A stretch of 64,000 bases of DNA, from positions 16,725-80,724 of the forward strand of contig JAFTGD010000076.1 of assembly GCA_017458065.1 (NCBI GenBank), in the 5' to 3' direction. A program made the translations under genes and the position numbers. The stretch comes from Oscillospiraceae bacterium. Its GTDB lineage: Bacteria > Bacillota > Clostridia > Oscillospirales > Oscillospiraceae. Of the stretch, positions 1 through 64,000 are shown one piece after another (position 1 is the stretch's first letter; the number at the start of each line of letters is the position of its first letter). Under the pieces are notes generated by a model. The model had not been told where the DNA came from, did no database searches, and was given only the letters and a program-made list of their open reading frames with translations.

Positions 1-705
1 CTCGTCGGCGACTCTCTCGGCATGATCATGCTCGGCTACCACACCACCGTCGGCGTCACGCTCGACGACATGATCCACCACATCCGCCCGGTTGTGAAGG
101 GCGCTCCCAACACCTTCGTCGTCGGCGATATGCCCTTCGGCTCTTATCAGGAGAGCCCGGAGCAGGCAATCCGCAGCGCCTGCCGCATCCTGATGGAGAC
201 CAACTGCGACTGCGTCAAGCTCGAGGGCGGCGCCAAAATGGCGCCGACGATCCGCCGTATGGTGGATGCCGGTATCCCGGTCATGGGCCACATCGGCATG
301 ACCCCCCAATCCGCCACCAGTTTCGGCGGCTTCAAAGTCCAGGGCGGCACGCCCGAGGGCGCGAAACAGCTGATTCTTGACGCGAAAGCCCTGGAAGAGG
401 CCGGCGCCTTCTCCATCGTGCTGGAATGCGTTCCCAGCGTGGTTGCCAAAGCGGTCACCGAAGCGGTCAGCATTCCGATTCTCGGTATCGGCGCCGGTCC
501 CTATGTCGACTGCCAGGTTCTGGTCACCCAGGATCTGCTGGACATGTACGGTGACTTCAAGCCCAAGTTTGTCAAGCACTTTGCCCACATCCGCGAAGAG
601 ATGGTCAAAGGCCTCAACCTCTTCCACGAGGAGACCCTCTCCGGCGAATTCCCCAGCCCCGAATACAGCTTCAACAAGCAGGTGGAAATCCCCGAGCTTG
701 ATTAA
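1..705 (+). CDS. panB: 3-methyl-2-oxobutanoate hydroxymethyltransferase, 5' end missing
   Basis: Transfers a hydroxymethyl group from methylene-tetrahydrofolate to alpha-ketoisovalerate to give ketopantoate, the first committed step of pantothenate synthesis, in the cytoplasm. The frame is open from base 1 (LVGDSLGMIMLGY), so the gene begins outside the window; 234 residues are visible of a usual length near 270. Family signatures seen are the VGDSLGM metal-site segment, the KLEGG segment, GHIGMTPQ, and IGIGAGPYVDCQVLV near the end. The downstream TRAP genes and panE run in the same direction, with a 43-nt gap to the TRAP binding protein, so a shared transcript is likely. Confidence 0.95.
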   Translation, partial: LVGDSLGMIMLGYHTTVGVTLDDMIHHIRPVVKGAPNTFVVGDMPFGSYQESPEQAIRSACRILMETNCDCVKLEGGAKMAPTIRRMVDAGIPVMGHIGMTPQSATSFGGFKVQGGTPEGAKQLILDAKALEEAGAFSIVLECVPSVVAKAVTEAVSIPILGIGAGPYVDCQVLVTQDLLDMYGDFKPKFVKHFAHIREEMVKGLNLFHEETLSGEFPSPEYSFNKQVEIPELD

Positions 706-748
706 AGCCCCCCAGCATCCATATTATTCATCCAGGAGGAACCAAATC

Positions 749-1735
749 ATGAAAAAGCTTCTCGCACTGTGTCTCACCCTCGTCATGATCATGGCCCTGG
801 CCACCTCGGCCACCGCCTCTGCCGCGGGTTCTGACGTCATCACGCTTCGCGCTTCCCACTCCTGCGCCGACACCCATCCCTATCATCTCGGTCTCCAGCG
901 CTTTGCCGAACTGGTTGATGAAAAGACCGACGGCAAAGTCAAGATCGACATTTTCCCCTCTGCGCAGCTCGGTGACGAGCGTGCCAACATTGAAGACCTC
1001 CAGATGGGCACGCTGGACATCGCTGTCTCTTCCACCGGCCCTCTCGGCAACTTTGTGGAAGACTTCCTGATCCTCGACCTCCCCTTCCTGTTCTCCGGCT
1101 ATGACCATGCGCACCGGGTCCTGGACGGCGAGATCGGTCAGGCGCTCATTGCAAAGCTCGACGACATCGGAGTGGTCGGCGGCGCGTTCTGGGAGAACGG
1201 CTTCCGCGAGATGACCAATTCCAGGCACCCCATCAAGTCTGCGGCTGACTGCGCCGGCCTGAAGCTCCGCTGCATGGAGAACCAGGTCCACATGGACGCT
1301 TTCGCAGCTCTCGGCATGGATCCGACCCCGATGGCCTGGTCCGAGGTCTTCACTGCGCTCCAGCAGGGCGTCATCGACGGTCAGGAAAACCCCATCGCCG
1401 TTATCTATTCCCAGAAAGTCTATGAGGCCCAGGACTACCTGGCCATCACCAACCACGTCTATTCTCCGTCCCTGATTCTCTTCAGCAAGCCTGTCTTTGA
1501 CAAGCTGGATGCCGACATCCAGACCGCTCTCATGGAAGCCGCTCAGGAAGCCGCGGCCTATGAGCGCTCCTGCTGCGAGGATGGCGAATCCGCCCAGATC
1601 GCCGAGATGGAAGAGCTCGGACTCCAGGTCACCTATCCCGACGTCTCTGAGTTCCAGGCCGCCATGGGCCCCGTGTATGAGAAGTACGCCGCCCAGTTTG
1701 GTCAGGAGAACATCGACGCCATCGTCAACTACTGA
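749..1735 (+). CDS. dctP: TRAP transporter solute-binding protein, DctP family
   Basis: Extracytoplasmic receptor of a sodium-driven TRAP importer, which normally carries organic acids. The 328-residue protein starts with a Lys-Lys n-region and hydrophobic core and appears to be cut after an Ala-x-Ala motif near residue 25; there is no lipobox Cys. The Arg in GLKLRCMEN matches the family position that salt-bridges the substrate carboxylate, and AWSEVFTALQQGVIDGQENP is the classic DctP signature. AGGAGGA sits 8 nt before the chosen ATG; an in-frame extension further upstream overlaps panB and is not real. The location between panB and panE suggests a branched-chain keto or hydroxy acid substrate, which is inference. 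Confidence 0.93.
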   Translation: MKKLLALCLTLVMIMALATSATASAAGSDVITLRASHSCADTHPYHLGLQRFAELVDEKTDGKVKIDIFPSAQLGDERANIEDLQMGTLDIAVSSTGPLGNFVEDFLILDLPFLFSGYDHAHRVLDGEIGQALIAKLDDIGVVGGAFWENGFREMTNSRHPIKSAADCAGLKLRCMENQVHMDAFAALGMDPTPMAWSEVFTALQQGVIDGQENPIAVIYSQKVYEAQDYLAITNHVYSPSLILFSKPVFDKLDADIQTALMEAAQEAAAYERSCCEDGESAQIAEMEELGLQVTYPDVSEFQAAMGPVYEKYAAQFGQENIDAIVNY

Positions 1736-1755
1736 TAGATTCTCTGCTTCTTTCC

Positions 1756-1789
1756 AGAGCCGGGTTCCGGATTCCAGTGACCCGGCTCT
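1756..1789 (+). terminator. Stem-loop between dctP and dctQ
   Basis: A perfect 10-bp inverted repeat (AGAGCCGGGT and its complement) with a 14-nt loop lies 21 nt after the dctP stop and is followed by CCTTTCTT. It probably acts as a partial terminator or 3'-end stabiliser that keeps binding-protein mRNA above permease mRNA. Confidence 0.55.
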
Positions 1790-1843
1790 CCTTTCTTATC
1801 CATGCCGGGATTTTGCCATTGCCTGTTTGTGAGGGAGTAAACT

Positions 1844-2398
1844 ATGCGTGTATTAAAAAAAATAAGCGACATCGTCAACTTCCTGGTTGAACATGTCATC
1901 GCGATCCTGATGGGTCTCATGACGATTGTCGTGTTCCTTCAGGTCGTGTTTCGCCTGATCTCCGGATCTCTGCCCTGGTCGGAGGAACTGGCCCGCTATA
2001 TGATGATCTTCATGGTCTATCTGGGCGCCAGTGTCGGCGTAAAGATGAAAAACCATATCGCTGTCGAGTTCGTGGTGAACAAGCTCCCCGGCAAGGGGCG
2101 CACCGTTATCGACATCATCGCCGACATTCTGATGCTGGTCTGTTTTGCGGTAATCATCCACTTCGGTCTCAGCGTCGTCAAGGTCACCATGATGCAGAAA
2201 TCTCCCGTGCTGCGTGTCAAGATGGGATATGTGTACTTCTCCATCGTCCTGGGCGGCATCCTGATGTGCCTGCAGACCGTTGTGAACCTGGTACACTCTC
2301 TGCGCAATCTGTTCACCGGCCAGGCAGACCGGCTGGAGGGCCCCGCCGTGGTCGGAATTGACGTCGGCGATGTCCCCGAAGAGAAGGGAGGAATGTAA
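1844..2398 (+). CDS. dctQ: TRAP transporter small permease, DctQ family
   Basis: Small membrane subunit of the TRAP importer, 184 residues with four predicted membrane helices (roughly residues 15-37, 47-65, 86-106 and 128-148). The segment LPWSEELARYMMIFMVYLGA is the typical DctQ motif. GGGAG precedes the ATG by 7 nt. Its stop codon lies one base before the dctM start, and the last codons carry the dctM ribosome-binding site, so the two are translationally linked. It sits between the binding protein and the large permease, the standard order for TRAP operons. Confidence 0.92.
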   Translation: MRVLKKISDIVNFLVEHVIAILMGLMTIVVFLQVVFRLISGSLPWSEELARYMMIFMVYLGASVGVKMKNHIAVEFVVNKLPGKGRTVIDIIADILMLVCFAVIIHFGLSVVKVTMMQKSPVLRVKMGYVYFSIVLGGILMCLQTVVNLVHSLRNLFTGQADRLEGPAVVGIDVGDVPEEKGGM

Positions 2399-2399
2399 A

Positions 2400-3695
2400 A
2401 TGTCACAGGGCCTGATTGCGCTGATTCTCTTTGGAACCCTGATCATCCTGTTCCTGCTGAAGGTTCCCATCGCCTTCTCCCTGATTCTCTCTTCGCTGTT
2501 CGTTATGGTCCTGACCGGGACCGGACTCCAAATGGTGCCGAAACGTCTCTTCACCGCCTGCGACTCTTTTTCCTTCATGGCGGTGCCGTTTTTTCTGCTT
2601 GCCGGCTCCCTGATGAGCCAGGGCGGCATTTCAGAGCGACTCTGCACCTTCATCAACAGCATCTTCGGCCGCTTTCCCGGCGGTCTCGGTATCGTCGCCA
2701 TCATTGCCTGCGCCTTCTTTGCGGCGATCTCCGGCTCCGGCGCGGCAACCACCGCCGCCATCGGCGGTATGATGATTCCCGAGATGGTTAAGCATGGCTA
2801 TGACCGCAACTTCTCCGCCGCCACCAGCGCCTCCGGCGGCTGCATCGGGACCATCATCCCCCCGAGCATCCCCTTCGTCACCTATGGTGTACTGACCGGG
2901 TGCAGCGTCAGCACGCTGTTTATGGCGGGCTTTGTACCGGGCATCCTGATGGCGCTCTGCCTCTGTGCCGCGGTTGTTTTCGTCTCCATGAAGGAGGGCT
3001 ATCGCGACAGCTATAAGGCCTCCGGCAAAGAGATCTGGGCCAGCTTCAAGCGGGCATTTCTCGCCCTGCTGATGCCGGTGATTGTACTCGGCGGCATCTA
3101 TGCCGGGCTCTTTACCCCGACCGAGGCCGCTGTCGTGGCCGTTGTCTACGGGTTTATCGTCGGTGTCTTTGTATATAAGAACATTAACTTCAAGCTGCTG
3201 ATGAAGATTCTCAAGGACGGCGCGGTCAGCACCGCACAGATCATGATCCTAATCTGTGCCGCTTCGCTCTTCGGCTACGTCCTGACGGCAAACCGCATTC
3301 CCGACATGATCGCCAAATCCGTCCTTGGCCTCAGCAGCAACAAGATTGTCATTCTGCTGCTCATCAACGTCCTGCTGCTCGTGGTCGGGACCTTTATGGA
3401 CACCACCGCCGCGCTGATCATCCTGGTGCCGATCTTCTTCCCGATCATCCAGGAGATCGGTGTGAATCCGATCCACTTCGGCATGATCATCTGCACCAAC
3501 CTCGCCGTCGGCCAACTCACGCCGCCCTTCGGCTGTAACCTGTTTGTCGCCTGCGGCGTCGCCAATGTGGGGCTTGAGAGCATTTCAAAAAAGGTCGTTC
3601 CCTTCCTGGTCGCGCTCATCGTCTGCGTCCTGCTTGTTACCTACATTGAGCCGATCAGCCTCTTCCTCCCGAAGCTGCTCGGGGCAAAACTTTAA
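2400..3695 (+). CDS. dctM: TRAP transporter large permease, DctM family
   Basis: Translocation subunit of the TRAP importer, an ion-transporter-superfamily membrane protein of 431 residues, normal for DctM. The protein is almost all hydrophobic helices. It contains the family segments FFLLAGSLMSQGGISERL, SGSGAATTAAIG and GQLTPPFGCNLFVACG. The start was set at ATG 2400, which has GGGAGGA 4 nt upstream inside the end of dctQ; a longer in-frame reading lacks a ribosome-binding site. Only 24 nt separate its stop from panE, which supports co-transcription. Confidence 0.94.
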   Translation: MSQGLIALILFGTLIILFLLKVPIAFSLILSSLFVMVLTGTGLQMVPKRLFTACDSFSFMAVPFFLLAGSLMSQGGISERLCTFINSIFGRFPGGLGIVAIIACAFFAAISGSGAATTAAIGGMMIPEMVKHGYDRNFSAATSASGGCIGTIIPPSIPFVTYGVLTGCSVSTLFMAGFVPGILMALCLCAAVVFVSMKEGYRDSYKASGKEIWASFKRAFLALLMPVIVLGGIYAGLFTPTEAAVVAVVYGFIVGVFVYKNINFKLLMKILKDGAVSTAQIMILICAASLFGYVLTANRIPDMIAKSVLGLSSNKIVILLLINVLLLVVGTFMDTTAALIILVPIFFPIIQEIGVNPIHFGMIICTNLAVGQLTPPFGCNLFVACGVANVGLESISKKVVPFLVALIVCVLLVTYIEPISLFLPKLLGAKL

Positions 3696-3719
3696 CAGGA
3701 CAAGGAGCTCAGGAACATT

Positions 3720-4637
3720 ATGAAGATCGGAATAATCGGCGCCGGGGCCATGGGCTGTATCTACGGCATGTATCTTTCCCGCAAACACGAGGTCCTGCTG
3801 GTGGATGTTGTGAAGGCTCATGTGGACGCCATCAACGAACAGGGTCTGGAATTCACCCATCTGGACGGGACAGCCGAAACTGTCACCCGCCTGAAAGCCA
3901 CCATGGACACCTCCGCCTGTACGGCTCAGGACATTGTGATCCTGCTGACCAAGGGCTATCAGAGCGCCCAGGCGCTGGAGGCAAACCGCGCCCTCATCGG
4001 ACCGGAGACCATTGTCTGTTCTCTCCAGAACGGTTACGGCAACGCAGACGACATCGTAAAGTATGTCCCCGAGGCGCAGATCGTCCTTGGCACCAGCGGC
4101 GGTGGAGCAACCGTCGCGGGTCCCGGCCACATCCTGCATAAAGGTCAGGGTCCCACCCAGCTCGGCTGCCTCACCGCTGACCAGAGCAAGGCGGAAGTTG
4201 TCGCCCGCGCCATGGAGGAATGCGGTGTGCCCCAGGTGGAGCTTATCCCCGATGTGAAGGAACTGCTCTGGAGCAAACTCTTCGTGAACATTGGTATCAA
4301 CCCCATTTGCGCCCTCACCGGCGAGCTCAACCGCTCCATCGCTGACAATCCCTTCTCTCGGAAGGTGTCGGAGATGCTGGTCCGGGAAGCCGTGGATGTG
4401 GCGAACGCCGCGGGCATGTACTTTGACTATGACGACGCCGTCGCCCACGTCATCGACATTGCCCTCGTCACCGGCGGGAACGTCTGCTCTATGCTGGCGG
4501 ATGTGAAGAATGGGCGCCGTACCGAGATCGACCGCATCAACGGCGCGGCGGTCTCCGAAGCCGCGAAGCTCGGCATGAAAGCGCCCCTGAACGAGATGAT
4601 CACCGCCCTCATCCACGCGAAGGAACAGACCTACTGA
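3720..4637 (+). CDS. panE: 2-dehydropantoate 2-reductase (ketopantoate reductase)
   Basis: Reduces ketopantoate to pantoate with NADPH, the step after PanB. The 305-residue protein opens with the Rossmann motif GIIGAGAMGCIYG. It carries the family's Lys in LLTKGYQ, the Asn in SLQNGYGN, and the C-terminal block WSKLFVNIGINPICALTG followed by SMLADVKNGRRTEIDRING, which holds the second catalytic Lys and the substrate-binding residues. AGGAGCTC lies 9 nt before the ATG. It is the last gene of the panB-TRAP-panE cluster and is followed by a strong terminator. The ApbA/PanE family includes relatives acting on other keto acids, but PanB nearby favours pantoate. Confidence 0.93.
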   Translation: MKIGIIGAGAMGCIYGMYLSRKHEVLLVDVVKAHVDAINEQGLEFTHLDGTAETVTRLKATMDTSACTAQDIVILLTKGYQSAQALEANRALIGPETIVCSLQNGYGNADDIVKYVPEAQIVLGTSGGGATVAGPGHILHKGQGPTQLGCLTADQSKAEVVARAMEECGVPQVELIPDVKELLWSKLFVNIGINPICALTGELNRSIADNPFSRKVSEMLVREAVDVANAAGMYFDYDDAVAHVIDIALVTGGNVCSMLADVKNGRRTEIDRINGAAVSEAAKLGMKAPLNEMITALIHAKEQTY

Positions 4638-4711
4638 CCGGCACAGGTCTACAAATCAACTTTTTGATCCAAAACGGAATCAGGCCAAAGCTGAATACAG
4701 CAGCCTCCAAA

Positions 4712-4765
4712 AAGCAGCACGGACAGTTTGTTCAATCCTTAGAATCAAAACTGTCCGTGTTGCTT
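4712..4765. terminator. Bidirectional terminator between panE and the AAA-ATPase gene
   Basis: Two 18-nt arms (4712-4729 and 4748-4765) pair with a single G-T position around an 18-nt loop. The plus strand continues ATATTTTCTT and the minus strand reads into TTTTTGG, so the hairpin can end both convergent transcripts. Confidence 0.8.
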
Positions 4766-4805
4766 ATATTTTCTTGTATTCGGTTTTCTGTTGATCTCTG
4801 CCGCG

Positions 4806-4841
4806 TCACCCCGTCAGGACTTCGGCGTTCACAGCGCTGCC
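4806..4841 (-). pseudogene. Remnant of a cellobiose phosphorylase 3' end (last 11 codons)
   Basis: Read on the minus strand, this stretch gives GSAVNAEVLTG and a stop, against [11 protein letters not shown] and a stop at the end of the intact GH94 gene at 8305-10740 (7 of 11 identical). The sequence TGCCGCGTCA around the stop is shared with the second remnant at 6526. The ATPase gene at 4829 runs into this remnant in another frame and takes its own stop codon from it. The match is short and is convincing mainly because a longer copy exists at 6526-6705. Confidence 0.6.
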
Positions 4842-6430
4842 CTCTGAATCCGGCAGCAGTGTTTTTTCTCTCCGGCAGGTGCGTCTTTGTCATAGCTGAT
4901 CCCCACAAGCAGGACCTCGCGCCCGTAGTTTTCCAGAACAGACGGATACTTCTTTTTCAGGATCTGTTCAATGGCGCCCTCGGCCGTTTTGTTCCACTTC
5001 AGTTCGATCACCAGCGCCGGCCAGTCGGAATCCGCCTTGGGCAGATATACAATGTCCGCATATCCTTCCCCGGCAGGGAGCTCCTCAAACTGGAGGTAAT
5101 GATCCCTATATGAATAGTACGCCAGCTTGATCACACTACGCAGGCTGTCTTCTTTGTTATAGTGCAGCGCTACGGTCTCTTCCGTGTGGACCTTCTCAAT
5201 CTGGGCTGCAACAGCCTCCTCATGCATTTGGATCGTGTCGGCAAAGAGCTGCTCGCTCTCCTCCAGGCGCTTGAGCGTCGCCTCATGCTTCACTTCGTGT
5301 ATCGATCGCTGGAATTCCTGTCTGATCTCTTCATTGGGAATACGCACATTTTTTTGCCGGGAATCATACGCCAGATACCCAAGATGGATCATCAGCGTCA
5401 GCACGTCGTCTTTCCCGCGGAAGGTGGTCAGATCATTGGCAAAGCCGCTTGTGTTGACCTTTACCTCCACGCCGCCAATCAGCTCGGCAATCGTTTTGGG
5501 CAGCCCGTTATAGTCCTTGCTGATATAATCCAGCAGACCTTCGGCCGCTGATGTTTCTGTCCAGTAAGAGTCAAAGCGCTTACGGCGAACCGCTTTCATG
5601 ACAGAATTGGGATTATAGACGGAAGCGGTTCCCGGGAACCGGTATCCGTCGTACCACCGTTTCACTTCTGCAAAATCTATTCCATGGGCTTCACACAGTT
5701 TAATCACTTCTGCCTCTGTGAAGCCGACATAATCGCCGTATTCCCACGGGTCGATCATGGAGTATTCTTCAAAGTCGGAGATTGCGGACTGGCTCCCGTC
5801 CTTCTTGATCGGAAGAATGCCCGTCATGTAGGCGGCCGCGACAGCCCGCGGCGTAAAGTTTGCGTTTTTAAACCAGCCGCGCAAAAGGTTCAGATAGGCC
5901 CGCTGGGCGATTTCATCATCTTTTGCCTCGCGGATCATCGCATCCCACTCGTCGATAATAAACACATATTTTCTTCCGTCCGGACGCTCGGCAAACCGGA
6001 TCAGATTGTCATTGAGCGCTTTATCCGCTGCTGCTTCCGGAGCGACCGTCAGAAGATCCGCCTGAATCGCATCAACGATCCTGTCCGGAACCATTCTGAG
6101 CGATTCATTTTTTCTTCTGGCTTCAGAGATAAACCCGGTGATATCCAGGTAGATGACATTATACTGATTGAGATGCGTTTTATAGTCCTCTGCATCCGCA
6201 ATTTTCCTGTTGTCAAACAGTTTGTGCGAATCACAGCTGTGGTCATAGTAAGCCGTCAGCATCCGGGCGGCGTACGACTTTCCAAATCTGCGGGGGCGGC
6301 TGATACATGTCAGCTTATTTTCCTGTCCGATCGTTTGATTGATCAGATGAATAAGCCCGGTCTTGTCCACATAATTTTTACCGCAAATTTCTGTAAAGCC
6401 GGCGTTTCCCGGATTGATATAAATTCCCAC
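4829..6430 (-). CDS. AAA-ATPase with C-terminal PD-(D/E)XK nuclease-like domain
   Basis: Member of the large AAA-ATPase-like/DUF1703 family common in gut Clostridia and Bacteroides; its cellular role is not established. The 533-residue protein has an N-terminal ATPase region with Walker A-like RPRRFGKS near residue 45 and Walker B FIIDEWDAMI near residue 155. At the C-terminus, EGYADIVYLP followed by LVIELKW supplies the D and ExK of a PD-(D/E)XK nuclease fold. The start is a GTG with GGGAGG 9 nt upstream. The last residues (QRAAL) are read out of frame from a GH94 gene remnant, so the original C-terminus may have been replaced. The gene stands alone and is bracketed by GH94 remnants. Confidence 0.85.
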   Translation of the reverse strand: MGIYINPGNAGFTEICGKNYVDKTGLIHLINQTIGQENKLTCISRPRRFGKSYAARMLTAYYDHSCDSHKLFDNRKIADAEDYKTHLNQYNVIYLDITGFISEARRKNESLRMVPDRIVDAIQADLLTVAPEAAADKALNDNLIRFAERPDGRKYVFIIDEWDAMIREAKDDEIAQRAYLNLLRGWFKNANFTPRAVAAAYMTGILPIKKDGSQSAISDFEEYSMIDPWEYGDYVGFTEAEVIKLCEAHGIDFAEVKRWYDGYRFPGTASVYNPNSVMKAVRRKRFDSYWTETSAAEGLLDYISKDYNGLPKTIAELIGGVEVKVNTSGFANDLTTFRGKDDVLTLMIHLGYLAYDSRQKNVRIPNEEIRQEFQRSIHEVKHEATLKRLEESEQLFADTIQMHEEAVAAQIEKVHTEETVALHYNKEDSLRSVIKLAYYSYRDHYLQFEELPAGEGYADIVYLPKADSDWPALVIELKWNKTAEGAIEQILKKKYPSVLENYGREVLLVGISYDKDAPAGEKKHCCRIQRAAL

Positions 6431-6461
6431 TTCTTTCGCCTCCCTTCCCGCATAATAAATA

Positions 6462-6510
6462 TAAGCCCTGGGGCCGCGAAAAGCAAGTGCAATTTCGCGC
6501 CCAGGGCTTA
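6462..6510. terminator. Long hairpin in the leader of the AAA-ATPase gene
   Basis: TAAGCCCTGG (6462-6471) pairs with CCAGGGCTTA (6501-6510), and an inner GCGAAA pairs with TTTCGC. On the minus strand it lies just downstream of the GH94 remnant stop and upstream of the ATPase start. It may be the old terminator of the decayed GH94 copy; on that strand the tail is only moderately T-rich. Confidence 0.45.
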
Positions 6511-6525
6511 ACCATATGTGCCGCG

Positions 6526-6705
6526 TCAGCCCATGATGACTTCCACATTCACCGTGCTGCCGGCTGGGGCCGGAGCGAGGATGTTGCCCTCCCGCTCTGC
6601 GCCGTCCACCAGAACGCGCTTTACGCCGTGCTGCACGCCGTCGGGGTTCTTCACCGTGATGTGGGATTCCGCTCCGCGATTATAGCCTGTCACGGAAGCG
6701 CTCGC
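6526..6705 (-). pseudogene. C-terminal fragment of a second cellobiose phosphorylase-like gene
   Basis: The minus strand encodes about 56 residues ending in [14 protein letters not shown] and a TGA stop. They match the C-terminus of the intact GH94 protein (8305-10740) at about four residues in five, with no frameshift across the stretch; examples are [20 protein letters not shown] in both and HITVKN against RITVKN. Homology stops near 6705, so the first 750 or so residues of the gene are gone. Base changes fall at silent and replacement sites, which suggests an old paralogue or duplication rather than a recent assembly artefact. Confidence 0.85.
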
Positions 6706-6839
6706 AGAGATCCTCTACCTGATTTTTGCAATGATTGTAATATAACCTGAATATCCAGCTGCTTGAAGAATTTGCTCAATTCCTTCAACAGAAGAAAGAT
6801 TCCTCACACTGAAGAAAACCTTTGCTCTCACACGAAAAA

Positions 6840-6875
6840 GCGGACAGCTCGGCACTTATTGTCGCCGCTGTCCGC
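6840..6875. terminator. Terminator downstream of the ATP-binding protein gene
   Basis: GCGGACAGC (6840-6848) and GCTGTCCGC (6867-6875) form a perfect 9-bp stem. The minus strand continues into CTTTTTCG and the plus strand into TTCTTATTCTTTTTTA. It lies 40 nt beyond the stop of the minus-strand gene at 6917. The rest of 6706-6916 is AT-rich and shows no gene. Confidence 0.7.
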
Positions 6876-6916
6876 GTTCTTATTCTTTTTTATTGGTCCT
6901 GATATGGGCGAAGCGC

Positions 6917-8059
6917 TTAATCGAATGCTTCGTCCACTTCTTTTTGCAGATACTCCGCAAGGTACGGCATAGTGAAGCATACCTTCCCCTTTTTAGGCGC
7001 CTCAATAATGCCGGTGCTGATGAGTCTGGCACGATACGGCTGCAGATAGCTGTTGTTCTTTCCCGTTCGGGCACCAATATCTGCCATCTGGCTTCCCCTC
7101 CTTCCGTCTACCGCCATGGCTTTCAGGAACAGGAGGTCTGTATCCGAGAGTGGCGCTAGCAAGGGCGTAAATACATTTTCTTCCATATCATGCCGCGCTG
7201 CTTCAATTGCCCGTCTCACTGTAATTGGTTTGACTGTCTTTTCCGTCCCCGCAAATCGAAGCAAATAATACCCGATTAGCTGCATCAGATAGGGATACCC
7301 TTCTGTCGCGGCTACTGCTTCATTCAGCAGATCTTCTGAAATTTGAATTTCTTCCTTCCGGAATGCCAACACATAGTATGCCTTTATTTCCGCCAAGCTG
7401 ATGGGACCAAGATTCACCTTTTCCGCCCTGTTCAAAAAAGTCAGGACCTTATCATTTAACACTGAGGAGACCGCCTGTGGCAATCCCGCCATCACAATCG
7501 CAATGTTTTTATTCTCGCCGATCATATGCTGGTAAGTTATCCCCAGCTGCCGCACTTCATCAGAGTTGGTAGTTTCATCTACCAGGAGGAGGATTCCTTT
7601 ATTGTACTTCTCCATCTCATCACAGAGCAGCGCAAGTTTTGTGCGGAACCCAGCTTGCCCGGCGTTTGCTCCTGACAACGTCAGTCCAAACGAAAAGCCA
7701 AATGCTCCCACTTCAAATCCTTGCACCTGACGCCCATTTTTCGTCAGAATCTGTGCCGCGTTTCTCTGGATGGTTTCAATGATTTCTTCATTCATCCCTT
7801 TATACGCCGTCACAACAGCAGGAATCATATCGTTCTCCCGTGCCAGATCCGCCAGTTCAAGCAGAAGCGCTGTTTTCCCCATTCCCCTCTGCCCGATCAG
7901 AAACGTGCAGCGATTGCGTGATCCGATCGGTTCATACAGACCTTCAAGAAACTGCTCTATAATCTGATCCCGACCGACAATCTGGGCAGGCCTGCTCCCA
8001 AAAGTTGGATGGAAAAAAGGTTTTTGTTTTACTGTAGACACTTCTTTTTTCATATTCAT
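6917..8059 (-). CDS. ATP-binding protein (AAA/STAND-like ATPase) with C-terminal winged-helix-like region
   Basis: A 380-residue P-loop ATPase of unknown function. An N-terminal IVGRDQIIEQF motif precedes Walker A GQRGMGKT near residue 55, and Walker B is ILLLVDET near residue 145. The VMAGLPQAV segment fits a sensor strand. The last 90 residues resemble a winged-helix module (SQMADIGARTGKNNSYLQPYRARLISTGII), as in Orc1-like or ORC/STAND ATPases. No signal peptide or membrane segment is seen. GGGAG precedes the ATG. The upstream 110 bases are very AT-rich with repeated ATTATTCTTTT blocks. It lies alone between a GH94 remnant and the intact GH94 gene. A role in defence or mobile-element regulation is possible but unproven. 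Confidence 0.75.
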   Translation of the reverse strand: MNMKKEVSTVKQKPFFHPTFGSRPAQIVGRDQIIEQFLEGLYEPIGSRNRCTFLIGQRGMGKTALLLELADLARENDMIPAVVTAYKGMNEEIIETIQRNAAQILTKNGRQVQGFEVGAFGFSFGLTLSGANAGQAGFRTKLALLCDEMEKYNKGILLLVDETTNSDEVRQLGITYQHMIGENKNIAIVMAGLPQAVSSVLNDKVLTFLNRAEKVNLGPISLAEIKAYYVLAFRKEEIQISEDLLNEAVAATEGYPYLMQLIGYYLLRFAGTEKTVKPITVRRAIEAARHDMEENVFTPLLAPLSDTDLLFLKAMAVDGRRGSQMADIGARTGKNNSYLQPYRARLISTGIIEAPKKGKVCFTMPYLAEYLQKEVDEAFD

Positions 8060-8182
8060 CGTCTTCTCCCATTATTCTTTTTATTCTCATTATTCTTTTT
8101 TATCATTATTATTCTCTTTTATTATACAAATTCTGATATGAAAGTCAAGCGGCTTCTCAAGAGCAGATAATCGAAAGAAAGA

Positions 8183-8213
8183 GCAGGCTGACCGATGTAT
8201 CGGTCTAACCTGC
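8183..8213 (-). terminator. Terminator of the cellobiose phosphorylase gene
   Basis: GCAGGCTGACCGAT (8183-8196) pairs with ATCGGTCTAACCTGC (8199-8213), with one bulged base and one mismatch, around a two-base gap. On the minus strand it is followed by TCTTTCTTTC, about 90 nt after the GH94 stop. Confidence 0.65.
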
Positions 8214-8304
8214 CCTGTAAGACAATTATTCAGCGAAAGATTCTGATGATCTCATATGCGCCTATTCGTTTATTTCAGTTTTTGACAGCATCCCTGTGGC
8301 CTTT

Positions 8305-10740
8305 TTATCCCATGATGACTTCGACGTTCACCGTGCTGCCGGCAGGGGCAGGAGCGAGGACATTGCCCGCCTGCTCTGTTCCGTCCACCAGAACGCGCTT
8401 GACGCCGTGCTGCACGCCGTCCGGGTTCTTCACCGTGATGCGGTATTCCGCTCCGCGATAGCGTCTTGTCACCGTGAAGCCTTTCCGCTCCGCCGGGATG
8501 CAGGGGTCGACCTGCAGGCCGTCCAGCGTCGGCTTCAGGCCGAGGATCGCCTGGCTGATACTCAGGAAGGTCCAGGCTGCCGTGCCGGTGAGCCAGCTGT
8601 TCTTGCCCTCGCCGAAGCTGGGTGCGTCCTTCCCCGCAATCATCTGGCTGTAGACATAGGGCTCGGTCCGGTGGATCTCGCTGATGTCCTCGATATAGGC
8701 GGGAGCGGTGCGCTGATAGACCTGGAAGGCGCGGTCGCCGTGGCCCAGTTCCGCCTCCGCGCAGACGATCCAGGGGTTGTTGTGGCAGAAGATGCCCGCG
8801 TTCTCCTTGTATCCGGGAGGATAGCTGGAGATCTCGCCCAGCTCCAGATGGTAGCGGGTATAGGCTGGCTGCAGCAGCACGATGCCGTACTTCGTGTCCA
8901 ACCGCTCCTCGACGCTCTTCATCGCCGCGGCAGCCTCTCCGGTGTCCCTGCCGATCCCGGCCATGACGCACATGCCCTGCGGCTCGATGAAGATTTGTCC
9001 CTCTTCACATTCCTTCCCGCCGACCACGTTGCCGTAGGCGTCAAAGGCCCTGCGGAACCAGGCGCCGTCCCAGCCGGCGTCCAGCGTGGCCTTCTCTACC
9101 TCATTGATGGCCTGTTCGGCTTCCGCGGCCTCGTCCTCAAGGCCCAGGTGACGGCAGATGCGCACATAAGCGCCGCCGTACTTGACAAACATGCCGGCGA
9201 TGAACACGCTCTCCGCCACAGGGCCTTCGCTGGGCCCGGTGATCTGGAAGCTCTCGCCCGGATGCTCGGAAAAGCAGTTGAGATTCAGGCAGTCGTTCCA
9301 GTCCGCTCTGCCGATGAGAGGCAGGCCGTGGGGTCCGAGGTGAGTCTTTGTGAAGTTGAAGCTGCGGCGCAGATGCTCCATCAGAGGCTGCGCGAGCGCC
9401 GGGTCGTTATCAAAGTCAACTGTCTCGTCCAGGATGCTCCAGTCGCCGGTCTCGCACAGGTAGGCGTCTGTCCCGGCAATCAGCCAAAGCGGATCGTCAT
9501 TGAAGCCGCTTCCGACCGCGAGGTTCCCCTTCTTGGTCAGCGGCTGGTACTGGTGATAGGCGCTGCCGTCCGGGAACTGGGTCGCCGCGATGTCCAGGAT
9601 GCGCTCTCTCGCGCGCTCCGGAATCATGTGCACGAAGCCCAGCAGATCCTGGCAGGAATCCCGGAAGCCCATCCCGCGGCCCATGCCGCTTTCAAAGTAG
9701 CTGGCACTACGGCTCATGTTGAAGGTCACCATGCACTGGTACTGGTTCCAGATATTGACCATGCGGTCCAGCTTTTCGTCCCCGCTCTGCACATTATAAT
9801 TGGAAAGCAGCTCTGTCCAGAAGGCGCTCAGCTCTGCCATCGCCGCATCAAACGCGCCATCGTCGGCAAAGCGGGCGATCATTGCCTCCGCCTTCTTCTT
9901 GTTGATGACGCCGGCGCTCTCCCACTTCTCCTCCGCGGGGTTCTCGATGTAGCCGAGGCCGAAAATCAGGCTCGTCTGCTCGCCGGGCTGCAGCGTGATG
10001 TCAAACTGCTGCGCGGCAACAGGCTGCCAGCCGTGGGCGATGCTGCCTGTGCAGCCGGCGCCGAAAACCGCCTCCGGCCTTGCCGGGCTACCGTAAACGC
10101 CGATGAAGGCATCCCGTGAGGTGTCAAAGCCGTCGGCTTCACGGTTGGACCAGAACACGGCGTAATGGTCGCGCCGCTCCCGGTACTCGGTCTTGTGGTA
10201 GATTGCCGAACCGACCACCTCCACTTCGCCGGTGGAGAAATTGCGCTGGAAGTTGGACGCGTCGTCCATGGCATCCCAGAGGCAGAACTCCAGATACGGG
10301 AAGAGAGAAAGCTTCTTTGCCTCTGTTGCGGCATTGCTGACCGTAACGCGCATCAGCATACAGGTCTCGCCCTCCGGGACGACAAACTCCTGCTTTGCCG
10401 TGACGCTGTCCTTTGTCCCCTCGATCACCGTGTATCCGAGGCCGTGGCGGCAGCTGTAGGCGTCCAGCTCGGTCTGCACCGGCTGCCAGCCCGGATTCCA
10501 GACCGTGTCTCCGTCCTTTATATAAAGGTGGAAGCCTTCCTGGTCCAGAGGGCAGTTGTTATAACGGTAACGCGTGATCCTGCGCAGGCGCGCGTCCCGA
10601 AAAAAACTGTACCCGCCGGCTGTGTTGCTGAGCAGCGTAAAGAAATCCCGGTTCCCGAGATAATTGATCCAGGGCAGCGGCGTGCGGGGCGTCGTGATGA
10701 CGTATTCCCGTCTGCTGTCGTCAAAATGGCCGTATTTCAT
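8305..10740 (-). CDS. cbp: Cellobiose phosphorylase (GH94)
   Basis: Phosphorolyses cellobiose to glucose 1-phosphate and glucose in the cytoplasm, saving one ATP over hydrolysis. The 811-residue length is that of characterised cellobiose phosphorylases. The N-terminus [20 protein letters not shown], the block [20 protein letters not shown] and the ending VEVIMG agree closely with the clostridial enzyme as I remember it. The general-acid Asp lies in [12 protein letters not shown] at about residues 480-483. [18 protein letters not shown] is also conserved. ATG 10740 was chosen because AGGAG lies 9 nt upstream; a longer reading adds eight unsupported residues. It is divergent from a sugar ABC importer, with LacI-type sites between them. 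Other GH94 specificities such as cellodextrin are less likely but possible. Confidence 0.92.
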
Positions 10741-10769
10741 AGTATTCTCCTTTGTTTTACGCATGATCG

Positions 10770-10817
10770 TAAACGTTTAAGCTCGAATATTATAAGAATA
10801 AACGATTTCGGTCGAAA
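10770..10817 (-). promoter_or_regulatory. Promoter of the cellobiose phosphorylase gene with LacI-type operator
   Basis: On the minus strand a TATAAT -10 box (10789-10794) lies 17 bp from TTTCGA (10812-10817). The perfect palindrome TAAACGTTTA (10770-10779), centred on CG like LacI/GalR-family sites, falls just past the expected start, where a bound repressor would block transcription. A weaker half-match, AAACGATTT, is near 10800. Confidence 0.6.
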
Positions 10818-10909
10818 AAGCAAGCTCTTTTTACGGAAAGTCGTTTCGTTATCCTGCACAAAAACAAGCTTATTGAATTGTGCAATAGTGCTAAAAATAA
10901 AAAATGGTC

Positions 10910-10957
10910 TTGCATTTCGCGAAAATCTGCGGTATTTTATGTATCGAAAACGATTAA
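10910..10957 (+). promoter_or_regulatory. Promoter of the first sugar ABC operon with LacI-type operator
   Basis: TTGCAT (10910-10915), a 17-bp spacer and TATTTT (10933-10938) form a plausible promoter. TCGAAAACGATTAA (10944-10957) immediately downstream is a CG-centred LacI/CcpA-like site. Together with the site at 10770 it would let one repressor control both divergent genes. Confidence 0.5.
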
Positions 10958-10968
10958 GTTTCTTTTCG

Positions 10969-11004
10969 GTGATTCGCGGGGCAACCCGCAAAATATAAAA
11001 TCAC
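10969..11004 (+). promoter_or_regulatory. Structured leader RNA, copy 1, upstream of the sugar-binding protein gene
   Basis: An outer stem GTGAT/ATCAC (10969-10973 with 11000-11004) encloses 2 unpaired bases on the 5' side and 10 A/T-rich bases on the 3' side. The inner stem GCGGG/CCCGC is closed by a GCAA tetraloop. The fold ends 14 nt before AGGAGG of the next gene. Copy 2 at 15563-15597 keeps both stems, the tetraloop and the A-rich internal loop, with a compensating pair change in the inner stem. I do not recognise it as a named RNA family. Confidence 0.55.
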
Positions 11005-11030
11005 AGATCACATTTTGTAGGAGGAAAACC

Positions 11031-12323
11031 ATGAAAAAGATCATCGCGCTCTTGCTTACTGTCGTTATGGTCGTTGCGCTGTTCGCCGTTGGCGGCGGCA
11101 CCGCTTTCGCCGATGACGAGGGTAAAGTCTTCAACATCTACGCCTGGAACGAAGAGTTCAAGGGATTCTTCGAGAAGTATTACGAAGTTCCCGATGGCGT
11201 AACCGTCAACTGGATCATTGTCCCCAGCGACAACGGCGCCTATCAGGATGCCCTGGATGCTGCTCTGCTCAACCAGGCTGACGCCGCCGCTGACGACAAG
11301 GTCGACATGTTCCTGGCCGAGGCCGACTACATTCTGAAGTATGTTGATTCCGAAGCCACTCAGGACATCACCGCTCTTGGCGTGACTGACTTCTCCAACG
11401 CTTATACCTATACGGTTCAGGCCGCTTCCGACGCGGACGGCGTTGTGAAGGGTGTTTCCTTCCAGTGCTGCCCCTCCGCTCTGATCTATCGCCGCTCCAT
11501 CGCCAAGGACGTTCTCGGCACCGATGATCCCACCGAGGTTCAGGCTCTGCTCGACAGCTGGGACAAGTTCAACGCTGTCGCCGCCGATGCCAAGGCCAAG
11601 GGCTATTATATGACCGCTTCTTTCGCCGAGACCTATCGCCCCTTCTCCAACAACTGCACCTCCCCCTGGGTTGACGAAGACAACAATCTCCAGTTTGATC
11701 CTCAGATCGAAGCCTGGATTGCCCAGACTGACGAATTCATTCAGAACGGCTATACTCTGACCGCCGGTGTCTGGGACGATGAGAAGAACGTCCAGATGTT
11801 TGCTGACGGCAAGACCATGTGCTTCTTCGGACCTGCCTGGTACTTCAACTTCTGCATGGGCAACGCCATGGATCCCGACAAGGGATGCTCCGGTGACTGG
11901 GCGATCTGCGAAGGCCCCGCTGCTCACTTCTGGGGCGGCACCTGGCTGCTGGCTCCTGCCGGCTCCGACAACCCGACCATGCTGGCCGACATCATGAACA
12001 CCTTCATCAACGATGAGGAAGTCTGCACCGCTCTCGTCGCCAACGAGGCTCAGTTCTCCAACAACCAGGCTGTCAATGCCAAGTTTGCGGAAGATCCCGA
12101 CTACGGCAACGAGTTCCTCGGCGGCCAGAATGACGTCGCTGTCTTCGCCGGCATGACCGACAACATCGTCTGGGAGAACCACACCATCTATGACCAGCTG
12201 CTGAACGAAGGTCTTCAGACCTCTCTGCAGGAGTACTATCGCGGCTCCGTCGATCAGGATACTGCCCTCAACAACTTCTATCTGTACGTAAACGAGAAGT
12301 ATCCCACCATCGTTACTCCGTGA
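11031..12323 (+). CDS. Sugar ABC transporter substrate-binding protein (family 1)
   Basis: Extracytoplasmic receptor for an oligosaccharide importer, 430 residues. The first 25 residues are a signal peptide ending GTAFA before DDEGK, with no lipobox Cys. The mature part resembles extracellular solute-binding family 1 (FNIYAWNEEFKGFFEKYY at the start, FFGPAWYFNF and a Trp-rich WGGTWLLAPAGSDNP later). Two permease genes follow, but no ATPase gene is in the locus, so a shared MsmK-type ATPase elsewhere is expected. AGGAGG lies 6 nt before the ATG. The adjacent GH94 gene makes cellobiose or short cello-oligosaccharides the best substrate guess. Confidence 0.9.
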   Translation: MKKIIALLLTVVMVVALFAVGGGTAFADDEGKVFNIYAWNEEFKGFFEKYYEVPDGVTVNWIIVPSDNGAYQDALDAALLNQADAAADDKVDMFLAEADYILKYVDSEATQDITALGVTDFSNAYTYTVQAASDADGVVKGVSFQCCPSALIYRRSIAKDVLGTDDPTEVQALLDSWDKFNAVAADAKAKGYYMTASFAETYRPFSNNCTSPWVDEDNNLQFDPQIEAWIAQTDEFIQNGYTLTAGVWDDEKNVQMFADGKTMCFFGPAWYFNFCMGNAMDPDKGCSGDWAICEGPAAHFWGGTWLLAPAGSDNPTMLADIMNTFINDEEVCTALVANEAQFSNNQAVNAKFAEDPDYGNEFLGGQNDVAVFAGMTDNIVWENHTIYDQLLNEGLQTSLQEYYRGSVDQDTALNNFYLYVNEKYPTIVTP

Positions 12324-12352
12324 TCCGGTAAAACAACCATTCAACATTGACT

Positions 12353-12380
12353 CTGAGGCAAGGCGAAAGCCTTGCCTCAG
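12353..12380 (+). terminator. Stem-loop between sugar-binding protein and permease genes
   Basis: CTGAGGCAAGGC (12353-12364) and its perfect complement (12369-12380) close on a GAAA tetraloop. No T-run follows, so it is more likely a processing or stabilising hairpin, or a leaky terminator, than a full stop. Confidence 0.6.
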
Positions 12381-12421
12381 TGAGTAAAAGGGCAATTTTA
12401 TTCTGCGGAGAGGACGCCATT

Positions 12422-13339
12422 ATGAAGAAAAGCAAAGGCATCAGCTATGCAAAATGGGGCTATATCTTTATCACCCCGTTCTTCATAGCCTATGTGATCT
12501 TTACCCTGTACCCCCAGATCCTTACGATCTACAACAGCTTCTTTGAAAACTACCGTGAAGGCCTCAAACAGGTCGGACCGAACTTTGTGGGCTTCGGCAA
12601 CTATGTCAAGCTCTTCACGCCGGACAAAACCGGCACCATAAACATTCTCAAATACACAGGCAACACCCTTGCCCTGTGGATTGGCGGTGCGATCCCTCAG
12701 ATCGTCATCGCACTCCTTCTCGCCATCTTTTTTACCAGCTACCGGCTGAACATCAAAGGCCAGCAGTTTTTTAAAACCGTCATCTACATGCCGAACCTGA
12801 TCATGGCTTCTGCATTTTCCATGTTATTTTTCACTTTGTTTTCCAACGTCGGCCCTGTCAATCAGCTGATCACCGCCGCCGGCTGGAGCGAAGTTCCGAT
12901 TGACTTTTTTGCGTACAAAGGAACGGTACGCGGGCTCATCTGCCTGATGAATTTTCTGATGTGGTTTGGCAACACCACCATTCTTCTGATGGCCGGCATC
13001 ATGGGTATTGATCAGAGTCTTTTTGAAGCTGCCAACCTGGACGGCGCTTCCTCGGTACAGACCTTCTTCAGGGTGACGCTCCCTCTGCTGATGCCGATCC
13101 TGGTCTATACCGTCATCACCGCTATGATCGGCGGTCTCCAGATGTTCGACGTCCCGCAGGTTCTCACCAACGGCAAGGGCATGCCCGATCGTACCTCCAT
13201 GACTCTGATCATGTATCTCAACAACTATCTGGGCGGCAGCAAAAACTATGGCATGTCCGGAGCGATCTCTGTCATTATCTTCATCATCACCGGCATCCTC
13301 AGCATGTTTGTGTACCGCTCTCTGACCAAGAAAGACTGA
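12422..13339 (+). CDS. Sugar ABC transporter permease, MalF/UgpA type
   Basis: Inner-membrane permease of the carbohydrate importer, 305 residues with six predicted helices. The EAA loop that contacts the ATPase is EAANLDGASSVQTFFRVTLP near residues 205-225. The start was placed at ATG 12422 after GAGAGG, because MKKSKGISYAKWGYIFITPF is a standard N-terminus; an earlier in-frame start would run through the upstream stem-loop. It is followed by the second permease with a 16-nt gap that holds AAAGGAGG. Confidence 0.92.
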   Translation: MKKSKGISYAKWGYIFITPFFIAYVIFTLYPQILTIYNSFFENYREGLKQVGPNFVGFGNYVKLFTPDKTGTINILKYTGNTLALWIGGAIPQIVIALLLAIFFTSYRLNIKGQQFFKTVIYMPNLIMASAFSMLFFTLFSNVGPVNQLITAAGWSEVPIDFFAYKGTVRGLICLMNFLMWFGNTTILLMAGIMGIDQSLFEAANLDGASSVQTFFRVTLPLLMPILVYTVITAMIGGLQMFDVPQVLTNGKGMPDRTSMTLIMYLNNYLGGSKNYGMSGAISVIIFIITGILSMFVYRSLTKKD

Positions 13340-13355
13340 AAGGAGGATCTGAACC

Positions 13356-14228
13356 ATGGATTATAACAATTCCGCTGACAGCCGCAAGGCAAAGGCCCAG
13401 CTCACCGCACTGCGGGTTCTGGTATACGCGATTTTGATCTTCCTTTCAATCCTCTGCCTCTTTTCCTTCTACATGCTGATTATCAACGCCTCCCGCTCCA
13501 ACGGTCAGCTTCAGGCCGGATTTACTCTGATTCCGGGCGGCCATATGATGGATAATCTTAAAAACGCCTGGACGGACGCCTCCATCAACATTCCCCGCGG
13601 CCTTCTGAACAGCTTTATGATCGCCGCTCTGACCGCAGTCCTGACTACCTATTTTTCAGCCCTTACCGCCTATGGCATTCACGCCTATGATTTCAAGCTG
13701 AAAAACATTGCGTTTACTTTCATCATGGCCATCATGGTGATCCCGAGCCAGGTCTCCGCTGCAGGCTTTGTTCAGATCTGCTACAAGTATAATCTCACAA
13801 ATAATTTCCTGATGCTGATTCTCCCCGGTATTGCGGCGCCTGTCGTTTTCTTCTACATGAAGCAGTATATGGAGAGCACGCTTCCTATGGAGATTGTTGA
13901 AGCGGCGCGTGTGGATGGCTCCAATGAGTTCCGCACCTTCAACACCATCATTCTTCCGATGATGAAGCCTGCCATTGCTGTCCAGCTGATTTTCTCTTTT
14001 GTTCAGTCATGGAACAACTACTTTCTCCCCTCTCTGCTGCTCACCAAGGCAGAGATGAAGACGGTGCCAATCATGATCGCGCAGCTGCGTTCTGCCGATT
14101 ACTCCAAGTTTGACATGGGCAAGGTATATATGTTCATCCTCCTCGCGATCCTGCCGGTCCTGGTTGTATATATTTTCCTCTCCCGTTCGATCATCAAGGG
14201 TGTCACCGCAGGTTCTGTAAAGGGATAA
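13356..14228 (+). CDS. Sugar ABC transporter permease, MalG/UgpE type
   Basis: Second permease subunit of the same importer, 290 residues and six predicted helices. The EAA loop reads EAARVDGSNEFRTFNTIILP, and the C-terminus SRSIIKGVTAGSVKG is the typical MalG ending. An AAAGGAGG ribosome-binding site lies 9 nt upstream. It completes a binding protein-permease-permease set that pairs with the divergent phosphorylase. A stem-loop follows 31 nt after the stop. Confidence 0.93.
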   Translation: MDYNNSADSRKAKAQLTALRVLVYAILIFLSILCLFSFYMLIINASRSNGQLQAGFTLIPGGHMMDNLKNAWTDASINIPRGLLNSFMIAALTAVLTTYFSALTAYGIHAYDFKLKNIAFTFIMAIMVIPSQVSAAGFVQICYKYNLTNNFLMLILPGIAAPVVFFYMKQYMESTLPMEIVEAARVDGSNEFRTFNTIILPMMKPAIAVQLIFSFVQSWNNYFLPSLLLTKAEMKTVPIMIAQLRSADYSKFDMGKVYMFILLAILPVLVVYIFLSRSIIKGVTAGSVKG

Positions 14229-14258
14229 TCCTCCTGCCCGACACAACGGAAAGCACAC

Positions 14259-14299
14259 TGACCTCCTGTTACAGCCCAACAGGCCTGCGCAGGAGGTCA
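14259..14299 (+). terminator. Stem-loop at the end of the first sugar ABC operon
   Basis: TGACCTCCTG (14259-14268) pairs perfectly with CAGGAGGTCA (14290-14299). The T-rich tail (TGTTTTTG) begins 10 nt later, so it is an imperfect intrinsic terminator. The region from here to the LacI start at 14547 holds only regulatory sequence: a cre-like site and AT-rich promoter sequence. Confidence 0.5.
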
Positions 14300-14314
14300 T
14301 ATTAAAAGTGTTTT

Positions 14315-14328
14315 TGAAAACGTTTGCG
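14315..14328 (+). promoter_or_regulatory. cre-like / LacI-family operator upstream of the regulator gene
   Basis: TGAAAACGTTTGCG is CG-centred and misses the cre consensus at only the final base of the 15-nt pattern. It lies about 220 nt before the LacI-family start, so it could serve autoregulation or CcpA-type catabolite control. Confidence 0.5.
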
Positions 14329-14546
14329 CGGAAATCTGTTGTTATGTCAAGCTTTTTTAAAGCCTCTTTAGGGAAGCAACCGGATTTCCTCTTTTCATTT
14401 TCGTGATGTCGCACAAAAACAGAGATCTTTTATTGTGTATCTTTACTAAAGTTTTATTGCTATCTTGATTTTTCTCCGTAAATACTGTATTTTTATTATT
14501 GAAATCGGTTAAGTTCTCTTGCCGATGTGAAAGGATGCTGTGCGAG

Positions 14547-15557
14547 GTGGTTTCTCTCAAAGACATTGCAAGTCGATGCGGTGTATCAATTGCTACCGTG
14601 AGCAAAGCCCTGAACGGCCAGCAGGATATCAGCCCGGAGACGCGGGCCCGTATCCGGCAGGCTGCCGACGAGATGGGCTATATGGCCAACGCGGCGGCCC
14701 GTGCGCTGAAGACCAACCGCAGTTACAATATCGGCGTCCTTTTTGTCGACCAGCGCAGCAGCGGTCTGGCGCATGAGTATTTCTCCTCCGTTCTGGACAG
14801 CCTCCGCGTGGAGGCGGAGCTGCACAACTACGACATCACCTTCATCAGCGGCAGTGTCGGTTCAAGCGCCTCAAGGTCTTACCTGCAGCACTGCCTTTAC
14901 CGCGGGATCGACGGCGTTGTCATTGCATCGGTAGATTTCACCGATCCCATGGTGATTGAACTGGTGAATTCCGGTCTCCCGGTTGTGACCATCGACCATG
15001 TCTTTAATAACCGCGTCGCCATTGTCTCCGACAACATCCAGGGTATGCAGACGCTGACCGAATATGTGATCGGGAAAGGCCACCGCAAAATCGCTATCAT
15101 CCACGGCGAAAGCACCACTGTTACGGAAAACCGCCTGGTCGGCTTCCACCGTGCCTGCCGGGAAGCGGGCATCAGGCTTCCGGAAAACTGGATCCGGCAC
15201 AGTCCCTTTCATGACTCCGAGAGCTGTTACCGTGTGACCAAAGACCTGCTCTCCTCCCCCGAACGTCCGACCTGCATCTTCTTTCCGGATGACTACTCCT
15301 ATATCGGTGCGATGAACGCCATCCACGAGCTGGGACTCCGGATCCCGGATGACATCTCGGCTGTCGGGTACGACGGGATCCAGCTGTCCCGGATGGTGAG
15401 CCCGAGGCTCACGACCTGGAAGCAGGACACCAAAGAACTCGGGCGCTGCGCCGCCGCAAGACTGATCGAACTGATTGAGCACCCCAAAACCGCGATCCTT
15501 GACCGTCACATCGTGCACGGCTCCCTGCTGGAGGGCGAATCCGTCCGTCAGCTGTAA
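14547..15557 (+). CDS. LacI-family transcriptional regulator
   Basis: Sugar-responsive repressor, 336 residues. Residues 1-55 form the helix-turn-helix and hinge (VSLKDIASRCGVSIATVSKALNG), followed by a periplasmic-binding-protein-like ligand domain (SYNIGVLFVDQ, VVTIDHVFNN, GYDGIQLSRMVSPRLTTW). GTG 14547 was chosen since it gives the canonical MVSLKDIA start with AAAGGA 11 nt upstream; ATG 14535 abuts that ribosome-binding site and is less likely. Lying between two sugar importers, it probably controls both and the phosphorylase through the CG-centred palindromes at 10770, 10944 and 14315. Confidence 0.92.
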   Translation: MVSLKDIASRCGVSIATVSKALNGQQDISPETRARIRQAADEMGYMANAAARALKTNRSYNIGVLFVDQRSSGLAHEYFSSVLDSLRVEAELHNYDITFISGSVGSSASRSYLQHCLYRGIDGVVIASVDFTDPMVIELVNSGLPVVTIDHVFNNRVAIVSDNIQGMQTLTEYVIGKGHRKIAIIHGESTTVTENRLVGFHRACREAGIRLPENWIRHSPFHDSESCYRVTKDLLSSPERPTCIFFPDDYSYIGAMNAIHELGLRIPDDISAVGYDGIQLSRMVSPRLTTWKQDTKELGRCAAARLIELIEHPKTAILDRHIVHGSLLEGESVRQL

Positions 15558-15562
15558 CATTG

Positions 15563-15597
15563 GTGATAGGCAGGGCAACCTGCTGAATATAAATCAC
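15563..15597 (+). promoter_or_regulatory. Structured leader RNA, copy 2, upstream of the second sugar-binding protein gene
   Basis: Same fold as 10969-11004: outer GTGAT/ATCAC (15563-15567 with 15593-15597), 2 unpaired bases 5' and 9 bases 3' (again with AATATAA), and inner GCAGG/CCTGC closed by GCAA. Relative to copy 1 the third inner pair changes from G-C to A-T on both arms. It begins 6 nt after the LacI-family stop and ends about 19 nt before AAGGAGG. Confidence 0.55.
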
Positions 15598-15629
15598 AAA
15601 ACAAACATTTATTTCAAGGAGGAACCAAA

Positions 15630-16880
15630 ATGAAGAAACGTCTCGCACTGCTCATGGCTCTCGTCATGATGTTCTCTCTGTGCTGCTTCAGCGCCCCCGC
15701 GGCGTTCGCAGACGACGAGGTCACCCTGACTCTGTGGTCTATCGCCACCGAGAGCGACTCCAGCCACCAGGCTTTCGTTGACGGCATTGCCGCTTTTGAA
15801 GCCGAACATCCCGGCGTCAAGATCGAGCATGTCACCACCGAAAATGAAGCCTACAAGACCAAGATCAAGGCCGCCATGTCTTCCGGCGAAGGCCTGCCCG
15901 ACATCTTCTTCACCTGGGGCATGGGCTTCCTGGGCGAATTTGTCAATGCCGGCCGCGTTTACTGCGTCGATGACGACTATGCAAACTATGCGGATGAGCT
16001 TCCCGAGGCCATGACTGTGAACGTCCGCTATGACGGCAAAATGTACGGCGTACCGTACACCATGTCTCTGGTCACCCTGTATGCCAACATGGATCTGCTG
16101 GCTCAGGTCGGCTATGATGACATCCCCGCAACCTATGAAGACATGATCGACTGCTGCGAAGCCCTCAAGGCTGCCGGCATCATCCCCTTCGGCGTCTCCG
16201 GCAAGGAACTCTGGTGCCTGTCCGAGTATGTTGAGCCCCTGGTCATCAAGTCCGTCGGCGGTCAGGCCCTGCGCGACATGTACAACGGCGAAGCTTCCTG
16301 GAATAACGAAGGCGTTGTCAAGGCCATTGAGGCTTTCGAAGGCATGGTCGAGAACGAGTACTTTGATCCCAGCGCCGCTGCTCTCGGCAACGACGAAGTG
16401 AAGAACAACTTCATCGCCGGCAAGTATGCTTTCTATCAGAACGGCTCCTGGAACAACAAGGACATCGGCGAGCAGGCACAGTTCAACGTGAAGGCCGGTA
16501 CCTTCCCGGTGCTCGATGACTCCATTCCTCTGTACAGCATGATCGGCGGACCGAACAACACCCTGGCTGTCACTGAGAGCTCTCAGAACAAGGAACTGGC
16601 TGTTGAAGCCGCATTCTTCCTTGCAAAGTTCATGTCCGACGCCGACTACAAGAGCGGTGCTAACCTGCCCTGCTGGGCCGCGGATCCCGATGCGGAAGTC
16701 AATGATCTGATCCAGGCTGCCGCTGACATGGCCTCCAAGGCGGAGGATATGGTGCTCTTCGGCGACAACTTCCTGAGCGCTGACGCTGCGAACACCTATC
16801 TGGATTACATCGGTCTGGCATACGCCGGCGATGTCACCCCAACCGAGTATGTCGAAGGTCTGGATGCTGATCTGGGCTGA
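15630..16880 (+). CDS. Sugar ABC transporter substrate-binding protein (family 1), second importer
   Basis: Receptor of the second oligosaccharide importer, 416 residues. The signal peptide ends APAAFA before DDEVTLTLWS. Two Cys lie in the hydrophobic core (SLCCFS), but they do not form a lipobox. The mature N-terminus (LTLWSIATESDSSHQAFVDGIAAFEAEHPGVKIE) is typical of family 1 proteins. AAGGAGG is 7 nt upstream. It follows the LacI gene by 72 nt and is followed by its own permease pair and a GH3 gene, suggesting beta-glucosides or xylo-oligosaccharides. Confidence 0.92.
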   Translation: MKKRLALLMALVMMFSLCCFSAPAAFADDEVTLTLWSIATESDSSHQAFVDGIAAFEAEHPGVKIEHVTTENEAYKTKIKAAMSSGEGLPDIFFTWGMGFLGEFVNAGRVYCVDDDYANYADELPEAMTVNVRYDGKMYGVPYTMSLVTLYANMDLLAQVGYDDIPATYEDMIDCCEALKAAGIIPFGVSGKELWCLSEYVEPLVIKSVGGQALRDMYNGEASWNNEGVVKAIEAFEGMVENEYFDPSAAALGNDEVKNNFIAGKYAFYQNGSWNNKDIGEQAQFNVKAGTFPVLDDSIPLYSMIGGPNNTLAVTESSQNKELAVEAAFFLAKFMSDADYKSGANLPCWAADPDAEVNDLIQAAADMASKAEDMVLFGDNFLSADAANTYLDYIGLAYAGDVTPTEYVEGLDADLG

Positions 16881-16920
16881 TCACAAGTCGCGGAATCTTT
16901 TCAACTGATTAAAGCATGAA

Positions 16921-16963
16921 GGGGACGGTTCCTTGCGGGTATATTCCCCGGGGAACCGTCCCT
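16921..16963 (+). repeat. GGGACGGTTCC inverted-repeat hairpin between binding protein and permease genes
   Basis: GGGACGGTTCC (16922-16932) pairs perfectly with GGAACCGTCCC (16952-16962), and CGGG/CCCG extends the stem inside. Its sequence resembles the GGGGACGGTTC-type extragenic palindromes often seen in Firmicutes. Here it takes the place held by an unrelated stem-loop in the first sugar operon. No T-run follows. Confidence 0.6.
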
Positions 16964-16987
16964 GTACGTTTTGAAGGGAAACAGACG

Positions 16988-17866
16988 ATGAATAAACCGT
17001 TTCGCTACAAAGTGAATATTTTTCTGTTCCTTCTGCCCGCGCTGCTTCTGTTCGTCGGCGTGCTGATCGCCCCGATCATCATGTCCACGGTCTACAGCTT
17101 CACGGAATGGAACGGATTCACGACCCCGGAGTTTATCGGCTTTAAAAACTATGTCGAGCTCTTTACCAGCAGATCCATCAATATCCAGCGCGCGCTGAAG
17201 AACGCTTTCCTTCTGGCGATTCTCTCCTGCTGCATTCAGCTGCCTTTTGCTCTCTGGCTGGCGCTTCGTCTGTCCAGGCCAATCAAGGGAAAAACCGCTT
17301 TTCTCTCGATTTTCTTTTTGCCGGTGCTGATTTCCACAGTTGTTATCGGTCAGCTGTGGCTGAAAATATACAACCCGGATTACGGCGTCCTGAACGTTTT
17401 TCTCCGATCGATAGGCTTGGACAACCTGACGCGCATTTGGCTGGGAGATAAAAAGACCGCGCTGGGCGCCGCCTTTGTCCCGATTCTGTGGCAGTATGTC
17501 GGCTATCATATGCTGCTTATGTACGCCGGGATCAAAGGCGTCCCGGTCGAGCTGACGGAAGCGGCCATGCTGGACGGCTGTACGCAGGCCCAGGTCAGCC
17601 GCTATATCATCATCCCCTATATCCGCCCGATTCTTCGCGTCAGCGTGATTTTCGCGATTACGGGCTCGCTCAAATCCTTCGACCTGATTTACGTGCTGAC
17701 AAACGGCGGTCCTAACCACGCGACCGAGGTGCCGAGCACATTGATGATAAGCATGCTGTTCCTGCGAAACCGGTACGGCATGGGTTCCACCATCGCTGTG
17801 ATGCTGATTATCCTGTGCTTTGCCTTTGCGCTGCTGATCAACATGCTCTTTAAGGAGGAAAAGTAA
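16988..17866 (+). CDS. Sugar ABC transporter permease, MalF/UgpA type, second importer
   Basis: Six-helix permease of 292 residues. The EAA loop reads EAAMLDGCTQAQVSRYIIIP near residues 195-215, and VLTNGGPNHATEVPSTLM is the usual following segment. ATG 16988 follows AAGGGAAACAG; an earlier in-frame start would begin inside the palindrome. Its stop is one base before the next permease's start, and AAGGAGG sits in its last codons, so translation of the two is coupled. Confidence 0.92.
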   Translation: MNKPFRYKVNIFLFLLPALLLFVGVLIAPIIMSTVYSFTEWNGFTTPEFIGFKNYVELFTSRSINIQRALKNAFLLAILSCCIQLPFALWLALRLSRPIKGKTAFLSIFFLPVLISTVVIGQLWLKIYNPDYGVLNVFLRSIGLDNLTRIWLGDKKTALGAAFVPILWQYVGYHMLLMYAGIKGVPVELTEAAMLDGCTQAQVSRYIIIPYIRPILRVSVIFAITGSLKSFDLIYVLTNGGPNHATEVPSTLMISMLFLRNRYGMGSTIAVMLIILCFAFALLINMLFKEEK

Positions 17867-17867
17867 G

Positions 17868-18713
17868 ATGAACAACAGTCTCTCCGGAACCCGCAATTGG
17901 AGAAAAATTGTCGTTTATGTGATTCTGATCCTCTGGGCTCTGATCAGTCTTTTCCCCGTCTACTGGATGCTGACCTTCTCGCTGAAGACCAACTCGGAAA
18001 TCTTCGGTGAAAACGTCGTCGGCCTCCCCCGCGAGTGGGTCTGGGAAAACTACAAACGCGCTCTGCACACGGGCAACATGCCCAGGTACTTCCTGAACAG
18101 CCTGATTGTAGCCATCACCACAATTGTCATTACACTGGCTGCTTCCGTTATGGCCACCTACGCCATGACCCGTCTTCATTGGAAGGGCCGGAAGCGGATG
18201 AACAGCTTCTTTATGCTTGGTTTGACCATCCCCATTCATGCTTCCATCGTTCCTCTTTATACGACGCTTGCCAAACTGAAGCTGCTTGACACGCTGTGGG
18301 CTCTGATCATCCCCTATTCTGCCTTCTCCCTTGCCATGGGCATCCTGGTTTGCACCGGCTTCATGGGTGATATTCCCTATGACCTGGACGAGGCCGCCTT
18401 CCTGGACGGCTGCGGCGTGTGGGGCACCTTCTTCCGGGTCATCGCCCCCCTGATGACACCGGCTGTCGCCACCGTTGGGATTTACACGTTCCTGCAATGC
18501 TGGAATGAGCTGATGTTCGCCAACGTCTTTGTCAACTCCGACAAATGGAGAACCCTGCCTGTCGGCGTGCAGTCCCTGTCCGGGCAGTATACGACGGACT
18601 GGGGACCCATCGGTGCAGCGCTGTCCATCGCAACGATCCCGACTTTGATCGTCTACATCTTCCTGAGCAAGAAGATTCAGGACAGCTTCATTGCCGGCGC
18701 AGTGAAGGGTTAA
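17868..18713 (+). CDS. Sugar ABC transporter permease, MalG/UgpE type, second importer
   Basis: Second permease of this importer, 281 residues with six predicted helices. The EAA loop is EAAFLDGCGVWGTFFRVIAP, and the C-terminus SKKIQDSFIAGAVKG is the family ending. It follows its partner by one base. A strong stem-loop separates it from the GH3 gene, which therefore may be made at a lower level from the same transcript. As in the first importer, no ATPase subunit is encoded nearby. Confidence 0.93.
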   Translation: MNNSLSGTRNWRKIVVYVILILWALISLFPVYWMLTFSLKTNSEIFGENVVGLPREWVWENYKRALHTGNMPRYFLNSLIVAITTIVITLAASVMATYAMTRLHWKGRKRMNSFFMLGLTIPIHASIVPLYTTLAKLKLLDTLWALIIPYSAFSLAMGILVCTGFMGDIPYDLDEAAFLDGCGVWGTFFRVIAPLMTPAVATVGIYTFLQCWNELMFANVFVNSDKWRTLPVGVQSLSGQYTTDWGPIGAALSIATIPTLIVYIFLSKKIQDSFIAGAVKG

Positions 18714-18734
18714 GCATCCGGATTACATTTTACT

Positions 18735-18780
18735 GAAGCTGCGGAAAGGATTCATTTCCGGATCGCAGCTTCTTTTCTTA
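18735..18780 (+). terminator. Terminator between the second sugar importer and the GH3 gene
   Basis: GAAGCTGCG (18735-18743) pairs with CGCAGCTTC (18764-18772), and an inner GGAAA/TTTCC extends it. The tail TTTTCTTA follows directly. Confidence 0.7.
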
Positions 18781-18804
18781 CTGATCTGTACAGGAGGAAC
18801 AGTT

Positions 18805-20898
18805 ATGACAAGGGAACGCGCAAGAGAGCTTGCAAAAGCGCTGGTCGCGCAGATGACCCTGCGGGAAAAAGCGAGCCAGCTTCGCTTTGACTCCCCCGCC
18901 ATTGAGCGGCTGGGCATCCCGGCCTACAACTGGTGGAACGAAGCGCTGCACGGCGTCGCACGCGGCGGCACCGCCACCAGCTTTCCCCAGGCCATCGGCC
19001 TCGCCGCCATGTTTGACATCATGCTGGTTGAAAAGCTCGGCGACGCGGCCGCAACCGAAGGCCGGGCCAAGTTCAATCAGTTTTCCAAAAAAGGCGACCG
19101 GGACATCTATCACGGTCTGAGCTTCTGGTCCCCGAATATCAACATCTTCCGCGATCCCCGCTGGGGGCGCGGCCATGAGACCTATGGCGAGGACCCATAC
19201 CTCACTTCTCGCCTCGGTCAGGCTTATGTCCGCGGGCTGCAAGGTGACGGTGAGCATCTGAAAAGCGCTGCCTGCGCCAAGCATTTTGCCGTACACAGCG
19301 GTCCGGAGGCTCTGCGCCATCAGTTCAACGCTATTGCGAGCCCCAGGGATATGGAGGAGACCTATCTCCCCGTCTTCGAGGACCTGGTAAAGGAAGCGCA
19401 TGTAGAAGCCGTCATGGGCGCCTACAACCGCACCAACGGCGAGCCCTGCTGCGGCAGCAAGACGCTGCTGGTGGACACCCTGCGGGGAAAGTGGCAGTTT
19501 GAGGGGCACATCGTCTCTGACTGCTGGGCGATCCGCGACTTCCACACCGGGCATCATGTCACCGGCACCTCTGCCGAGTCCGCGGCGCTCGCGCTCAAAA
19601 TGGGCTGCGACCTCAACTGCGGCAATTCTTACCAGTGCCTGATGAGCGCCTATGATCAGGAGCTGATCACTGAGGACGATATCACCGAAGCCGCCGTTCA
19701 CCTCTTTACCACCCGTTACCTGCTCGGGATCATGGGCGACGGTTCAGAATACGACGACATCCCCTACTCCGCCGTGGAATGCGACGAGCATCTTGCACTC
19801 GCACACGAAGCCGCGCTCAAGTCCTGTGTCCTGCTGAAGAACAACGGACTGCTCCCTCTGAAAGCGGAGGGCACGGTCGGTGTCATCGGTCCCAACGCCA
19901 ACAGCCGCGGCGCCCTGATCGGCAACTACTACGGCACCTCCTCCCGTTATGTGACCGTACTGGAGGGGATCCAAGACCGCATGGACGGCCACGGCCGGGT
20001 CCTGTATTCGGAGGGCTGCCACCTCTTCAAAGACCGCATTGAACCGCTCGCGCAGTCTGACGACCGCATTGCCGAGGCAGTCGCCGTCGCAGAGAACAGC
20101 GATGTGGTCATTCTGGCGCTTGGCTATGACGAGCGTATTGAGGGCGAGGAGCCTGACGACGGCAACGCCTACGGCTCCGGCGACAAGAACGACCTGCTGC
20201 TTCCCGCGCCGCAGCGGAAGCTTCTGGACGCAGTCCTCGCCGTCGAGAAGCCGACCGTCGTCCTCCTGATGGCTGGAAGCTCCGTAGACATATCCGATGC
20301 CCAGCAGAAGGCCGACGCGATCCTGCTGACCTGGTATCCGGGCGCCCGCGGCGGCAAAGCCGTCGCGGAACTGCTCTTCGGCGATGCGTCGCCCTCCGGC
20401 AAGCTCCCCGTCACCTTCTACCGCAACGAGGCGCTGCAGGAGATGCCCGACTTCACGGACTACAGCATGGCCGGGCGCACCTATCGCTACTACGGTGGAA
20501 AGCCCCTCTATCCCTTCGGCTACGGTCTGAGCTATGCGAAGATGGAGCTCTCCGAACTCTCGGCAGATCGGGACGTCGCCTGTGTGGCCATCAAAAACCG
20601 TTCTGAAATTGCCGCAGACGAGGTGATCGAGCTCTATATGAAGGACAATCGCTCTAAGGATGCTCCTGCAAACCCAGTGCTCTGCGGGTTTGCCCGCGTC
20701 CACCTCGAACCGGGAGGGGAAAAACTGCTCACCATCCCCATTGACCCGAGAGCCTTCACTGTTGTGACCAAGACCGGCGAGCGCGTTCCGGGCAGCGGAA
20801 GCTGGACCCTGTACGCCGGCTTCGGCCAGCCGGATCCGCGTACGGAGGAACTCACCGGGCAAAAATGCCTCTCCTATATCATCCGATCATCTTCCTGA
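18805..20898 (+). CDS. Glycoside hydrolase family 3 (beta-glucosidase or beta-xylosidase)
   Basis: Retaining exo-glycosidase of 697 residues without a signal peptide, so it acts on imported oligosaccharides in the cytoplasm. The order is a GH3 N-terminal barrel, a C-terminal alpha/beta sandwich and a fibronectin-III-like tail. The nucleophile is the Asp of VSDCWAI, residue 239. YNWWNEALHGVA near residue 42 is typical of the branch with many beta-xylosidases, though beta-glucosidases share it. CAKHFAVHSGPE holds the conserved Lys-His substrate-binding pair. AGGAGG precedes the ATG. It ends the second sugar importer cluster and is followed by a perfect terminator. Confidence 0.92.
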   Translation: MTRERARELAKALVAQMTLREKASQLRFDSPAIERLGIPAYNWWNEALHGVARGGTATSFPQAIGLAAMFDIMLVEKLGDAAATEGRAKFNQFSKKGDRDIYHGLSFWSPNINIFRDPRWGRGHETYGEDPYLTSRLGQAYVRGLQGDGEHLKSAACAKHFAVHSGPEALRHQFNAIASPRDMEETYLPVFEDLVKEAHVEAVMGAYNRTNGEPCCGSKTLLVDTLRGKWQFEGHIVSDCWAIRDFHTGHHVTGTSAESAALALKMGCDLNCGNSYQCLMSAYDQELITEDDITEAAVHLFTTRYLLGIMGDGSEYDDIPYSAVECDEHLALAHEAALKSCVLLKNNGLLPLKAEGTVGVIGPNANSRGALIGNYYGTSSRYVTVLEGIQDRMDGHGRVLYSEGCHLFKDRIEPLAQSDDRIAEAVAVAENSDVVILALGYDERIEGEEPDDGNAYGSGDKNDLLLPAPQRKLLDAVLAVEKPTVVLLMAGSSVDISDAQQKADAILLTWYPGARGGKAVAELLFGDASPSGKLPVTFYRNEALQEMPDFTDYSMAGRTYRYYGGKPLYPFGYGLSYAKMELSELSADRDVACVAIKNRSEIAADEVIELYMKDNRSKDAPANPVLCGFARVHLEPGGEKLLTIPIDPRAFTVVTKTGERVPGSGSWTLYAGFGQPDPRTEELTGQKCLSYIIRSSS

Positions 20899-20905
20899 TA
20901 AAACG

Positions 20906-20952
20906 GCGAAACCGCTGAGTTTTCAAACGTGCTCAGCGGTTTCGCTCTTTTT
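20906..20952 (+). terminator. Strong intrinsic terminator after the GH3 gene
   Basis: GCGAAACCGCTGAG (20906-20919) and its perfect complement (20932-20945) form a 14-bp stem with a 12-nt loop, followed by TCTTTTTAT. Confidence 0.93.
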
Positions 20953-20982
20953 ATCTCGTTTTTCAGCTTCCGGGAGCCCGGC

Positions 20983-22197
20983 CTACACCACCAGGATCTC
21001 TTCATTGGCCAAATGCTCCTTGGTGTAGAGGATCACCTCGTCCCCCTCCCGCAGGACCAGCTTGCCGTTCGGGATCAGCGCCTTGCCGTCCCGGCGGACC
21101 ATCACAATATAGGTCTGGCGGGAGATGTCCAGATCCTTGATGGCGGTGTTGTTCCAGTCGTGATCCTTCATCAGTGTGATCTCCTTCAGGTTGACCGGGT
21201 GATCCCCCTTCAGGGCTTCTGCGCCGAGTACCAGCTTGTCTCCCGTCCGCAGCGTGACATCCCCGCGGGGAACGATAACCTCTCCCCCGCGCTGAATGGC
21301 CGCGACAATGATCCCGTGGGGCAGATGCAGATCCTTGATCATCTGCCCGCTCCAGGAGTCACCGGGTGACAGTTCGATTTTTACAAAGTGCAGGTTTTCT
21401 TCCTTTGCATAATCCGAAATCCGCTTCACATGAGAATACTGTTCCACGAATCCGGCGCTGATGATACCGGTGGGGATCGCGACCATACCAACGCCCAGGA
21501 AGGTGATCAGGATGCCGAAGGCCTTCCCCAGCGGGGTGATCGGATAGATATCGCCGTAGCCCACCGTCAGCAGGGTCGACACCGCCCACCAGAGTCCGGA
21601 GAAGGCATTTTTAAACACCTGCGGCTGGGCTTCATGCTCGATGGAATACATGGCGAGGCTGGAGGCCAGCATCAGCACGAAGATGATGAACACCGAGGAA
21701 AGCAACTGGTTCCCTTTGCTGACAATAACCTCAGAGATGACATTCAGAGAGTCGTAGTAGGCATTGATGCGGAACAGTCTCAGGATCCTCGCAACGCGAA
21801 TCAGGCGGAAGGCCACCGCTCCTGCGGGGAAGAACACGGGCAGATAGTAGGGCAGGAAGGACAGCAGATCGATGATGCCGGAGCCGGAGAGCGTATACTT
21901 GAGATAAGGCCGGCAGCCGCTTTGATCCGGGTACAGGCAGGGCGCCGTATACATCCGCAGGACATAGTCGAAAGCAAAAAACGCCACTGTGACAGCCTCC
22001 ACCTGCTTCAGCAGCTCGCCATAGCGCAGTTCGATGCCGTCAAAGGTCACCGCAAAGGCGCCTGCCAGGTTGATCAACAGCATTAAAATGCTGATGACGT
22101 CATATCCCTGGTTGATCCTGTCGTCGACAACGCCGACCGAAACCATCTTGAAGACACGCTGGCGCAGATCTGTCAGTTTTTGCCCGTTTCCTGCCAT
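20983..22197 (-). CDS. Voltage-gated-type potassium channel with two C-terminal RCK_C domains
   Basis: A 404-residue ion channel. The first 270 residues carry six predicted helices. The S4-like segment FRLIRVARILRLFRI has regularly spaced Arg residues. The selectivity filter TVGYGD is at residues 211-216. The C-terminal 150 residues hold two TrkA-C/RCK_C-like repeats (around FVKIELSPGDSWSGQMIKDL and MKDHDWNNTAIKDL), probably a small-ligand-sensing gating module. The full Rossmann RCK_N domain appears to be absent, so the pore joins directly to the RCK_C pair. The gene is transcribed alone on the minus strand, convergent with the GH3 gene. Confidence 0.9.
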   Translation of the reverse strand: MAGNGQKLTDLRQRVFKMVSVGVVDDRINQGYDVISILMLLINLAGAFAVTFDGIELRYGELLKQVEAVTVAFFAFDYVLRMYTAPCLYPDQSGCRPYLKYTLSGSGIIDLLSFLPYYLPVFFPAGAVAFRLIRVARILRLFRINAYYDSLNVISEVIVSKGNQLLSSVFIIFVLMLASSLAMYSIEHEAQPQVFKNAFSGLWWAVSTLLTVGYGDIYPITPLGKAFGILITFLGVGMVAIPTGIISAGFVEQYSHVKRISDYAKEENLHFVKIELSPGDSWSGQMIKDLHLPHGIIVAAIQRGGEVIVPRGDVTLRTGDKLVLGAEALKGDHPVNLKEITLMKDHDWNNTAIKDLDISRQTYIVMVRRDGKALIPNGKLVLREGDEVILYTKEHLANEEILVV

Positions 22198-22260
22198 GGT
22201 ATCGGGTCCCTCCGAATGCAGAGAATGTACAAAGATTTCTTTACGGTATCATAACACAGA

Positions 22261-22289
22261 GGGGCTCTCCCCGGCAAGGGGAGAGCCCC
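22261..22289 (-). terminator. Stem-loop after the LCP-family gene
   Basis: GGGGCTCTCCCC (22261-22272) and its perfect complement (22278-22289) form a 12-bp stem with a 5-nt loop between the LCP stop and the channel start. The minus-strand tail (TCTGTGTTAT) has few Ts, so termination may be partial. Confidence 0.55.
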
Positions 22290-22326
22290 GTTAAGATGCT
22301 GTAAAAACTCTGCCCCCGGCTCCGGC

Positions 22327-23436
22327 TCAGTCCTCGCCCGTCTCGAAGTACCATTCGCCGTCCAGATAACCCTGGGTGCCGGAGTACCCCGCTCCGTCGC
22401 AGTAGACAAGATTCATGTTCCACATGCCGAGCTCCGTCTCAAAGGGGTTGAGGCTGGTGTTGACCATGTCGATCCACTCCCAGAGCCGCGGCACCGCATA
22501 GCTGTAGCCCTGCAGCAGCCGTCCCTCCGAGGGCATGGTGAAGAACTGGATGTCCCGGCTCTTACACTGCAGAAGCTGGCGCATAAACCAGGCGATGTTG
22601 GCGGTGGAGAGGTTGGTGACCAGATTCTCCCCCAGGACCTCGGCAATCGCCCGGGCATGCGGAATATTGCCCAGGGTGATAAACTGGTCCGCACAGGCCT
22701 TCAGGAAAGCGTGCTGCACGTCGATCCTGCCGTAGTCGCCCGTGATATACCCGACCCGGTAACGGCATAGTGCCATGGCATGGGCCCCGTCCAGATGCTG
22801 GAGGCCGGGCGAGAGATGGATGTATCCCCCGTTCGGGAGGATGTCCTGATACATGTATTCCATCTCTTCCGGCACGTCAAAGTCCACGCCGCCCAGCTCG
22901 TCGATGATCCGGATAAAGGTCTCCAGATTCAGCACCGCGTAGCAGTCCGGCACAAAGCCCGTCAGCCAGTCGATCTGATTCATCAGCGAGTCGATGCCGT
23001 TGCCGCCCCAATTGAGGGACCCGGCGTAAACCGAGTTGATCTTCCGGACCTCCGCGTCGACGTTGATGATGGTATCCCGCGGGATGCTGACCAGGTTCAG
23101 CTTGTGATTCACGGTATCAAAGCGGCCGACCAGAATGGTGTCCGTGCTGCCGCTCATCTGGTCCAGGCCCACCAGCAGCACCGTGTACACGCCGTCCTGT
23201 CTGGTGTTGTCAAACCGCGTCCCCTCGGGCATGGGCTCAGGTGTCGGTTCCGGTGTTGCTTCCGGTTCGTTCTCGATCACCGCTTCCGTCTCCTCCGGCT
23301 CTTCGATGATTACGGGCGGCCGTTCCCAGGCAAAATAGAGCCCGATATCGAGCGCGACCAGCAGAACGGCTGCCGCTGCCAGAATGATCCAGAGACGGTT
23401 TTTTTTCTTTTTTTTGTGTTGCTTATGCTGCTCCAT
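22327..23436 (-). CDS. LytR-CpsA-Psr (LCP) family cell-wall glycopolymer ligase
   Basis: LCP enzymes attach lipid-linked teichoic acid or polysaccharide to peptidoglycan on the outer face of the membrane. This 369-residue protein has a Lys-rich cytoplasmic start, one membrane helix (about residues 13-33) and a Glu/Pro-rich spacer before the catalytic domain. The domain shows VLLVGLD, the Arg-Asp pair in SIPRDT, and LCRYRVGYITGDYGRIDVQ, which hold the conserved Arg and Asp that bind pyrophosphate. ATG 23436 with GGAGAGAGA upstream was chosen; the longer reading covers the promoter. It supports a Gram-positive-type wall. Confidence 0.92.
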   Translation of the reverse strand: MEQHKQHKKKKKNRLWIILAAAAVLLVALDIGLYFAWERPPVIIEEPEETEAVIENEPEATPEPTPEPMPEGTRFDNTRQDGVYTVLLVGLDQMSGSTDTILVGRFDTVNHKLNLVSIPRDTIINVDAEVRKINSVYAGSLNWGGNGIDSLMNQIDWLTGFVPDCYAVLNLETFIRIIDELGGVDFDVPEEMEYMYQDILPNGGYIHLSPGLQHLDGAHAMALCRYRVGYITGDYGRIDVQHAFLKACADQFITLGNIPHARAIAEVLGENLVTNLSTANIAWFMRQLLQCKSRDIQFFTMPSEGRLLQGYSYAVPRLWEWIDMVNTSLNPFETELGMWNMNLVYCDGAGYSGTQGYLDGEWYFETGED

Positions 23437-23464
23437 TCTCTCTCTCCGATCCGATGATACTCTC

Positions 23465-23470
23465 ATTATA
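23465..23470 (-). promoter_or_regulatory. -10 box of the LCP gene promoter
   Basis: TATAAT on the minus strand, 28 bases before the LCP start codon. The matching -35 region (TTCCAT at 17 bp) is weak. Confidence 0.5.
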
Positions 23471-23534
23471 CACTGAATGACGCCGAAATGGAACAGAAAA
23501 CCTGTGAATACTTGTATTTGTTTCCGGTTTGTAA

Positions 23535-23563
23535 TTGTAAAAATGCGCAACCGGTGGTAAAAT
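23535..23563 (+). promoter_or_regulatory. Promoter of the Ig-repeat lipoprotein gene
   Basis: TTGTAA, a 17-bp spacer and TAAAAT, ending 42 bases before the chosen start codon. Confidence 0.6.
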
Positions 23564-23605
23564 TAACGGGAATTTGAAGTAAATTCGAGAGGAGAAGTGG
23601 ACCTT

Positions 23606-25792
23606 GTGAAAAAGAACACCTTATGCCTCATTGCCTGCCTGCTCTGCACGGTGATGCTGCTCAGCGCCTGCAGCATTCCCTTCCTTCCGAAGAAGGGCGG
23701 AGATACCTCCGGCACGGTCACGGTGGAAGAGGCCGTGAACATGATGGACCTTGAGGGCGTCTATACCGAGCAGCTTGCTCATCGAGGCACCCTCACCTTG
23801 ACGGCAACCGATTCCCAGAATGTCAAAGTCACCATCGACTGGCCCAGCAGCGCCTCGGAGAGCGCGCACTGGGAGATGACCGGCACCTACGACCCGTCCA
23901 AGCAGGCCATCCTCTACAGCGATTCTGTGCTGACGGAACAGACTTTCGATGAGACCGGCGCTCAGAGCGACCGGATCGTTTCCTCCAGTGGGACCGGCAA
24001 GTTCACCGTCTCGGGGAAGAATCTGGTCTGGACGGATGATCTTGCCTACATCGGCAGCGATCCCTCCACCTTTACCTATTCCTCCGCGCTGAATGCCGCT
24101 GGTTCCGAGAGCGGTTCGTCCCTCGTTGTCTCCGGTTCAGACAGTACAACTCAGCCTGCGGCAACGCCGACACCGACCCCGGCATCGACGCCTGCCCCGA
24201 CCCCGACCCCGGCGCCGACACCCACGCCCGCTCCGACCCCGACGCCCACGCCCGCCCCCGGTTCGCCTGTTATCACGAAGGACCCGACGGACGAAACGGT
24301 CAAGGTCGGCGGCTCCTGCTGGTTTGTCGCCAACCACAAGGGTGCACAGCTTGCCCGCTGGCACTTTGTGGCTCCGGACGGCACCGACCTCCAGTATGAC
24401 GAGGCCGCGAACAAGTTCCCGACGCTGACCATTAAGAACGGCGAGTTCGATTCCATGAAGCTCTCCAACATCCCTGCGGAGCTGAACGGCTATCGCTTCT
24501 ACTGCCGTTTCTCCAACAAGAACGGCACGGTCGACACCAAGGCCGCGACGCTCACCGTCGAGGGCAGCGAAGCCGGCGCCGCAGCACCCACCGCAGCCAG
24601 CAACGGGCCAAAGGTCACTAAGGATCCCACCGACGAGACTGTGAAGCCCGGCGGTTCCGCCTGGTTTGTTGCCAAGCACACCGGCGCCATCCTAGCCCGC
24701 TGGCACTTTGTGAGCTCGGACGGTCAGGATTATCTGTTTTCTGACGAGACCATTGCAAAGCAGTTCCCGACACTGACCATCAAGAACGGCGAGTATGACT
24801 CCATGCAGCTCTCCAACATCCCCGCGGAGCTGAACGGCTGGAAGGTCTACTGCCGTTTCTCCAACAACAACGGCACCGCCGACACCAAGCCCGCCACCAT
24901 CACGGTAACGACCGGCACCGCTGCGGCGAACAATACCGATGGAACCCAGACTCAGAACGCCGCCAATCTGCCAAAGGTGGTCAAGGATCCCACCGATGAG
25001 ACCGTAAAGCCCGGCGAGACCGCCTGGTTCGTCGCGAGACACACCGGCGCCATCAATGCCCGCTGGCACTTTGTGAGCCCGGACGGTCAGGATTATGAAT
25101 ACACCGACGCCGCCGTCTCCAAGGAGTTCCCGCAGATGAAGATCGTCGATGGCGACAAGGGCACCATGCAGCTGCAGAACATCCCGATGAACGCCAACGG
25201 CTGGAAGGTCTACTGCCGCTATTCCAATAACAGCGGCTCTGTTGATACCAAGTCCGCTACCATTAACGTCAAGGCCGGCAATACCACTGCAACCCCGACG
25301 CCGACAGCCGGAACCACAGTCACAGCCTCCAGCCCGGATCAGCAGGGTGATATGAATACCGCATCCGCTGCGTCCAACCTGGTTGTCAGCGACTGGACCG
25401 ATACCGCGGATCTTGATACCGCAATCTCGATCTCCGGCGTTAGCTTCACTCCGCCTGTGGAACAAACTCTGCCCAGCGGGCTCATCTTCTTCGGTTACCG
25501 CGCCAAAAGCGACATGATTGAAGCGGATTACTCTGATGAGAATACCCTGACCATCCGCAAGTCCACCGGTACCGGTGGAAATGACCTGATCGGCGACTAC
25601 ACCAACTATTCCAGTTCCTGGCCCGTTGAGGTTGGCGCCCTTACGGTCCTCTGCCGCGGTGACGGCACAACGATCAACGCGGCGACCTACAGTCTTCCCG
25701 GCGGTAATGTTTCGATCTCCTACAACATGGGCGATGAGGGCAACGGTCTGACCGCCAATCAGCTCATCGCTCTTGTGGACGGCATCCAATAA
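23606..25792 (+). CDS. Lipoprotein with three tandem Ig-like repeats
   Basis: Exported lipoprotein of 728 residues; function unknown. The lipobox LLSACS gives Cys at about residue 22. Then come a small beta-rich domain (to about 170), a Thr-Pro-Ala linker (about 186-220), and three Ig-like repeats of about 100 residues, each with the pattern [23 protein letters not shown] and [22 protein letters not shown] further Thr/Ser linker leads to a C-terminal domain resembling DUF4367-type ends ([14 protein letters not shown]). GTG 23606 was chosen because AGGAG lies 11 nt upstream; GTG 23597 has only 2 nt of spacing. An adhesive or matrix-binding role is a guess. It is monocistronic, with its own promoter and terminator. 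Confidence 0.85.
24268..25271 (+). repeat. Three tandem about 300-bp coding repeats
   Basis: Units at about 24268-24560, 24607-24909 and 24971-25271 encode the Ig-like repeats. Units 2 and 3 are the closest at DNA level, which points to recent duplication or gene conversion within the gene. Confidence 0.8.
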
Positions 25793-25822
25793 ATCTATCC
25801 TCACAAACTACTCTTCCTCTCT

Positions 25823-25855
25823 TCCCGGGAACGCACCGTTCCCGGGATTCTTTTT
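25823..25855 (+). terminator. Terminator of the Ig-repeat lipoprotein gene
   Basis: TCCCGGGAAC (25823-25832) and its perfect complement (25838-25847) with a 5-nt loop, followed by TTCTTTTTA. Confidence 0.9.
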
Positions 25856-25968
25856 ATCCCGCGCTTGATTTCTCGCCCTGCTCATGGTACGATTCCCCTG
25901 AACACAAGTTCTCTGACAAATGCGCAGTTCAAGCATGCATTCAAAGCGAATCGGAAGGAGGCCCGGCC

Positions 25969-27240
25969 ATGAAGAAGCTGCATCTCAAACTGGCGCTCCT
26001 TCTCTGTATCTGCCTGCTTCTCTCCGGCTGCGCCTTTCCTCTGCAGCGGGTATCTCCGGACCCGGTCGCGATACCAACCGCAACGGAAGAGCCTGCCGCC
26101 CCGACCTTTCGCCCGGGCGACTTTGCCATCCCCGCCCCTCCCGCCGACGCAGGGGGAGCGCTGGCGGAGCCTGCGGAAACGCCGGTAACCGTGCCCGCTC
26201 TCCGTCCGATTGCCGAGCCGAAGCTGGCCCTCTTCTGGTACGCCATGGCGGATGCCCGGGTCTTCGAGCTGCGTGAAGCCTTTGCTCCGGTGCTGGCAGA
26301 CTCCGGCATGGTCTATCGGGAATATGATGCGGAGAACGACCGCTACCGCCAGCTGGACCAGATCCGGGACGCCGTCTCCGGCGGCTGGGACATTCTCGCG
26401 GTACAGCTGGTTGCGGAGTCCGATTCCTCCGCCGCAGAGGAGATCCTCCAGGCGGCGGGCGGAAATCCGGTGCTCTTCTTCGACCGGGTTCCGGACCCGG
26501 ATCGCCTCCCTGCCGATGCTGCATCCGGCTCCGTCGCCCTGATCGGCTCTGACCCCGCGGAGGCGGGGCGGCTCCAGGGCAAAATGGCCGGGGACTATCT
26601 GGTGCAGCACTTCAGCACCGCGGACCTCAACCAGGACGGTCAGATCCGCTACACCTATCTGCTCAGCAGCGCCGACAGCGCCATGGCCCTTCTCCGTTGC
26701 AGCACTGCTGTCGAGGCGGCAAACGCCGTCCTGATCGAGAACGGCTACCGCCCTCTCGCCTACTGCGACGAGGAAACCACGATCTGCTACCAGGCGGACC
26801 CGACAGGCGCCGGCTCCTCCGACGCCGGCACCGACATTCTCCGGAACGACCTCTCTTATTACAATTATACCAACTCCAACATGATCGAGCTGATCCTCGC
26901 CGACACCGACGACATGGCTCTCGGTGCGCTCACCGCGCTGCAGGCCTCCTGGTGCAACCTCGGCGACGGCAGTACCGTGACCATTCCCCTCTTCGGGATA
27001 GGTGGGGCCGTTGCTGCCCGCAGCGCCGTGAGCCTCGGCCAGATGACCGGCACCGTCGGCGTCAACGCGGGCGGATATGCCGATGCTGTCCTCTCAGCTG
27101 CGCAGGGTCTCGCATCCGGTCAGACGGCGGAAGCCGCCATTACCGCTGTCGCCGTCAGTTCCGCGGACTATGTGCAGGACAACTCCCGTCCCTGGGCCCT
27201 GTTCATTGCTCCGAGTCCTGTCCACTCCGACCATGGCTGA
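25969..27240 (+). CDS. Orphan lipoprotein with periplasmic-binding-protein type I fold (MglB-like)
   Basis: A 423-residue lipoprotein (lipobox LLSGC, Cys near residue 22), then a Pro/Ala-rich tether to about residue 75, then a domain like galactose/ribose-binding proteins. Recognisable features are VLFFDRVPDPD, the hinge-region match IGSDPAEAGRLQGKMAGDYL, and DTDDMALGALTALQA near the end, all placed as in MglB-type proteins. AAGGAGG lies 9 nt before the ATG. No permease or ATPase gene lies nearby, so it may serve as a sensor or share another importer. It could also have lost sugar binding. Confidence 0.78.
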   Translation: MKKLHLKLALLLCICLLLSGCAFPLQRVSPDPVAIPTATEEPAAPTFRPGDFAIPAPPADAGGALAEPAETPVTVPALRPIAEPKLALFWYAMADARVFELREAFAPVLADSGMVYREYDAENDRYRQLDQIRDAVSGGWDILAVQLVAESDSSAAEEILQAAGGNPVLFFDRVPDPDRLPADAASGSVALIGSDPAEAGRLQGKMAGDYLVQHFSTADLNQDGQIRYTYLLSSADSAMALLRCSTAVEAANAVLIENGYRPLAYCDEETTICYQADPTGAGSSDAGTDILRNDLSYYNYTNSNMIELILADTDDMALGALTALQASWCNLGDGSTVTIPLFGIGGAVAARSAVSLGQMTGTVGVNAGGYADAVLSAAQGLASGQTAEAAITAVAVSSADYVQDNSRPWALFIAPSPVHSDHG

Positions 27241-27468
27241 TCCCGACAGACTGTCTGTGCTTCGCAGTCTCCGTTTGCGCAGGGGCAGTCTTTTGTTTCC
27301 CGCTGTCCCATTTCTTTGGAATTCTGAATTTCACCTGTATCTGATTGACAACGGCGGCCCGTTGTGTTAGAGATAGACCGACGGGGAAATCACCCTGCCG
27401 CAGCAGGTACTGTCCCCATAGTAAGTGTATCCAACATGCAATAATGGAAAGAGAGGACATGACAGATC

Positions 27469-29358
27469 ATGAATAAAAGAAGATATTCTCGTGCAGGTCT
27501 TGCCCTGATCCTGGCGCTGCTTCTCCTGCCGGTGGCCTGCGTCTTTGCCGCCGGTCCCAACCCGGCGGCTGCTGTCGGCGCCGCCAATCCCGTCGTGCTC
27601 TCGGCGTCCATCCCCTCCGGTCTCCCGTCTGGGAATGCCGTCTCTATTTCTGACGAGGCAGGTCTTTCCGACGCGGCGCTGCCGGAGACGGTGATCGAGG
27701 TCAGCACAGTTGATGAGCTTTTGAACGCTATCGGTCCAGACCGGGTGATCTGTCTGGCGGACGGCGAATACAACCTGACAAAAGCCCGCTCCTACGGCCA
27801 GTCCGTAAACAGCAGCTGCTGGTACTGGGAAGGCGGTTACGAAGGCTATCAGCTGAGGATCTTCGGCGTCAGCAACCTGTACCTTCTCGGCAGCGGATCC
27901 GCCCGCTGCAGCATTGTCACCGAGCCCCGCTATTCCAACGTCCTGTGCTTTGCAGACTGCGACAGTCTGGGTCTGCGCGGTCTGAGCGTCGGGCATACAC
28001 CGGAGCAGGGCTACTGCAGCGGCGGAGTGCTGGATCTTGCAGGCTGCATGGACGTGATAATCGACGCCTGCGATCTCTACGGCTGCGGCACCGTCGGCAT
28101 CTCCGCTACCAACTGCCGCGGTCTCACGGCTGTCGGCACCGTCATTCACGACTGTACCTACGGCGCTCTCGAAGCCTACTCCTGCCGCAACTTCCGCTTC
28201 CTGGGCGGCAGCATCATAAACTGCGGCATCAGCAAGGACCCGGAAAACAGCGACGGCTGGACCGGCTTTGAGCTCATCCATGCGGACAACTGCTCCTTTG
28301 TCGCCATAGTCAACACCGTAATAACCGGCAACGTGGTCCAGACCCTCTTCAGCAGCTCCGCCAGCGTCGGCTTCCACGTACTGGGCTGCGAGATCTGCGA
28401 CAACACCGTTGGCCTTTTTGAGGAAGGCAGAGATGATGCCGGCGGGTACTACAGCTATTCCTACGGCTCTGTGTTCTCCGTCAGAGGCGCGGAAATCTGG
28501 TATGGCGGCAATTCCTTCTTCGGGAATCGTGTGAAGGCCGATTTCATTTATGCCGAGGGCGCGTCTGCCGCCGCTCCGGTGGTCAGCCTTGACGGCATTG
28601 TGCTGGACCGCCCTGCCATAGAGGCCATGCAGCGGGAAGCTTATCCGACAGATCGGCTCGATGAGCTTGACCCCTCCTTCCCGGATACCGGCGCAGACGC
28701 CTTCTTCGGCAGCCCTGACGCCGCTCCCGCCGTCTTCAACGAGATCCATGTGACGACGGCGGATGAATTTCTTGCTGCCATCAGCGACTACACCGTCATC
28801 CATCTAGACACGGATCTGCTTGATCTCAGCACTGCCTCCGATTACGGCGGCTTCGGCGGAAGCCGGTATTACTGGGCGGACAACTATGACGGTCCCGGCC
28901 TTGTGATCTCCGGCGTATCCGGCCTCAGCATCGTGGGACAGGGCAAAGACAGGACCGTGATCCAGGCCGTCCCCCGCTATTCCGACGTGCTGTATTTTGA
29001 CTCCTGCCATGACGTCAGCATCAGCGACCTCACCGCCGGTCACGAGAAGCAGGAACCCGGCTCCTGCTCCGGCGACGTGCTGGAATTCCTCTCCTGCGAT
29101 CAGGTGACGGTCGCAAACTGCGGTCTCTTCGGCTGCGGGGTCAACGGCATCGTCGCCGACAGCTGCTCCGATTTCGCCGTCTTCAATACCGAGATCTATG
29201 ACTGCAGCTGGCACGGCGCGCAGCTCTATTCCTGCTCCGATTTCCGCTTTGAGCGCTGCAGCATCCACGACTGCGCGAGCAACGACATTTATCTCTCCGA
29301 CTGCCGTGACACGCTCTGGAACGGAGCAAACCTCTATAACGGCAGCAACCCCGTATGA
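27469..29358 (+). CDS. Secreted Cys-rich right-handed beta-helix protein, internally duplicated
   Basis: Exported protein of 629 residues with a signal peptide (hydrophobic core LALILALLLLPVACVFA). Two homologous parallel-beta-helix regions are seen at residues about 74-300 and 424-629. Each begins with a strand-turn (VDELLNAI, ADEFLAAI), has a YWEGGYEG/YWADNYDG loop, and then stacks short coils rich in Cys-Asp and Cys-Gly (CDLYGCGTVGISATNC against CGLFGCGVNGIVADSC). The fold is shared by pectate lyase-like enzymes and surface proteins, and no catalytic residues could be assigned. Its stop overlaps the next gene's ATG, so the two products are probably made together. Confidence 0.85.
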   Translation: MNKRRYSRAGLALILALLLLPVACVFAAGPNPAAAVGAANPVVLSASIPSGLPSGNAVSISDEAGLSDAALPETVIEVSTVDELLNAIGPDRVICLADGEYNLTKARSYGQSVNSSCWYWEGGYEGYQLRIFGVSNLYLLGSGSARCSIVTEPRYSNVLCFADCDSLGLRGLSVGHTPEQGYCSGGVLDLAGCMDVIIDACDLYGCGTVGISATNCRGLTAVGTVIHDCTYGALEAYSCRNFRFLGGSIINCGISKDPENSDGWTGFELIHADNCSFVAIVNTVITGNVVQTLFSSSASVGFHVLGCEICDNTVGLFEEGRDDAGGYYSYSYGSVFSVRGAEIWYGGNSFFGNRVKADFIYAEGASAAAPVVSLDGIVLDRPAIEAMQREAYPTDRLDELDPSFPDTGADAFFGSPDAAPAVFNEIHVTTADEFLAAISDYTVIHLDTDLLDLSTASDYGGFGGSRYYWADNYDGPGLVISGVSGLSIVGQGKDRTVIQAVPRYSDVLYFDSCHDVSISDLTAGHEKQEPGSCSGDVLEFLSCDQVTVANCGLFGCGVNGIVADSCSDFAVFNTEIYDCSWHGAQLYSCSDFRFERCSIHDCASNDIYLSDCRDTLWNGANLYNGSNPV

Positions 29359-30449
29359 CACGCGAAAAGAGAGGCTTCTCCATGCCGGGCTCCGTTTCAT
29401 CCCGTCTCCGCGCGGCGGGGACGCTGCGCCTGGCCATCACCTTTACCCTGCTGCTGTCGCTCGTGCTGAGTGCCGCGGCCTATGCGGAGTCTGCCGCTGA
29501 GAACACGGCAGACATCACCGCCCCTTCGCCGGACCCCGCCTGTTACGGCAGCGTCCGCATGGACGACGCTGTTCAGGTTCTGGATGTCATCCAAAAGGCG
29601 CGGGATTCCGGCCTGCTGGGAGAAGACGAGGTCGTGGCCTTTGACCCGAACGCAAGCTTCTACCGCGGTCTCTACGCCCGGGATATTGAGTACTACCTGG
29701 ACGATTCGATCCTGGTCATTCTCTGGAAGGAAGAGATCGACGGCAAGAGCTGCAGCTTTGCGGAGGTCAAGGTCGCCGACGCCTCCCAGTTCCGCCGGAA
29801 GCTGGCGGGTGATACATACGGCTCGGACGATGAAACCTTTGCCACAGTCCTCGCCGCCGAGTCCAACGCCGTCGTCGCCATGAACGCTGACTACTACCGC
29901 CACAGGGATTTTGGCATGCTGGTGTATAACGGAGAGCTGTGCCGCTTCAATACCGGCTACTACGCCGAGGGCTATTCCCTCTATAACTGCGTGGACACCC
30001 TGTTTGTCACCGCGGGCGGGGACTTTCTCTATAAGCGTCTGGGCGAGGAGAACAGCCCGGAAAGTATCCGGGATTACATCCGGGAGAACGATATTCTCTT
30101 CTCCGTGGCTTTCGGCCCGGTGCTGGTCGAAAACGGCGAGCCGATCCCCTGCGGCTGGTACCCGGTGGGCGAGGTCGGTCTGGGCTATTCCCGCGCGGGC
30201 ATCGGTCAGATGGGGCCGCTGCACTACCTGTACATGTCCCTCAACCACGGCAGTCACGAGGCCCGCTGGAACGTCACCCAGTTTGCTGAGCACTTTGCCG
30301 AGAAGCCGGTCCTGACCGCTTACTGTCTGGACGGCGGCCAGACCGGAGAGGTCGTCTTCCAGGGCCAGCCCTATAACTACATCGACTTCGGCGTCGAGCG
30401 GACGGTCAGCGACATTCTCTGCTTCACCACTGCTGTCCCATCCGGCTGA
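29355..30449 (+). CDS. Exported phosphodiester glycosidase (NAGPA) domain protein
   Basis: A 364-residue protein with an N-terminal membrane or signal segment (LAITFTLLLSLVLSAAAYA, residues about 26-45) and a NAGPA/DUF2233-like domain, the fold of the enzyme that uncovers mannose 6-phosphate and of bacterial sugar-phosphodiesterases. Seen motifs are AMNADYYR near residue 177 and YCLDGGQTGEV near residue 333; the Asp-Gly-Gly block is the family's most conserved segment. The start ATG overlaps the previous stop (ATGA), so translation is coupled. A glycan or wall-polymer substrate is likely but unidentified. A bidirectional terminator follows. Confidence 0.82.
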   Translation: MTREKRGFSMPGSVSSRLRAAGTLRLAITFTLLLSLVLSAAAYAESAAENTADITAPSPDPACYGSVRMDDAVQVLDVIQKARDSGLLGEDEVVAFDPNASFYRGLYARDIEYYLDDSILVILWKEEIDGKSCSFAEVKVADASQFRRKLAGDTYGSDDETFATVLAAESNAVVAMNADYYRHRDFGMLVYNGELCRFNTGYYAEGYSLYNCVDTLFVTAGGDFLYKRLGEENSPESIRDYIRENDILFSVAFGPVLVENGEPIPCGWYPVGEVGLGYSRAGIGQMGPLHYLYMSLNHGSHEARWNVTQFAEHFAEKPVLTAYCLDGGQTGEVVFQGQPYNYIDFGVERTVSDILCFTTAVPSG

Positions 30450-30509
30450 GCTCCGGGTCCGGTCAGCAGCCCCCTGGCGCCTGCCCGTGCCCCGATCCCC
30501 CATCAAGCG

Positions 30510-30560
30510 AAAACAGGAACCTCCGCACCGATTACGGTGTCTGCGGAAGTTCCTGTTTTT
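30510..30560. terminator. Bidirectional terminator between the NAGPA-domain and MATE genes
   Basis: An 18-bp stem (30510-30527 with 30542-30559, one G-T pair) encloses a second small hairpin, CACCG-ATTA-CGGTG. A-run and T-run flanks on both sides suit two convergent genes. Confidence 0.92.
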
Positions 30561-30601
30561 CTGTTTTGTTCTGCCGGTTTCCTGGTAACGGAGTCAGCGC
30601 T

Positions 30602-31981
30602 CTACTCTCCCACCAGGTTCACCACCCAGCGCCGCTGCCGGACCATCACAAAACCGACAAGGCATTTGATGAGATTCAGGCCTTCGATGATGGCGAAGAA
30701 GGGCACGATGGGGATGCCGGTATAGTGCCCGATGATAAAGGCGGCCGGGATGCTGATCAGCCAGAGCGAGCCGCTGTCGAAGATGAATGTAATGACCGTC
30801 TTGCCTCCCGAGCGCAGGGTGAAGTAGCAGGAATTGGCAAAGGCGTGTAGCGGCATCAGCAGCGCGCCGATCAGCAGAATCTGCGTCGCCAGCTGCTTGA
30901 CCCGCGGGATCGTGTTGTAGATCTGCGGGAAGAAGGGCGCCGTCGCCGCCATCATGGCGCTGAGCACAAGGCTCAGGCCAAAGGCGAAGGCGATGAGCTT
31001 CCGGTCCTCGTCCACAGCGCGCTCCAGCTCGCCCGCCCCCAGCAGCTGCCCTACCATAATAGCAGTAGCGTTGCCTGTCGCGATAAAGGCGCTGAAGAAC
31101 AGGTTGGAGATCGTGGTGAAGATGTTCATCGCCGAGACGACCTCGAGCCCGCGCAGCGAGTAGCACTGGTTCAGCACCGTCATGCCGCCGGACCAGAGCA
31201 GCTCGTTCACCAGAAGGGGCAGACCCAGCAGCGCCACCTGCCGCAGCACCTGTCCGGGAACCCGGAGGCTCCGATAGACCCCGACGATAAAGGGGTTGCG
31301 CTCAACATGGCGATGGGTCCAGACGATCACGATCGTCATCTCCACGAGGCGGGCCAGCACCGTCGCAATGGCCGCGCCGACAACGCCGAGCGCCGGCGCG
31401 CCGAACTTGCCGAAGATGAGGATGTAGTTGAACACCAGGTTCACGAACACCGCGATCAGCCCCGCCGCCATCGGCACTACCGTCTCCCCGGTCTCGCGGA
31501 GCGTGCTGGAATACAGCATCGACACCATAAAGGGCAGCAGCTGCAGCAGCATCACATCCAGATAGTCCTGCGCATACCGCATCGTGGCCTCCAGATCCAG
31601 GCCGCTCTCGCCCTCATGCAGAAAAAGCCTGACAAAGGCGTCCCCGTGTAGCCCCAGCACCGTACCGAAGATCAGAAAGATGCCGAGCCCGATCATCAGC
31701 TTGACCCGGATGGTCTGGCGGATGCCCTCATGGTCTCCCTTGCCGAAAAACTGCGCGGTCAGGATTCCCGCGCCGGAGAGCCCGCCGATGGCGCAGAGGT
31801 TGAAAACAAAAATCAGCTGGTTCACGATGGCGACGCCGCTCATGGGCTCCGTACCCACCTGGCCTACCATGATGTTGTCCAGCATCGAGACAAAGTTTGT
31901 GATCACATTCTGGATCAGAATCGGCAGCAGGATTTGAAACACCCTGCGGTAGAAATCCCGATCCCCGATATACCGCTGCAT
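30602..31981 (-). CDS. MATE-family efflux transporter
   Basis: Membrane exporter of cations or drugs driven by Na+ or H+, 459 residues with about twelve predicted helices in two homologous halves. Family features include LPILIQNVITNFVSMLDNIMVG near the N-terminus, GVAIVNQL, and the repeat-half match LPLLVNELLWSGGMTVLNQ near residue 245. AAGGAG lies 9 nt before the ATG. It follows the ROK kinase gene in the same direction but is separated from it by a terminator, so it is probably expressed apart. The substrate cannot be told. Confidence 0.92.
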   Translation of the reverse strand: MQRYIGDRDFYRRVFQILLPILIQNVITNFVSMLDNIMVGQVGTEPMSGVAIVNQLIFVFNLCAIGGLSGAGILTAQFFGKGDHEGIRQTIRVKLMIGLGIFLIFGTVLGLHGDAFVRLFLHEGESGLDLEATMRYAQDYLDVMLLQLLPFMVSMLYSSTLRETGETVVPMAAGLIAVFVNLVFNYILIFGKFGAPALGVVGAAIATVLARLVEMTIVIVWTHRHVERNPFIVGVYRSLRVPGQVLRQVALLGLPLLVNELLWSGGMTVLNQCYSLRGLEVVSAMNIFTTISNLFFSAFIATGNATAIMVGQLLGAGELERAVDEDRKLIAFAFGLSLVLSAMMAATAPFFPQIYNTIPRVKQLATQILLIGALLMPLHAFANSCYFTLRSGGKTVITFIFDSGSLWLISIPAAFIIGHYTGIPIVPFFAIIEGLNLIKCLVGFVMVRQRRWVVNLVGE

Positions 31982-32002
31982 AGATTTTATTCTCCTTGAA
32001 AA

Positions 32003-32029
32003 CAGGGCGGGATACGCGATCCCGCCCTG
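32003..32029 (-). terminator. Terminator of the polyphosphate/ROK operon
   Basis: CAGGGCGGGAT (32003-32013) and its perfect complement (32019-32029) with a 5-nt loop. The minus strand continues TTTTCAAGG. It lies 22 nt past the ROK stop. Confidence 0.8.
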
Positions 32030-32051
32030 CGCACTGCTTCGAGATGCGCCG

Positions 32052-33014
32052 TCAGTTCAGATGTTCCTCAATGAGCGCGAGGTCGCCGTAGAGGATGGAG
32101 TCGTCGCCGAGCGCGGCGGTCTTCAGCTCTACCGTGGGCCGGATCGCCGTCATGCAGTAGCGGTCCACCTCGGCGAGGATCTTCTTGAGGAACAGGTCGC
32201 CCAGCGCCTCGATCACGCCGCCGCCATAGAGGATCAGGTCCGGGCTGAAGGTGTTGATCATATTGCCGGTGGCGATGGCAAGGTAGTGGCAGGCGCGGTC
32301 CACGGCCTCCTCCGCCACCGCGTCGCCGGCGGCCAGAGCCTTCTTCAGCTTCTTGCTGCGGAAGACGCCGTCCGCTACCGCCTCAGCCATAAGGGTGTCT
32401 CTGCCGCGGGAAGCCTGCTGCCGGATATAGGCGCTCATGCCCTGCTTGCTGGAGAAGGTCTCCAGGCAGCCGCGCTGGCCGCAGTTGCAGAGAGGCCCCT
32501 CTGGATCCATGATCATGTGGCCGTATTCCGCCGCCTTGAACATGTGCCCGGTGTAGAGCTCGCCGTTGAGGATCAGGCCGCCGCCCATACCGGTTCCGAC
32601 GAAGAAGCCGACGATGTTCCGATAGCCCTGTCCGGCGCCGTATTTATACTCGCCCAGCACGCCCAGGTTCACGTCGTTGCCCACAAAGAAGGGGATGCCG
32701 AAGTGTTTTTCCATAGCGCCCTTCATGTCGTAATTGCGCATCGGGAGGTTCGGCGTGAAGAGCACGATGCCCGTGTCCTGGTCGATGACGCCCGGGGCGC
32801 AGGATGCGATGGCACGGATCTCCTTCTTGTCGACGCCGGACTCCTTGATCATCTCCTCCACTACGCTGATGATGACCTGTTCAATGTCGCTCTGTTTGTT
32901 CTCGCCCGCCTTGGAGCGCTTCTTCAGGCGATTGATGATTTCCTTGTTCTCGTTGAAGATGGCGCCGAGGACCTTGGTCCCGCCCACATCCAGGCAAATA
33001 TCGTATTTCTTCAT
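32052..33014 (-). CDS. ROK-family sugar kinase (glucokinase-like)
   Basis: Cytoplasmic kinase of 320 residues that most likely phosphorylates glucose or a related hexose. The phosphate-binding loop is CLDVGGTKVLGAIF at residues 5-18. The catalytic-base region is VGNDVNLGVLGE. The zinc motif CNCGQRGCLE lies near residue 183, after the ROK His of EYGHMI. ATG 33014 has AAGGGGAGAAGG upstream; the longer reading overlaps the end of ppk1. It is the last gene after pap and ppk1 (50-nt gap). Glucose from phosphorolysis of cellobiose would be a natural substrate. The presence of the zinc motif argues for an ordinary ROK kinase rather than an actinobacterial polyphosphate glucokinase. Confidence 0.88.
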   Translation of the reverse strand: MKKYDICLDVGGTKVLGAIFNENKEIINRLKKRSKAGENKQSDIEQVIISVVEEMIKESGVDKKEIRAIASCAPGVIDQDTGIVLFTPNLPMRNYDMKGAMEKHFGIPFFVGNDVNLGVLGEYKYGAGQGYRNIVGFFVGTGMGGGLILNGELYTGHMFKAAEYGHMIMDPEGPLCNCGQRGCLETFSSKQGMSAYIRQQASRGRDTLMAEAVADGVFRSKKLKKALAAGDAVAEEAVDRACHYLAIATGNMINTFSPDLILYGGGVIEALGDLFLKKILAEVDRYCMTAIRPTVELKTAALGDDSILYGDLALIEEHLN

Positions 33015-33064
33015 GTCCTTCTCCCCTTTTTTATGTGATCGTCCGGCACGCTGCGCCTGCGAGC

Positions 33065-35230
33065 TTACTGAAACAGTTTTTTGAATTTTGCCCACGCGCT
33101 TTCCGGTTTTCTCTCCGCCGTCTGCCCCCGGACCTGCACGTCTGCCCCGGCTTCTGCGGCCGACGCGCGTTCCGGCTCGTCAAGCAGCGAGACCTTCCTC
33201 CGGCTGAAGTACTGATACAGCCGCTCCTGCGAGGATGTGCCCTCGCCGTTTGGTTCGCGCAGATAGCTGCCGTCGGGCTGCATGGTGCGGGACTTCTCCC
33301 GGTCGTCCCGCAGGGCGTTCAGGATCTCGTGGATCTGTTCCCTGGTCTCGGGGGTCCGGATCTCCACAAAAGCCTCGACGCGCCGCTCGAGGTTGCGGTT
33401 CAGCAGGTCGCCGGAACCGATGAACAGCCGCTCGTCCTCGCCCTCGCCGAAGCAGTAGACACGGGAGTGCTCCAGCCAGCGGCCCACCACGCTCCGCACC
33501 GTGATGTTCTCTGTCTTGCCGGGGATCCCGGGACGGAGGCAGCAGATGCCGCGGATGAACAGCTCGACCTTTACGCCGGCCTGCGAGCATTCGATCAGCT
33601 TCTCCATGATATCCAGGTTGTTCATGGCGTTACACTTGATGCTGACGCGGCCTCTCTCCCCTTTTGCGATCTCGCGGTCCAGATACTCGATCACCCGGCT
33701 CTTGAAGCTGCGCGGGGCGATCCAGAGGCTGTGGGCCTCGGGCGGAAGCTCGCTCTGCTCCAGGGCCCGGAAGGTGGCCTCGGCGTCCTTCCCCGCCTCG
33801 GGGTCTGAGGTGATGAGGGAGAGGTCGGTGTACTGCTCGCCGGTGATCTCGTTGTAGTTTCCGGTCCCCACCTGGGTGACGGTCTCAATGTTGCCGCCGT
33901 GCTGGCGGGTAATGAGGCAGAGCTTGGAATGGACCTTGTGGTCCGGCAGGCCGTAGATGATGCGGCAGCCCGCGTCCTCCAGCATCTCGGAGTAGTCGAT
34001 GTTATTCTGCTCGTCAAAGCGGGCGCGCAGCTCCAGCAGACAGAGGACGTCCTTGCCCCGGTCCGCGGCATAGGCGAGAGCCGCGGCGATCTTGCTGCTG
34101 GCGGACATGCGGTAGAGCGTGATCTTGATGGAGAGGACCTCCGGGTCGTCCGCCGCCTCGTAGATCAGGTCCACAAAGGGCATCATGCTCTGGAAGGGGA
34201 AACTCATCAGCAGATCGTGCTTCTCGATATAGCGGAAATATTCCCCCTTCTTCAGGCCGACGTCTCTGGCGGGCTTCCGGTCCTCGTAGCGGAAATTGTC
34301 ATGATAGCCGATGCAGGATCGGAAGGAGAGGTCAAAGGGGATCGACACCGAGAAAACCCTCTGCTCCGGCACGCGCAGCTTCTTCACCAGCATGGCTCTG
34401 GCCGGGTCGGTCAGTTTGCCGTAGATCTGGGCGCGGACCGGCGTCTCGCGCTTGCGCTTGGAGAGCATGTTGGAGGTCTTCTCCCTCAGGTCCTCCTTGC
34501 CCGCCATCTGAGAGAGGAACACATCGGCGTTCCGGGTCACCTTGACGACGGCTGACTGCAGGATATTCTCCTTCTTCAGCAGCAGCGGCAGGAAGCGCCG
34601 CACCAGCTGGTCGGTCAGGACGATCTTCTGCACCCCGTCGATCTCAAAGCTCAGATACGCCGGCACCCGGTGCATCGGGATGATGGCCAGCTTCTGGATC
34701 GCGGTTTTCCCCAGGAAGGCCACCACATAGCTCTCCTCGCCCCAGAAGAAGGGCAGGGCCTGATCCGGGTCGATGATCTTGGGAAACAGCAGGTTTTTGA
34801 TGTCGCCGAACAGTTTCTTGGCCATGAGCTCGTCGACCTTGCCGATCTTGTTGAAGTTCAGCACCTCGACGCCGCTGCGTTTGAGCTCGGTGCGGATCGC
34901 CTTCCAGACGCTCTCTGCCAGACTCTGCTGCTCCCGGGTGATCCGAAGCACCTCCTGGATGGTCTCCTCCGCCAACATCCCGGAGACGGGGTCCCGCTTG
35001 TCCGGGGTCAGCAGCGTCCTGTGGGTCAGGATGCCGATGCGCACCCGGTAGAACTCCTCCAGGTTCGACTGATAGATCATCAGGAACTTAAGCCGCTCCA
35101 GCAGGGGCACGGTGGTGTCCGCCGCCTCCAGCAGGACGCGCTCGTTGAAGCTCAGCCAGCTGAGCTCACGGTTGATGTAAAGGCTCTCTTCCTTTGCGGG
35201 AAGGTCGGCTGCTTTCTCTTTCGATGGCAT
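33065..35230 (-). CDS. ppk1: Polyphosphate kinase 1
   Basis: Reversibly polymerises the gamma-phosphate of ATP into inorganic polyphosphate. The 721-residue length is normal. The N-terminal block YINRELSWLSFNERVL is the PPK1 hallmark. The autophosphorylated His lies in DHKVHSKLCLITRQHGG. The second conserved His is in GRWLEHSRVYCF, and the phospholipase-D-like ending is LFIGSGDLLNRNLERRVEAFV. AAGGAAGAG precedes the ATG. It lies 38 nt after pap in the same direction, so synthesis and use of polyphosphate are co-encoded. Confidence 0.95.
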   Translation of the reverse strand: MPSKEKAADLPAKEESLYINRELSWLSFNERVLLEAADTTVPLLERLKFLMIYQSNLEEFYRVRIGILTHRTLLTPDKRDPVSGMLAEETIQEVLRITREQQSLAESVWKAIRTELKRSGVEVLNFNKIGKVDELMAKKLFGDIKNLLFPKIIDPDQALPFFWGEESYVVAFLGKTAIQKLAIIPMHRVPAYLSFEIDGVQKIVLTDQLVRRFLPLLLKKENILQSAVVKVTRNADVFLSQMAGKEDLREKTSNMLSKRKRETPVRAQIYGKLTDPARAMLVKKLRVPEQRVFSVSIPFDLSFRSCIGYHDNFRYEDRKPARDVGLKKGEYFRYIEKHDLLMSFPFQSMMPFVDLIYEAADDPEVLSIKITLYRMSASSKIAAALAYAADRGKDVLCLLELRARFDEQNNIDYSEMLEDAGCRIIYGLPDHKVHSKLCLITRQHGGNIETVTQVGTGNYNEITGEQYTDLSLITSDPEAGKDAEATFRALEQSELPPEAHSLWIAPRSFKSRVIEYLDREIAKGERGRVSIKCNAMNNLDIMEKLIECSQAGVKVELFIRGICCLRPGIPGKTENITVRSVVGRWLEHSRVYCFGEGEDERLFIGSGDLLNRNLERRVEAFVEIRTPETREQIHEILNALRDDREKSRTMQPDGSYLREPNGEGTSSQERLYQYFSRRKVSLLDEPERASAAEAGADVQVRGQTAERKPESAWAKFKKLFQ

Positions 35231-35268
35231 GTTTTTCTCTTCCTTCTTCGATCAGGCTTTCCGGCATG

Positions 35269-36744
35269 TCAGAGGGACTCGCCGCAGGCTTTCTCCAGCG
35301 CCTTGATCACGATCTTCAGCGTCTTGATGCGGGCGTATTTCTTGTCGTTGGACTCGATGATGTACCAGGGGGCGTTCTCGGTGCTGGTCTTCTGCAGCAT
35401 CTCGTCGATGGCCTCTTCATACTGGGGCCACTTCTCGCGGTTGCGCCAGTCCTCCTCGGTGAGCTTCCACTGCTTCTCAGGGGTGTTCTGCCGGTCGGTA
35501 AACCTGGCCAGCTGCGTCTCCTGGTCGATATGGATCCAGAACTTGATCACCACGGCGCCCCAGTCGGTGAGCTGCCGCTCAAACTCGTTCATCTCGTTGT
35601 AGGCGCGCTTCCAGTCGTCCTCGGTGCAGAAGCCCTCCAGCCGCTCCACCATCACGCGGCCGTACCAGGTCCGGTCGAAGATGCAGACATGGCCGCTGCG
35701 CGGCAGTCTGGTCCAGAAGCGCCAGAGATACTGGCGGTTGATCTCGTGGGGTTCCGGCGAGGCGATGGGCATCACGTCAAAGCCCCTCGGGTCCAGCGGC
35801 CGGGCGATGCGGCGGATATTGCCGCCCTTGCCGGCGGCGTCCCAGCCCTCGTAGCAGAGGATGACGGGGATCTTCTTGCGGTAGATGGTGTTGTGCAGCT
35901 CGCCGAGGCGCTTTTGCAGCTTTTTGAGCTCCTTCTTGTACTCTTCGTCATCCAGCGCCGGGGAGAGGTCCACATCCGCGAGCTTCTGCATCTTGACAAG
36001 GGGGAACTTCTCGTTAAAAGGCTTGCCGACGTATCTGCCCTCTTCGAGGCCCTTGTCGATCATCTCGACCAGCAGCTTCAGTGCGTCCCGCACGGCGGCT
36101 CTCTTCTTGCCGCCGTCCAGCACATGCCACTTCACAGGCTTGTCGGTCTGGTCCATGAACTCGTCGTAGGTATCCCGGAACAGCTTGTACTCCCGGTGCT
36201 GCCACAGGTCGTCCTCGGTGACGCGCCACTCGGTCTCATAGTTCTCCCGCAGGGCGTTGAGGCGCTTGCGCTGCTCGTCCTGGTCGATGTGCAGGAAGAG
36301 CTTGAGGATCAGATAGCCGCCGTCCCGCAGCTGGCGCTCAAACTCGTTGACCGCGCGCACGCGCTCCTTGTACTGCTTTTTGGTGATATCGCGGCGGAGG
36401 TACTTGCGCACCGCGCCCTCCATCCAGCCGGAGTCGTAGAACATGATCTTCCCGTTCTCGGGGATCGCCTTGGCGTACTGATAGAGGAAGGGATAGCGCT
36501 CGTCCTTCTCGGGCAGCACCATCGGCGATGTCACGTTATAGAAGCGGGGATCAATCTCGCTGATCAGCTCATTGATGAGGCCGCCCTTGCCCGCGGCGGC
36601 CCAGCCCTCCACAAGAACAATAATGGGGAGCTTCTGGTCGCGGACCAGCTGCTGCTGACTGAGCAGCCGCTCCCGCAGGGCCTTGATCTCGGCCTTCAGC
36701 GCGGCACTGTCTTCGTCCTTGGAACCTTTGAACTCTTTTAGCAT
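35269..36744 (-). CDS. pap: Polyphosphate:AMP phosphotransferase (tandem PPK2 domains)
   Basis: Uses polyphosphate to turn AMP into ADP (class II PPK2). The 491-residue protein has two fused PPK2 domains. Domain 1 has P-loop VEGWAAAGKGG near residue 47 and lid YDSGWMEGAVRKYL. Domain 2 has CYEGWDAAGKGGNIRR near residue 310 and the lid motif FDRTWYGRVMVERLEGF. Domain 1 lacks the FDRSWY-type lid and is likely the degenerate half, as in other two-domain enzymes. AGGAGGCTG precedes the ATG by 8 nt. It is first in an operon with ppk1 and a ROK kinase, behind a clear promoter. Confidence 0.93.
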   Translation of the reverse strand: MLKEFKGSKDEDSAALKAEIKALRERLLSQQQLVRDQKLPIIVLVEGWAAAGKGGLINELISEIDPRFYNVTSPMVLPEKDERYPFLYQYAKAIPENGKIMFYDSGWMEGAVRKYLRRDITKKQYKERVRAVNEFERQLRDGGYLILKLFLHIDQDEQRKRLNALRENYETEWRVTEDDLWQHREYKLFRDTYDEFMDQTDKPVKWHVLDGGKKRAAVRDALKLLVEMIDKGLEEGRYVGKPFNEKFPLVKMQKLADVDLSPALDDEEYKKELKKLQKRLGELHNTIYRKKIPVILCYEGWDAAGKGGNIRRIARPLDPRGFDVMPIASPEPHEINRQYLWRFWTRLPRSGHVCIFDRTWYGRVMVERLEGFCTEDDWKRAYNEMNEFERQLTDWGAVVIKFWIHIDQETQLARFTDRQNTPEKQWKLTEEDWRNREKWPQYEEAIDEMLQKTSTENAPWYIIESNDKKYARIKTLKIVIKALEKACGESL

Positions 36745-36792
36745 ATAAGGTCAGCCTCCTGTTTGTATTTTTGAGAGAAAATATCAGTTTCT

Positions 36793-36821
36793 ATTTTACG
36801 GCAGGACATGGTTGAAGTCAA
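36793..36821 (-). promoter_or_regulatory. Promoter of the pap-ppk1-ROK operon
   Basis: On the minus strand TTGACT (36816-36821), a 17-bp spacer and TAAAAT (36793-36798), 49 bases before the pap start. Confidence 0.75.
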
Positions 36822-36844
36822 TGCAAATATGACTGAAAAAAGGC

Positions 36845-36878
36845 AAAGGCAGCCTCGTTTCTATCCGCGGCTGCCTTT
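36845..36878 (-). terminator. Terminator of the TetR / YhgE operon
   Basis: AAAGGCAGCC (36845-36854) and GGCTGCCTTT (36869-36878) pair perfectly. The minus strand continues into a run of seven Ts (G then CCTTTTTTT-like). It lies 40 nt after the TetR stop. Confidence 0.85.
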
Positions 36879-36917
36879 CGAGATTTTCAATATCGGTAGT
36901 ATTATTGTCGGCCAAGT

Positions 36918-37484
36918 TCAGAGGCCGGCTTTGCTTCTTCGGATCAGTTCCTCCGTCGAGCCTTTGCGCAGCATGTTCAGGCGTCGCATATCCGCCAGCA
37001 GGTCCTCCCGCATTCCGTTGCTGATCCAGTCGATGGTCAGTCCGAAGCACTCGCACTTGTGGTAGCGGATGATCAGCTCCCGGTCCCGCTGGGAGAGGTC
37101 CTCGTCCGGGAAAACCGTGTTCACATAGGTCCTGACCGACTGCTCGCACATCCGCCAGAGCGCGTTGATGTAGGACGCCCTGTTGTCCGAATAATAGATG
37201 TGCATGATGGCGCGTTTGTTCTCCAGTGCAAACTTGATGACCACATCCAGGCAGTCTGTGAAAGAACTGATGGACGGGTGATCCGCAACGATCCTTTCGA
37301 CCTGGATCGAGCAGATTTCTTCCAGCAGCGCCGGCATATCCTGATAATGATAGTAGAACGTGTTGCGGTTAATCCCACAGCGGTCGGTAATATCCCTGAC
37401 CGTGATCTTACTCAGAGATCGCTCGTTCAGCAGTTCAAGAAACGCTTTTCGGATCGCCTGCTTTGTGAAATTCTGATTGGACAT
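36918..37484 (-). CDS. TetR/AcrR-family regulator
   Basis: DNA-binding regulator of 188 residues. The helix-turn-helix at residues about 25-50 reads KITVRDITDRCGINRNTFYYHYQDM, which is the TetR signature. The C-terminal ligand domain resembles the DhaS/TetR_C_33 type. ATG 37484 (MSNQNFTKQAIRKAF) was chosen since the longer form has no better ribosome-binding site. It is the last gene of the minus-strand cluster with two YhgE-type membrane proteins and probably represses that cluster. Inverted repeats ahead of the first gene (42604-42687) are candidate operators. Confidence 0.9.
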   Translation of the reverse strand: MSNQNFTKQAIRKAFLELLNERSLSKITVRDITDRCGINRNTFYYHYQDMPALLEEICSIQVERIVADHPSISSFTDCLDVVIKFALENKRAIMHIYYSDNRASYINALWRMCEQSVRTYVNTVFPDEDLSQRDRELIIRYHKCECFGLTIDWISNGMREDLLADMRRLNMLRKGSTEELIRRSKAGL

Positions 37485-37573
37485 GTCTCCGCGCACCTTT
37501 CTTTCTAAGATCACTGTCGGGTTTTTCGTCCCTCTCAGGCCCTGTCTTCCCGACCGGGAGCCGGCAGAGGGTG

Positions 37574-39715
37574 TTATATCATGATTCCGGTCGCCTGCTT
37601 GCTCTTCTCCAGAATGTCGTTCAGCAGCTTTGTGGGGTAATAGAGGATCACACCTGCGATCAGACAGCCGGCTGCGATCATCAGCATGGCCCTGATATTA
37701 TCCCGGTAATATGTCCCATAGAAGCCGGAAACCGCTTCCCGCATCGCGTTCATGGCAAATCGGAAGGGCATATAGGGATAGAGGATCTGAAAGATCTTCG
37801 GCAGAACCTCGACCGGGTAGGTGCCCCCGGAACCTGCCACCTGTACCACCATGATGATGACCGAAGCGGCAAGCCCCGCGCTCCCCAGCGTAAAGGAAAG
37901 CACATAATTGATCGTGATAAAGCAGATGCCGGACGCAATCCCCGCAAAGGCAAAGGCCCAGGGATGAGCGCAATCGATCCCCACATAGAGAAGGACGCCC
38001 GACACGGTGATGACCGCCTGCAGCAGGGCGCAGCACAGGAACAGGACATACCTGCCGATATAATGCTGCGTCATGCGAAGCTTCTTCGGGCGGTCTTCTT
38101 CCCGGATCCGGACCTTCAGCAGCGCGCCGCAGAACAGGGCTCCGACCCAAAGCGCCAGGACAGTGTAAAACGGCGCCATCTGAGTGCCGTAGGGTTCCGC
38201 CGGATAGAGCACCTCGTCGCTCACCTTCAGCGGGGATGCCAGGTGGTTGTCCAGCATGTCGCCCCCGGAGGAGAGGACCTCCATCACTTCCTGCAGGAAC
38301 TCGCTCGTAGCCAGCACATCGAGGAAGTCCGCCAGCTCCAGCAGCTCTTCCTGTGCCTTCTGGATCTCCGCCTTGGTATCAAGCACACCGGAACGGACAT
38401 TCATCATTGAGCTTGACAGGGCGCTCAGCTTGTAGGTCAGACCCTTCATCGTATCGCCGAAGGCTTCGAGAAGCTCGGTGATGTTTCCGGCCGCCGCTTC
38501 GATCCGGGTCAGGGCCTGGTTGATCCACTCTCCCAGCAGGACAGAGGCCTCTGTGACCGAGTCCGTCAGGTTCCCGAGGGCTCCGCTTGCCACGTGGACA
38601 CCCGTCCGGATCCCGTTGAGGTTGGAATAGTCCGCGGTCTCCACGGCGGTCTTCAGATCCTGATTCAGGCTGCCCAGATCGTTGCCGAGTTCCCGCATCT
38701 GCCGGCTTAAGAGGTCGAGATTCAGTTCCTCCAACCGGTCGGCGAGATCGTTCGCCCCCTTCTGCAGCTCCGTCAGATTTTTTCTTACAGATTCATTATA
38801 CTCCTCTTCCAGGAACTTTTTCAAGCTTTCTTCGCTCTCCGTCGCATCGGACACTTTTTTCAGGAAGTCCGAGAGATTCCCGTTCACCAGCAGCACGGCT
38901 TCTTCCAGCGTGTCGACCGCACCCTTTGTCCCCTCCACGGTCTCGTTTACGTTCTCTCCGATGTCCTTGCTGATATCCGCCGTGAGATAGATCGTATCCG
39001 CCATGCTGGAGGTCAGTCTGGCAGATGCATCCATCAGATGACTGGCGGAATCGGCCAGTGCGGCAACCGAGTCCAGCATTGCGTTGGCGTTGTCCAGTTC
39101 CATGCTCAGATCGATCAGCTTCTTGCTCAGGTCCTGCAAGGTCGTCTCCGCGTCCAGTCCGTTGGCGTCCAGCACCTGCACTACGCTGGATGCGCCGTCC
39201 GCCAGAGTCTGCAGAAAGGTCGTGTTCACGGTTTGCTGTACCGCCGTCTTGGCCTTACCGGTGATTTTGGGCGCGATGGCGTTTTTCTTGCCGTTTTCAT
39301 AATAGCCCAGCGCCGGATGTTCAAACTTCAGCGTCATGAAACTCACGATGTTTTTGGAAAAATCCGCCGGCACGATCAGCGCTGCGTAACAGTCGCCGCT
39401 GTACACCCTTTGGAGCGCGTCCTCCGGACTGTCGCAGAAGACCCAGCCGATCTGGTCGTTGGCCTCCAGCCCCTCCACGACCTGCTCTCCGACCTCCAGC
39501 TTGAGTCCGAAGAGATCGGCGCCGCGGTCGACATTGGCAACCGCGACACGGATCCGGGACGTGGCTGACGGGCCATAGGGATCCCAGTTGGAGAACACAT
39601 TGAACCAGGCATACAGGCAGGGCACCACGCAGAGGCCCATCAGGATCACCAGCACCACCACGCTGCTGAAGATCCGGTGAGCATCGGTATTGATGATTTT
39701 CCAGATATTGCGCAT
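37574..39715 (-). CDS. YhgE/Pip-type membrane protein, second copy
   Basis: A 713-residue protein with one helix at the N-terminus (SSVVVLVILMGLCVVPCLYAWFNVFSNWDPYG), a large extracellular region of about 470 residues with long coiled coils, and five or six helices at the C-terminus of the ABC-2 permease type. The N-terminal block is diagnostic of YhgE/Pip proteins, relatives of phage-infection protein and of EsaA in type VII secretion. It lies 4 nt after a small membrane protein gene and pairs with a similar protein at 40433-42511, so a heteromeric complex is likely. Export of a peptide or a lipid is possible; no substrate is evident. Confidence 0.85.
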   Translation of the reverse strand: MRNIWKIINTDAHRIFSSVVVLVILMGLCVVPCLYAWFNVFSNWDPYGPSATSRIRVAVANVDRGADLFGLKLEVGEQVVEGLEANDQIGWVFCDSPEDALQRVYSGDCYAALIVPADFSKNIVSFMTLKFEHPALGYYENGKKNAIAPKITGKAKTAVQQTVNTTFLQTLADGASSVVQVLDANGLDAETTLQDLSKKLIDLSMELDNANAMLDSVAALADSASHLMDASARLTSSMADTIYLTADISKDIGENVNETVEGTKGAVDTLEEAVLLVNGNLSDFLKKVSDATESEESLKKFLEEEYNESVRKNLTELQKGANDLADRLEELNLDLLSRQMRELGNDLGSLNQDLKTAVETADYSNLNGIRTGVHVASGALGNLTDSVTEASVLLGEWINQALTRIEAAAGNITELLEAFGDTMKGLTYKLSALSSSMMNVRSGVLDTKAEIQKAQEELLELADFLDVLATSEFLQEVMEVLSSGGDMLDNHLASPLKVSDEVLYPAEPYGTQMAPFYTVLALWVGALFCGALLKVRIREEDRPKKLRMTQHYIGRYVLFLCCALLQAVITVSGVLLYVGIDCAHPWAFAFAGIASGICFITINYVLSFTLGSAGLAASVIIMVVQVAGSGGTYPVEVLPKIFQILYPYMPFRFAMNAMREAVSGFYGTYYRDNIRAMLMIAAGCLIAGVILYYPTKLLNDILEKSKQATGIMI

Positions 39716-39719
39716 GCCT

Positions 39720-40433
39720 CTACTTCTCTCTCTTCAGGTGTTTCCCGCCTGCCAGATTCGGCAGCGGAATCGGCAGTTCCTCCGGTGGGATCAGCCAGCC
39801 CTCGCCTTCGGCGTCCACCGGCAGCAGATTGCCGACGGTGATCTCCTCCTCCGGCGGAAGGATCGCCTCCCACTCCTCCAGAGTCTTCTTCAGGTCATGA
39901 TCCGCATAGGCGGTGAAGATCAGCGCCGTCGCAATCGCGAACATGCCGAAAATCCAGATCATCAGGAAGGCAATCTTGGAGGCGTCGGTGAGATAGCGGA
40001 TGATCACCAGCACCACGGGCAGCAGGAACAGAAGCCACACGCCTGCCTTCAGGCTGCGCAGGTTGCGGCTGTGCGAGGCCTCGATATAAGGCATCACGTG
40101 CTGATAAAGCTCTCTGCTGCTGACGGTGCGCGCGGACAAGGCATCCCGCGACTTCCGGACGGGTCTTGCCGGGCGCCGTCCTGCGGCGCTGTCCGGCCGT
40201 CTTGCGGCTTCTTTCCGTCCGGCTGCGCCGGGCCTCTGCGCAGCACGGCGCTCTCCGCCGGTCTCCGCACGGTTTGCCCGCCGCCTCCCGGGAGCGGTAT
40301 CCGCGGGCTGTATTCTCCTGTCGGTTCTGTTCTTTCCTGTTTCGGCCGAGCCCGCTTTCGGCTGTTCCGGCGCGAGATGCTTCCCGTCATAGGGCTTTGT
40401 TCCCGTGAGGGCTTTTTTCTGTTCTCCCGCCAT
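39720..40433 (-). CDS. Small membrane protein with basic, Pro/Ala/Arg-rich N-terminus
   Basis: Not assigned to a family. The 237-residue protein has a disordered, strongly basic first 95 residues, a short SSRELYQHVMPYIEA helix, two membrane helices (about 125-145 and 151-173) and an acidic tail with EEWEAILPPEEEITVGNLLPVD. ATG 40433 shares one base with the stop of the upstream YhgE-like gene (TGATG), and its own stop is 4 nt before the next one, so the three proteins are translated together and probably form one complex. Confidence 0.75.
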   Translation of the reverse strand: MAGEQKKALTGTKPYDGKHLAPEQPKAGSAETGKNRTDRRIQPADTAPGRRRANRAETGGERRAAQRPGAAGRKEAARRPDSAAGRRPARPVRKSRDALSARTVSSRELYQHVMPYIEASHSRNLRSLKAGVWLLFLLPVVLVIIRYLTDASKIAFLMIWIFGMFAIATALIFTAYADHDLKKTLEEWEAILPPEEEITVGNLLPVDAEGEGWLIPPEELPIPLPNLAGGKHLKREK

Positions 40434-42511
40434 CACAGCACCCCGCTTTCATGCATCTCTTCTTCCACGAACTCGTTGACGCCATGCAGCGGCCGCCGCA
40501 GGCAGCGCCCGATAAACAGGCCCAGCAGGCCGAAGATCATCAGCTGGCCAAGATACTTCCAGTAGTCGTACCGATACAGCCCGCAGATGGTCTCGCGCAT
40601 GGCGTTGATGGCATAGGGATAGGGGAAAAAGACATAGATTTTGCTGAAGATTTCCGGCAGGATCTCGATGGGATAGGAGCCGCTGCTGCCGGCGATCTGG
40701 ACGATCATCACGACCACCACAACCGCCTTTCCCACATCCCCGATCACCAGTACCAGCGAATAGATCAGGCAGACAAAGACAAAGCTTGTCACCGAGCCTG
40801 CAAAGTAAAACAGGCCCGGGTGCAGGCACTGACAGCCCAGAATGTGGAGATCGCCCCAGACGATGACCGCGGACTGAATCTGGCCGAAGAAATAATAGGT
40901 CAGGAACCGTCCCCAGTAAAGCTGGGCTTCCGTCGCACGCTTCAGCTTCACTTGTTTCGGGTCCGCTTCGACCCTGATCACCGCGGCGAGCACCACACAC
41001 CCGACCCAGAGCGCCAGCGTGGTATAGAACGGCGCCATCGCGGTGCCGTAGCTGTTGACGGGATAGATGGTCTGGGTCTCCACGAGCACCGGATTGGAGA
41101 AGAAATCCGCAAACTCGTCCGGATCCCCGTGGAGCATTTCGATGATGGTCCCGATTGTGTCGTTGTCTTCCAGCTCCTGAAGACGGTCTGTGAGATCAAA
41201 GACCGATTCGCGCAGCGCTTTCAGCAGCTTTTCCACCTGCTGGAGGGTCCCGTTCATGGCGTAGAGCGTCCCGTCGGCCGCATACAGGACAGGCGGGACC
41301 TCCAGCACCGTTCCCTCGATGCTGTTAAGCAGGACCGTCAGCATGTCCAGATCCGACATCATGTTCTCAAACAGGTTCTTCACCGACTGTTCCAGGTTTT
41401 CATGGGCAAATTCTCTCGCATAGCCCAGCATGTTGACAATGGTGCCGCGCAGGATTGTCCGATCCTCCTCGGACATCCCCTTGGATTTGAGATTTTCGAG
41501 TTGCTCATTCACTTTTTTGAGCTGATTGACGACGCGCTCGATGGACGTGTACACCGCGCCGGAAGAGGCAATGGCGCTTCCGCTCGGCAGGTTCGACTTC
41601 ATGCGCTCGAGGTCCTCGATCAGCTTGTTGTTCTGCCCGATCAGCACGTTGATGGCGTCGAGACTCAGGTCGCTCTCCGCCACAGCGCTCTGCAGCTGGG
41701 CAAGTCTCTTCTGGAAGTCCCACACATCCTCGAGGATCAGTTCCTCCGTGTAGGCAATGGCATCCTTCGCCGTCTGCACATTCTCGACCTTGTCGTCCAG
41801 GCTGAATCCGGAGAGATTGTCCCCCGCCGCATGGAGCCTGCCGCCAAGGACAATGTTGTTGGTTTGCAGCTTCTCCATCAGTTCGCAGTAATCGGTCAGC
41901 TTGTTCCCGGTCTTGTTCAGGAGCCTGATCATGTCCTCCAGACTCTCGTGCGAATCCAGGTCTTCGAGGAATTCATCGATCCGGGCAAACAGATGCTCGA
42001 TCAAGATGCCGAGATAGCGCGTCTGGATGTTGTGTTCCGCCGTGGACGCGGCGGTCTCGGTGATCTTATTGGCGATGGCATTGGTCTTGGCGTTCTGATA
42101 GAAGGTGATCGACGGCATCCTGTCGTAGAGCGCATCCGTGATCCGATACATATTTCGGGAGAGATTCTCTCCCAGCACCAGCGCCCCATAGTATTTTCCC
42201 GAGCGCACGCCCGCCATCGCCTCGTCATAATCCGTCGGCACCCAGTCAATGCTGGTTCCGGCGGCCATTTCTTCGACGATCTCTGCGCCTTCGTTGCGGT
42301 ATTCGCCGCTCTCCAGCGTGTAACCCCTGTCTCTTGACACCAGAGCAATGGAGATATTGCCCGTCCCGCCGTAGGGATCCCAGTTGGAGAAGATATTGAA
42401 CCATGCGTAGAGAGCCGGAATCACGCATAAAGCAATCGCGATCACAAAAGCAAAAAAATGCTTTGCGATCGAGATCAGATCATGTATAAAAATGTTCAGA
42501 ACATTTTTCAT
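40433..42511 (-). CDS. YhgE/Pip-type membrane protein, first copy
   Basis: A 692-residue relative of the protein at 37574-39715: N-terminal helix and diagnostic block (ALCVIPALYAWFNIFSNWDPYG), an extracellular coiled-coil region of about 450 residues, and a C-terminal group of about six helices. The C-terminal block SGSYPIEILPEIFSKIYVFFPYPYAINAMRE matches GGTYPVEVLPKIFQILYPYMPFRFAMNAMRE of its partner. ATG 42511 (MKNVLNIF) with GGAACGGA upstream is preferred over a longer start. It is first in the operon and divergent from an envelope gene set. Confidence 0.85.
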   Translation of the reverse strand: MKNVLNIFIHDLISIAKHFFAFVIAIALCVIPALYAWFNIFSNWDPYGGTGNISIALVSRDRGYTLESGEYRNEGAEIVEEMAAGTSIDWVPTDYDEAMAGVRSGKYYGALVLGENLSRNMYRITDALYDRMPSITFYQNAKTNAIANKITETAASTAEHNIQTRYLGILIEHLFARIDEFLEDLDSHESLEDMIRLLNKTGNKLTDYCELMEKLQTNNIVLGGRLHAAGDNLSGFSLDDKVENVQTAKDAIAYTEELILEDVWDFQKRLAQLQSAVAESDLSLDAINVLIGQNNKLIEDLERMKSNLPSGSAIASSGAVYTSIERVVNQLKKVNEQLENLKSKGMSEEDRTILRGTIVNMLGYAREFAHENLEQSVKNLFENMMSDLDMLTVLLNSIEGTVLEVPPVLYAADGTLYAMNGTLQQVEKLLKALRESVFDLTDRLQELEDNDTIGTIIEMLHGDPDEFADFFSNPVLVETQTIYPVNSYGTAMAPFYTTLALWVGCVVLAAVIRVEADPKQVKLKRATEAQLYWGRFLTYYFFGQIQSAVIVWGDLHILGCQCLHPGLFYFAGSVTSFVFVCLIYSLVLVIGDVGKAVVVVVMIVQIAGSSGSYPIEILPEIFSKIYVFFPYPYAINAMRETICGLYRYDYWKYLGQLMIFGLLGLFIGRCLRRPLHGVNEFVEEEMHESGVL

Positions 42512-42603
42512 TCCGTTCCATCCATTCGGCCGCGCAGATACTGAGCACAACCCTATCATACTCCATGGTTTTTCAGCTTATTTCATTTTAAATAAAAAGA
42601 GTA

Positions 42604-42687
42604 TGTGCAAATCACCGGTTTAACCAAAAATCGGGAAAGTCTGGCCGTTTGCACAAATTTTAGGCATTGGGGCGAAATTGCCTAAAA
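42604..42687. promoter_or_regulatory. Two inverted repeats in the divergent promoter region
   Basis: TGTGCAAA (42604-42611) and TTTGCACA (42648-42655) form one dyad. TTTTAGGCA (42658-42666) and TGCCTAAAA (42679-42687) form another with perfect 9-bp arms 12 nt apart. They lie between the YhgE operon and the lipoprotein gene and could bind the TetR regulator at 36918. The remaining bases of 42512-42800 show no gene. Confidence 0.4.
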
Positions 42688-42800
42688 AACAGGGCGCCTC
42701 GATACTGCAATTTCGATACATTGCCCAGAAATTTGGCAGGTACTGAAAAATACACGTTTCCCACGCTCCTCTGTCGCTCTACAATGCCGAGGAAACCGGC

Positions 42801-43649
42801 ATGAAGGGGGCAAAGTCCGTGAAAAAATGGCGCAGGTTCCCCGGGTTCCTGCTTCTGTTTCTCTTCGTTCTGACGCTGACCGGCTGCAGTCCGTTTCAGA
42901 CAGAGATGGCAAAAACGACCTCTCGAATGGCTAACCTGAAAAGCTTTCATACCGATGTGGAGATGACAGCTGACGTCATCCTGCACATCGGCGGACAGAC
43001 CATCCGCGAAGAGGCCGCCGTGACAGGCGGCTTTGACACCGTAACGGATCCGTTTCTGATCCGGACGGATCTTCAGCTGGAGATGCTGGGCGTCGAAAGG
43101 GATCTGCGCTTTTATATTCAGAAAGAAGCCGCCGCCTGGACCGTCGTTCCCTGGAACGAGGACCGCAGCATCAACGAAGTGGATATCGCGCCGACAAACG
43201 TCAAACGCCCCAAAACGGTGCGGGCGCTGAAACTGCTCGTCAAATGCGGCGACTATTTTGACGATCCTGTGGACGACGCGGTAAACGGCGCTCCCGCCAA
43301 ACGCTATGACGGCGTTCTGCCAGAGGAGCTTGTCAGAGAAGCGCTTGTGCTGCTCGATCTGCAGGAGAAGGAGAGCTCTGATCCACCGGAGGACGACGCG
43401 GATTCTGACGGGATCCCGGACGGCATTCTCCCCGGCAGCATCTGGGTCAACGACGAAGATCAGATCGTCCGGGTAGAGATGGATCTCGCGATGTTTCTAC
43501 AGGAGCTTTTTGATGAGGGGCTCACAAAGCTGCTGAACGAATATGATCTCGGCGGGCTGAAGCTGGACGCAGAGCTCCGCTCGGTTCCGGCACGGCTGAC
43601 TTTTTCGGGTTTTGATGAGTACAATTTGCTCAGGCTGCCCGAATACTGA
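42801..43649 (+). CDS. Lipoprotein of the DUF6612/LppX-like type
   Basis: Lipoprotein of 282 residues with lipobox LTLTGC (Cys near residue 29). The mature part is mostly beta-strand with alternating hydrophobic residues (MTADVILHIGGQTIREEAAVTG), like antiparallel-sheet lipoproteins LppX/LprG that hold lipid or assist wall polymers; that match is by pattern only. An acidic insert (SSDPPEDDADSDGIPDG) resembles a Ca-binding DxDxDG loop. ATG 42801 has GAGGA 8 nt upstream; GTG 42819 with GGGGGC upstream is an alternative. The next gene follows after 25 nt. Confidence 0.65.
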   Translation: MKGAKSVKKWRRFPGFLLLFLFVLTLTGCSPFQTEMAKTTSRMANLKSFHTDVEMTADVILHIGGQTIREEAAVTGGFDTVTDPFLIRTDLQLEMLGVERDLRFYIQKEAAAWTVVPWNEDRSINEVDIAPTNVKRPKTVRALKLLVKCGDYFDDPVDDAVNGAPAKRYDGVLPEELVREALVLLDLQEKESSDPPEDDADSDGIPDGILPGSIWVNDEDQIVRVEMDLAMFLQELFDEGLTKLLNEYDLGGLKLDAELRSVPARLTFSGFDEYNLLRLPEY

Positions 43650-43674
43650 TCCTGGCGCAAAAGAGGTGTCGAAA

Positions 43675-44454
43675 ATGAAAAAAGGAACACGCCGAACCGT
43701 CCTGGTTTTTCTGGCGGATTTCGCGCTCCTCGCCGTCGTTGCGCTGGCCTTTCTCTTCGTCTGGAAGAAGCCTCTGGCAAAACCGGACCGGGAGTATCTC
43801 CGAGTTCTGGACGCCGCTGTCACCGAGACCCTGCTGAACAGCCGGGGGGAGAACATCCTCGACCGCCTCGATGCGGAGCTGGAACAGGTTTCCCAGTTCC
43901 CTGTCGAAACGCTGCGCAATCGAAAGCTGAGAGAGCTTGACGAAGCGTACCGGTCAAACCTCCTGATCCTGCAGTCGCTGCTGGTTCCCGATCCGCAGAC
44001 CGGCGAACCCGCCTATACCGACGCTCTGGCCTGGTATGAGTCGCTCGCCGACCGCGGCAGGCTTCTCCAGACGCTCTGCAGCGACTACGCCCTGCTTGTG
44101 CAGCATCCGGACCTCACAGACGATATTGCAAAAGAGACCCTCCGGCAGGAAGCGCTCGCCCAAGTGGAAAGCGATCTGCGCGAGCAGCTGCTGGGCGCTT
44201 CGCCCCAGCGCCTCCGTAAAAACGGCGTGCCCTATCTGGAATACCGCAACAAAACCGACTACACGGTGGATCTTTCGTTCGTCAATCTGTACCAGGCCTC
44301 CGACGGCCGGCGTCTCTGTGATATTCAGGCTGCGGTCCTCGCTCCGAAGGAACATCTGAAAATCCAGCTTGAGAATATGCCTGATGACTGCGGCGCCTGG
44401 GTGACCGACTGGGAAATCGAAGATATTATCGCGGATCAGGGCTCCCTTCTCTGA
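43675..44454 (+). CDS. Membrane-anchored protein of unknown function
   Basis: A 259-residue protein with a basic start and one helix (about residues 10-30, VFLADFALLAVVALAFLFVW), then an all-helical extracellular region (Leu/Glu/Arg-rich, about 40-180) and a beta-rich end (LEYRNKTDYTVDLSFVNLYQ). I do not recognise a family. ATG 43675 has AGAGG upstream. It is the middle gene of three (42801-45675) with short gaps, all exported, which suggests one envelope function. Confidence 0.65.
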   Translation: MKKGTRRTVLVFLADFALLAVVALAFLFVWKKPLAKPDREYLRVLDAAVTETLLNSRGENILDRLDAELEQVSQFPVETLRNRKLRELDEAYRSNLLILQSLLVPDPQTGEPAYTDALAWYESLADRGRLLQTLCSDYALLVQHPDLTDDIAKETLRQEALAQVESDLREQLLGASPQRLRKNGVPYLEYRNKTDYTVDLSFVNLYQASDGRRLCDIQAAVLAPKEHLKIQLENMPDDCGAWVTDWEIEDIIADQGSLL

Positions 44455-44484
44455 TCCCGTCAAACAAAAAGGAGAGTTCTTGTT

Positions 44485-45675
44485 ATGAACATGCACCGCA
44501 CATTCCGGCAGCCCCGGTCTGCGCTGTCCCTGATGCTGACCGTTTCCGTGCTGCTCGCATCCGGCGCTTCCGCCTCCGCCGATCTGAGCGATCTTCACAA
44601 GGCCGTGCAGGAGAAGCTGCCCGAGGTCGCAGACAATGTACAGAACGCCATACACGACCGCATTGAGAACAGTGATTTTGACGTGGCTGCTCTACAGGAA
44701 GGCATTTCCTCCTTCAGCAGCGCACTGGAGGAGAGCATCGCTCAGGCCGCTGCGGAGAAGTCCGCTTCCGGGTCTGCTGCCTCTTCCGGTTCCGACGCTT
44801 CCGGCGCCTCCGATGCGGCCGGAACAGCACAGTCCGCACAGAATGACGCTGCCGCGGCAGACACGGGTAACGGCGAGAGCGATCCTCAAACCTCGGAGGA
44901 ATCCCTTCCGTCCAAGATCTCGGGCATTGCCATCGCGGTCCACGACGCCCTCGCGGAGAACCACTACCGGCACGAGACCAATGTCGATGTCCAAAGCGGC
45001 ATAACGCGCGAATTCGACTTCGGAGCAGACAACTCCAAGGGAATCGCCATCGCAAGAGGCGGCGCATCATCGGCCTCGTCGTCCAGCTCCTCCGGCGGTG
45101 CGGAAGCTCCGGCCGCGGCGGAGCCCGCCGCCGGTACCTCCGACAGCTCCGGCAGCAGCTCTGACGACCACAGCATCAACGATACCATCTCCATCTCGCT
45201 TCAGGACCAGGATGGCAACACCCGCATTGTCAATCTCTCGCTGAACGTCGATCATTTGCTCTCCGGGAACACGCTGGACAAGGTGGAGAACATCACCGTC
45301 CTCAGCAACAACACCCATACGATTAAGCTTTTCTCCGGGAACTCCAAGAGCATCGCCATCGCCAGAGGCGGGCTGCTCGGCGGTGGCGCTTCCGCCGCCG
45401 CGGCGGCATCCTCTTCCTCCTCCGGGTCTTCCGCCGCCGCAGCCGCCGCTTCATCCGGACGCACCGTGACCGTGATCCGGAGCGTGGAGGACCCCGCCCC
45501 CGCGGAGAAAGGGCCCGTCGTCACAGCAGCGGCGTCAACAGAAAAGACCATCACACAGGCGACACCTGTGGACACCGGCGACACCTCGGATCCGGGCCGC
45601 TGGACCGCGCTCGCCCTGATCGGGCTCTGCGGCACAGCCGGATGCATCCTGACCCTCCGGAGAAAACGCGGGTAA
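44485..45675 (+). CDS. Secreted Ala/Ser-rich surface protein with repeated IAIARGG motif and variant sorting signal
   Basis: A 396-residue exported protein. The signal peptide ends near residue 33 (GASASA). The segment SKGIAIARGG near residue 186 recurs as SKSIAIARGG near residue 289, each after a beta-rich stretch and each before a Ser/Ala/Gly low-complexity linker. The C-terminus has the order of a wall-sorting signal: TPVDTGDTSDP, a hydrophobic helix (WTALALIGLCGTAGCILTL) and RRKRG. The TG in place of LPxTG resembles the PxTGD variants of gut clostridia. No sortase is encoded in this window. AAGGAGAG precedes the ATG by 9 nt. Confidence 0.7.
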   Translation: MNMHRTFRQPRSALSLMLTVSVLLASGASASADLSDLHKAVQEKLPEVADNVQNAIHDRIENSDFDVAALQEGISSFSSALEESIAQAAAEKSASGSAASSGSDASGASDAAGTAQSAQNDAAAADTGNGESDPQTSEESLPSKISGIAIAVHDALAENHYRHETNVDVQSGITREFDFGADNSKGIAIARGGASSASSSSSSGGAEAPAAAEPAAGTSDSSGSSSDDHSINDTISISLQDQDGNTRIVNLSLNVDHLLSGNTLDKVENITVLSNNTHTIKLFSGNSKSIAIARGGLLGGGASAAAAASSSSSGSSAAAAAASSGRTVTVIRSVEDPAPAEKGPVVTAAASTEKTITQATPVDTGDTSDPGRWTALALIGLCGTAGCILTLRRKRG

Positions 45676-45701
45676 AGAGGAGAACGGAACGAGGAAAAAG
45701 A

Positions 45702-45730
45702 TTGACGCCGTGTTCCGGATTGCTTATAAT
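45702..45730 (+). promoter_or_regulatory. Promoter of the dCMP deaminase gene
   Basis: TTGACG (45702-45707), a 17-bp spacer and TATAAT (45725-45730), 37 bases before the start codon; a near-consensus housekeeping promoter. Confidence 0.88.
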
Positions 45731-45767
45731 GTTCCCATCAACAGAATGAGCAAGGGAGCGATGCACC

Positions 45768-46250
45768 ATGGATCCCCGTACCAGCAAGCAGAATTACTAT
45801 CTCGATATTGCCGATTCCGTTCTGGAGCGTTCCACCTGCCTGCGGCGGAAGTACGGCGCCATCATCGTGCGCAACGACGAGATCATCTCCACCGGTTACA
45901 ACGGCGCGCCCCGCGGCAGACGCAACTGCAGCGATCTGGGCGTCTGCACCCGGGAGACGCTGCACATCCCCTCCGGCGAGCGCTATGAGCTCTGCCGCAG
46001 CGTCCACGCGGAGGCCAACGCCATCATCTCCGCCTCCCGGCGCGATATGATCGGCGCGACGATCTATCTGGTCGGCCGGGACGCCCGGACCAACGAGCTG
46101 CTGAGCGACGCGATGAGCTGTTCAATGTGCAAGCGGCAGATCATCAACGCTGGCATCGACAAGATCGTCATCCGCATCTCCCCCACCGAATACCGCACCA
46201 TCCCCGTCAGCGACTGGATCGAAAACGACGACTCCATCTTCATGCTCTGA
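45768..46250 (+). CDS. comEB: Deoxycytidylate (dCMP) deaminase
   Basis: Deaminates dCMP to dUMP for thymidylate synthesis; cytoplasmic and zinc-dependent. The 160-residue protein holds the zinc site and catalytic Glu in SVHAEANAI (His, then Glu as proton shuttle) and CSMCKRQIINAG (two Cys ligands). GYNGAPRGRRNCSDLGVC is the usual substrate-loop region. AAGGGAGCG is 7 nt before the ATG. It is monocistronic, with its own promoter and terminator. ComE operon protein 2 belongs to the same family. Confidence 0.93.
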   Translation: MDPRTSKQNYYLDIADSVLERSTCLRRKYGAIIVRNDEIISTGYNGAPRGRRNCSDLGVCTRETLHIPSGERYELCRSVHAEANAIISASRRDMIGATIYLVGRDARTNELLSDAMSCSMCKRQIINAGIDKIVIRISPTEYRTIPVSDWIENDDSIFML

Positions 46251-46297
46251 CGGCAGAACAGAAACAAAAGGTTCCCCGGGTTCTGACGCCCGGGCAG

Positions 46298-46350
46298 AGC
46301 AAAACGGCAAAGAAGGAATTGCTTTCTTCTTTGCTGTTTTGCTGTTTTGA
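46298..46350 (+). terminator. Terminator of the dCMP deaminase gene
   Basis: An 18-nt arm (46298-46315) pairs with 46326-46343, with one G-T pair, followed by GTTTTGATATTG. The arms are A- and T-rich at both ends, so it can also serve the convergent gene. Confidence 0.85.
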
Positions 46351-46406
46351 TATTGTCTCTTTTTTCTGCGCTGATAGCTCTCAGCCAGAGTCTCCTCCCG
46401 GGAGAA

Positions 46407-47648
46407 TCACCACTCGAGAGAAAAGCCCTTCAGCAGCGGGGTGGCCTTCTCGATCAGGTCCTTCAGCCACCAGCCGTAGGCGTAGCCCTCGGCGCAGCGG
46501 AAGAAGGGCTCATAACCCGGCATGGCCTCTACGGCCTTGCGCTGTTCATACAAGGTCCCACTCCAGAAGGCGTTCATCACTGTATAGAAGAAGCCGACGG
46601 CGTCCCCCTTCTCCTCCTCGGTGAGGGGGTTGCGCTCGGACATATAGGCAACGTTGTTCACTGCGTAATGATAAAGGCCCTCCTGCTGCCAGTCCGCAAA
46701 GTGCAGCAGAACCGGGTCGCTCTGTCCCGTCCGGGCTGCCCAGGCGTCCACATCGATCCGGCGCGGGGCATACTGCAGGGTGTTTTGCCCCAGGTCCAGC
46801 ATGCTGTAAGCGGTGGGATACCCCAGCAGAAACTCCGTCAGCAGCTCGGTGAGGCTGTCCTCCTGGTAAACGCCGCGCACGTGCATATGTCCGCTCAGGT
46901 ACAGCGGCGCCCCGTAGGTCTTCAGCAGTTCGGTAAAGCGGTCCCCGTTCTCGATGCAGTAGCCGCTTCCCGGCTGTTTGCTGATCTCCGGGAGCAGGTT
47001 ATAGTGCCCTGCCGCTATCAGCGTCCAGCCCTCCCGCTGCGCCTCCTGCATCAGCGCCTCCGCCCAGCGGAGCGTCGCCTCGGTGAAGAAAGGCTCGTTG
47101 TCGCTGCGCGCCGGCGCCTCGGGCAGATCGATGGCCCCGGCGCTGTAGCCCGCGGTGTCCATCATCAGGAGCATCAGCCCGTCCCGCACGATGCAATAGC
47201 TGAGGGAGCTCTGATCCCGGCTGTAGGCTTCGTCATAGCCAAACTCCGCGTAATACTCCGCAAACTGCGTCTGGGTGATGGGCGAGAGGTCGTGGTTTCC
47301 CGGCAGGACATAGACCGGGAGGCCCTCCGCCTCGGCCCGGCGCAGCTTGTCCGCCAGGGCCTCGTGCCGGTGGGGCTTGCCGCCGTTTACCAGATCGCCG
47401 GTGAGCAGGATCATCTCCGCCCCCTGCGCCTTTGCGTCCAAGAGCAGCGCGTCCACCAGCTCCAGACTGTAGACAACCTCGCTGCCGAGGCTCTTGTCCG
47501 TGTTATCCGGGTCCAGATGCAGATCCGACCCGACGGCAATGCGCAGGCTGTTCTCCCTGCCGGACGCGGCCTTCTCCGCTACGGCGGCGGTACCGCCGAT
47601 GGAAAGGGCCAGACATAGGGCCAGCAATGTGGATATCAGTCTGCGCAT
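46407..47648 (-). CDS. Exported metallophosphoesterase (calcineurin-like)
   Basis: A 413-residue exported hydrolase, cut near residue 25 after a signal peptide (LISTLLALCLALSIGGTAAVA). All metal-binding motifs are present in order: SDLHLD, TGDLVNGG, LPGNHDLS, AGHYN and SGHMHVRG. These bind two metal ions for phosphoester hydrolysis. The C-terminal 150 residues, with many Tyr and Trp, form an additional region seen in related clostridial proteins. It follows nadE by 32 nt in the same direction. The substrate, perhaps a nucleotide, sugar phosphate or wall polymer, is unknown. Confidence 0.88.
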   Translation of the reverse strand: MRRLISTLLALCLALSIGGTAAVAEKAASGRENSLRIAVGSDLHLDPDNTDKSLGSEVVYSLELVDALLLDAKAQGAEMILLTGDLVNGGKPHRHEALADKLRRAEAEGLPVYVLPGNHDLSPITQTQFAEYYAEFGYDEAYSRDQSSLSYCIVRDGLMLLMMDTAGYSAGAIDLPEAPARSDNEPFFTEATLRWAEALMQEAQREGWTLIAAGHYNLLPEISKQPGSGYCIENGDRFTELLKTYGAPLYLSGHMHVRGVYQEDSLTELLTEFLLGYPTAYSMLDLGQNTLQYAPRRIDVDAWAARTGQSDPVLLHFADWQQEGLYHYAVNNVAYMSERNPLTEEEKGDAVGFFYTVMNAFWSGTLYEQRKAVEAMPGYEPFFRCAEGYAYGWWLKDLIEKATPLLKGFSLEW

Positions 47649-47680
47649 TGGGGTTCCTCCGTGTTGTTCGTATCCGGGTC

Positions 47681-48415
47681 TCAGCCTGGATAGGTCGGGA
47701 TCGGGCGGCGCTTATGCTCGCTCCGTGTGTGATAGCGCTCGATCACGGCGAGGTCCTCCTCGCTGGCGGCGCCTTCTGTCAGATAGGTGTCGATGGCGCG
47801 GTAGCTCACGCCCATCTCCTGCTCGTCGGTCTGCCCGTCAAAGAGCCCCGCGGACGGCGCCTTCTCCACGATGCTGAGGGGCGCTTTGAGGTAGCGCAGA
47901 AAAGCCAGCACCTCGGTAGCGGTGAGATCCGCGATGGGGTTAAAATCGTTCGCCCCGTCCCCCCACTTGGTGAAATAGCCCATGTAGCTCTCGCTCCGGT
48001 TCCCCGTTCCGGCGACCAGCCTGCCCTCGGCGGCGGCAATGGTATAGAGCGTCGTCATCCGCAGGCGGGGTGCGATGTTCGCGACGGCGAGATCACTGAG
48101 CTCCGAGATCCCCTCCAGGGCTGCGAGCTCCGCCTCGCGCACCGCGGTGAGATCCACCGTGCGGGTCTCGATCCCGTACTGCTCCGCCAGCGCCCTGCCG
48201 TCGTCGGCGTCCTGGCCGTAGTTGCGTCTGGAGGCGCAGGGCATGATCACGCCCACGGTGTTCTCGCAGGCGGCCTTGCACAAGATCCCGACGAGAGCGC
48301 TGTCCTTCCCGCCGGAGTTGCCGAAGATAATCCCCTTGACGCCGCTGCTCTCCACCAGTCCGCGGATCCAGGCGACGCGCCCTTCGTATTCTCTCTCCCA
48401 GTCTCTGTCGATCAT
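47681..48415 (-). CDS. nadE: NH3-dependent NAD+ synthetase
   Basis: Converts nicotinate adenine dinucleotide to NAD+ with ATP and ammonia. At 244 residues it lacks a glutaminase domain, so it needs free ammonia. The PP-loop is FGNSGGKDSALVG near residue 32. The NaAD site includes ATGTGNRSE-type GTGNRSESYMGYFTKWGD, and the C-terminal HKRRPIPTYPG is typical. GAGGGAC precedes the ATG. A TTGACA promoter lies 39 bases upstream. Confidence 0.94.
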   Translation of the reverse strand: MIDRDWEREYEGRVAWIRGLVESSGVKGIIFGNSGGKDSALVGILCKAACENTVGVIMPCASRRNYGQDADDGRALAEQYGIETRTVDLTAVREAELAALEGISELSDLAVANIAPRLRMTTLYTIAAAEGRLVAGTGNRSESYMGYFTKWGDGANDFNPIADLTATEVLAFLRYLKAPLSIVEKAPSAGLFDGQTDEQEMGVSYRAIDTYLTEGAASEEDLAVIERYHTRSEHKRRPIPTYPG

Positions 48416-48453
48416 AAACGGTCCCTCTTTGATAAACGGTTTTTGGTCTTTCT

Positions 48454-48483
48454 ATTTAACAACAGAAGCGGGGATTTTGTCAA
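48454..48483 (-). promoter_or_regulatory. Promoter of nadE
   Basis: On the minus strand TTGACA (48478-48483), an 18-bp spacer and TTAAAT (48454-48459). Bases 48484-48605, up to the divergent riboswitch promoter, are AT-rich and hold no gene. Confidence 0.65.
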
Positions 48484-48605
48484 GATTCGGCGTCGTTTGC
48501 CATATCTTTTTCAGGCCTTTTTGAGACGAAAAAAGAATGTGTTTCAATTGTTAAAACTATACAAAAAACTGAAGTAAAAAATGTATAAAACGCTCAATTT
48601 TTGGC

Positions 48606-48634
48606 TTGACTTTCGGCTTAGGACCTGATATCAT
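48606..48634 (+). promoter_or_regulatory. Promoter of the riboswitch-controlled nucleoside importer operon
   Basis: TTGACT (48606-48611), a 17-bp spacer and TATCAT (48629-48634). A start near 48641 would give a leader of about 550 nt before the first gene at 49191. Confidence 0.75.
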
Positions 48635-48671
48635 ACACACATCCGGACGAAACGTCCGTTCTGAATATATG

Positions 48672-48742
48672 GTTTCGATATAAACAAATGATATGGATTT
48701 GAAGTTTCTACCCGGACGCCGTAAATGACCGGACTATCGAAC
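48672..48742 (+). promoter_or_regulatory. Purine riboswitch aptamer, guanine/hypoxanthine class
   Basis: All conserved parts of the purine aptamer are present in order. P1 is 48672-48680 with 48735-48742 (one bulged T), followed by J1/2 TAAAC. P2 CAAAT/ATTTG carries loop GATATGG. J2/3 is GTTTCTACC, and the P3 loop is CCGTAAAT (P3 has one mismatch). J3/1 reads ACTAT, so the base that pairs with the ligand is C48734, the guanine/hypoxanthine type rather than adenine. It lies about 30 nt after the predicted transcription start and controls a purine nucleoside importer. Confidence 0.9.
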
Positions 48743-48748
48743 GAATCA

Positions 48749-48803
48749 GGAAGCAGTGTAAGAGGTTTTTGATGTACTGCCGCTTCCGGATTAATTCTTT
48801 TTT
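48749..48803 (+). terminator. Riboswitch expression-platform terminator
   Basis: GGAA plus GCAGT (48749-48757) pair with ACTGC (48776-48780) and TTCC (48784-48787), leaving a 3-nt CGC bulge. The T-run TTTTTT is at 48798-48803. Located 7 nt after the aptamer, it is well placed to end transcription when purine is bound and P1 is stable. Confidence 0.7.
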
Positions 48804-48849
48804 CCACCGGGAACATTTGTCCGTTCCACGGTGTTTTTTGTTTTTGTAT

Positions 48850-49116
48850 CTCGGAGCCGGTGCATTTCTTCTCCATATTTTTCTTTTGAAAAATATCTTT
48901 CATTACATACAGCTCGGAAGTCTGTGCATTCCCTTCCCCATATTGTCTTTTGAAAAATCTTTCTTCCCACGCAACTTGGAAGTCTGTGCATTCCTTCCCC
49001 ATATTTTGCTTTGAAAAATCTTTCTTCCCGCGCATTATGGAGGCCGGTGCATTTCTTCTCCATATATTTTCTTTGAAAATATGTTTTCTTCCCTTGTATC
49101 TCGGAGGCCGGTGCCT
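48850..49116 (+). repeat. 62-bp tandem repeat array in the importer leader (four full units plus a partial)
   Basis: Units begin at about 48850, 48913, 48975, 49036 and 49100 (61-64 bp each), starting with CTCGGAGGCCGGTGCAT or close variants. Each has CTTCTCCATAT and a short hairpin (ATATTTTTC-TTT-GAAAAATAT in unit 1), then CTTTCTTCCC. Units 2 and 3 carry AAGTCTG where the others have AGGCCGG. The array is non-coding on the plus strand. Minus-strand frames through it are open but repetitive and have no start signals. Together with the riboswitch it fills the 775-bp gap before the first gene. Confidence 0.9.
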
Positions 49117-49129
49117 CTACAGATAGACC

Positions 49130-49158
49130 GGAAGTGCCGCTCCCACAACGGCACTTCC
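49130..49158 (+). terminator. Stem-loop just upstream of the nucleoside-binding protein gene
   Basis: GGAAGTGCCG (49130-49139) pairs perfectly with CGGCACTTCC (49149-49158) around a 9-nt loop. There is no T-run, and it ends 18 nt before the AAGGAG site, so it may protect the mRNA 5' end or affect initiation. Confidence 0.55.
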
Positions 49159-49190
49159 ACATAAAAATAATTTTATAAGGAGAACAAAGA

Positions 49191-50378
49191 ATGAAAAAGA
49201 TCATCGCGCTCGCGCTTACCCTGGTCATGATCTTCGCCCTTGCCGTCCCCGTTGCTTCCGCAGACGACGCCAAGGAAGTCAAAGTCGGTTTCATTTTCCT
49301 GCATGATGAGCAGTCCACCTACGACCTCAACTTCATGAAGGCCGCTCAGGAAGCCTGCGAGAAGCTCGGCATTGAGTATGTCAACAAAGTCGGCATTCCC
49401 GAAGGTCAGGAGTGCTACGAGGCCGCCATGGACCTGGTTGACGAGGGCTGCAACATTGTCTTCGCTGACTCCTTCGGCCATGAGGACTACATGATTCAGG
49501 CCGCCATGGAGTGCCCGGATGTGGAATTCTGCCACGCCACCGGTACCCGTGCTCACACCGAGAATCTTGCCAACTACCACAACGCTTTCGCCTCCATCTA
49601 TGAAGGCCGTTACCTCGCCGGCATCGCCGCCGGTCTGAAGGTCAAGGAAATGATCGACAATGGCGACATCACCGCTGATCAGGCCAAGATCGGTTACGTC
49701 GGCGCCTTCACCTATGCCGAGGTTATTTCCGGTTACACCTCCTTCTTCCTGGGCCTCCGCTCTGTCGTTCCCGAAGCCACCATGGAAGTCACCTTCACCG
49801 GTTCCTGGTACGATCTGTCCCTGGAAGCCGAAGGCGCACAGAAGCTGATCGATGACGGCTGTGTCCTCATCAGCCAGCACGCCGACTCCCTCGGCGCCCC
49901 CTCCACCTGCGAAGCCGCCGGCATCCCCAACGTCTCCTACAACGGCTCCACCATCGACGCCGGCCCCAACACCTTCATCGTTTCCTCCCGCATCAACTGG
50001 GAGCCCTACTTTGAGTACATTATCGGTCAGGTTCAGAACGGCGAAGCCATTGACGCTGACTGGACCGGCACCATCGAGACCGGCTCTGTCGAGCTCACCG
50101 ATGTGAACGCCGCTGTTGCCGCTGAGGGTACTGTTGAAGCCATCGAGGCCGCCAAGGCCGCTTTCGCCGCCGGCGAGCTGCATGTCTTCGACACCGCCGC
50201 CTTCACCGTGGATGGCGCTGCTCTTGAGAGCTACATGGCCGATGTCGATACCGATCCCGCCTATGAAGGCGACACCGAAGTCGTCGCTGACGGTTACTTC
50301 CACGAGTCCGAGTTCCGCTCCGCTCCGTACTTTGACATCCAGATCGACGGCATCACTCTGCTTGACACCGCATTCTAA
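49191..50378 (+). CDS. bmpA: BMP-family nucleoside-binding protein of an ABC importer
   Basis: Receptor for purine nucleosides (PnrA/BmpA family), 395 residues. The signal peptide is cut after VASA, before DDAKEVKVGFIFLHDEQSTYD; no lipobox is present, although most family members are lipoproteins. Family features are IVFADSFGHEDYMIQAA, NAFASIYEGRYLAGIAAGL, GYVGAFTYAEVISGYTSFFLG and CVLISQHADS. AAGGAG precedes the ATG. The guanine-class riboswitch upstream supports guanosine or inosine as ligand. It is first in an operon with an ATPase and two permeases. Confidence 0.93.
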   Translation: MKKIIALALTLVMIFALAVPVASADDAKEVKVGFIFLHDEQSTYDLNFMKAAQEACEKLGIEYVNKVGIPEGQECYEAAMDLVDEGCNIVFADSFGHEDYMIQAAMECPDVEFCHATGTRAHTENLANYHNAFASIYEGRYLAGIAAGLKVKEMIDNGDITADQAKIGYVGAFTYAEVISGYTSFFLGLRSVVPEATMEVTFTGSWYDLSLEAEGAQKLIDDGCVLISQHADSLGAPSTCEAAGIPNVSYNGSTIDAGPNTFIVSSRINWEPYFEYIIGQVQNGEAIDADWTGTIETGSVELTDVNAAVAAEGTVEAIEAAKAAFAAGELHVFDTAAFTVDGAALESYMADVDTDPAYEGDTEVVADGYFHESEFRSAPYFDIQIDGITLLDTAF

Positions 50379-50391
50379 TTGATCTCCTTGT

Positions 50392-50473
50392 GGGTAACCC
50401 CGATTCTCTCGGGGTTACCCATTGATGCTGCAAAGGGCAGCGCAGTGACTTTCGCCGCCGCGCTGCCCTTTGC
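50392..50473 (+). terminator. Double stem-loop between the binding protein and ATPase genes
   Basis: A perfect 10-bp stem (50392-50401 with 50411-50420) is followed by a perfect 14-bp stem (50430-50443 with 50460-50473) and then GGCATTATTGCCCTTTT. Two strong hairpins here suggest that most transcripts stop after the binding protein. Confidence 0.7.
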
Positions 50474-50538
50474 GGCATTATTGCCCTTTTCCGCACATTC
50501 CGCTGTTTTCGCTTTTACACTATGAATGAAGGAGGGTG

Positions 50539-52074
50539 ATGTCCTTGGACAACAAAACCGCCGCAGTCAAGATGCGAAACATCACCAAAAGCTTCGGCCC
50601 CGTCCTTGCCAACGACAAGGTCTGGCTGGATATTTACCGCGGGGAGATTCTCGCCCTGCTGGGGGAAAACGGCAGCGGCAAGACCACGCTGATGAACATG
50701 CTCTCCGGGATCTATTTCCCCGATGAGGGCACCATCAGCATCGACGGCAGAGACGTGGTCATCCGCTCGCCGAAGGACGCCTTTGACCTCGGCATCGGCA
50801 TGATCCACCAGCACTTCAAGCTGGTCGACGTGCTGACCGCCGCCGAGAACATCGTCCTCGGGCTCCCCGGCAAGCTGGATCTGAAGGCCGCTTCCGAGAA
50901 GATCCGCGGGATCTGCAGTGCCTACGGCTTTGAGGTCGACCCCGACCAGAAGATCTACGACATGTCCGTCTCCCAGAAACAGACCGTCGAGATCGTCAAG
51001 GTGCTCTACCGCGGCGCGGACATCCTGATCCTCGACGAGCCCACCGCCGTTCTGACCCCGCAGGAGACCGACAAGCTTTTTGCCGTTCTGCGCAACATGC
51101 GTGACGACGGAAAGGCCATCGTCATCATCACCCACAAGATGCACGAGGTGGAAGCGCTCTCCGACCGGGTCGCCATCCTCCGCCACGGTCAGTTCATCGG
51201 CGACATGCCCACAAAGCAGACCAACGCCCAGGAAATGACCAATATGATGGTCGGCCATGCGGTCACGCTGAACATCGACCGCCCCGAGCCGGTCAACCCG
51301 AAGCCCCGCATCGAAGTCAAGGGCCTCACGGTCCGCAGCATCGACGGGATCCTGAAGCTGGAGGACGTCAGCTTTACGGCCAACTCCGGCGAGATCCTCG
51401 GCATCGCGGGCATCTCCGGCTGCGGGCAGAAAGAGCTGCTGGAATCCATCGCCGGTCTGCAGCCGGTGGAGGCGGGCAGCATATCTTACATTGAGGACGA
51501 CGGCACCCGGGAAGAGCTGATCGGCAAGGATCCCCTCAGCATTGCCGAGATGGGCGTCAGCCTCTCCTTCGTCCCGGAGGACCGCCTCGGCATGGGCCTT
51601 GTCGCCAACATGGACCTGGCGGACAACATGATGCTGCGCTCCTTCCGCAAGGGCCACTCCCTTTTCACCGACCGCCGCACGCCGAAGGAACTGGCGCAGG
51701 CGGTGGTGCAGAACCTGGAGGTCAGCACCCCCGGCATCTCGACCCCGGTGCGCCGGCTCTCCGGCGGCAACGTGCAGAAGGTCCTTGTCGGCCGTGAGAT
51801 TTCGTCCGCACCGACGGTGCTGCTCACCGCCTATGCGGTCCGCGGCCTGGATATCAACTCGTCCTATACGATCTATGACCTGATCAACAAGCAGAAGGCC
51901 GAAGGCGTCGCCATTATCTATGTTGGCGAAGACCTGGACGTCCTTCTGGAACTGGCGGACCGGATCCTGGTTCTCTGCGGCGGCAAGGTCAGCGGGATCA
52001 TTCCCGGCCGCGGCGCCAACAAGCGCGACGTCGGCCTGATGATGACAAAACTGGGAGGAAAAGCCGATGAATAA
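50539..52074 (+). CDS. nupA: Nucleoside ABC transporter ATPase with two nucleotide-binding domains
   Basis: ATPase of the BMP-type importer, about 511 residues, with two fused domains as in RbsA-like proteins. Domain 1 is intact: Walker A GENGSGKT near residue 43, signature MSVSQKQ, Walker B ILILDEPTAVLTP, and H-loop ITHKMHE. Domain 2 is degenerate: its P-loop is GISGCGQKE without the GK-S/T pair, and Walker B is VLLTAYAVRGLD, although LSGGNVQK is kept. Start choice is uncertain: ATG 50539 lies 3 nt after AAGGAGG, while TTG 50545 has ideal spacing. The permease gene overlaps its end by 8 nt. Confidence 0.92.
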   Translation: MSLDNKTAAVKMRNITKSFGPVLANDKVWLDIYRGEILALLGENGSGKTTLMNMLSGIYFPDEGTISIDGRDVVIRSPKDAFDLGIGMIHQHFKLVDVLTAAENIVLGLPGKLDLKAASEKIRGICSAYGFEVDPDQKIYDMSVSQKQTVEIVKVLYRGADILILDEPTAVLTPQETDKLFAVLRNMRDDGKAIVIITHKMHEVEALSDRVAILRHGQFIGDMPTKQTNAQEMTNMMVGHAVTLNIDRPEPVNPKPRIEVKGLTVRSIDGILKLEDVSFTANSGEILGIAGISGCGQKELLESIAGLQPVEAGSISYIEDDGTREELIGKDPLSIAEMGVSLSFVPEDRLGMGLVANMDLADNMMLRSFRKGHSLFTDRRTPKELAQAVVQNLEVSTPGISTPVRRLSGGNVQKVLVGREISSAPTVLLTAYAVRGLDINSSYTIYDLINKQKAEGVAIIYVGEDLDVLLELADRILVLCGGKVSGIIPGRGANKRDVGLMMTKLGGKADE

Positions 52075-53167
52075 CAAAGCACACAATCCGCTTTTCCACG
52101 TCTCCAGACGCGCTGCGCTCCCCTGGTACCGCGCCTGGGGCATCCGGGCGGCAGCTCTGCTTATTGCGCTGCTCGCCTGCGCCCTGATCACGAACCTCAT
52201 CACCGGGCTCAATCCTCTGGCAGTTTACGCCACGATCTGGCAGGGCTCCTTCGGCAGCGCAAGGCGCGCCTGGGTCCTGTTCCAGAACATTGCCATGCTG
52301 CTGTGCGTGTCCCTTGCTATCACCCCCGCCTTCCGCATGCGCTGCTGGAATCTGGGCGGAGACGGCCAGATGCTGATCGGCTGCCTTGCAACCACCGCCT
52401 GCATGATCCTGCTCGGGGGCAAGCTGCCGAACTGGGTCGTCATCCTCTGCATGCTGGTCTCCAGCATCCTGGCAGGCGCCATCTGGGCCGCCATCCCGGC
52501 CATTTTCAAGGCCAAGTGGAACACCAACGAGACGCTTTTCACCCTGATGATGAACTATGTGGCCACACAGCTGGTCGCCTACTACATCATCATCTGGGAG
52601 GTCCCCAAAGGCGCCGGCAAAATCGGCATCATCAACCAGAGCACGCAGGCCGGCTGGCTTCCGCAGATCGGCAGCTACAAGTACCTGCTGAACATCATTG
52701 TCGTCGCGCTGGTCTGCGTTGCGATGTATGTCTACCTCAACTATTCCAAGCACGGCTATGAGATTGCCGTTGTCGGCGAAAGCGAGCGCACCGCCCGTTA
52801 CGTCGGCATCAAGGTGGAGCGCGTTATTGTCCGGACGATGCTGCTCTCCGGCGCGGTCTGCGGTCTTGCAGGCATGCTGCTGGTCGGCGGTACGGAGCAC
52901 ACCCTGACGACGACCATCACATCAGGCCGCGGCTTTACTGCCGTCATGGTCTCATGGCTGGCCAAGTTCAACCCCATCTGGATGGTGCTGACAAGCTTCC
53001 TGCTGGTCTTCCTGGAGAGGGGTGCAGGCCAGATTGCCACCAGCTTTGGGCTGAGCTCCTCTTATGCCGATATCCTGACCGGTCTGATCCTGTTCTTCAT
53101 CATCGGCAGCGAGTTCTTCATCAATTACCAGATCAACTTCCGCCACGCCGCGGGGAAGGAGGACTAA
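52067..53167 (+). CDS. nupB: Nucleoside ABC transporter permease (first)
   Basis: Integral membrane subunit of 366 residues with about ten predicted helices, of the BPD_transp_2 (branched-chain/ribose/nucleoside) type. Family segments seen are MRCWNLGGDGQMLIGCL, TLMMNYVATQLVAYY and YEIAVVGESERTARYVGIKVERV, the last close to the cytoplasmic coupling region. Its ATG lies inside the ATPase gene (8-nt overlap) after GGGAGG, and its stop is 3 nt before the next permease, so the operon is tightly coupled. Confidence 0.92.
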   Translation: MNNKAHNPLFHVSRRAALPWYRAWGIRAAALLIALLACALITNLITGLNPLAVYATIWQGSFGSARRAWVLFQNIAMLLCVSLAITPAFRMRCWNLGGDGQMLIGCLATTACMILLGGKLPNWVVILCMLVSSILAGAIWAAIPAIFKAKWNTNETLFTLMMNYVATQLVAYYIIIWEVPKGAGKIGIINQSTQAGWLPQIGSYKYLLNIIVVALVCVAMYVYLNYSKHGYEIAVVGESERTARYVGIKVERVIVRTMLLSGAVCGLAGMLLVGGTEHTLTTTITSGRGFTAVMVSWLAKFNPIWMVLTSFLLVFLERGAGQIATSFGLSSSYADILTGLILFFIIGSEFFINYQINFRHAAGKED

Positions 53168-53170
53168 ACC

Positions 53171-54163
53171 ATGTTTGATTTTGTTTCCTTCATTCCCAGG
53201 GCCATCATGCAGGGGATCCCGCTGCTTTGCGGCAGCACCGGTGAAACGCTGACCGAAAAATCCGGCAACCTGAACCTCGGTATTCCCGGCATCATGTATG
53301 TGGGCGCCATCAGCGGCGTCATGGGCGCGTTCTTCTATGAGCAGGCCGTCGGTCCTGCCAACATCAGTCCCTTCCTGGCCATCGCCATTCCTCTGCTCTG
53401 CTGCATGCTGGGCTCCTTCCTGATGGGCCTGCTCTACTGCTTCCTGACGGTCTCGCTCCGGGCAAACCAGAACGTCACCGGTCTTGCGCTGACCACCTTC
53501 GGCGTCGGCTTCGGCAACTTCTTCGGCGGTTCCCTCATCAAGCTCTCGGGCAGCGATGTCCCGGCCATCGTTCTCTCGGCTACCAGCAGCTACTTCCGCA
53601 GGACGCTGCCCTTCGCCTCCACCACCGGCTGGTTCGGAAAAATCTTTCTGAGCTATGGCTTCCTAGCGTATCTCGCCGTGATTCTCTCTCTGGTTGCAGC
53701 CTATATTCTCAAGCGCACCCGGGTCGGCCTGCATCTGCGGGCTGTCGGCGAGAGCCCCAACACCGCCGATGCCGCCGGCATCAATGTCGGCCGCTACAAA
53801 TACGTCGCCACCTGCACCGGCTCGATGATCGCGGGTCTCGGCGGCCTGTATTACATCATGGACTACACCTCCGGCATCTGGTCCAGCGACGCCTTCGGCG
53901 ACCGCGGCTGGCTTGCCATCGCGCTGGTCATCTTCACGGTCTGGCGGCCCAATGTGGGCGTGCTCGCCTCCTTCCTCTTCGGCGGCCTGTACATCCTGCA
54001 CATGTATATCCCCTCCGGCATGAACCTTGCCATCAAAGAGCTCTACAAGATGATCCCCTATGTGGTCACGATCGTGGTGCTGGTCATCTCCAGCCTGCGC
54101 AACAAGCGCGAGAACCAGCCGCCCGCCTCGCTCGGCCTCGCCTTCTTCCGCGAAGAGCGCTGA
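53171..54163 (+). CDS. nupC: Nucleoside ABC transporter permease (second)
   Basis: Partner permease of 330 residues, same superfamily. The N-terminal ETLTEKSGNLNLGIPGIMYVGA block is the hallmark of the YufQ/NupC-type subunit, and the coupling segment reads VGLHLRAVGESPNTADAAGINV. AAGGAGG lies 8 nt before the ATG, within the end of the first permease gene. It ends the operon, and a hairpin follows 52 nt later. Confidence 0.93.
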   Translation: MFDFVSFIPRAIMQGIPLLCGSTGETLTEKSGNLNLGIPGIMYVGAISGVMGAFFYEQAVGPANISPFLAIAIPLLCCMLGSFLMGLLYCFLTVSLRANQNVTGLALTTFGVGFGNFFGGSLIKLSGSDVPAIVLSATSSYFRRTLPFASTTGWFGKIFLSYGFLAYLAVILSLVAAYILKRTRVGLHLRAVGESPNTADAAGINVGRYKYVATCTGSMIAGLGGLYYIMDYTSGIWSSDAFGDRGWLAIALVIFTVWRPNVGVLASFLFGGLYILHMYIPSGMNLAIKELYKMIPYVVTIVVLVISSLRNKRENQPPASLGLAFFREER

Positions 54164-54214
54164 CGCGGCGCCCTGCGCGGGCATCCTGTAAGCAGACAAT
54201 CTGACTGTAACCTT

Positions 54215-54240
54215 GGGACAGAGGTTCTTCCCTCTGTCCC
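54215..54240 (+). terminator. Stem-loop after the nucleoside importer operon
   Basis: GGGACAGAG (54215-54223) pairs perfectly with CTCTGTCCC (54232-54240) around an 8-nt loop. The tail GCTTCATT is short of Ts. It lies 24 nt before the next start, so read-through into the lipoprotein gene is possible. Confidence 0.5.
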
Positions 54241-54263
54241 GCTTCATTAGGGAGCTGACTCTT

Positions 54264-54839
54264 ATGACCCGAAACCGAACCAAAACGCTGTCTGTCCTTC
54301 TCACGCTGCTGGCGCTATGCCTTCTCAGCGCCTGCGGGAAGCAGAAGGAGGCCCCCGATGCCCCGGAGGAGACTCCTTCCGGCCCCCAGATCATGGAGGT
54401 CAAGATCAGCGGCGCCAACTTCTATGACTACTTCGACTACAAGGACTATCCGAGCTACGCCACCGACGAGGACGGGAACATCACCTCCTGCAACCTCAGC
54501 TGCGGCTTCTCCCTGAAGGAGGGTCTGGTTGCCGCCAACGATCCGGAACACAAGGACACCCTGAAGGTGAGCTTCACGGCCGAGGCCGTGTCCCAGCACG
54601 GCGAGTTCAACATCGACTTCCAGAACCTCTCCGCCACCGGGACACCCCGCTACGAGGTGCTCTGGATCAACCCCGACGACACCGAATCCGCCATCGTCTC
54701 AGAGACCCTCAGCTTCTGGCCCCAGGGTAACCGGACCATGAGCTGGCAGTACGGTTTTCTCAGCAGCAGCTATGTCACGGTCTTTCAGAGCTTCACCGTC
54801 TCTTCTGTCAGCGGCAGCATTTTCCTGCGCATCGGCTGA
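54264..54839 (+). CDS. Small lipoprotein of unknown function
   Basis: A 191-residue lipoprotein with lipobox LLSAC (Cys near residue 23), then a charged Pro-rich tether (GKQKEAPDAPEETPSG) and a beta-rich domain that starts IMEVKISGANFYDYFDYKDYPSY. Aromatic residues are frequent. No family recognised. ATG 54264 follows AGGGAG by 8 nt; an earlier in-frame start would run through the hairpin. It lies between the nucleoside importer and the cell-wall operon with a terminator after it, and is probably independent of both. Confidence 0.7.
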   Translation: MTRNRTKTLSVLLTLLALCLLSACGKQKEAPDAPEETPSGPQIMEVKISGANFYDYFDYKDYPSYATDEDGNITSCNLSCGFSLKEGLVAANDPEHKDTLKVSFTAEAVSQHGEFNIDFQNLSATGTPRYEVLWINPDDTESAIVSETLSFWPQGNRTMSWQYGFLSSSYVTVFQSFTVSSVSGSIFLRIG

Positions 54840-54855
54840 CCGCCCTGCGCTTTTT

Positions 54856-54890
54856 CCGGCCGGTTTCAAAAAGACCGGCCGGTACTTTTT
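54856..54890 (+). terminator. Terminator after the small lipoprotein gene
   Basis: CCGGCCGGT (54856-54864) pairs perfectly with ACCGGCCGG (54874-54882), followed by TACTTTTT. Confidence 0.88.
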
Positions 54891-54922
54891 AGAAGCTTCA
54901 TAATTGTTAAGGGGCGCCGCGG

Positions 54923-54951
54923 TTGTAATGCGCCCCCGAATTTGGTATAAT
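54923..54951 (+). promoter_or_regulatory. Promoter of the FtsW-PBP-ABC-F-YdcF operon
   Basis: TTGTAA (54923-54928), a 17-bp spacer and TATAAT (54946-54951), about 58 bases before the GTG start. GGGGCG/CGCCCC (54911-54916 with 54931-54936) flank the -35 box as a small inverted repeat, a possible operator. Confidence 0.75.
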
Positions 54952-55008
54952 ATTTTGATTTTATCTGTGCGGACGCGCACAGAGCTTCCCGGGAAGGAGG
55001 TGCTTTTC

Positions 55009-56784
55009 GTGCAGGGAGATTTCTACAGCTACACCATCACCGCGAGCAAGGCCATTCTGGTCCTGCTGTCCGTCGCCATTCTGATCCGCTGTCTGCGCTC
55101 CATGCTGCGCGAGAAGTACGACCTTGAGACCTGGGCCTATATCCGCTATGGCAAAGAGCGTCTGCCCGTGCAGCACTGGGAGGTCATCATCGGCCGCGCG
55201 CCGGACTCCGACGTCTGCATCCCCGAGCGCGAGGTCGCCCGCACCCACGCGGTCCTGCGCCGCGACGATCTTGGCACCTGGCGCATCAACGACGTCTTCT
55301 CCCGCGGCGGCGTCTGGGTCAACAACATTTTTGTCGACGACGACGGGGCGGAGGTCAAGGACGGGGACACACTCAACCTCAACGGGATCTGCGTCCGCTT
55401 CACCGACCTCAGCATGGAGAAGCGCGAGCGGCTGGAATCCAAACGCAGCGGCGTCGGCCGGCGCTATTCCCCGGCCCTGACGCTCCTGATGCTGACGGTC
55501 TTCCAGCTCTTCCTGCTGCTGCAGCACTCCTTCTATGCCGATCCGGAGTACCTCCCGGATATCGCGCTGGCCTTCGGCAGCCTGATCGTGATGGAGTGGA
55601 GCTGCTTCAACGCCATGCGCATCATCAACCGCTCCGGCTTCGAGATCGAGACCCTCGCCTTCTATCTCTGCTCGCTGGGCATGTCGGTCGCGGCATCGTC
55701 CACGCCGGAGGATCTGTATAAGCAGATCCTGCTCACGCTTGCGGGGCTGGTTCTCTTCCTGCTCTGCGGCTGGTGGCAGCGCTCGCTCCACCGCACGGCC
55801 TCCGCCCGGATCCTCGTGGCGCTCAGCGCGCTGCTGCTGCTCGGCATCAACGTCGTGGCCAGCGACGTCGTCCTCGGCGCCAGGAACTGGCTGGAGTTCT
55901 GGGGCTTCTCCTTCCAGCCGTCGGAGCTGGTCAAGGTCGCCTATGTCTATGTCGGCGCCGCGACGCTCGACCGCCTCTTTCGCCGGAACAACCTGTATGT
56001 CTTCATCGCCTTCTCGGCCATCTGCGTGATGGCGCTGGCGCTGATCGGGGACTTCGGCACGGCGCTGGTCTTCTTCGTGTGCTTCCTGGTCATCTCCTTC
56101 ATGCGCTCCGGCTCCATCGCCACCATCATGCTCGCCGTCACAGGCGCCGGTCTCGCCGGCTTCCTCGCGGTCAGCGCCCGCCCGTATATCGCCCAGCGTT
56201 TTGCCTCCTGGGGCCACGTCTGGGAGGACATCTACGACAAGGGCTTCCAGCAGACCCGCGCCATGAGCGCCGCCGCGGCCGGCGGGCTCTTCGGCAAGGG
56301 CGCCGGCAACGGCTGGCTGAAGAACATCTTCGCCGCCAACACCGACCTGGTCTTCGGCGTGGTCTGCGAGGAACAGGGCCTGCTCATCGCCTGCCTGATG
56401 GTGGCCGCGGTGATCCTGCTGGCCTGCTTTGCCGTCCGCAGCGCCCGCACCGGGCGCAGCGCCTACTACGGTATCGCCGCCTGTGCCGCCATGAGCATTC
56501 TCCTCACCCAGGTCGCACTGAACGTCTTCGGTTCGATGGACATTCTCCCCTTCACCGGCGTCACCTTCCCCTTTGTGTCCCGAGGCGGCTCCTCGCTGCT
56601 CTCCTGCTGGATGATGATGGCCTTTCTGAAGAGCGCGGACAACCGGCGCGAAGCCAGCTTCGCCGTGCGCCCCGGCGAGAAGATCCGCTCGATCGGGGAC
56701 CGCGAGGCTATCCGTGAGGAGCGCGAAGAGCGCAAAGCCCAGAAGAAACAGGAAAAGAAACGGAGAAAGGGGGCCGCAAAGTGA
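55009..56784 (+). CDS. FHA domain fused to FtsW/RodA/SpoVE-type peptidoglycan glycosyltransferase
   Basis: SEDS polymerases extend glycan strands at the membrane. This 591-residue form has a first helix (residues about 12-29), then an FHA domain (about 48-125: VIIGRAPDSDVCIPEREVARTHA, NDVFSRGGVWVN), which binds phosphothreonine, then ten or so helices. SEDS motifs include FQPSELVKVAYV, LALIGDFGTALVF, GGLFGKGAGNGW and TFPFVSRGGSSLL. The tail is Lys/Arg/Glu-rich. GTG 55009 lies 8 nt after AAGGAGG. The transpeptidase gene overlaps its last 4 bases. The FHA domain implies control by a Ser/Thr kinase of the PknB type. Confidence 0.92.
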   Translation: MQGDFYSYTITASKAILVLLSVAILIRCLRSMLREKYDLETWAYIRYGKERLPVQHWEVIIGRAPDSDVCIPEREVARTHAVLRRDDLGTWRINDVFSRGGVWVNNIFVDDDGAEVKDGDTLNLNGICVRFTDLSMEKRERLESKRSGVGRRYSPALTLLMLTVFQLFLLLQHSFYADPEYLPDIALAFGSLIVMEWSCFNAMRIINRSGFEIETLAFYLCSLGMSVAASSTPEDLYKQILLTLAGLVLFLLCGWWQRSLHRTASARILVALSALLLLGINVVASDVVLGARNWLEFWGFSFQPSELVKVAYVYVGAATLDRLFRRNNLYVFIAFSAICVMALALIGDFGTALVFFVCFLVISFMRSGSIATIMLAVTGAGLAGFLAVSARPYIAQRFASWGHVWEDIYDKGFQQTRAMSAAAAGGLFGKGAGNGWLKNIFAANTDLVFGVVCEEQGLLIACLMVAAVILLACFAVRSARTGRSAYYGIAACAAMSILLTQVALNVFGSMDILPFTGVTFPFVSRGGSSLLSCWMMMAFLKSADNRREASFAVRPGEKIRSIGDREAIREEREERKAQKKQEKKRRKGAAK

Positions 56785-58091
56785 AAAAACTGAACCGGCG
56801 CGCCTTTTCCGTGCTGCTGATTGCCTTCTTCATCACGGTCGGGCTCTTCGTCTATGTCCAGCGTTTCCTGGAGGACGGCGAGAGCTGGGCCAGCTACTTC
56901 TCGCGCCTCAACTCCCTCTCCGAGGGGACGGTCACCGACCGCAACGGCGTCCTGCTGGCCTCCTTTACCGCCAACGACAACCATTATAACGAGGACCGTG
57001 CCACCCGCATCGCCAACTACCACGTGACCGGCGACTTCTGGAACCGCACCGGCACCGGGATCCTGACCAACTTCTCCCGGCAGCTGCACGGCTACAACCC
57101 TGTCACCGGCATGACCCAGACCAAGCGCATCTCGCTGAAGCTGAACGTCGATTCGGTTCTGGACAACAAGGCCTATGCCGCCCTCGCCGAGCGCAAGGGC
57201 GCCGTCGGCATCGTAAACTACAAGACCGGCGAGCTCATCTGTATGGTCTCGTCCCCCGCCATCGACCCGGTGGAGAGCGACCCCGTAGTCCCGGAGGGCG
57301 CTTATATCAACCGCCTGCTCTCCGCGTCCTTCACCCCCGGCTCGATCTTCAAGCTGGTGACGGCGGCCGCCGCCATCGAGTGCGTCCCCACCATCTGGCA
57401 GCGCAGCTTCTTCTGTGAGGGTGAGGCCGAGATCGCGGGCGTCCTCTTCCACTGCCCCTTTGAGCACTACACCAACGACTTCCGCGGTGCGCTGGCCAAC
57501 TCCTGCAACATTGCCTTTGCCCAGATTGCGATCTCCGTCGGTCAGACGGAGATGGTGAACCACGTCCGCAGCTATGGCTTCCTCGACTCGCACAGCCTCG
57601 ACGGCATCCCCACCGCGGCGGGCTCGTACCCGCTGGACTTCGTCGGCGATCCGGAGACCGCCTGGTCCGGCATCGGCCAGTCCACGGACCTGATCTGCCC
57701 CTATTCGATGCTGCGCTATGTCGCCGCCATCGCAAACGACGGCATTCTAGTCGAGCCCAAGCTCATCGACGACGGAAAGCCCTCGGAGCAGTCGCTCCTG
57801 GTCAATCCCGAGACGGCCAAAACCATGCAGGAGCTCATGCGCAACAACGTCATTCAGACCTACGGCGACAACCGCTTTCCCGGTCTGGAGGTCTGCGGCA
57901 AGACCGGCACCGCCGAGGTCGGCGACGGCACCGACCACGCGTGGTTTACCGGCTTCCTGAAAGACCCGGACCATCCCTATGCCTTCATCGTCTTTGTGGA
58001 GTCGGGCGGCGGCGGTCTCTCGGTCGCCACCCCGATCGCCAACACGGTGCTGCAGGCCGCCATGCGCCGCGGCACCGATATGGAGTACTGA
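56781..58091 (+). CDS. Penicillin-binding protein, transpeptidase (class B, PbpA-like)
   Basis: Cross-links peptidoglycan with the partner SEDS protein. The 436-residue protein has one N-terminal helix (residues about 8-26), a short non-catalytic region, and a transpeptidase domain with all three motifs: SIFK at 188-191, SCN at 241-243 and KTG at 374-376. At this length it lacks the large pedestal of FtsI/PBP2 and resembles the PbpA proteins paired with FtsW/RodA in spore-formers and Actinobacteria. The GTG start overlaps the FtsW stop (GTGA), and the ABC-F gene follows after 2 nt. Confidence 0.92.
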   Translation: MKKLNRRAFSVLLIAFFITVGLFVYVQRFLEDGESWASYFSRLNSLSEGTVTDRNGVLLASFTANDNHYNEDRATRIANYHVTGDFWNRTGTGILTNFSRQLHGYNPVTGMTQTKRISLKLNVDSVLDNKAYAALAERKGAVGIVNYKTGELICMVSSPAIDPVESDPVVPEGAYINRLLSASFTPGSIFKLVTAAAAIECVPTIWQRSFFCEGEAEIAGVLFHCPFEHYTNDFRGALANSCNIAFAQIAISVGQTEMVNHVRSYGFLDSHSLDGIPTAAGSYPLDFVGDPETAWSGIGQSTDLICPYSMLRYVAAIANDGILVEPKLIDDGKPSEQSLLVNPETAKTMQELMRNNVIQTYGDNRFPGLEVCGKTGTAEVGDGTDHAWFTGFLKDPDHPYAFIVFVESGGGGLSVATPIANTVLQAAMRRGTDMEY

Positions 58092-58093
58092 GC

Positions 58094-60010
58094 ATGATCG
58101 ACATTACCGTAAGCTCCCTTGTAAAATCCTTTGAGATAGGAAACAACATCCTCGACGGGCTCAGCTTCCAGGTGGAGGCGGGAGAGCGCGTCGGCATCCT
58201 CGGCCCCAACGGCTGCGGCAAGACCACCCTCTTCCGTATTCTGACCGGCGCGCTGGACTATGACGAGGGCCAGGTCAGCATCGCCCCGTCCAAGCGCATC
58301 GGCCTCATCTCCCAGTTCCCCGTCTATCCGGAGGGCTGGACCGCCGAGGATGTGCTGCAGAACGCCTTCCGCCACGTCGACGCCATTCGCAGGAAGATGG
58401 AGCGCCTCACCGAGCGCATGGAGCACGACAGCTCCCCCGCCCTGCTCGCGGAGTACGACCGGCTGGCGGCAGACTTTGAGCGTCTCGGCGGCTATGAGAC
58501 CGACGTTGCCGTGAACCGTGTCGCAAACGGCCTTCAGATCGGCCCGGACATGCGTGCTCAGAGCTTCGAGAGTCTCTCCGGCGGGGAAAAGACCCGCCTG
58601 AACCTTGCCCGCCTCATTCTCGAGGACACCGAGATCCTCCTTCTGGACGAGCCCACCAACCACCTGGACCTGCACGCCGTGGAATGGCTGGAGAACTATC
58701 TCCTGCACTTTAAGGGGACCGTCCTCGCCATCAGCCACGACCGCTACTTCCTCGACGTGGTAGCGCAGCGCTGCATCGAGCTCAATGACGGCAAGGCCGA
58801 GTTCTACAGCGGCAACTACAGCTTCTTCCTGGAGGAGCGGCAGCGCCGCTTCGAGGAAAAGCGCAAACAGTATGAGAAGGACCAGGCCAAGATCGAGCAG
58901 CTTACCCGCGCGGCGGAGCAGATGCACCTCTGGGCCTTCATGGGCAACGACAAGCTGCATAAGCGGGCCTTCTCCATGGAAAAGCGCATTGAAAAACTCT
59001 CCCGCAGCGAGAAGCCCCACGAGCAGAAAAAGCTCTCCGTCAAGTTCAAAGAGCGGGCCTTCTCCGGGGATGAGGTGCTCGCCGCCGACAGCCTGAAGAA
59101 GGGCTACGGCGGCCGTGTGCTCTTCTCCGATCTCTCGTTTCTTGTGGAGGGGCAGGAGCGTATCGCCGTCATCGGCGACAACGGCAGCGGCAAGTCCACC
59201 CTTGTGAAGCTCATCACCGGTGAAGAGACCCCCGACGCGGGATGGATCTCGCTCGGCCCCTCGGTGCGCAGCGCCTGTCTGCCGCAGCTGGTGCGCTTTC
59301 AGGATGACAGCCGCAGCATGGTCGACACCATGCTCTGGGAGTGCCGCTGCAGTCCCCAGGAGGCCCGCGACCGGCTCGCCGCCTTCGGCTTTCGCGGAGA
59401 GGACGTCTTCAAGCCCGTGGCCACGCTCTCCGGCGGCGAACGCAGCCGCCTGAAGCTATGCATGCTCATGGGCAGCGACATCAACCTCCTGATTCTGGAC
59501 GAGCCCACCAACCACCTGGACATCGTCAGCCGCGAGTGGATGGAGGACGCGCTCTCCGACTACGGCGAGACGCTGCTCTTCGTCTCCCACGACCGTTATT
59601 TTATTGAGAAGTTCGCCACCCGCATCTGGGCCTTCGATAACGGGACCCTGACCGACTACCGCGGCGGTTACCGGGACTATGCCGCCTGGAAAGAGCGGCA
59701 GCTCGTCTACGCCGCGGCGGAGAAAAAGAACGCCCCCAGAGCCGCCGGGAAAAAGGCCACCGAGCCGGCCGCTCAGACGACGGCGCAGGACACCCCCGCC
59801 AAGGCCCGCGGCGGGAACCAGGCCCGGCAGATGCAGCGGGTCGAGAAGGAGATCGCCCGGCTGGAGGCGCAGCTTGCGGCGCTCGAGGAGGAGTGCGGCG
59901 TCTACGCCACCGATTACCAGAAGCTCATGGAGCTGGAGGAGCAGAAGGAAGCTCTGAACACCGCTCTCATGGAGCAGTACGAACGCTGGGAGGCATTAAG
60001 CGATGGATAA
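58094..60010 (+). CDS. ABC-F family ATPase
   Basis: Cytoplasmic soluble ATPase of 638 residues with two ABC domains and no membrane part; most of the family act on the ribosome. Domain 1 has GPNGCGKTT near residue 39, SLSGGEKTR and LLLDEPTNHLDLHA. Domain 2 has GDNGSGKST, TLSGGERSR and LILDEPTNHLDIVS. A charged inter-domain linker (EEKRKQYEKDQAKIEQLTRAAE) and a C-terminal coiled coil (RQMQRVEKEIARLEAQLAALEEE) are typical. ATG 58094 is 2 nt after the PBP stop, and the YdcF gene overlaps its end by 8 nt. Resistance or translation roles cannot be told apart here. Confidence 0.93.
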   Translation: MIDITVSSLVKSFEIGNNILDGLSFQVEAGERVGILGPNGCGKTTLFRILTGALDYDEGQVSIAPSKRIGLISQFPVYPEGWTAEDVLQNAFRHVDAIRRKMERLTERMEHDSSPALLAEYDRLAADFERLGGYETDVAVNRVANGLQIGPDMRAQSFESLSGGEKTRLNLARLILEDTEILLLDEPTNHLDLHAVEWLENYLLHFKGTVLAISHDRYFLDVVAQRCIELNDGKAEFYSGNYSFFLEERQRRFEEKRKQYEKDQAKIEQLTRAAEQMHLWAFMGNDKLHKRAFSMEKRIEKLSRSEKPHEQKKLSVKFKERAFSGDEVLAADSLKKGYGGRVLFSDLSFLVEGQERIAVIGDNGSGKSTLVKLITGEETPDAGWISLGPSVRSACLPQLVRFQDDSRSMVDTMLWECRCSPQEARDRLAAFGFRGEDVFKPVATLSGGERSRLKLCMLMGSDINLLILDEPTNHLDIVSREWMEDALSDYGETLLFVSHDRYFIEKFATRIWAFDNGTLTDYRGGYRDYAAWKERQLVYAAAEKKNAPRAAGKKATEPAAQTTAQDTPAKARGGNQARQMQRVEKEIARLEAQLAALEEECGVYATDYQKLMELEEQKEALNTALMEQYERWEALSDG

Positions 60011-60749
60011 TCAAGTGAAAAAGAAAAAAAGCCCGCTCTGGGCTTTCCTCTCCCCTGTTCTGATCGCGCTGGGGCTGTTCTTTCGCTTCGCGCTGCGGGG
60101 CTATGTCTATTGGGGATATCTCTGCTTCTTCCTCGTGGCGCTGCTCCTGGCGCAGCGCTTTCTGCCGGTTTTGCTCTGGCGCGTCGTCCTCGTGCTGACC
60201 TGTCTGGGACTGGTGTATTTCTGTATTGTGGAAGTGCCGATCGTCAAAAACGCCCGAACCGATCCGGACCCGGAGCGCCCCTATCTGGTCGTGCTTGGCG
60301 CCGCTGTCTACGGCGAACGCCCCTCCCTCACGCTGGTGCGCCGGCTGGAGGGCGCGCTGGATTATCTGGACCGCTATCCCGACAGCGTCGCCATCGTCTC
60401 CGGCGGCATGGGCAAGGGGGAAGCAATCACCGAGGCCAAGGCCATGCACGACTGGCTTCTGCAACACGGTATCCCGGAGGAGCGCATTATCCAAGAGCCC
60501 CGCGCCACCTCGACCCAGGAAAACCTGAAATACTCCTTTGCGCTCATCCGTGAGCGCGGCGACGAGCCGGATGGAAATGTCGCCGTCATCTCCAGCGCCT
60601 ACCACCTCTTCCGCGCCAAGTCCATGGCCCGTCTGCAGGGGGTGGAGGCTGCCGGGGTAGCCGCGCCCTGGGGCTACAAAATGGTCATGCTGAACTACTT
60701 CATCCGCGAAGCCTTCGGCGTCACCCACCTCTGGGTCTTCGGCTGGTAA
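60003..60749 (+). CDS. YdcF family (DUF218) membrane protein
   Basis: A 248-residue protein with a Lys-rich start, three or so helices in the first 80 residues and a DUF218 domain. The domain shows LVVLGAAVYGERPS, VSGGMGKGEAITEAKAM, the Glu-Ala-Thr-Ser-T-type EPRATSTQENLKYS, and VISSAYHLFRAKSMA. Relatives include SanA/ElyC, linked to envelope integrity and lipid-carrier metabolism. It is the last gene of the wall operon and is translationally coupled to the ABC-F gene, which fits an envelope role. Confidence 0.9.
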   Translation: MDNQVKKKKSPLWAFLSPVLIALGLFFRFALRGYVYWGYLCFFLVALLLAQRFLPVLLWRVVLVLTCLGLVYFCIVEVPIVKNARTDPDPERPYLVVLGAAVYGERPSLTLVRRLEGALDYLDRYPDSVAIVSGGMGKGEAITEAKAMHDWLLQHGIPEERIIQEPRATSTQENLKYSFALIRERGDEPDGNVAVISSAYHLFRAKSMARLQGVEAAGVAAPWGYKMVMLNYFIREAFGVTHLWVFGW

Positions 60750-60771
60750 GAATTCGTATCCAGCAAAACCC

Positions 60772-60972
60772 TCATAAACCCAGCCGTTCCCTTCTGACTG
60801 CATCCAGGTCAAGAGGCCTGCCTGCAATTCCTTTCAGGCTCTTGAACGCAATTTCATCCGCTTCTTCTTCAGAAATCGGGGTTATTGTCACCTTAAAGAT
60901 ATTCCCCTGAAGACTGTCGGTATCAAAAAGGCCCTTTAGTTTATCTTTTTTCACAGCGGTTGTATTTGTCAT
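60772..60972 (-). CDS. Small antitoxin-like protein
   Basis: A 66-residue soluble protein. ATG 60972 has GAGGAGG 8 nt upstream. The ending SLKGIAGRPLDLDAVRRERLGL resembles the tails of short type II antitoxins in gut clostridia (a LDxxRxERL pattern), but no toxin gene is adjacent, so it may be an orphan. A promoter lies at 61060-61088. It is convergent with the YdcF gene, with 22 nt between their stops. Confidence 0.55.
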   Translation of the reverse strand: MTNTTAVKKDKLKGLFDTDSLQGNIFKVTITPISEEEADEIAFKSLKGIAGRPLDLDAVRRERLGL

Positions 60973-61059
60973 GACCGTCGCCTCCTCTGCAGAAATTACA
61001 CTACATCCTTTGGATCGACAAAACCTCGAGCTCACCTTATACGCAAAAGTTCTGTTGAA

Positions 61060-61088
61060 AGTATAACAAAAATCCTGTATGTGTTCAA
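61060..61088 (-). promoter_or_regulatory. Promoter of the antitoxin-like gene
   Basis: On the minus strand TTGAAC (61083-61088), a 17-bp spacer and TATACT (61060-61065). The -35 box overlaps the stop codon of the truncated recombinase. Confidence 0.65.
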
Positions 61089-61234
61089 CAGGTTTTGTGA
61101 AAACTCTCTGTGAACATCAAATTGATGAAGCCATAGATATTCTTCTTTGGAATGTTGTACGGTTCCAGAGCCGCAAGCTGCCTGTCGATGTTTTGCTCTT
61201 TGGTTGAAACCCGTACATAAGCATATTCTGCCAT
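61085..61234 (-). pseudogene. Truncated serine recombinase (resolvase N-terminus)
   Basis: The minus strand encodes MAEYAYVRVSTKEQNIDRQL and then AALEPYNIPKKNIY before leaving the family alignment (GFINLMFTESFHKTC, stop). The first 34 residues match the N-terminus of resolvase/invertase recombinases, with the catalytic Ser in RVSTKEQN (residue 10). The remaining 150 residues, including the DNA-binding helix-turn-helix, are missing. TAGGAGGT lies 7 nt before the ATG, so a 49-residue product could still be made. It marks an old mobile-element end. Confidence 0.8.
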
Positions 61235-61252
61235 TGTCTTACCTCCTACTGT

Positions 61253-61375
61253 ATGGTGTCAACCATTATCTACAGCAGACAATACACTCAGATTGCGGTG
61301 ACCTTTAATATGACGCTGAGCGAGTTTCTGGATTTCCCCGATCTTAACGAATACCCGATTGATGATGAAGAATAG
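61253..61375 (+). CDS. Small open frame, probably a 3' gene remnant
   Basis: A 40-residue frame ending MTLSEFLDFPDLNEYPIDDEE and TAG, directly followed by a good terminator. No ribosome-binding site is seen before its ATG, and the sequence reads like the acidic C-terminus of a longer protein whose 5' part was lost at the recombinase junction. The family is not recognised. Confidence 0.35.
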   Translation: MVSTIIYSRQYTQIAVTFNMTLSEFLDFPDLNEYPIDDEE

Positions 61376-61414
61376 AGGCAGGGACTCGGCCGTGTAAGGC
61401 TGAATCCCTGTCTC
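61375..61414 (+). terminator. Terminator after the small frame
   Basis: A 17-bp stem (61375-61391 with 61398-61414; two G-T pairs and one mismatch) with a 6-nt loop is followed by TTCTTTAC. Confidence 0.75.
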
Positions 61415-61530
61415 TTCTTTACACTATTTTCCAAATATCATTTTTGGGGAACGCTTTGATCCCTATCTTGACAACTTCCACGTTCTCGTTTATATCTTTT
61501 ACATGTTTAAAGTTCAATGGAGGTATTGTC

Positions 61531-61716
61531 ATGATAACTGATAGCACTTTTCAGAGCGGAAATAACCAAGCATCTCGAATTCCAAACGAGAAGCAGACCA
61601 GCGAAAATGGTTTCTGGGCTCTTCTTCGCCAGAGCATCAATCAGGCAGATGAAGATTTTTCTTTTGATCGCAATCAGCCTTCTCTGAATGATCTTCCTGC
61701 TCGGGAAGCGTTGTGA
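61531..61716 (+). CDS. Small hypothetical protein
   Basis: A 61-residue soluble, polar protein (MITDSTFQSGNNQAS start, ENGFWALLRQSINQADEDFSF core). ATG 61531 follows GGAGG by 9 nt, so translation is plausible. No family is recognised. It is convergent with the histidine kinase gene, with one base between the stops, and may be an accessory or antitoxin-like gene of the small mobile-element scar at 60.8-61.7 kb. Confidence 0.45.
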   Translation: MITDSTFQSGNNQASRIPNEKQTSENGFWALLRQSINQADEDFSFDRNQPSLNDLPAREAL

Positions 61717-61717
61717 C

Positions 61718-63040
61718 CTATCTGCCTGAAACAAACATCGGCAGGCTGAACTCGGCTGCAAAGTGCGTCTCATCCCGGAGCGTCGTGAACTCGCCGCCCA
61801 GGGCGTCGAGGATCTTCTCGCAGGTACGCAGGCCGATCTTGGTGCTCTCGGTACCGCTGCCTCTGGTGGAGAGCCCGTTGGAGGCCGTCACCGAGACCTT
61901 TCCGTTCTTCATATCCGTGAGAAGTACCACCGGCCGCTCGCGGTCGGCGTATTTCTTGATATTGGAGACAAGGTTGTCGATGACGCGCTTGAGCATCGCA
62001 GCATCGGTGTTCAGAAGATAGCCGTCTTCGAGGCGGTCGATACTCTGGACGTTGAAGCCCGAATCCCTCAGGTCGAACTCTGCCTCGCCCAGCAGCTGCA
62101 TCAGCAGCATGTGGATGTCAAAGTCCTCCCGGTGAAGCTCCAGCTCCGACCGGCCGAAGACCAGAAAGTATTTGAACAGCTCGTCCGTCAGTTCCTTCAG
62201 CGCCAGCGACTTGCCGTAGGCCGCCTCCAGATAGCGCTTCCGCTCCTCCTCAGAGATGGAATCGGCGTTGTTCAGGAGGCCGAGATAGCCGATCAGCGAA
62301 GTCATGGGGGTGCGGATATCGTGGCTCATGGCCGTGATGAGCTCGCTGTTGGCCTCCCATGCCCGTTTCTCGTTGCCCATGCGCTCGATGATGGCGTCGC
62401 GCATGCCGTCGATGTCCGAGGCCAGGGTTGCGATCTCATCCACGCCGTCCACGGTGATGACGCCGTCCAGATCCCCCGCGCCGATGGTGGCCGTCTCCTG
62501 TGAAAGACGGATGATTTTCCAGGTCAGGCGGTTGGTATACCAGAAGAGCACGCTCACCAGCACCAGGACCGCCACCACCGTGCCCATGGCCCGGTTCAGC
62601 AGATCCTCCCGCACGCGGGTGTTGTCCGTGATGGCGACGTAATAGATCCCGTCGGCAAAACGCATCGGGTAGAGCCTGCCGCTGATACCGCTGCGCCTCG
62701 GCGCCTCATAGCTCTGCATCACCGGCCGCTGGGCCAGCGTCTCGGGGGCGGGTGGGATGTCCAGATCCTCCGCGGAATACACCGCGATTGAGATGTTGTC
62801 CCGGTCCGCGAGGAAACGCTGCAGCGCTTCGCTGTCGCTGCCGGAAATCTGCCAGGCCTGGACATAGCGATTCAGCTCCGTATAGATCTCCGCCTTTCGG
62901 GCGGCTACGGAGCTGGTACTCATATAATAGCGGTTGACGAACAGCGTCCCGATCCCGAAGACTGCGAGATAGGCCGCCACCGCGCACAGCAGGCTGAGCA
63001 GGGCCGCCAGCAGCAGCTTGGTGCTCAGCGACCGCAGCAT
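61718..63040 (-). CDS. Sensor histidine kinase
   Basis: Membrane sensor of 440 residues with helices at about 7-34 and 150-170 flanking an extracellular sensing region of about 115 residues. A HAMP-like segment (about 171-225) follows, then the phospho-acceptor His in AMSHDIRTPMTSLIGYL, the N-box DNLVSNIKKYAD and the G2 box TKIGLRTCEKI. A clear DxGxG G1 box is lacking, as in many clostridial VanS-like kinases. ATG 63040 is preferred to a TTG start seven codons upstream. It follows its response regulator by 13 nt. Confidence 0.92.
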   Translation of the reverse strand: MLRSLSTKLLLAALLSLLCAVAAYLAVFGIGTLFVNRYYMSTSSVAARKAEIYTELNRYVQAWQISGSDSEALQRFLADRDNISIAVYSAEDLDIPPAPETLAQRPVMQSYEAPRRSGISGRLYPMRFADGIYYVAITDNTRVREDLLNRAMGTVVAVLVLVSVLFWYTNRLTWKIIRLSQETATIGAGDLDGVITVDGVDEIATLASDIDGMRDAIIERMGNEKRAWEANSELITAMSHDIRTPMTSLIGYLGLLNNADSISEEERKRYLEAAYGKSLALKELTDELFKYFLVFGRSELELHREDFDIHMLLMQLLGEAEFDLRDSGFNVQSIDRLEDGYLLNTDAAMLKRVIDNLVSNIKKYADRERPVVLLTDMKNGKVSVTASNGLSTRGSGTESTKIGLRTCEKILDALGGEFTTLRDETHFAAEFSLPMFVSGR

Positions 63041-63053
63041 CGGGAGCCTTGGC

Positions 63054-63752
63054 TCAGTCAACCTGATATCCCCTGCCCCAGACCGTCCGGATGATCTTGG
63101 GCGACGAGGGGACCTCCTCGATCTTACGGCGCAGATTCAGCACGTGCACCATGATGGTATTGCCCGAGCCGGGGAGGAACTTTTCGTTCCAGACCGTCTC
63201 ATAGAGCTCCTGCGTGGTGACGGTACGGCCGCGGTTCTTGACCAGGCACTCGAGGATCGAATACTCCGTGTCGGTCAGCGGCACGGTCTCGCCCGCGTTG
63301 CGCACCATGCGCGTCCCCAGGTCGACCTCCAGATTGCCGGAGTTCCAGACCGAGGAGGCGGGCTTGCCGCGGTATTCCTGATAGCGCCGCAGGAGCGACT
63401 TGACCTTGGCAAGCAGCTCCGGCTGGGAGAAGGGCTTGGAGAGGAAGTCGTCCCCGCCGCTCTGATAAGCGGCGAGCCGGTCACGCTCCGCGCTCTTGGC
63501 CGTCAGGAAGAGAATCGGCACATTGGAAAACTCCCGGATCTTCTCACAGGTCGCAATGCCGTCCAGACCCGGCATCATCACATCCAGGATGATGAGGTCC
63601 GTGTCGCGGTGCTCCTGCATATAGGCCACTGCGTCCATGCCGTTTGCCGCCTCGGCGGTCTCGTATTCCCTGCGCAGCAGGAGATTCAGTATATTCCGAA
63701 TATCCGGATCGTCGTCCACGATCAGGATCTTTGTCGCTGTCACGTCGTTCAT
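63054..63752 (-). CDS. OmpR/PhoB-type response regulator
   Basis: DNA-binding partner of the adjacent kinase, 232 residues. The receiver domain has the acidic pocket VDDDPD near residue 12, the phosphorylated Asp in LIILDVMMPG near residue 54, the Thr in FLTAKS and the Lys in LSKPFSQPEL. The winged-helix output domain covers about 135-232 (LTDTEYSILECLVKNRGRTVTTQELYETVW, ending TVWGRGYQVD). ATG 63752 has GGAGGAC upstream. Target genes cannot be inferred. Confidence 0.94.
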   Translation of the reverse strand: MNDVTATKILIVDDDPDIRNILNLLLRREYETAEAANGMDAVAYMQEHRDTDLIILDVMMPGLDGIATCEKIREFSNVPILFLTAKSAERDRLAAYQSGGDDFLSKPFSQPELLAKVKSLLRRYQEYRGKPASSVWNSGNLEVDLGTRMVRNAGETVPLTDTEYSILECLVKNRGRTVTTQELYETVWNEKFLPGSGNTIMVHVLNLRRKIEEVPSSPKIIRTVWGRGYQVD

Positions 63753-64000
63753 GGCTGTCCTCCGGGAGATGAATTGACGGTCACAGTATACCACAAGTCT
63801 CTTTCGATTTTCCACGCAAAGTGTGAACTTTAAGAAATCTAAAGAAATGCCCTTCTCCTCCCGAGTTTGCCACTTGGGTAAAGCGAAACTCTAAGCTATG
63901 CTTGGGCTTAGGGCGCTTTTTCGCATAATTTTTTGCACCTACAGATCAGAAGATTTTCACGGAAGATTTCAGGGTGCGAAGCTCGCCTCTGGTATACAGC
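63753..64000. other. Upstream region of the two-component system, no gene seen
   Basis: 248 bases to the window edge with no convincing coding frame. CTAAGC (63891-63896) and GCTTAG (63906-63911) make a weak hairpin before GGGCGCTTTTTCG, which may end a gene entering from outside the window or form a leader element. Confidence 0.3.

Follow-up and report, generated by a model that had tools for sequence, protein, structure and literature searches.

What is a tandem array of 62-bp units doing in a leader that already carries a riboswitch, and does the number of its units matter to the gene behind it? The locus lies within a 64,000-nucleotide stretch of an Oscillospiraceae genome, here called the window, in which the initial annotation had described a guanine-class riboswitch followed by a minisatellite in the same leader, and had suggested that changes in repeat number could confer phase-like variation of nucleoside uptake. 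Among the titles and abstract openings listed by literature searches, none describes tandem repeats within the leader of a riboswitch. Comparisons were made within a sample of the genus comprising 102 genomes, one per species, in which the genome of the window is denoted G000.

In order, and throughout on the + strand, the leader comprises a promoter-like site, a purine aptamer, two terminator-like hairpins (T1 and T2), four repeat units, two further hairpins (P-A and P-B), a ribosome-binding site read as AAGGAG (49177–49182) and the ATG at 49191. The promoter expected ahead of the aptamer was recovered by motif scan as TTGACT-17-TATCAT (48606–48634), with TG before the second hexamer and aligned counterparts in five relatives; promoter-like sites number four across 48400–50600, compared to 1.7 in shuffles (sd 1.3). 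The riboswitch call was borne out by a match to Rfam RF00167 at 48656–48756, covering the aptamer in full (model positions 1–102) and scoring 61.8 bits against a gathering threshold of 37, and this is the single purine riboswitch match in the whole genome. The aptamer keeps GUUUCUACC and GGACUA in the cmscan alignment, from which its class is read as guanine, under the rule that U51 and C74 in J2/3 and J3/1 mark the guanine class. T1 (48749–48787) shares the final bases of the Rfam match, folds at −14.0 kcal/mol and runs into a T-rich tract, with 6 U in the next 8 bases; T2 (48804–48840) folds at −14.6 kcal/mol before a T6 tract, with 7 U in the next 8 bases, and is similar in close relatives. 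A terminator consensus scan flagged T2 only, so T1 is called on its own fold and U tract, and sites of this kind are no commoner than in shuffles (2 versus 2.3). Hence, a terminator-like hairpin does follow the riboswitch as annotated, but there are two of them rather than one. Forced and P1-blocked folds of the aptamer region gave no clear antiterminator, and the switching mode is therefore that presumed from the family.

The gene behind the leader (49191–50378) encodes, as the initial annotation had it, a nucleoside-binding protein of the Bmp/PnrA type (Pfam PF02608, E 1.6e-25), the only one found in the genome. Domain searches place an ABC transporter ATPase (50536–52074) and two BPD_transp_2 permeases (52067–54163) after it, all on the + strand and probably in the same operon. 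The yxjA riboswitch of Bacillus subtilis also controls a gene of the nucleoside-transport type, as outlined in PMC9756952 (riboswitch variants are the subject of PMC9295807). The window follows the RF00167 pattern in having a full-length aptamer and then terminator-like hairpins before a nucleoside-transport gene, but departs from the usual arrangement in having two such hairpins in a row, followed by a tandem array and by two more hairpins ahead of the gene. Elsewhere in the window, a secreted-looking protein (44485–45675, + strand) was seen by eye to carry SKGIAIARGG and SKSIAIARGG within stretches rich in Ser and Ala, and to end in an anchor-like C-terminus; an NCBIfam search with this protein gave no match.

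The array itself stands well clear of chance: TRF reports 48860–49093 with period 61, 3.7 copies and a score of 248, and among 1000 dinucleotide shuffles of 48560–49190 a single one contained any array of period at least 20 and score at least 30, at 77. Cut by repeat, it comprises four units of 61–64 bp, W1 (48844–48906), W2 (48907–48970), W3 (48971–49031) and W4 (49032–49093), lying beyond the riboswitch terminators; the four and a half units originally counted are thus accounted for, the trailing half unit being the 5′ arm of hairpin P-A. The window units are 72–89% identical with gaps left out (mean 81%), which makes them diverged rather than near-identical. Repeat counts rest on draft genome assemblies; because the units have diverged, collapse of array copies in such assemblies would seem unlikely. 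A look elsewhere in the genome for the unit, which the initial annotation had proposed, found no copies in the 3.6-Mb draft (83 contigs, 96% complete): none of the nine other matches is better than E 0.125, and one of these is the flank of the locus itself. A dispersed element or MITE is rejected on the same grounds; the Porphyromonas gingivalis minisatellite described in PMC4596501, which is likewise a set of tandem units in a bacterial genome, sits inside a MITE, unlike the window unit with no dispersed copies found. A protein-coding repeat was rejected by reasoning, since the in-register spacings (62, 61 and 187) are not multiples of three and overlapping open frames cannot therefore encode a repeated peptide. 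There is little support for a transcription start inside the array, where one weak + strand site (49011–49038) matches 9 of 12 positions and has no TG. A 23-base pattern designed for strain variants of the array had no matches among viral contigs.

Immediately after the array, and absent from the first reading of the locus, is P-A (49097–49125; UAUCU-CG-GAGGC-CGGU-GCCUC-UAC-AGAUA), which shares its 5′ arm with the unit; it precedes the 10-bp stem-loop P-B (49130–49158, by fold), which the first reading had rightly noted. Both hairpins are conserved in nine species. Across the nine sequences of P-A, 90 of 90 cells pair and three of the ten pairs show changes in both partners; its covariation score of 0.311 was reached by none of 500 shuffles, while 31 of 500 reached the count of double-changed pairs and 152 of 500 that of pair types. 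The outer helix is invariant and hence outside the reach of covariation. A model of P-A (R1) found strong matches (E 5.5e-11 or better) in nine of the 102 genomes, each in this leader, these being the nine from which R1 was built, with strict filters under which absences are not firm; three more matches were weak (E 0.016–0.076). A GTATCT...AGATAGAC stem at 27334–27378 (+ strand) of the window, before a gene with a signal-like start, is a weak R1 match of 16.5 bits. In an Rfam search of the leader at E up to 5, everything besides the aptamer was sub-threshold and nothing matched P-A; cow-rumen-4, lying over P-B and the ribosome site, scored 19.7 bits against a threshold of 48.5, and a known RNA family for P-A or P-B is rejected accordingly.

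A looser model (R2), made from the pre-gene hairpins of 13 leaders, pairs in 89.7% of cells and has a covariation score of 0.194, which no shuffle of 500 reached. It gave 34 matches in 32 of the 102 genomes, 26 of them following a same-strand purine aptamer at a distance of 52–212 bases, although at least 11 of these 26 went into building R2. The P-A of the window is not among the R2 matches, so that its kinship with the looser hairpins depends on G010 and G053, two genomes that are matched by both models and helped to build both. Looser hairpins were observed to precede the ribosome site in many purine-riboswitch leaders. One of the eight R2 matches outside those 26, in G010 (L170, G010:C267, 6463–6498), is, by eye, a similar CCGC..GCGGTTTAGATAA hairpin before a ferredoxin-like gene. 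Conserved and co-varying, P-A looks, from the sequences compared, more functional than the array.

When the stretch 48780–49165 was used as a query against the 102 genomes, 15 matched with E no higher than 0.01, and the leaders read from these included just one other array, that of G072, with two units; the G072 leader is identical to that of the MAG RGIG3778 (L041). Among the nine species with P-A, the window species has four units and G072 two; G093 lacks them, save perhaps for a doubtful half unit, and the remaining six species have no array and short, variable spacers. The gene tree groups G000, G072 and G093 at 100/100 and places G072 and G093 as sisters at 81/89; if this branching holds, the array was either lost in G093 or gained twice. 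We favour loss over double gain, although the branch is not strong. The candidate remnant in the G093 spacer (TCGGAA..CTGT..TTCCC) is doubtful because 91 of 1000 of its own shuffles matched the array as well, and because the spacer of G028 did about equally well (98 of 1000 shuffles); an ancestral array in all three species consequently depends on the tree.

To place the array among riboswitch leaders generally, the leaders of 83 genomes were passed through TRF at a score of at least 40. These represent 82 of the 83 genomes with an RF00167 match, plus G003; the contig-end match of G076 was left out, five extra RF00167 matches (two in G008 and one each in G026, G064 and G069) also fell outside the census, and two of the 83 stretches were short, at 424 and 476 bases. 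TRF returned 64 rows, 61 of which lie wholly downstream of the start codon, while the other three are the arrays of G000, G072 and G047. Noncoding arrays thus occur in three of 83 leaders, with two origins, and the view that an array in a riboswitch leader is unusual stands; an earlier census of 44 leaders, from partly the same and partly named genomes, contained only the arrays of the window and L041. The G047 array (L198, G047:C48:20300-21159, approximately 169–290 on the riboswitch strand) has 3.0 copies of 41 bp and a TRF score of 174. What it repeats is the riboswitch terminator's 3′ arm with its U tract, and it is unrelated to the array of the window. Short in-gene repeats were seen at the bmpA coding starts of many relatives (for example L185, L187 and L193), contributing the 61 TRF rows over the 83 stretches, and are read as Ala/Pro/Glu linkers behind the signal region. 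At approximately 1–350 of L042, the riboswitch region recurs in inverted orientation at the end of the contig, giving sub-threshold Rfam matches, perhaps through an assembly fold-back.

How fast the array changes was judged against its surroundings. Units of the window species are 73–80% identical to those of G072/L041 (mean 77%), a divergence of 20–27%, gaps being left out in both figures. Between G000 and G072, 43 of 181 fourfold sites differ (24%), as do 26% of the 170 bases that precede the aptamer and include the promoter. The aptamer differs by 4%, T1 by 8%, T2 by 3% and P-A/P-B by 6% in the same comparison, and two pairs with G093 gave up to 8%, 9%, 7% and 5% respectively. On the unit figures, drift of the array is close to the neutral rate, with its neighbours held. 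When the spacers of G000 and G072 are aligned whole, mismatch outside gaps is 14% with 132 gap positions, which speaks for somewhat slower drift of the array; this value perhaps arises from the aligner picking the best-matching units, and we regard the unit-by-unit figures as fairer. Identity averages higher within species (81% in the window; 95% for the L041 pair) than between them (77%), the pattern that turnover of units would produce.

We consider the most probable explanation, with a probability of roughly two in three, to be that the array arose by tandem duplication, under almost no selection, in the permissive spacer that separates the terminator from the pre-gene hairpins. This reading is favoured by the agreement of unit divergence with fourfold and upstream sites, the higher mean unit identity within species than between them, the copy numbers of four, two and none among three close species, the short and variable spacers of the six other species with P-A, the loss of the A/T hairpin from half of the window units (see below), and the unrelated array at a similar place in G047. 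Counted against it are the whole-spacer mismatch, the paired hairpin changes and the fold scores of units and leader considered below, the identity of W2 and W4, whose 72% falls below that of every pair of units taken from the two species, and a difference of 17% in the 32 bases before the start codon between G000 and G072, which means that not all sequence outside the array is held. On this explanation the guanine-type riboswitch would control the nucleoside-uptake genes by transcription termination, as its family suggests. Tandem duplication of spacer between T2 and P-A/P-B, presumably by slippage where changes in length are tolerated, would have made the array, capturing the P-A 5′ arm as well, probably ahead of the split between the window species and G072; since then its copy number would have altered and its sequence drifted roughly as neutral DNA does. 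In read-through mRNA it would mainly be additional 5′-UTR length, with regulation staying with the riboswitch, and P-A and P-B probably keep the coding start accessible or protect the message. Anatomy, species distribution and divergence are observed, and from them we infer that the array lacks a strong function; its appearance is that of a spacer undergoing slow change, not of a fast on-off switch.

The best rival holds that the units are serial weak attenuators, the A/T hairpin and U-rich tract of each slowing or terminating RNA polymerase, such that copy number sets read-through. Every unit had been credited with such a hairpin (H2), but only W1 and W4 fold one, W2 and W3 giving 0.0 kcal/mol, and its loss from two of four units also tells against the proposed part in pausing or RNase cleavage. 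Where present (W1, W4, M1 and M2), H2 has −4.0 to −9.6 kcal/mol and 5–6 U in the next 8 bases, as an attenuator might, but its stems consist almost wholly of A/U pairs and are less stable than those of T1 and T2. Of six units, three outdo most shuffles in folding (W1, z −2.9; M1, −2.4; M2, −5.4), the whole units W2 and W3 do no better than shuffles (z 0.26 and 0.41), and the whole leader, which includes the riboswitch, P-A and P-B, has z −3.4. By eye, paired changes distinguish U-A in W1 from C-G in L041 within H2, and GGAAG/CTTCC from GGAGG/CCTCC within H1, which favours attenuation; template-switch correction at palindromes can yield paired changes, and these could hence have arisen without structural selection, although weak structural selection on the units is possible. 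The G047 array adds to the case, since it repeats a terminator arm with its U tract and its two extra arms can still pair with the 5′ arm of the terminator (−15.0 versus −20.7 kcal/mol). With sequence drift at about the neutral rate also against it, we regard serial attenuation as unlikely.

A broader proposal, which we consider improbable, is that across the genus the post-terminator stretch is a repeated birthplace of arrays that copy one hairpin arm, the P-A arm here and the terminator arm in G047, and that the number of arms sets the leakiness of the switch. If true, extra arms and U tracts would offer RNA polymerase several further chances to stop, and arm number would act over evolutionary time. 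Distinctly improbable is an RNase entry site or mRNA-stability spacer, in which the leader is cut in the U-rich array and the message left capped by P-A and P-B: the conservation of both hairpins in nine species and the failure of W2 and W3 to fold better than shuffles would suit it, but species without an array keep P-A and P-B, so the array is dispensable for that purpose.

The original suggestion for this locus, phase-variable tuning through fast gain and loss of repeats, is in our judgement very unlikely. Copy number does differ among related species, but the change was seen only between species that differ at 18–24% of fourfold sites, and the units of a contingency locus would be near-identical and prone to slip, whereas these are 72–89% identical, which makes them ill suited to frequent slippage. 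The Helicobacter pylori tlpB leader, in which a G-repeat of variable length is read by the small RNA RepG (as outlined in PMC8295292), similarly places a repeat inside a 5′ leader; however, that is a simple G repeat under a small RNA, compared to a diverged 62-bp array with no sign of fast change. It is equally hard to credit that the units are decoys, rivals of the P-A 5′ arm for pairing with the 3′ arm, through which P-A would be turned on or off. The units do begin with that arm or a worn form of it, but their pairing with the 3′ arm is too weak, the window's own arm pairing at −12.7 compared to −1.9 to −10.3 kcal/mol and that of L041 at −10.0 compared to −5.9 kcal/mol, before any long-loop cost, and the idea was rejected. 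A Rho loading site in the C- and U-rich array, where the C/G ratio reaches 2.56 per 78 bases, is nearly excluded, because the Rho RNA-binding domain PF07497 was found in none of 41 genus genomes searched, this one included, against nine of 14 named genomes in a control search.

The leaders described here form a natural series, with four, two and no units behind related riboswitches and before related genes, in which the effects of leader length and of extra hairpins would be directly measurable. The comparison separates the parts that are held after the riboswitch (T2, P-A and P-B) from the part that drifts, the array, and it points to a co-varying pre-gene hairpin that reaches no Rfam threshold here.
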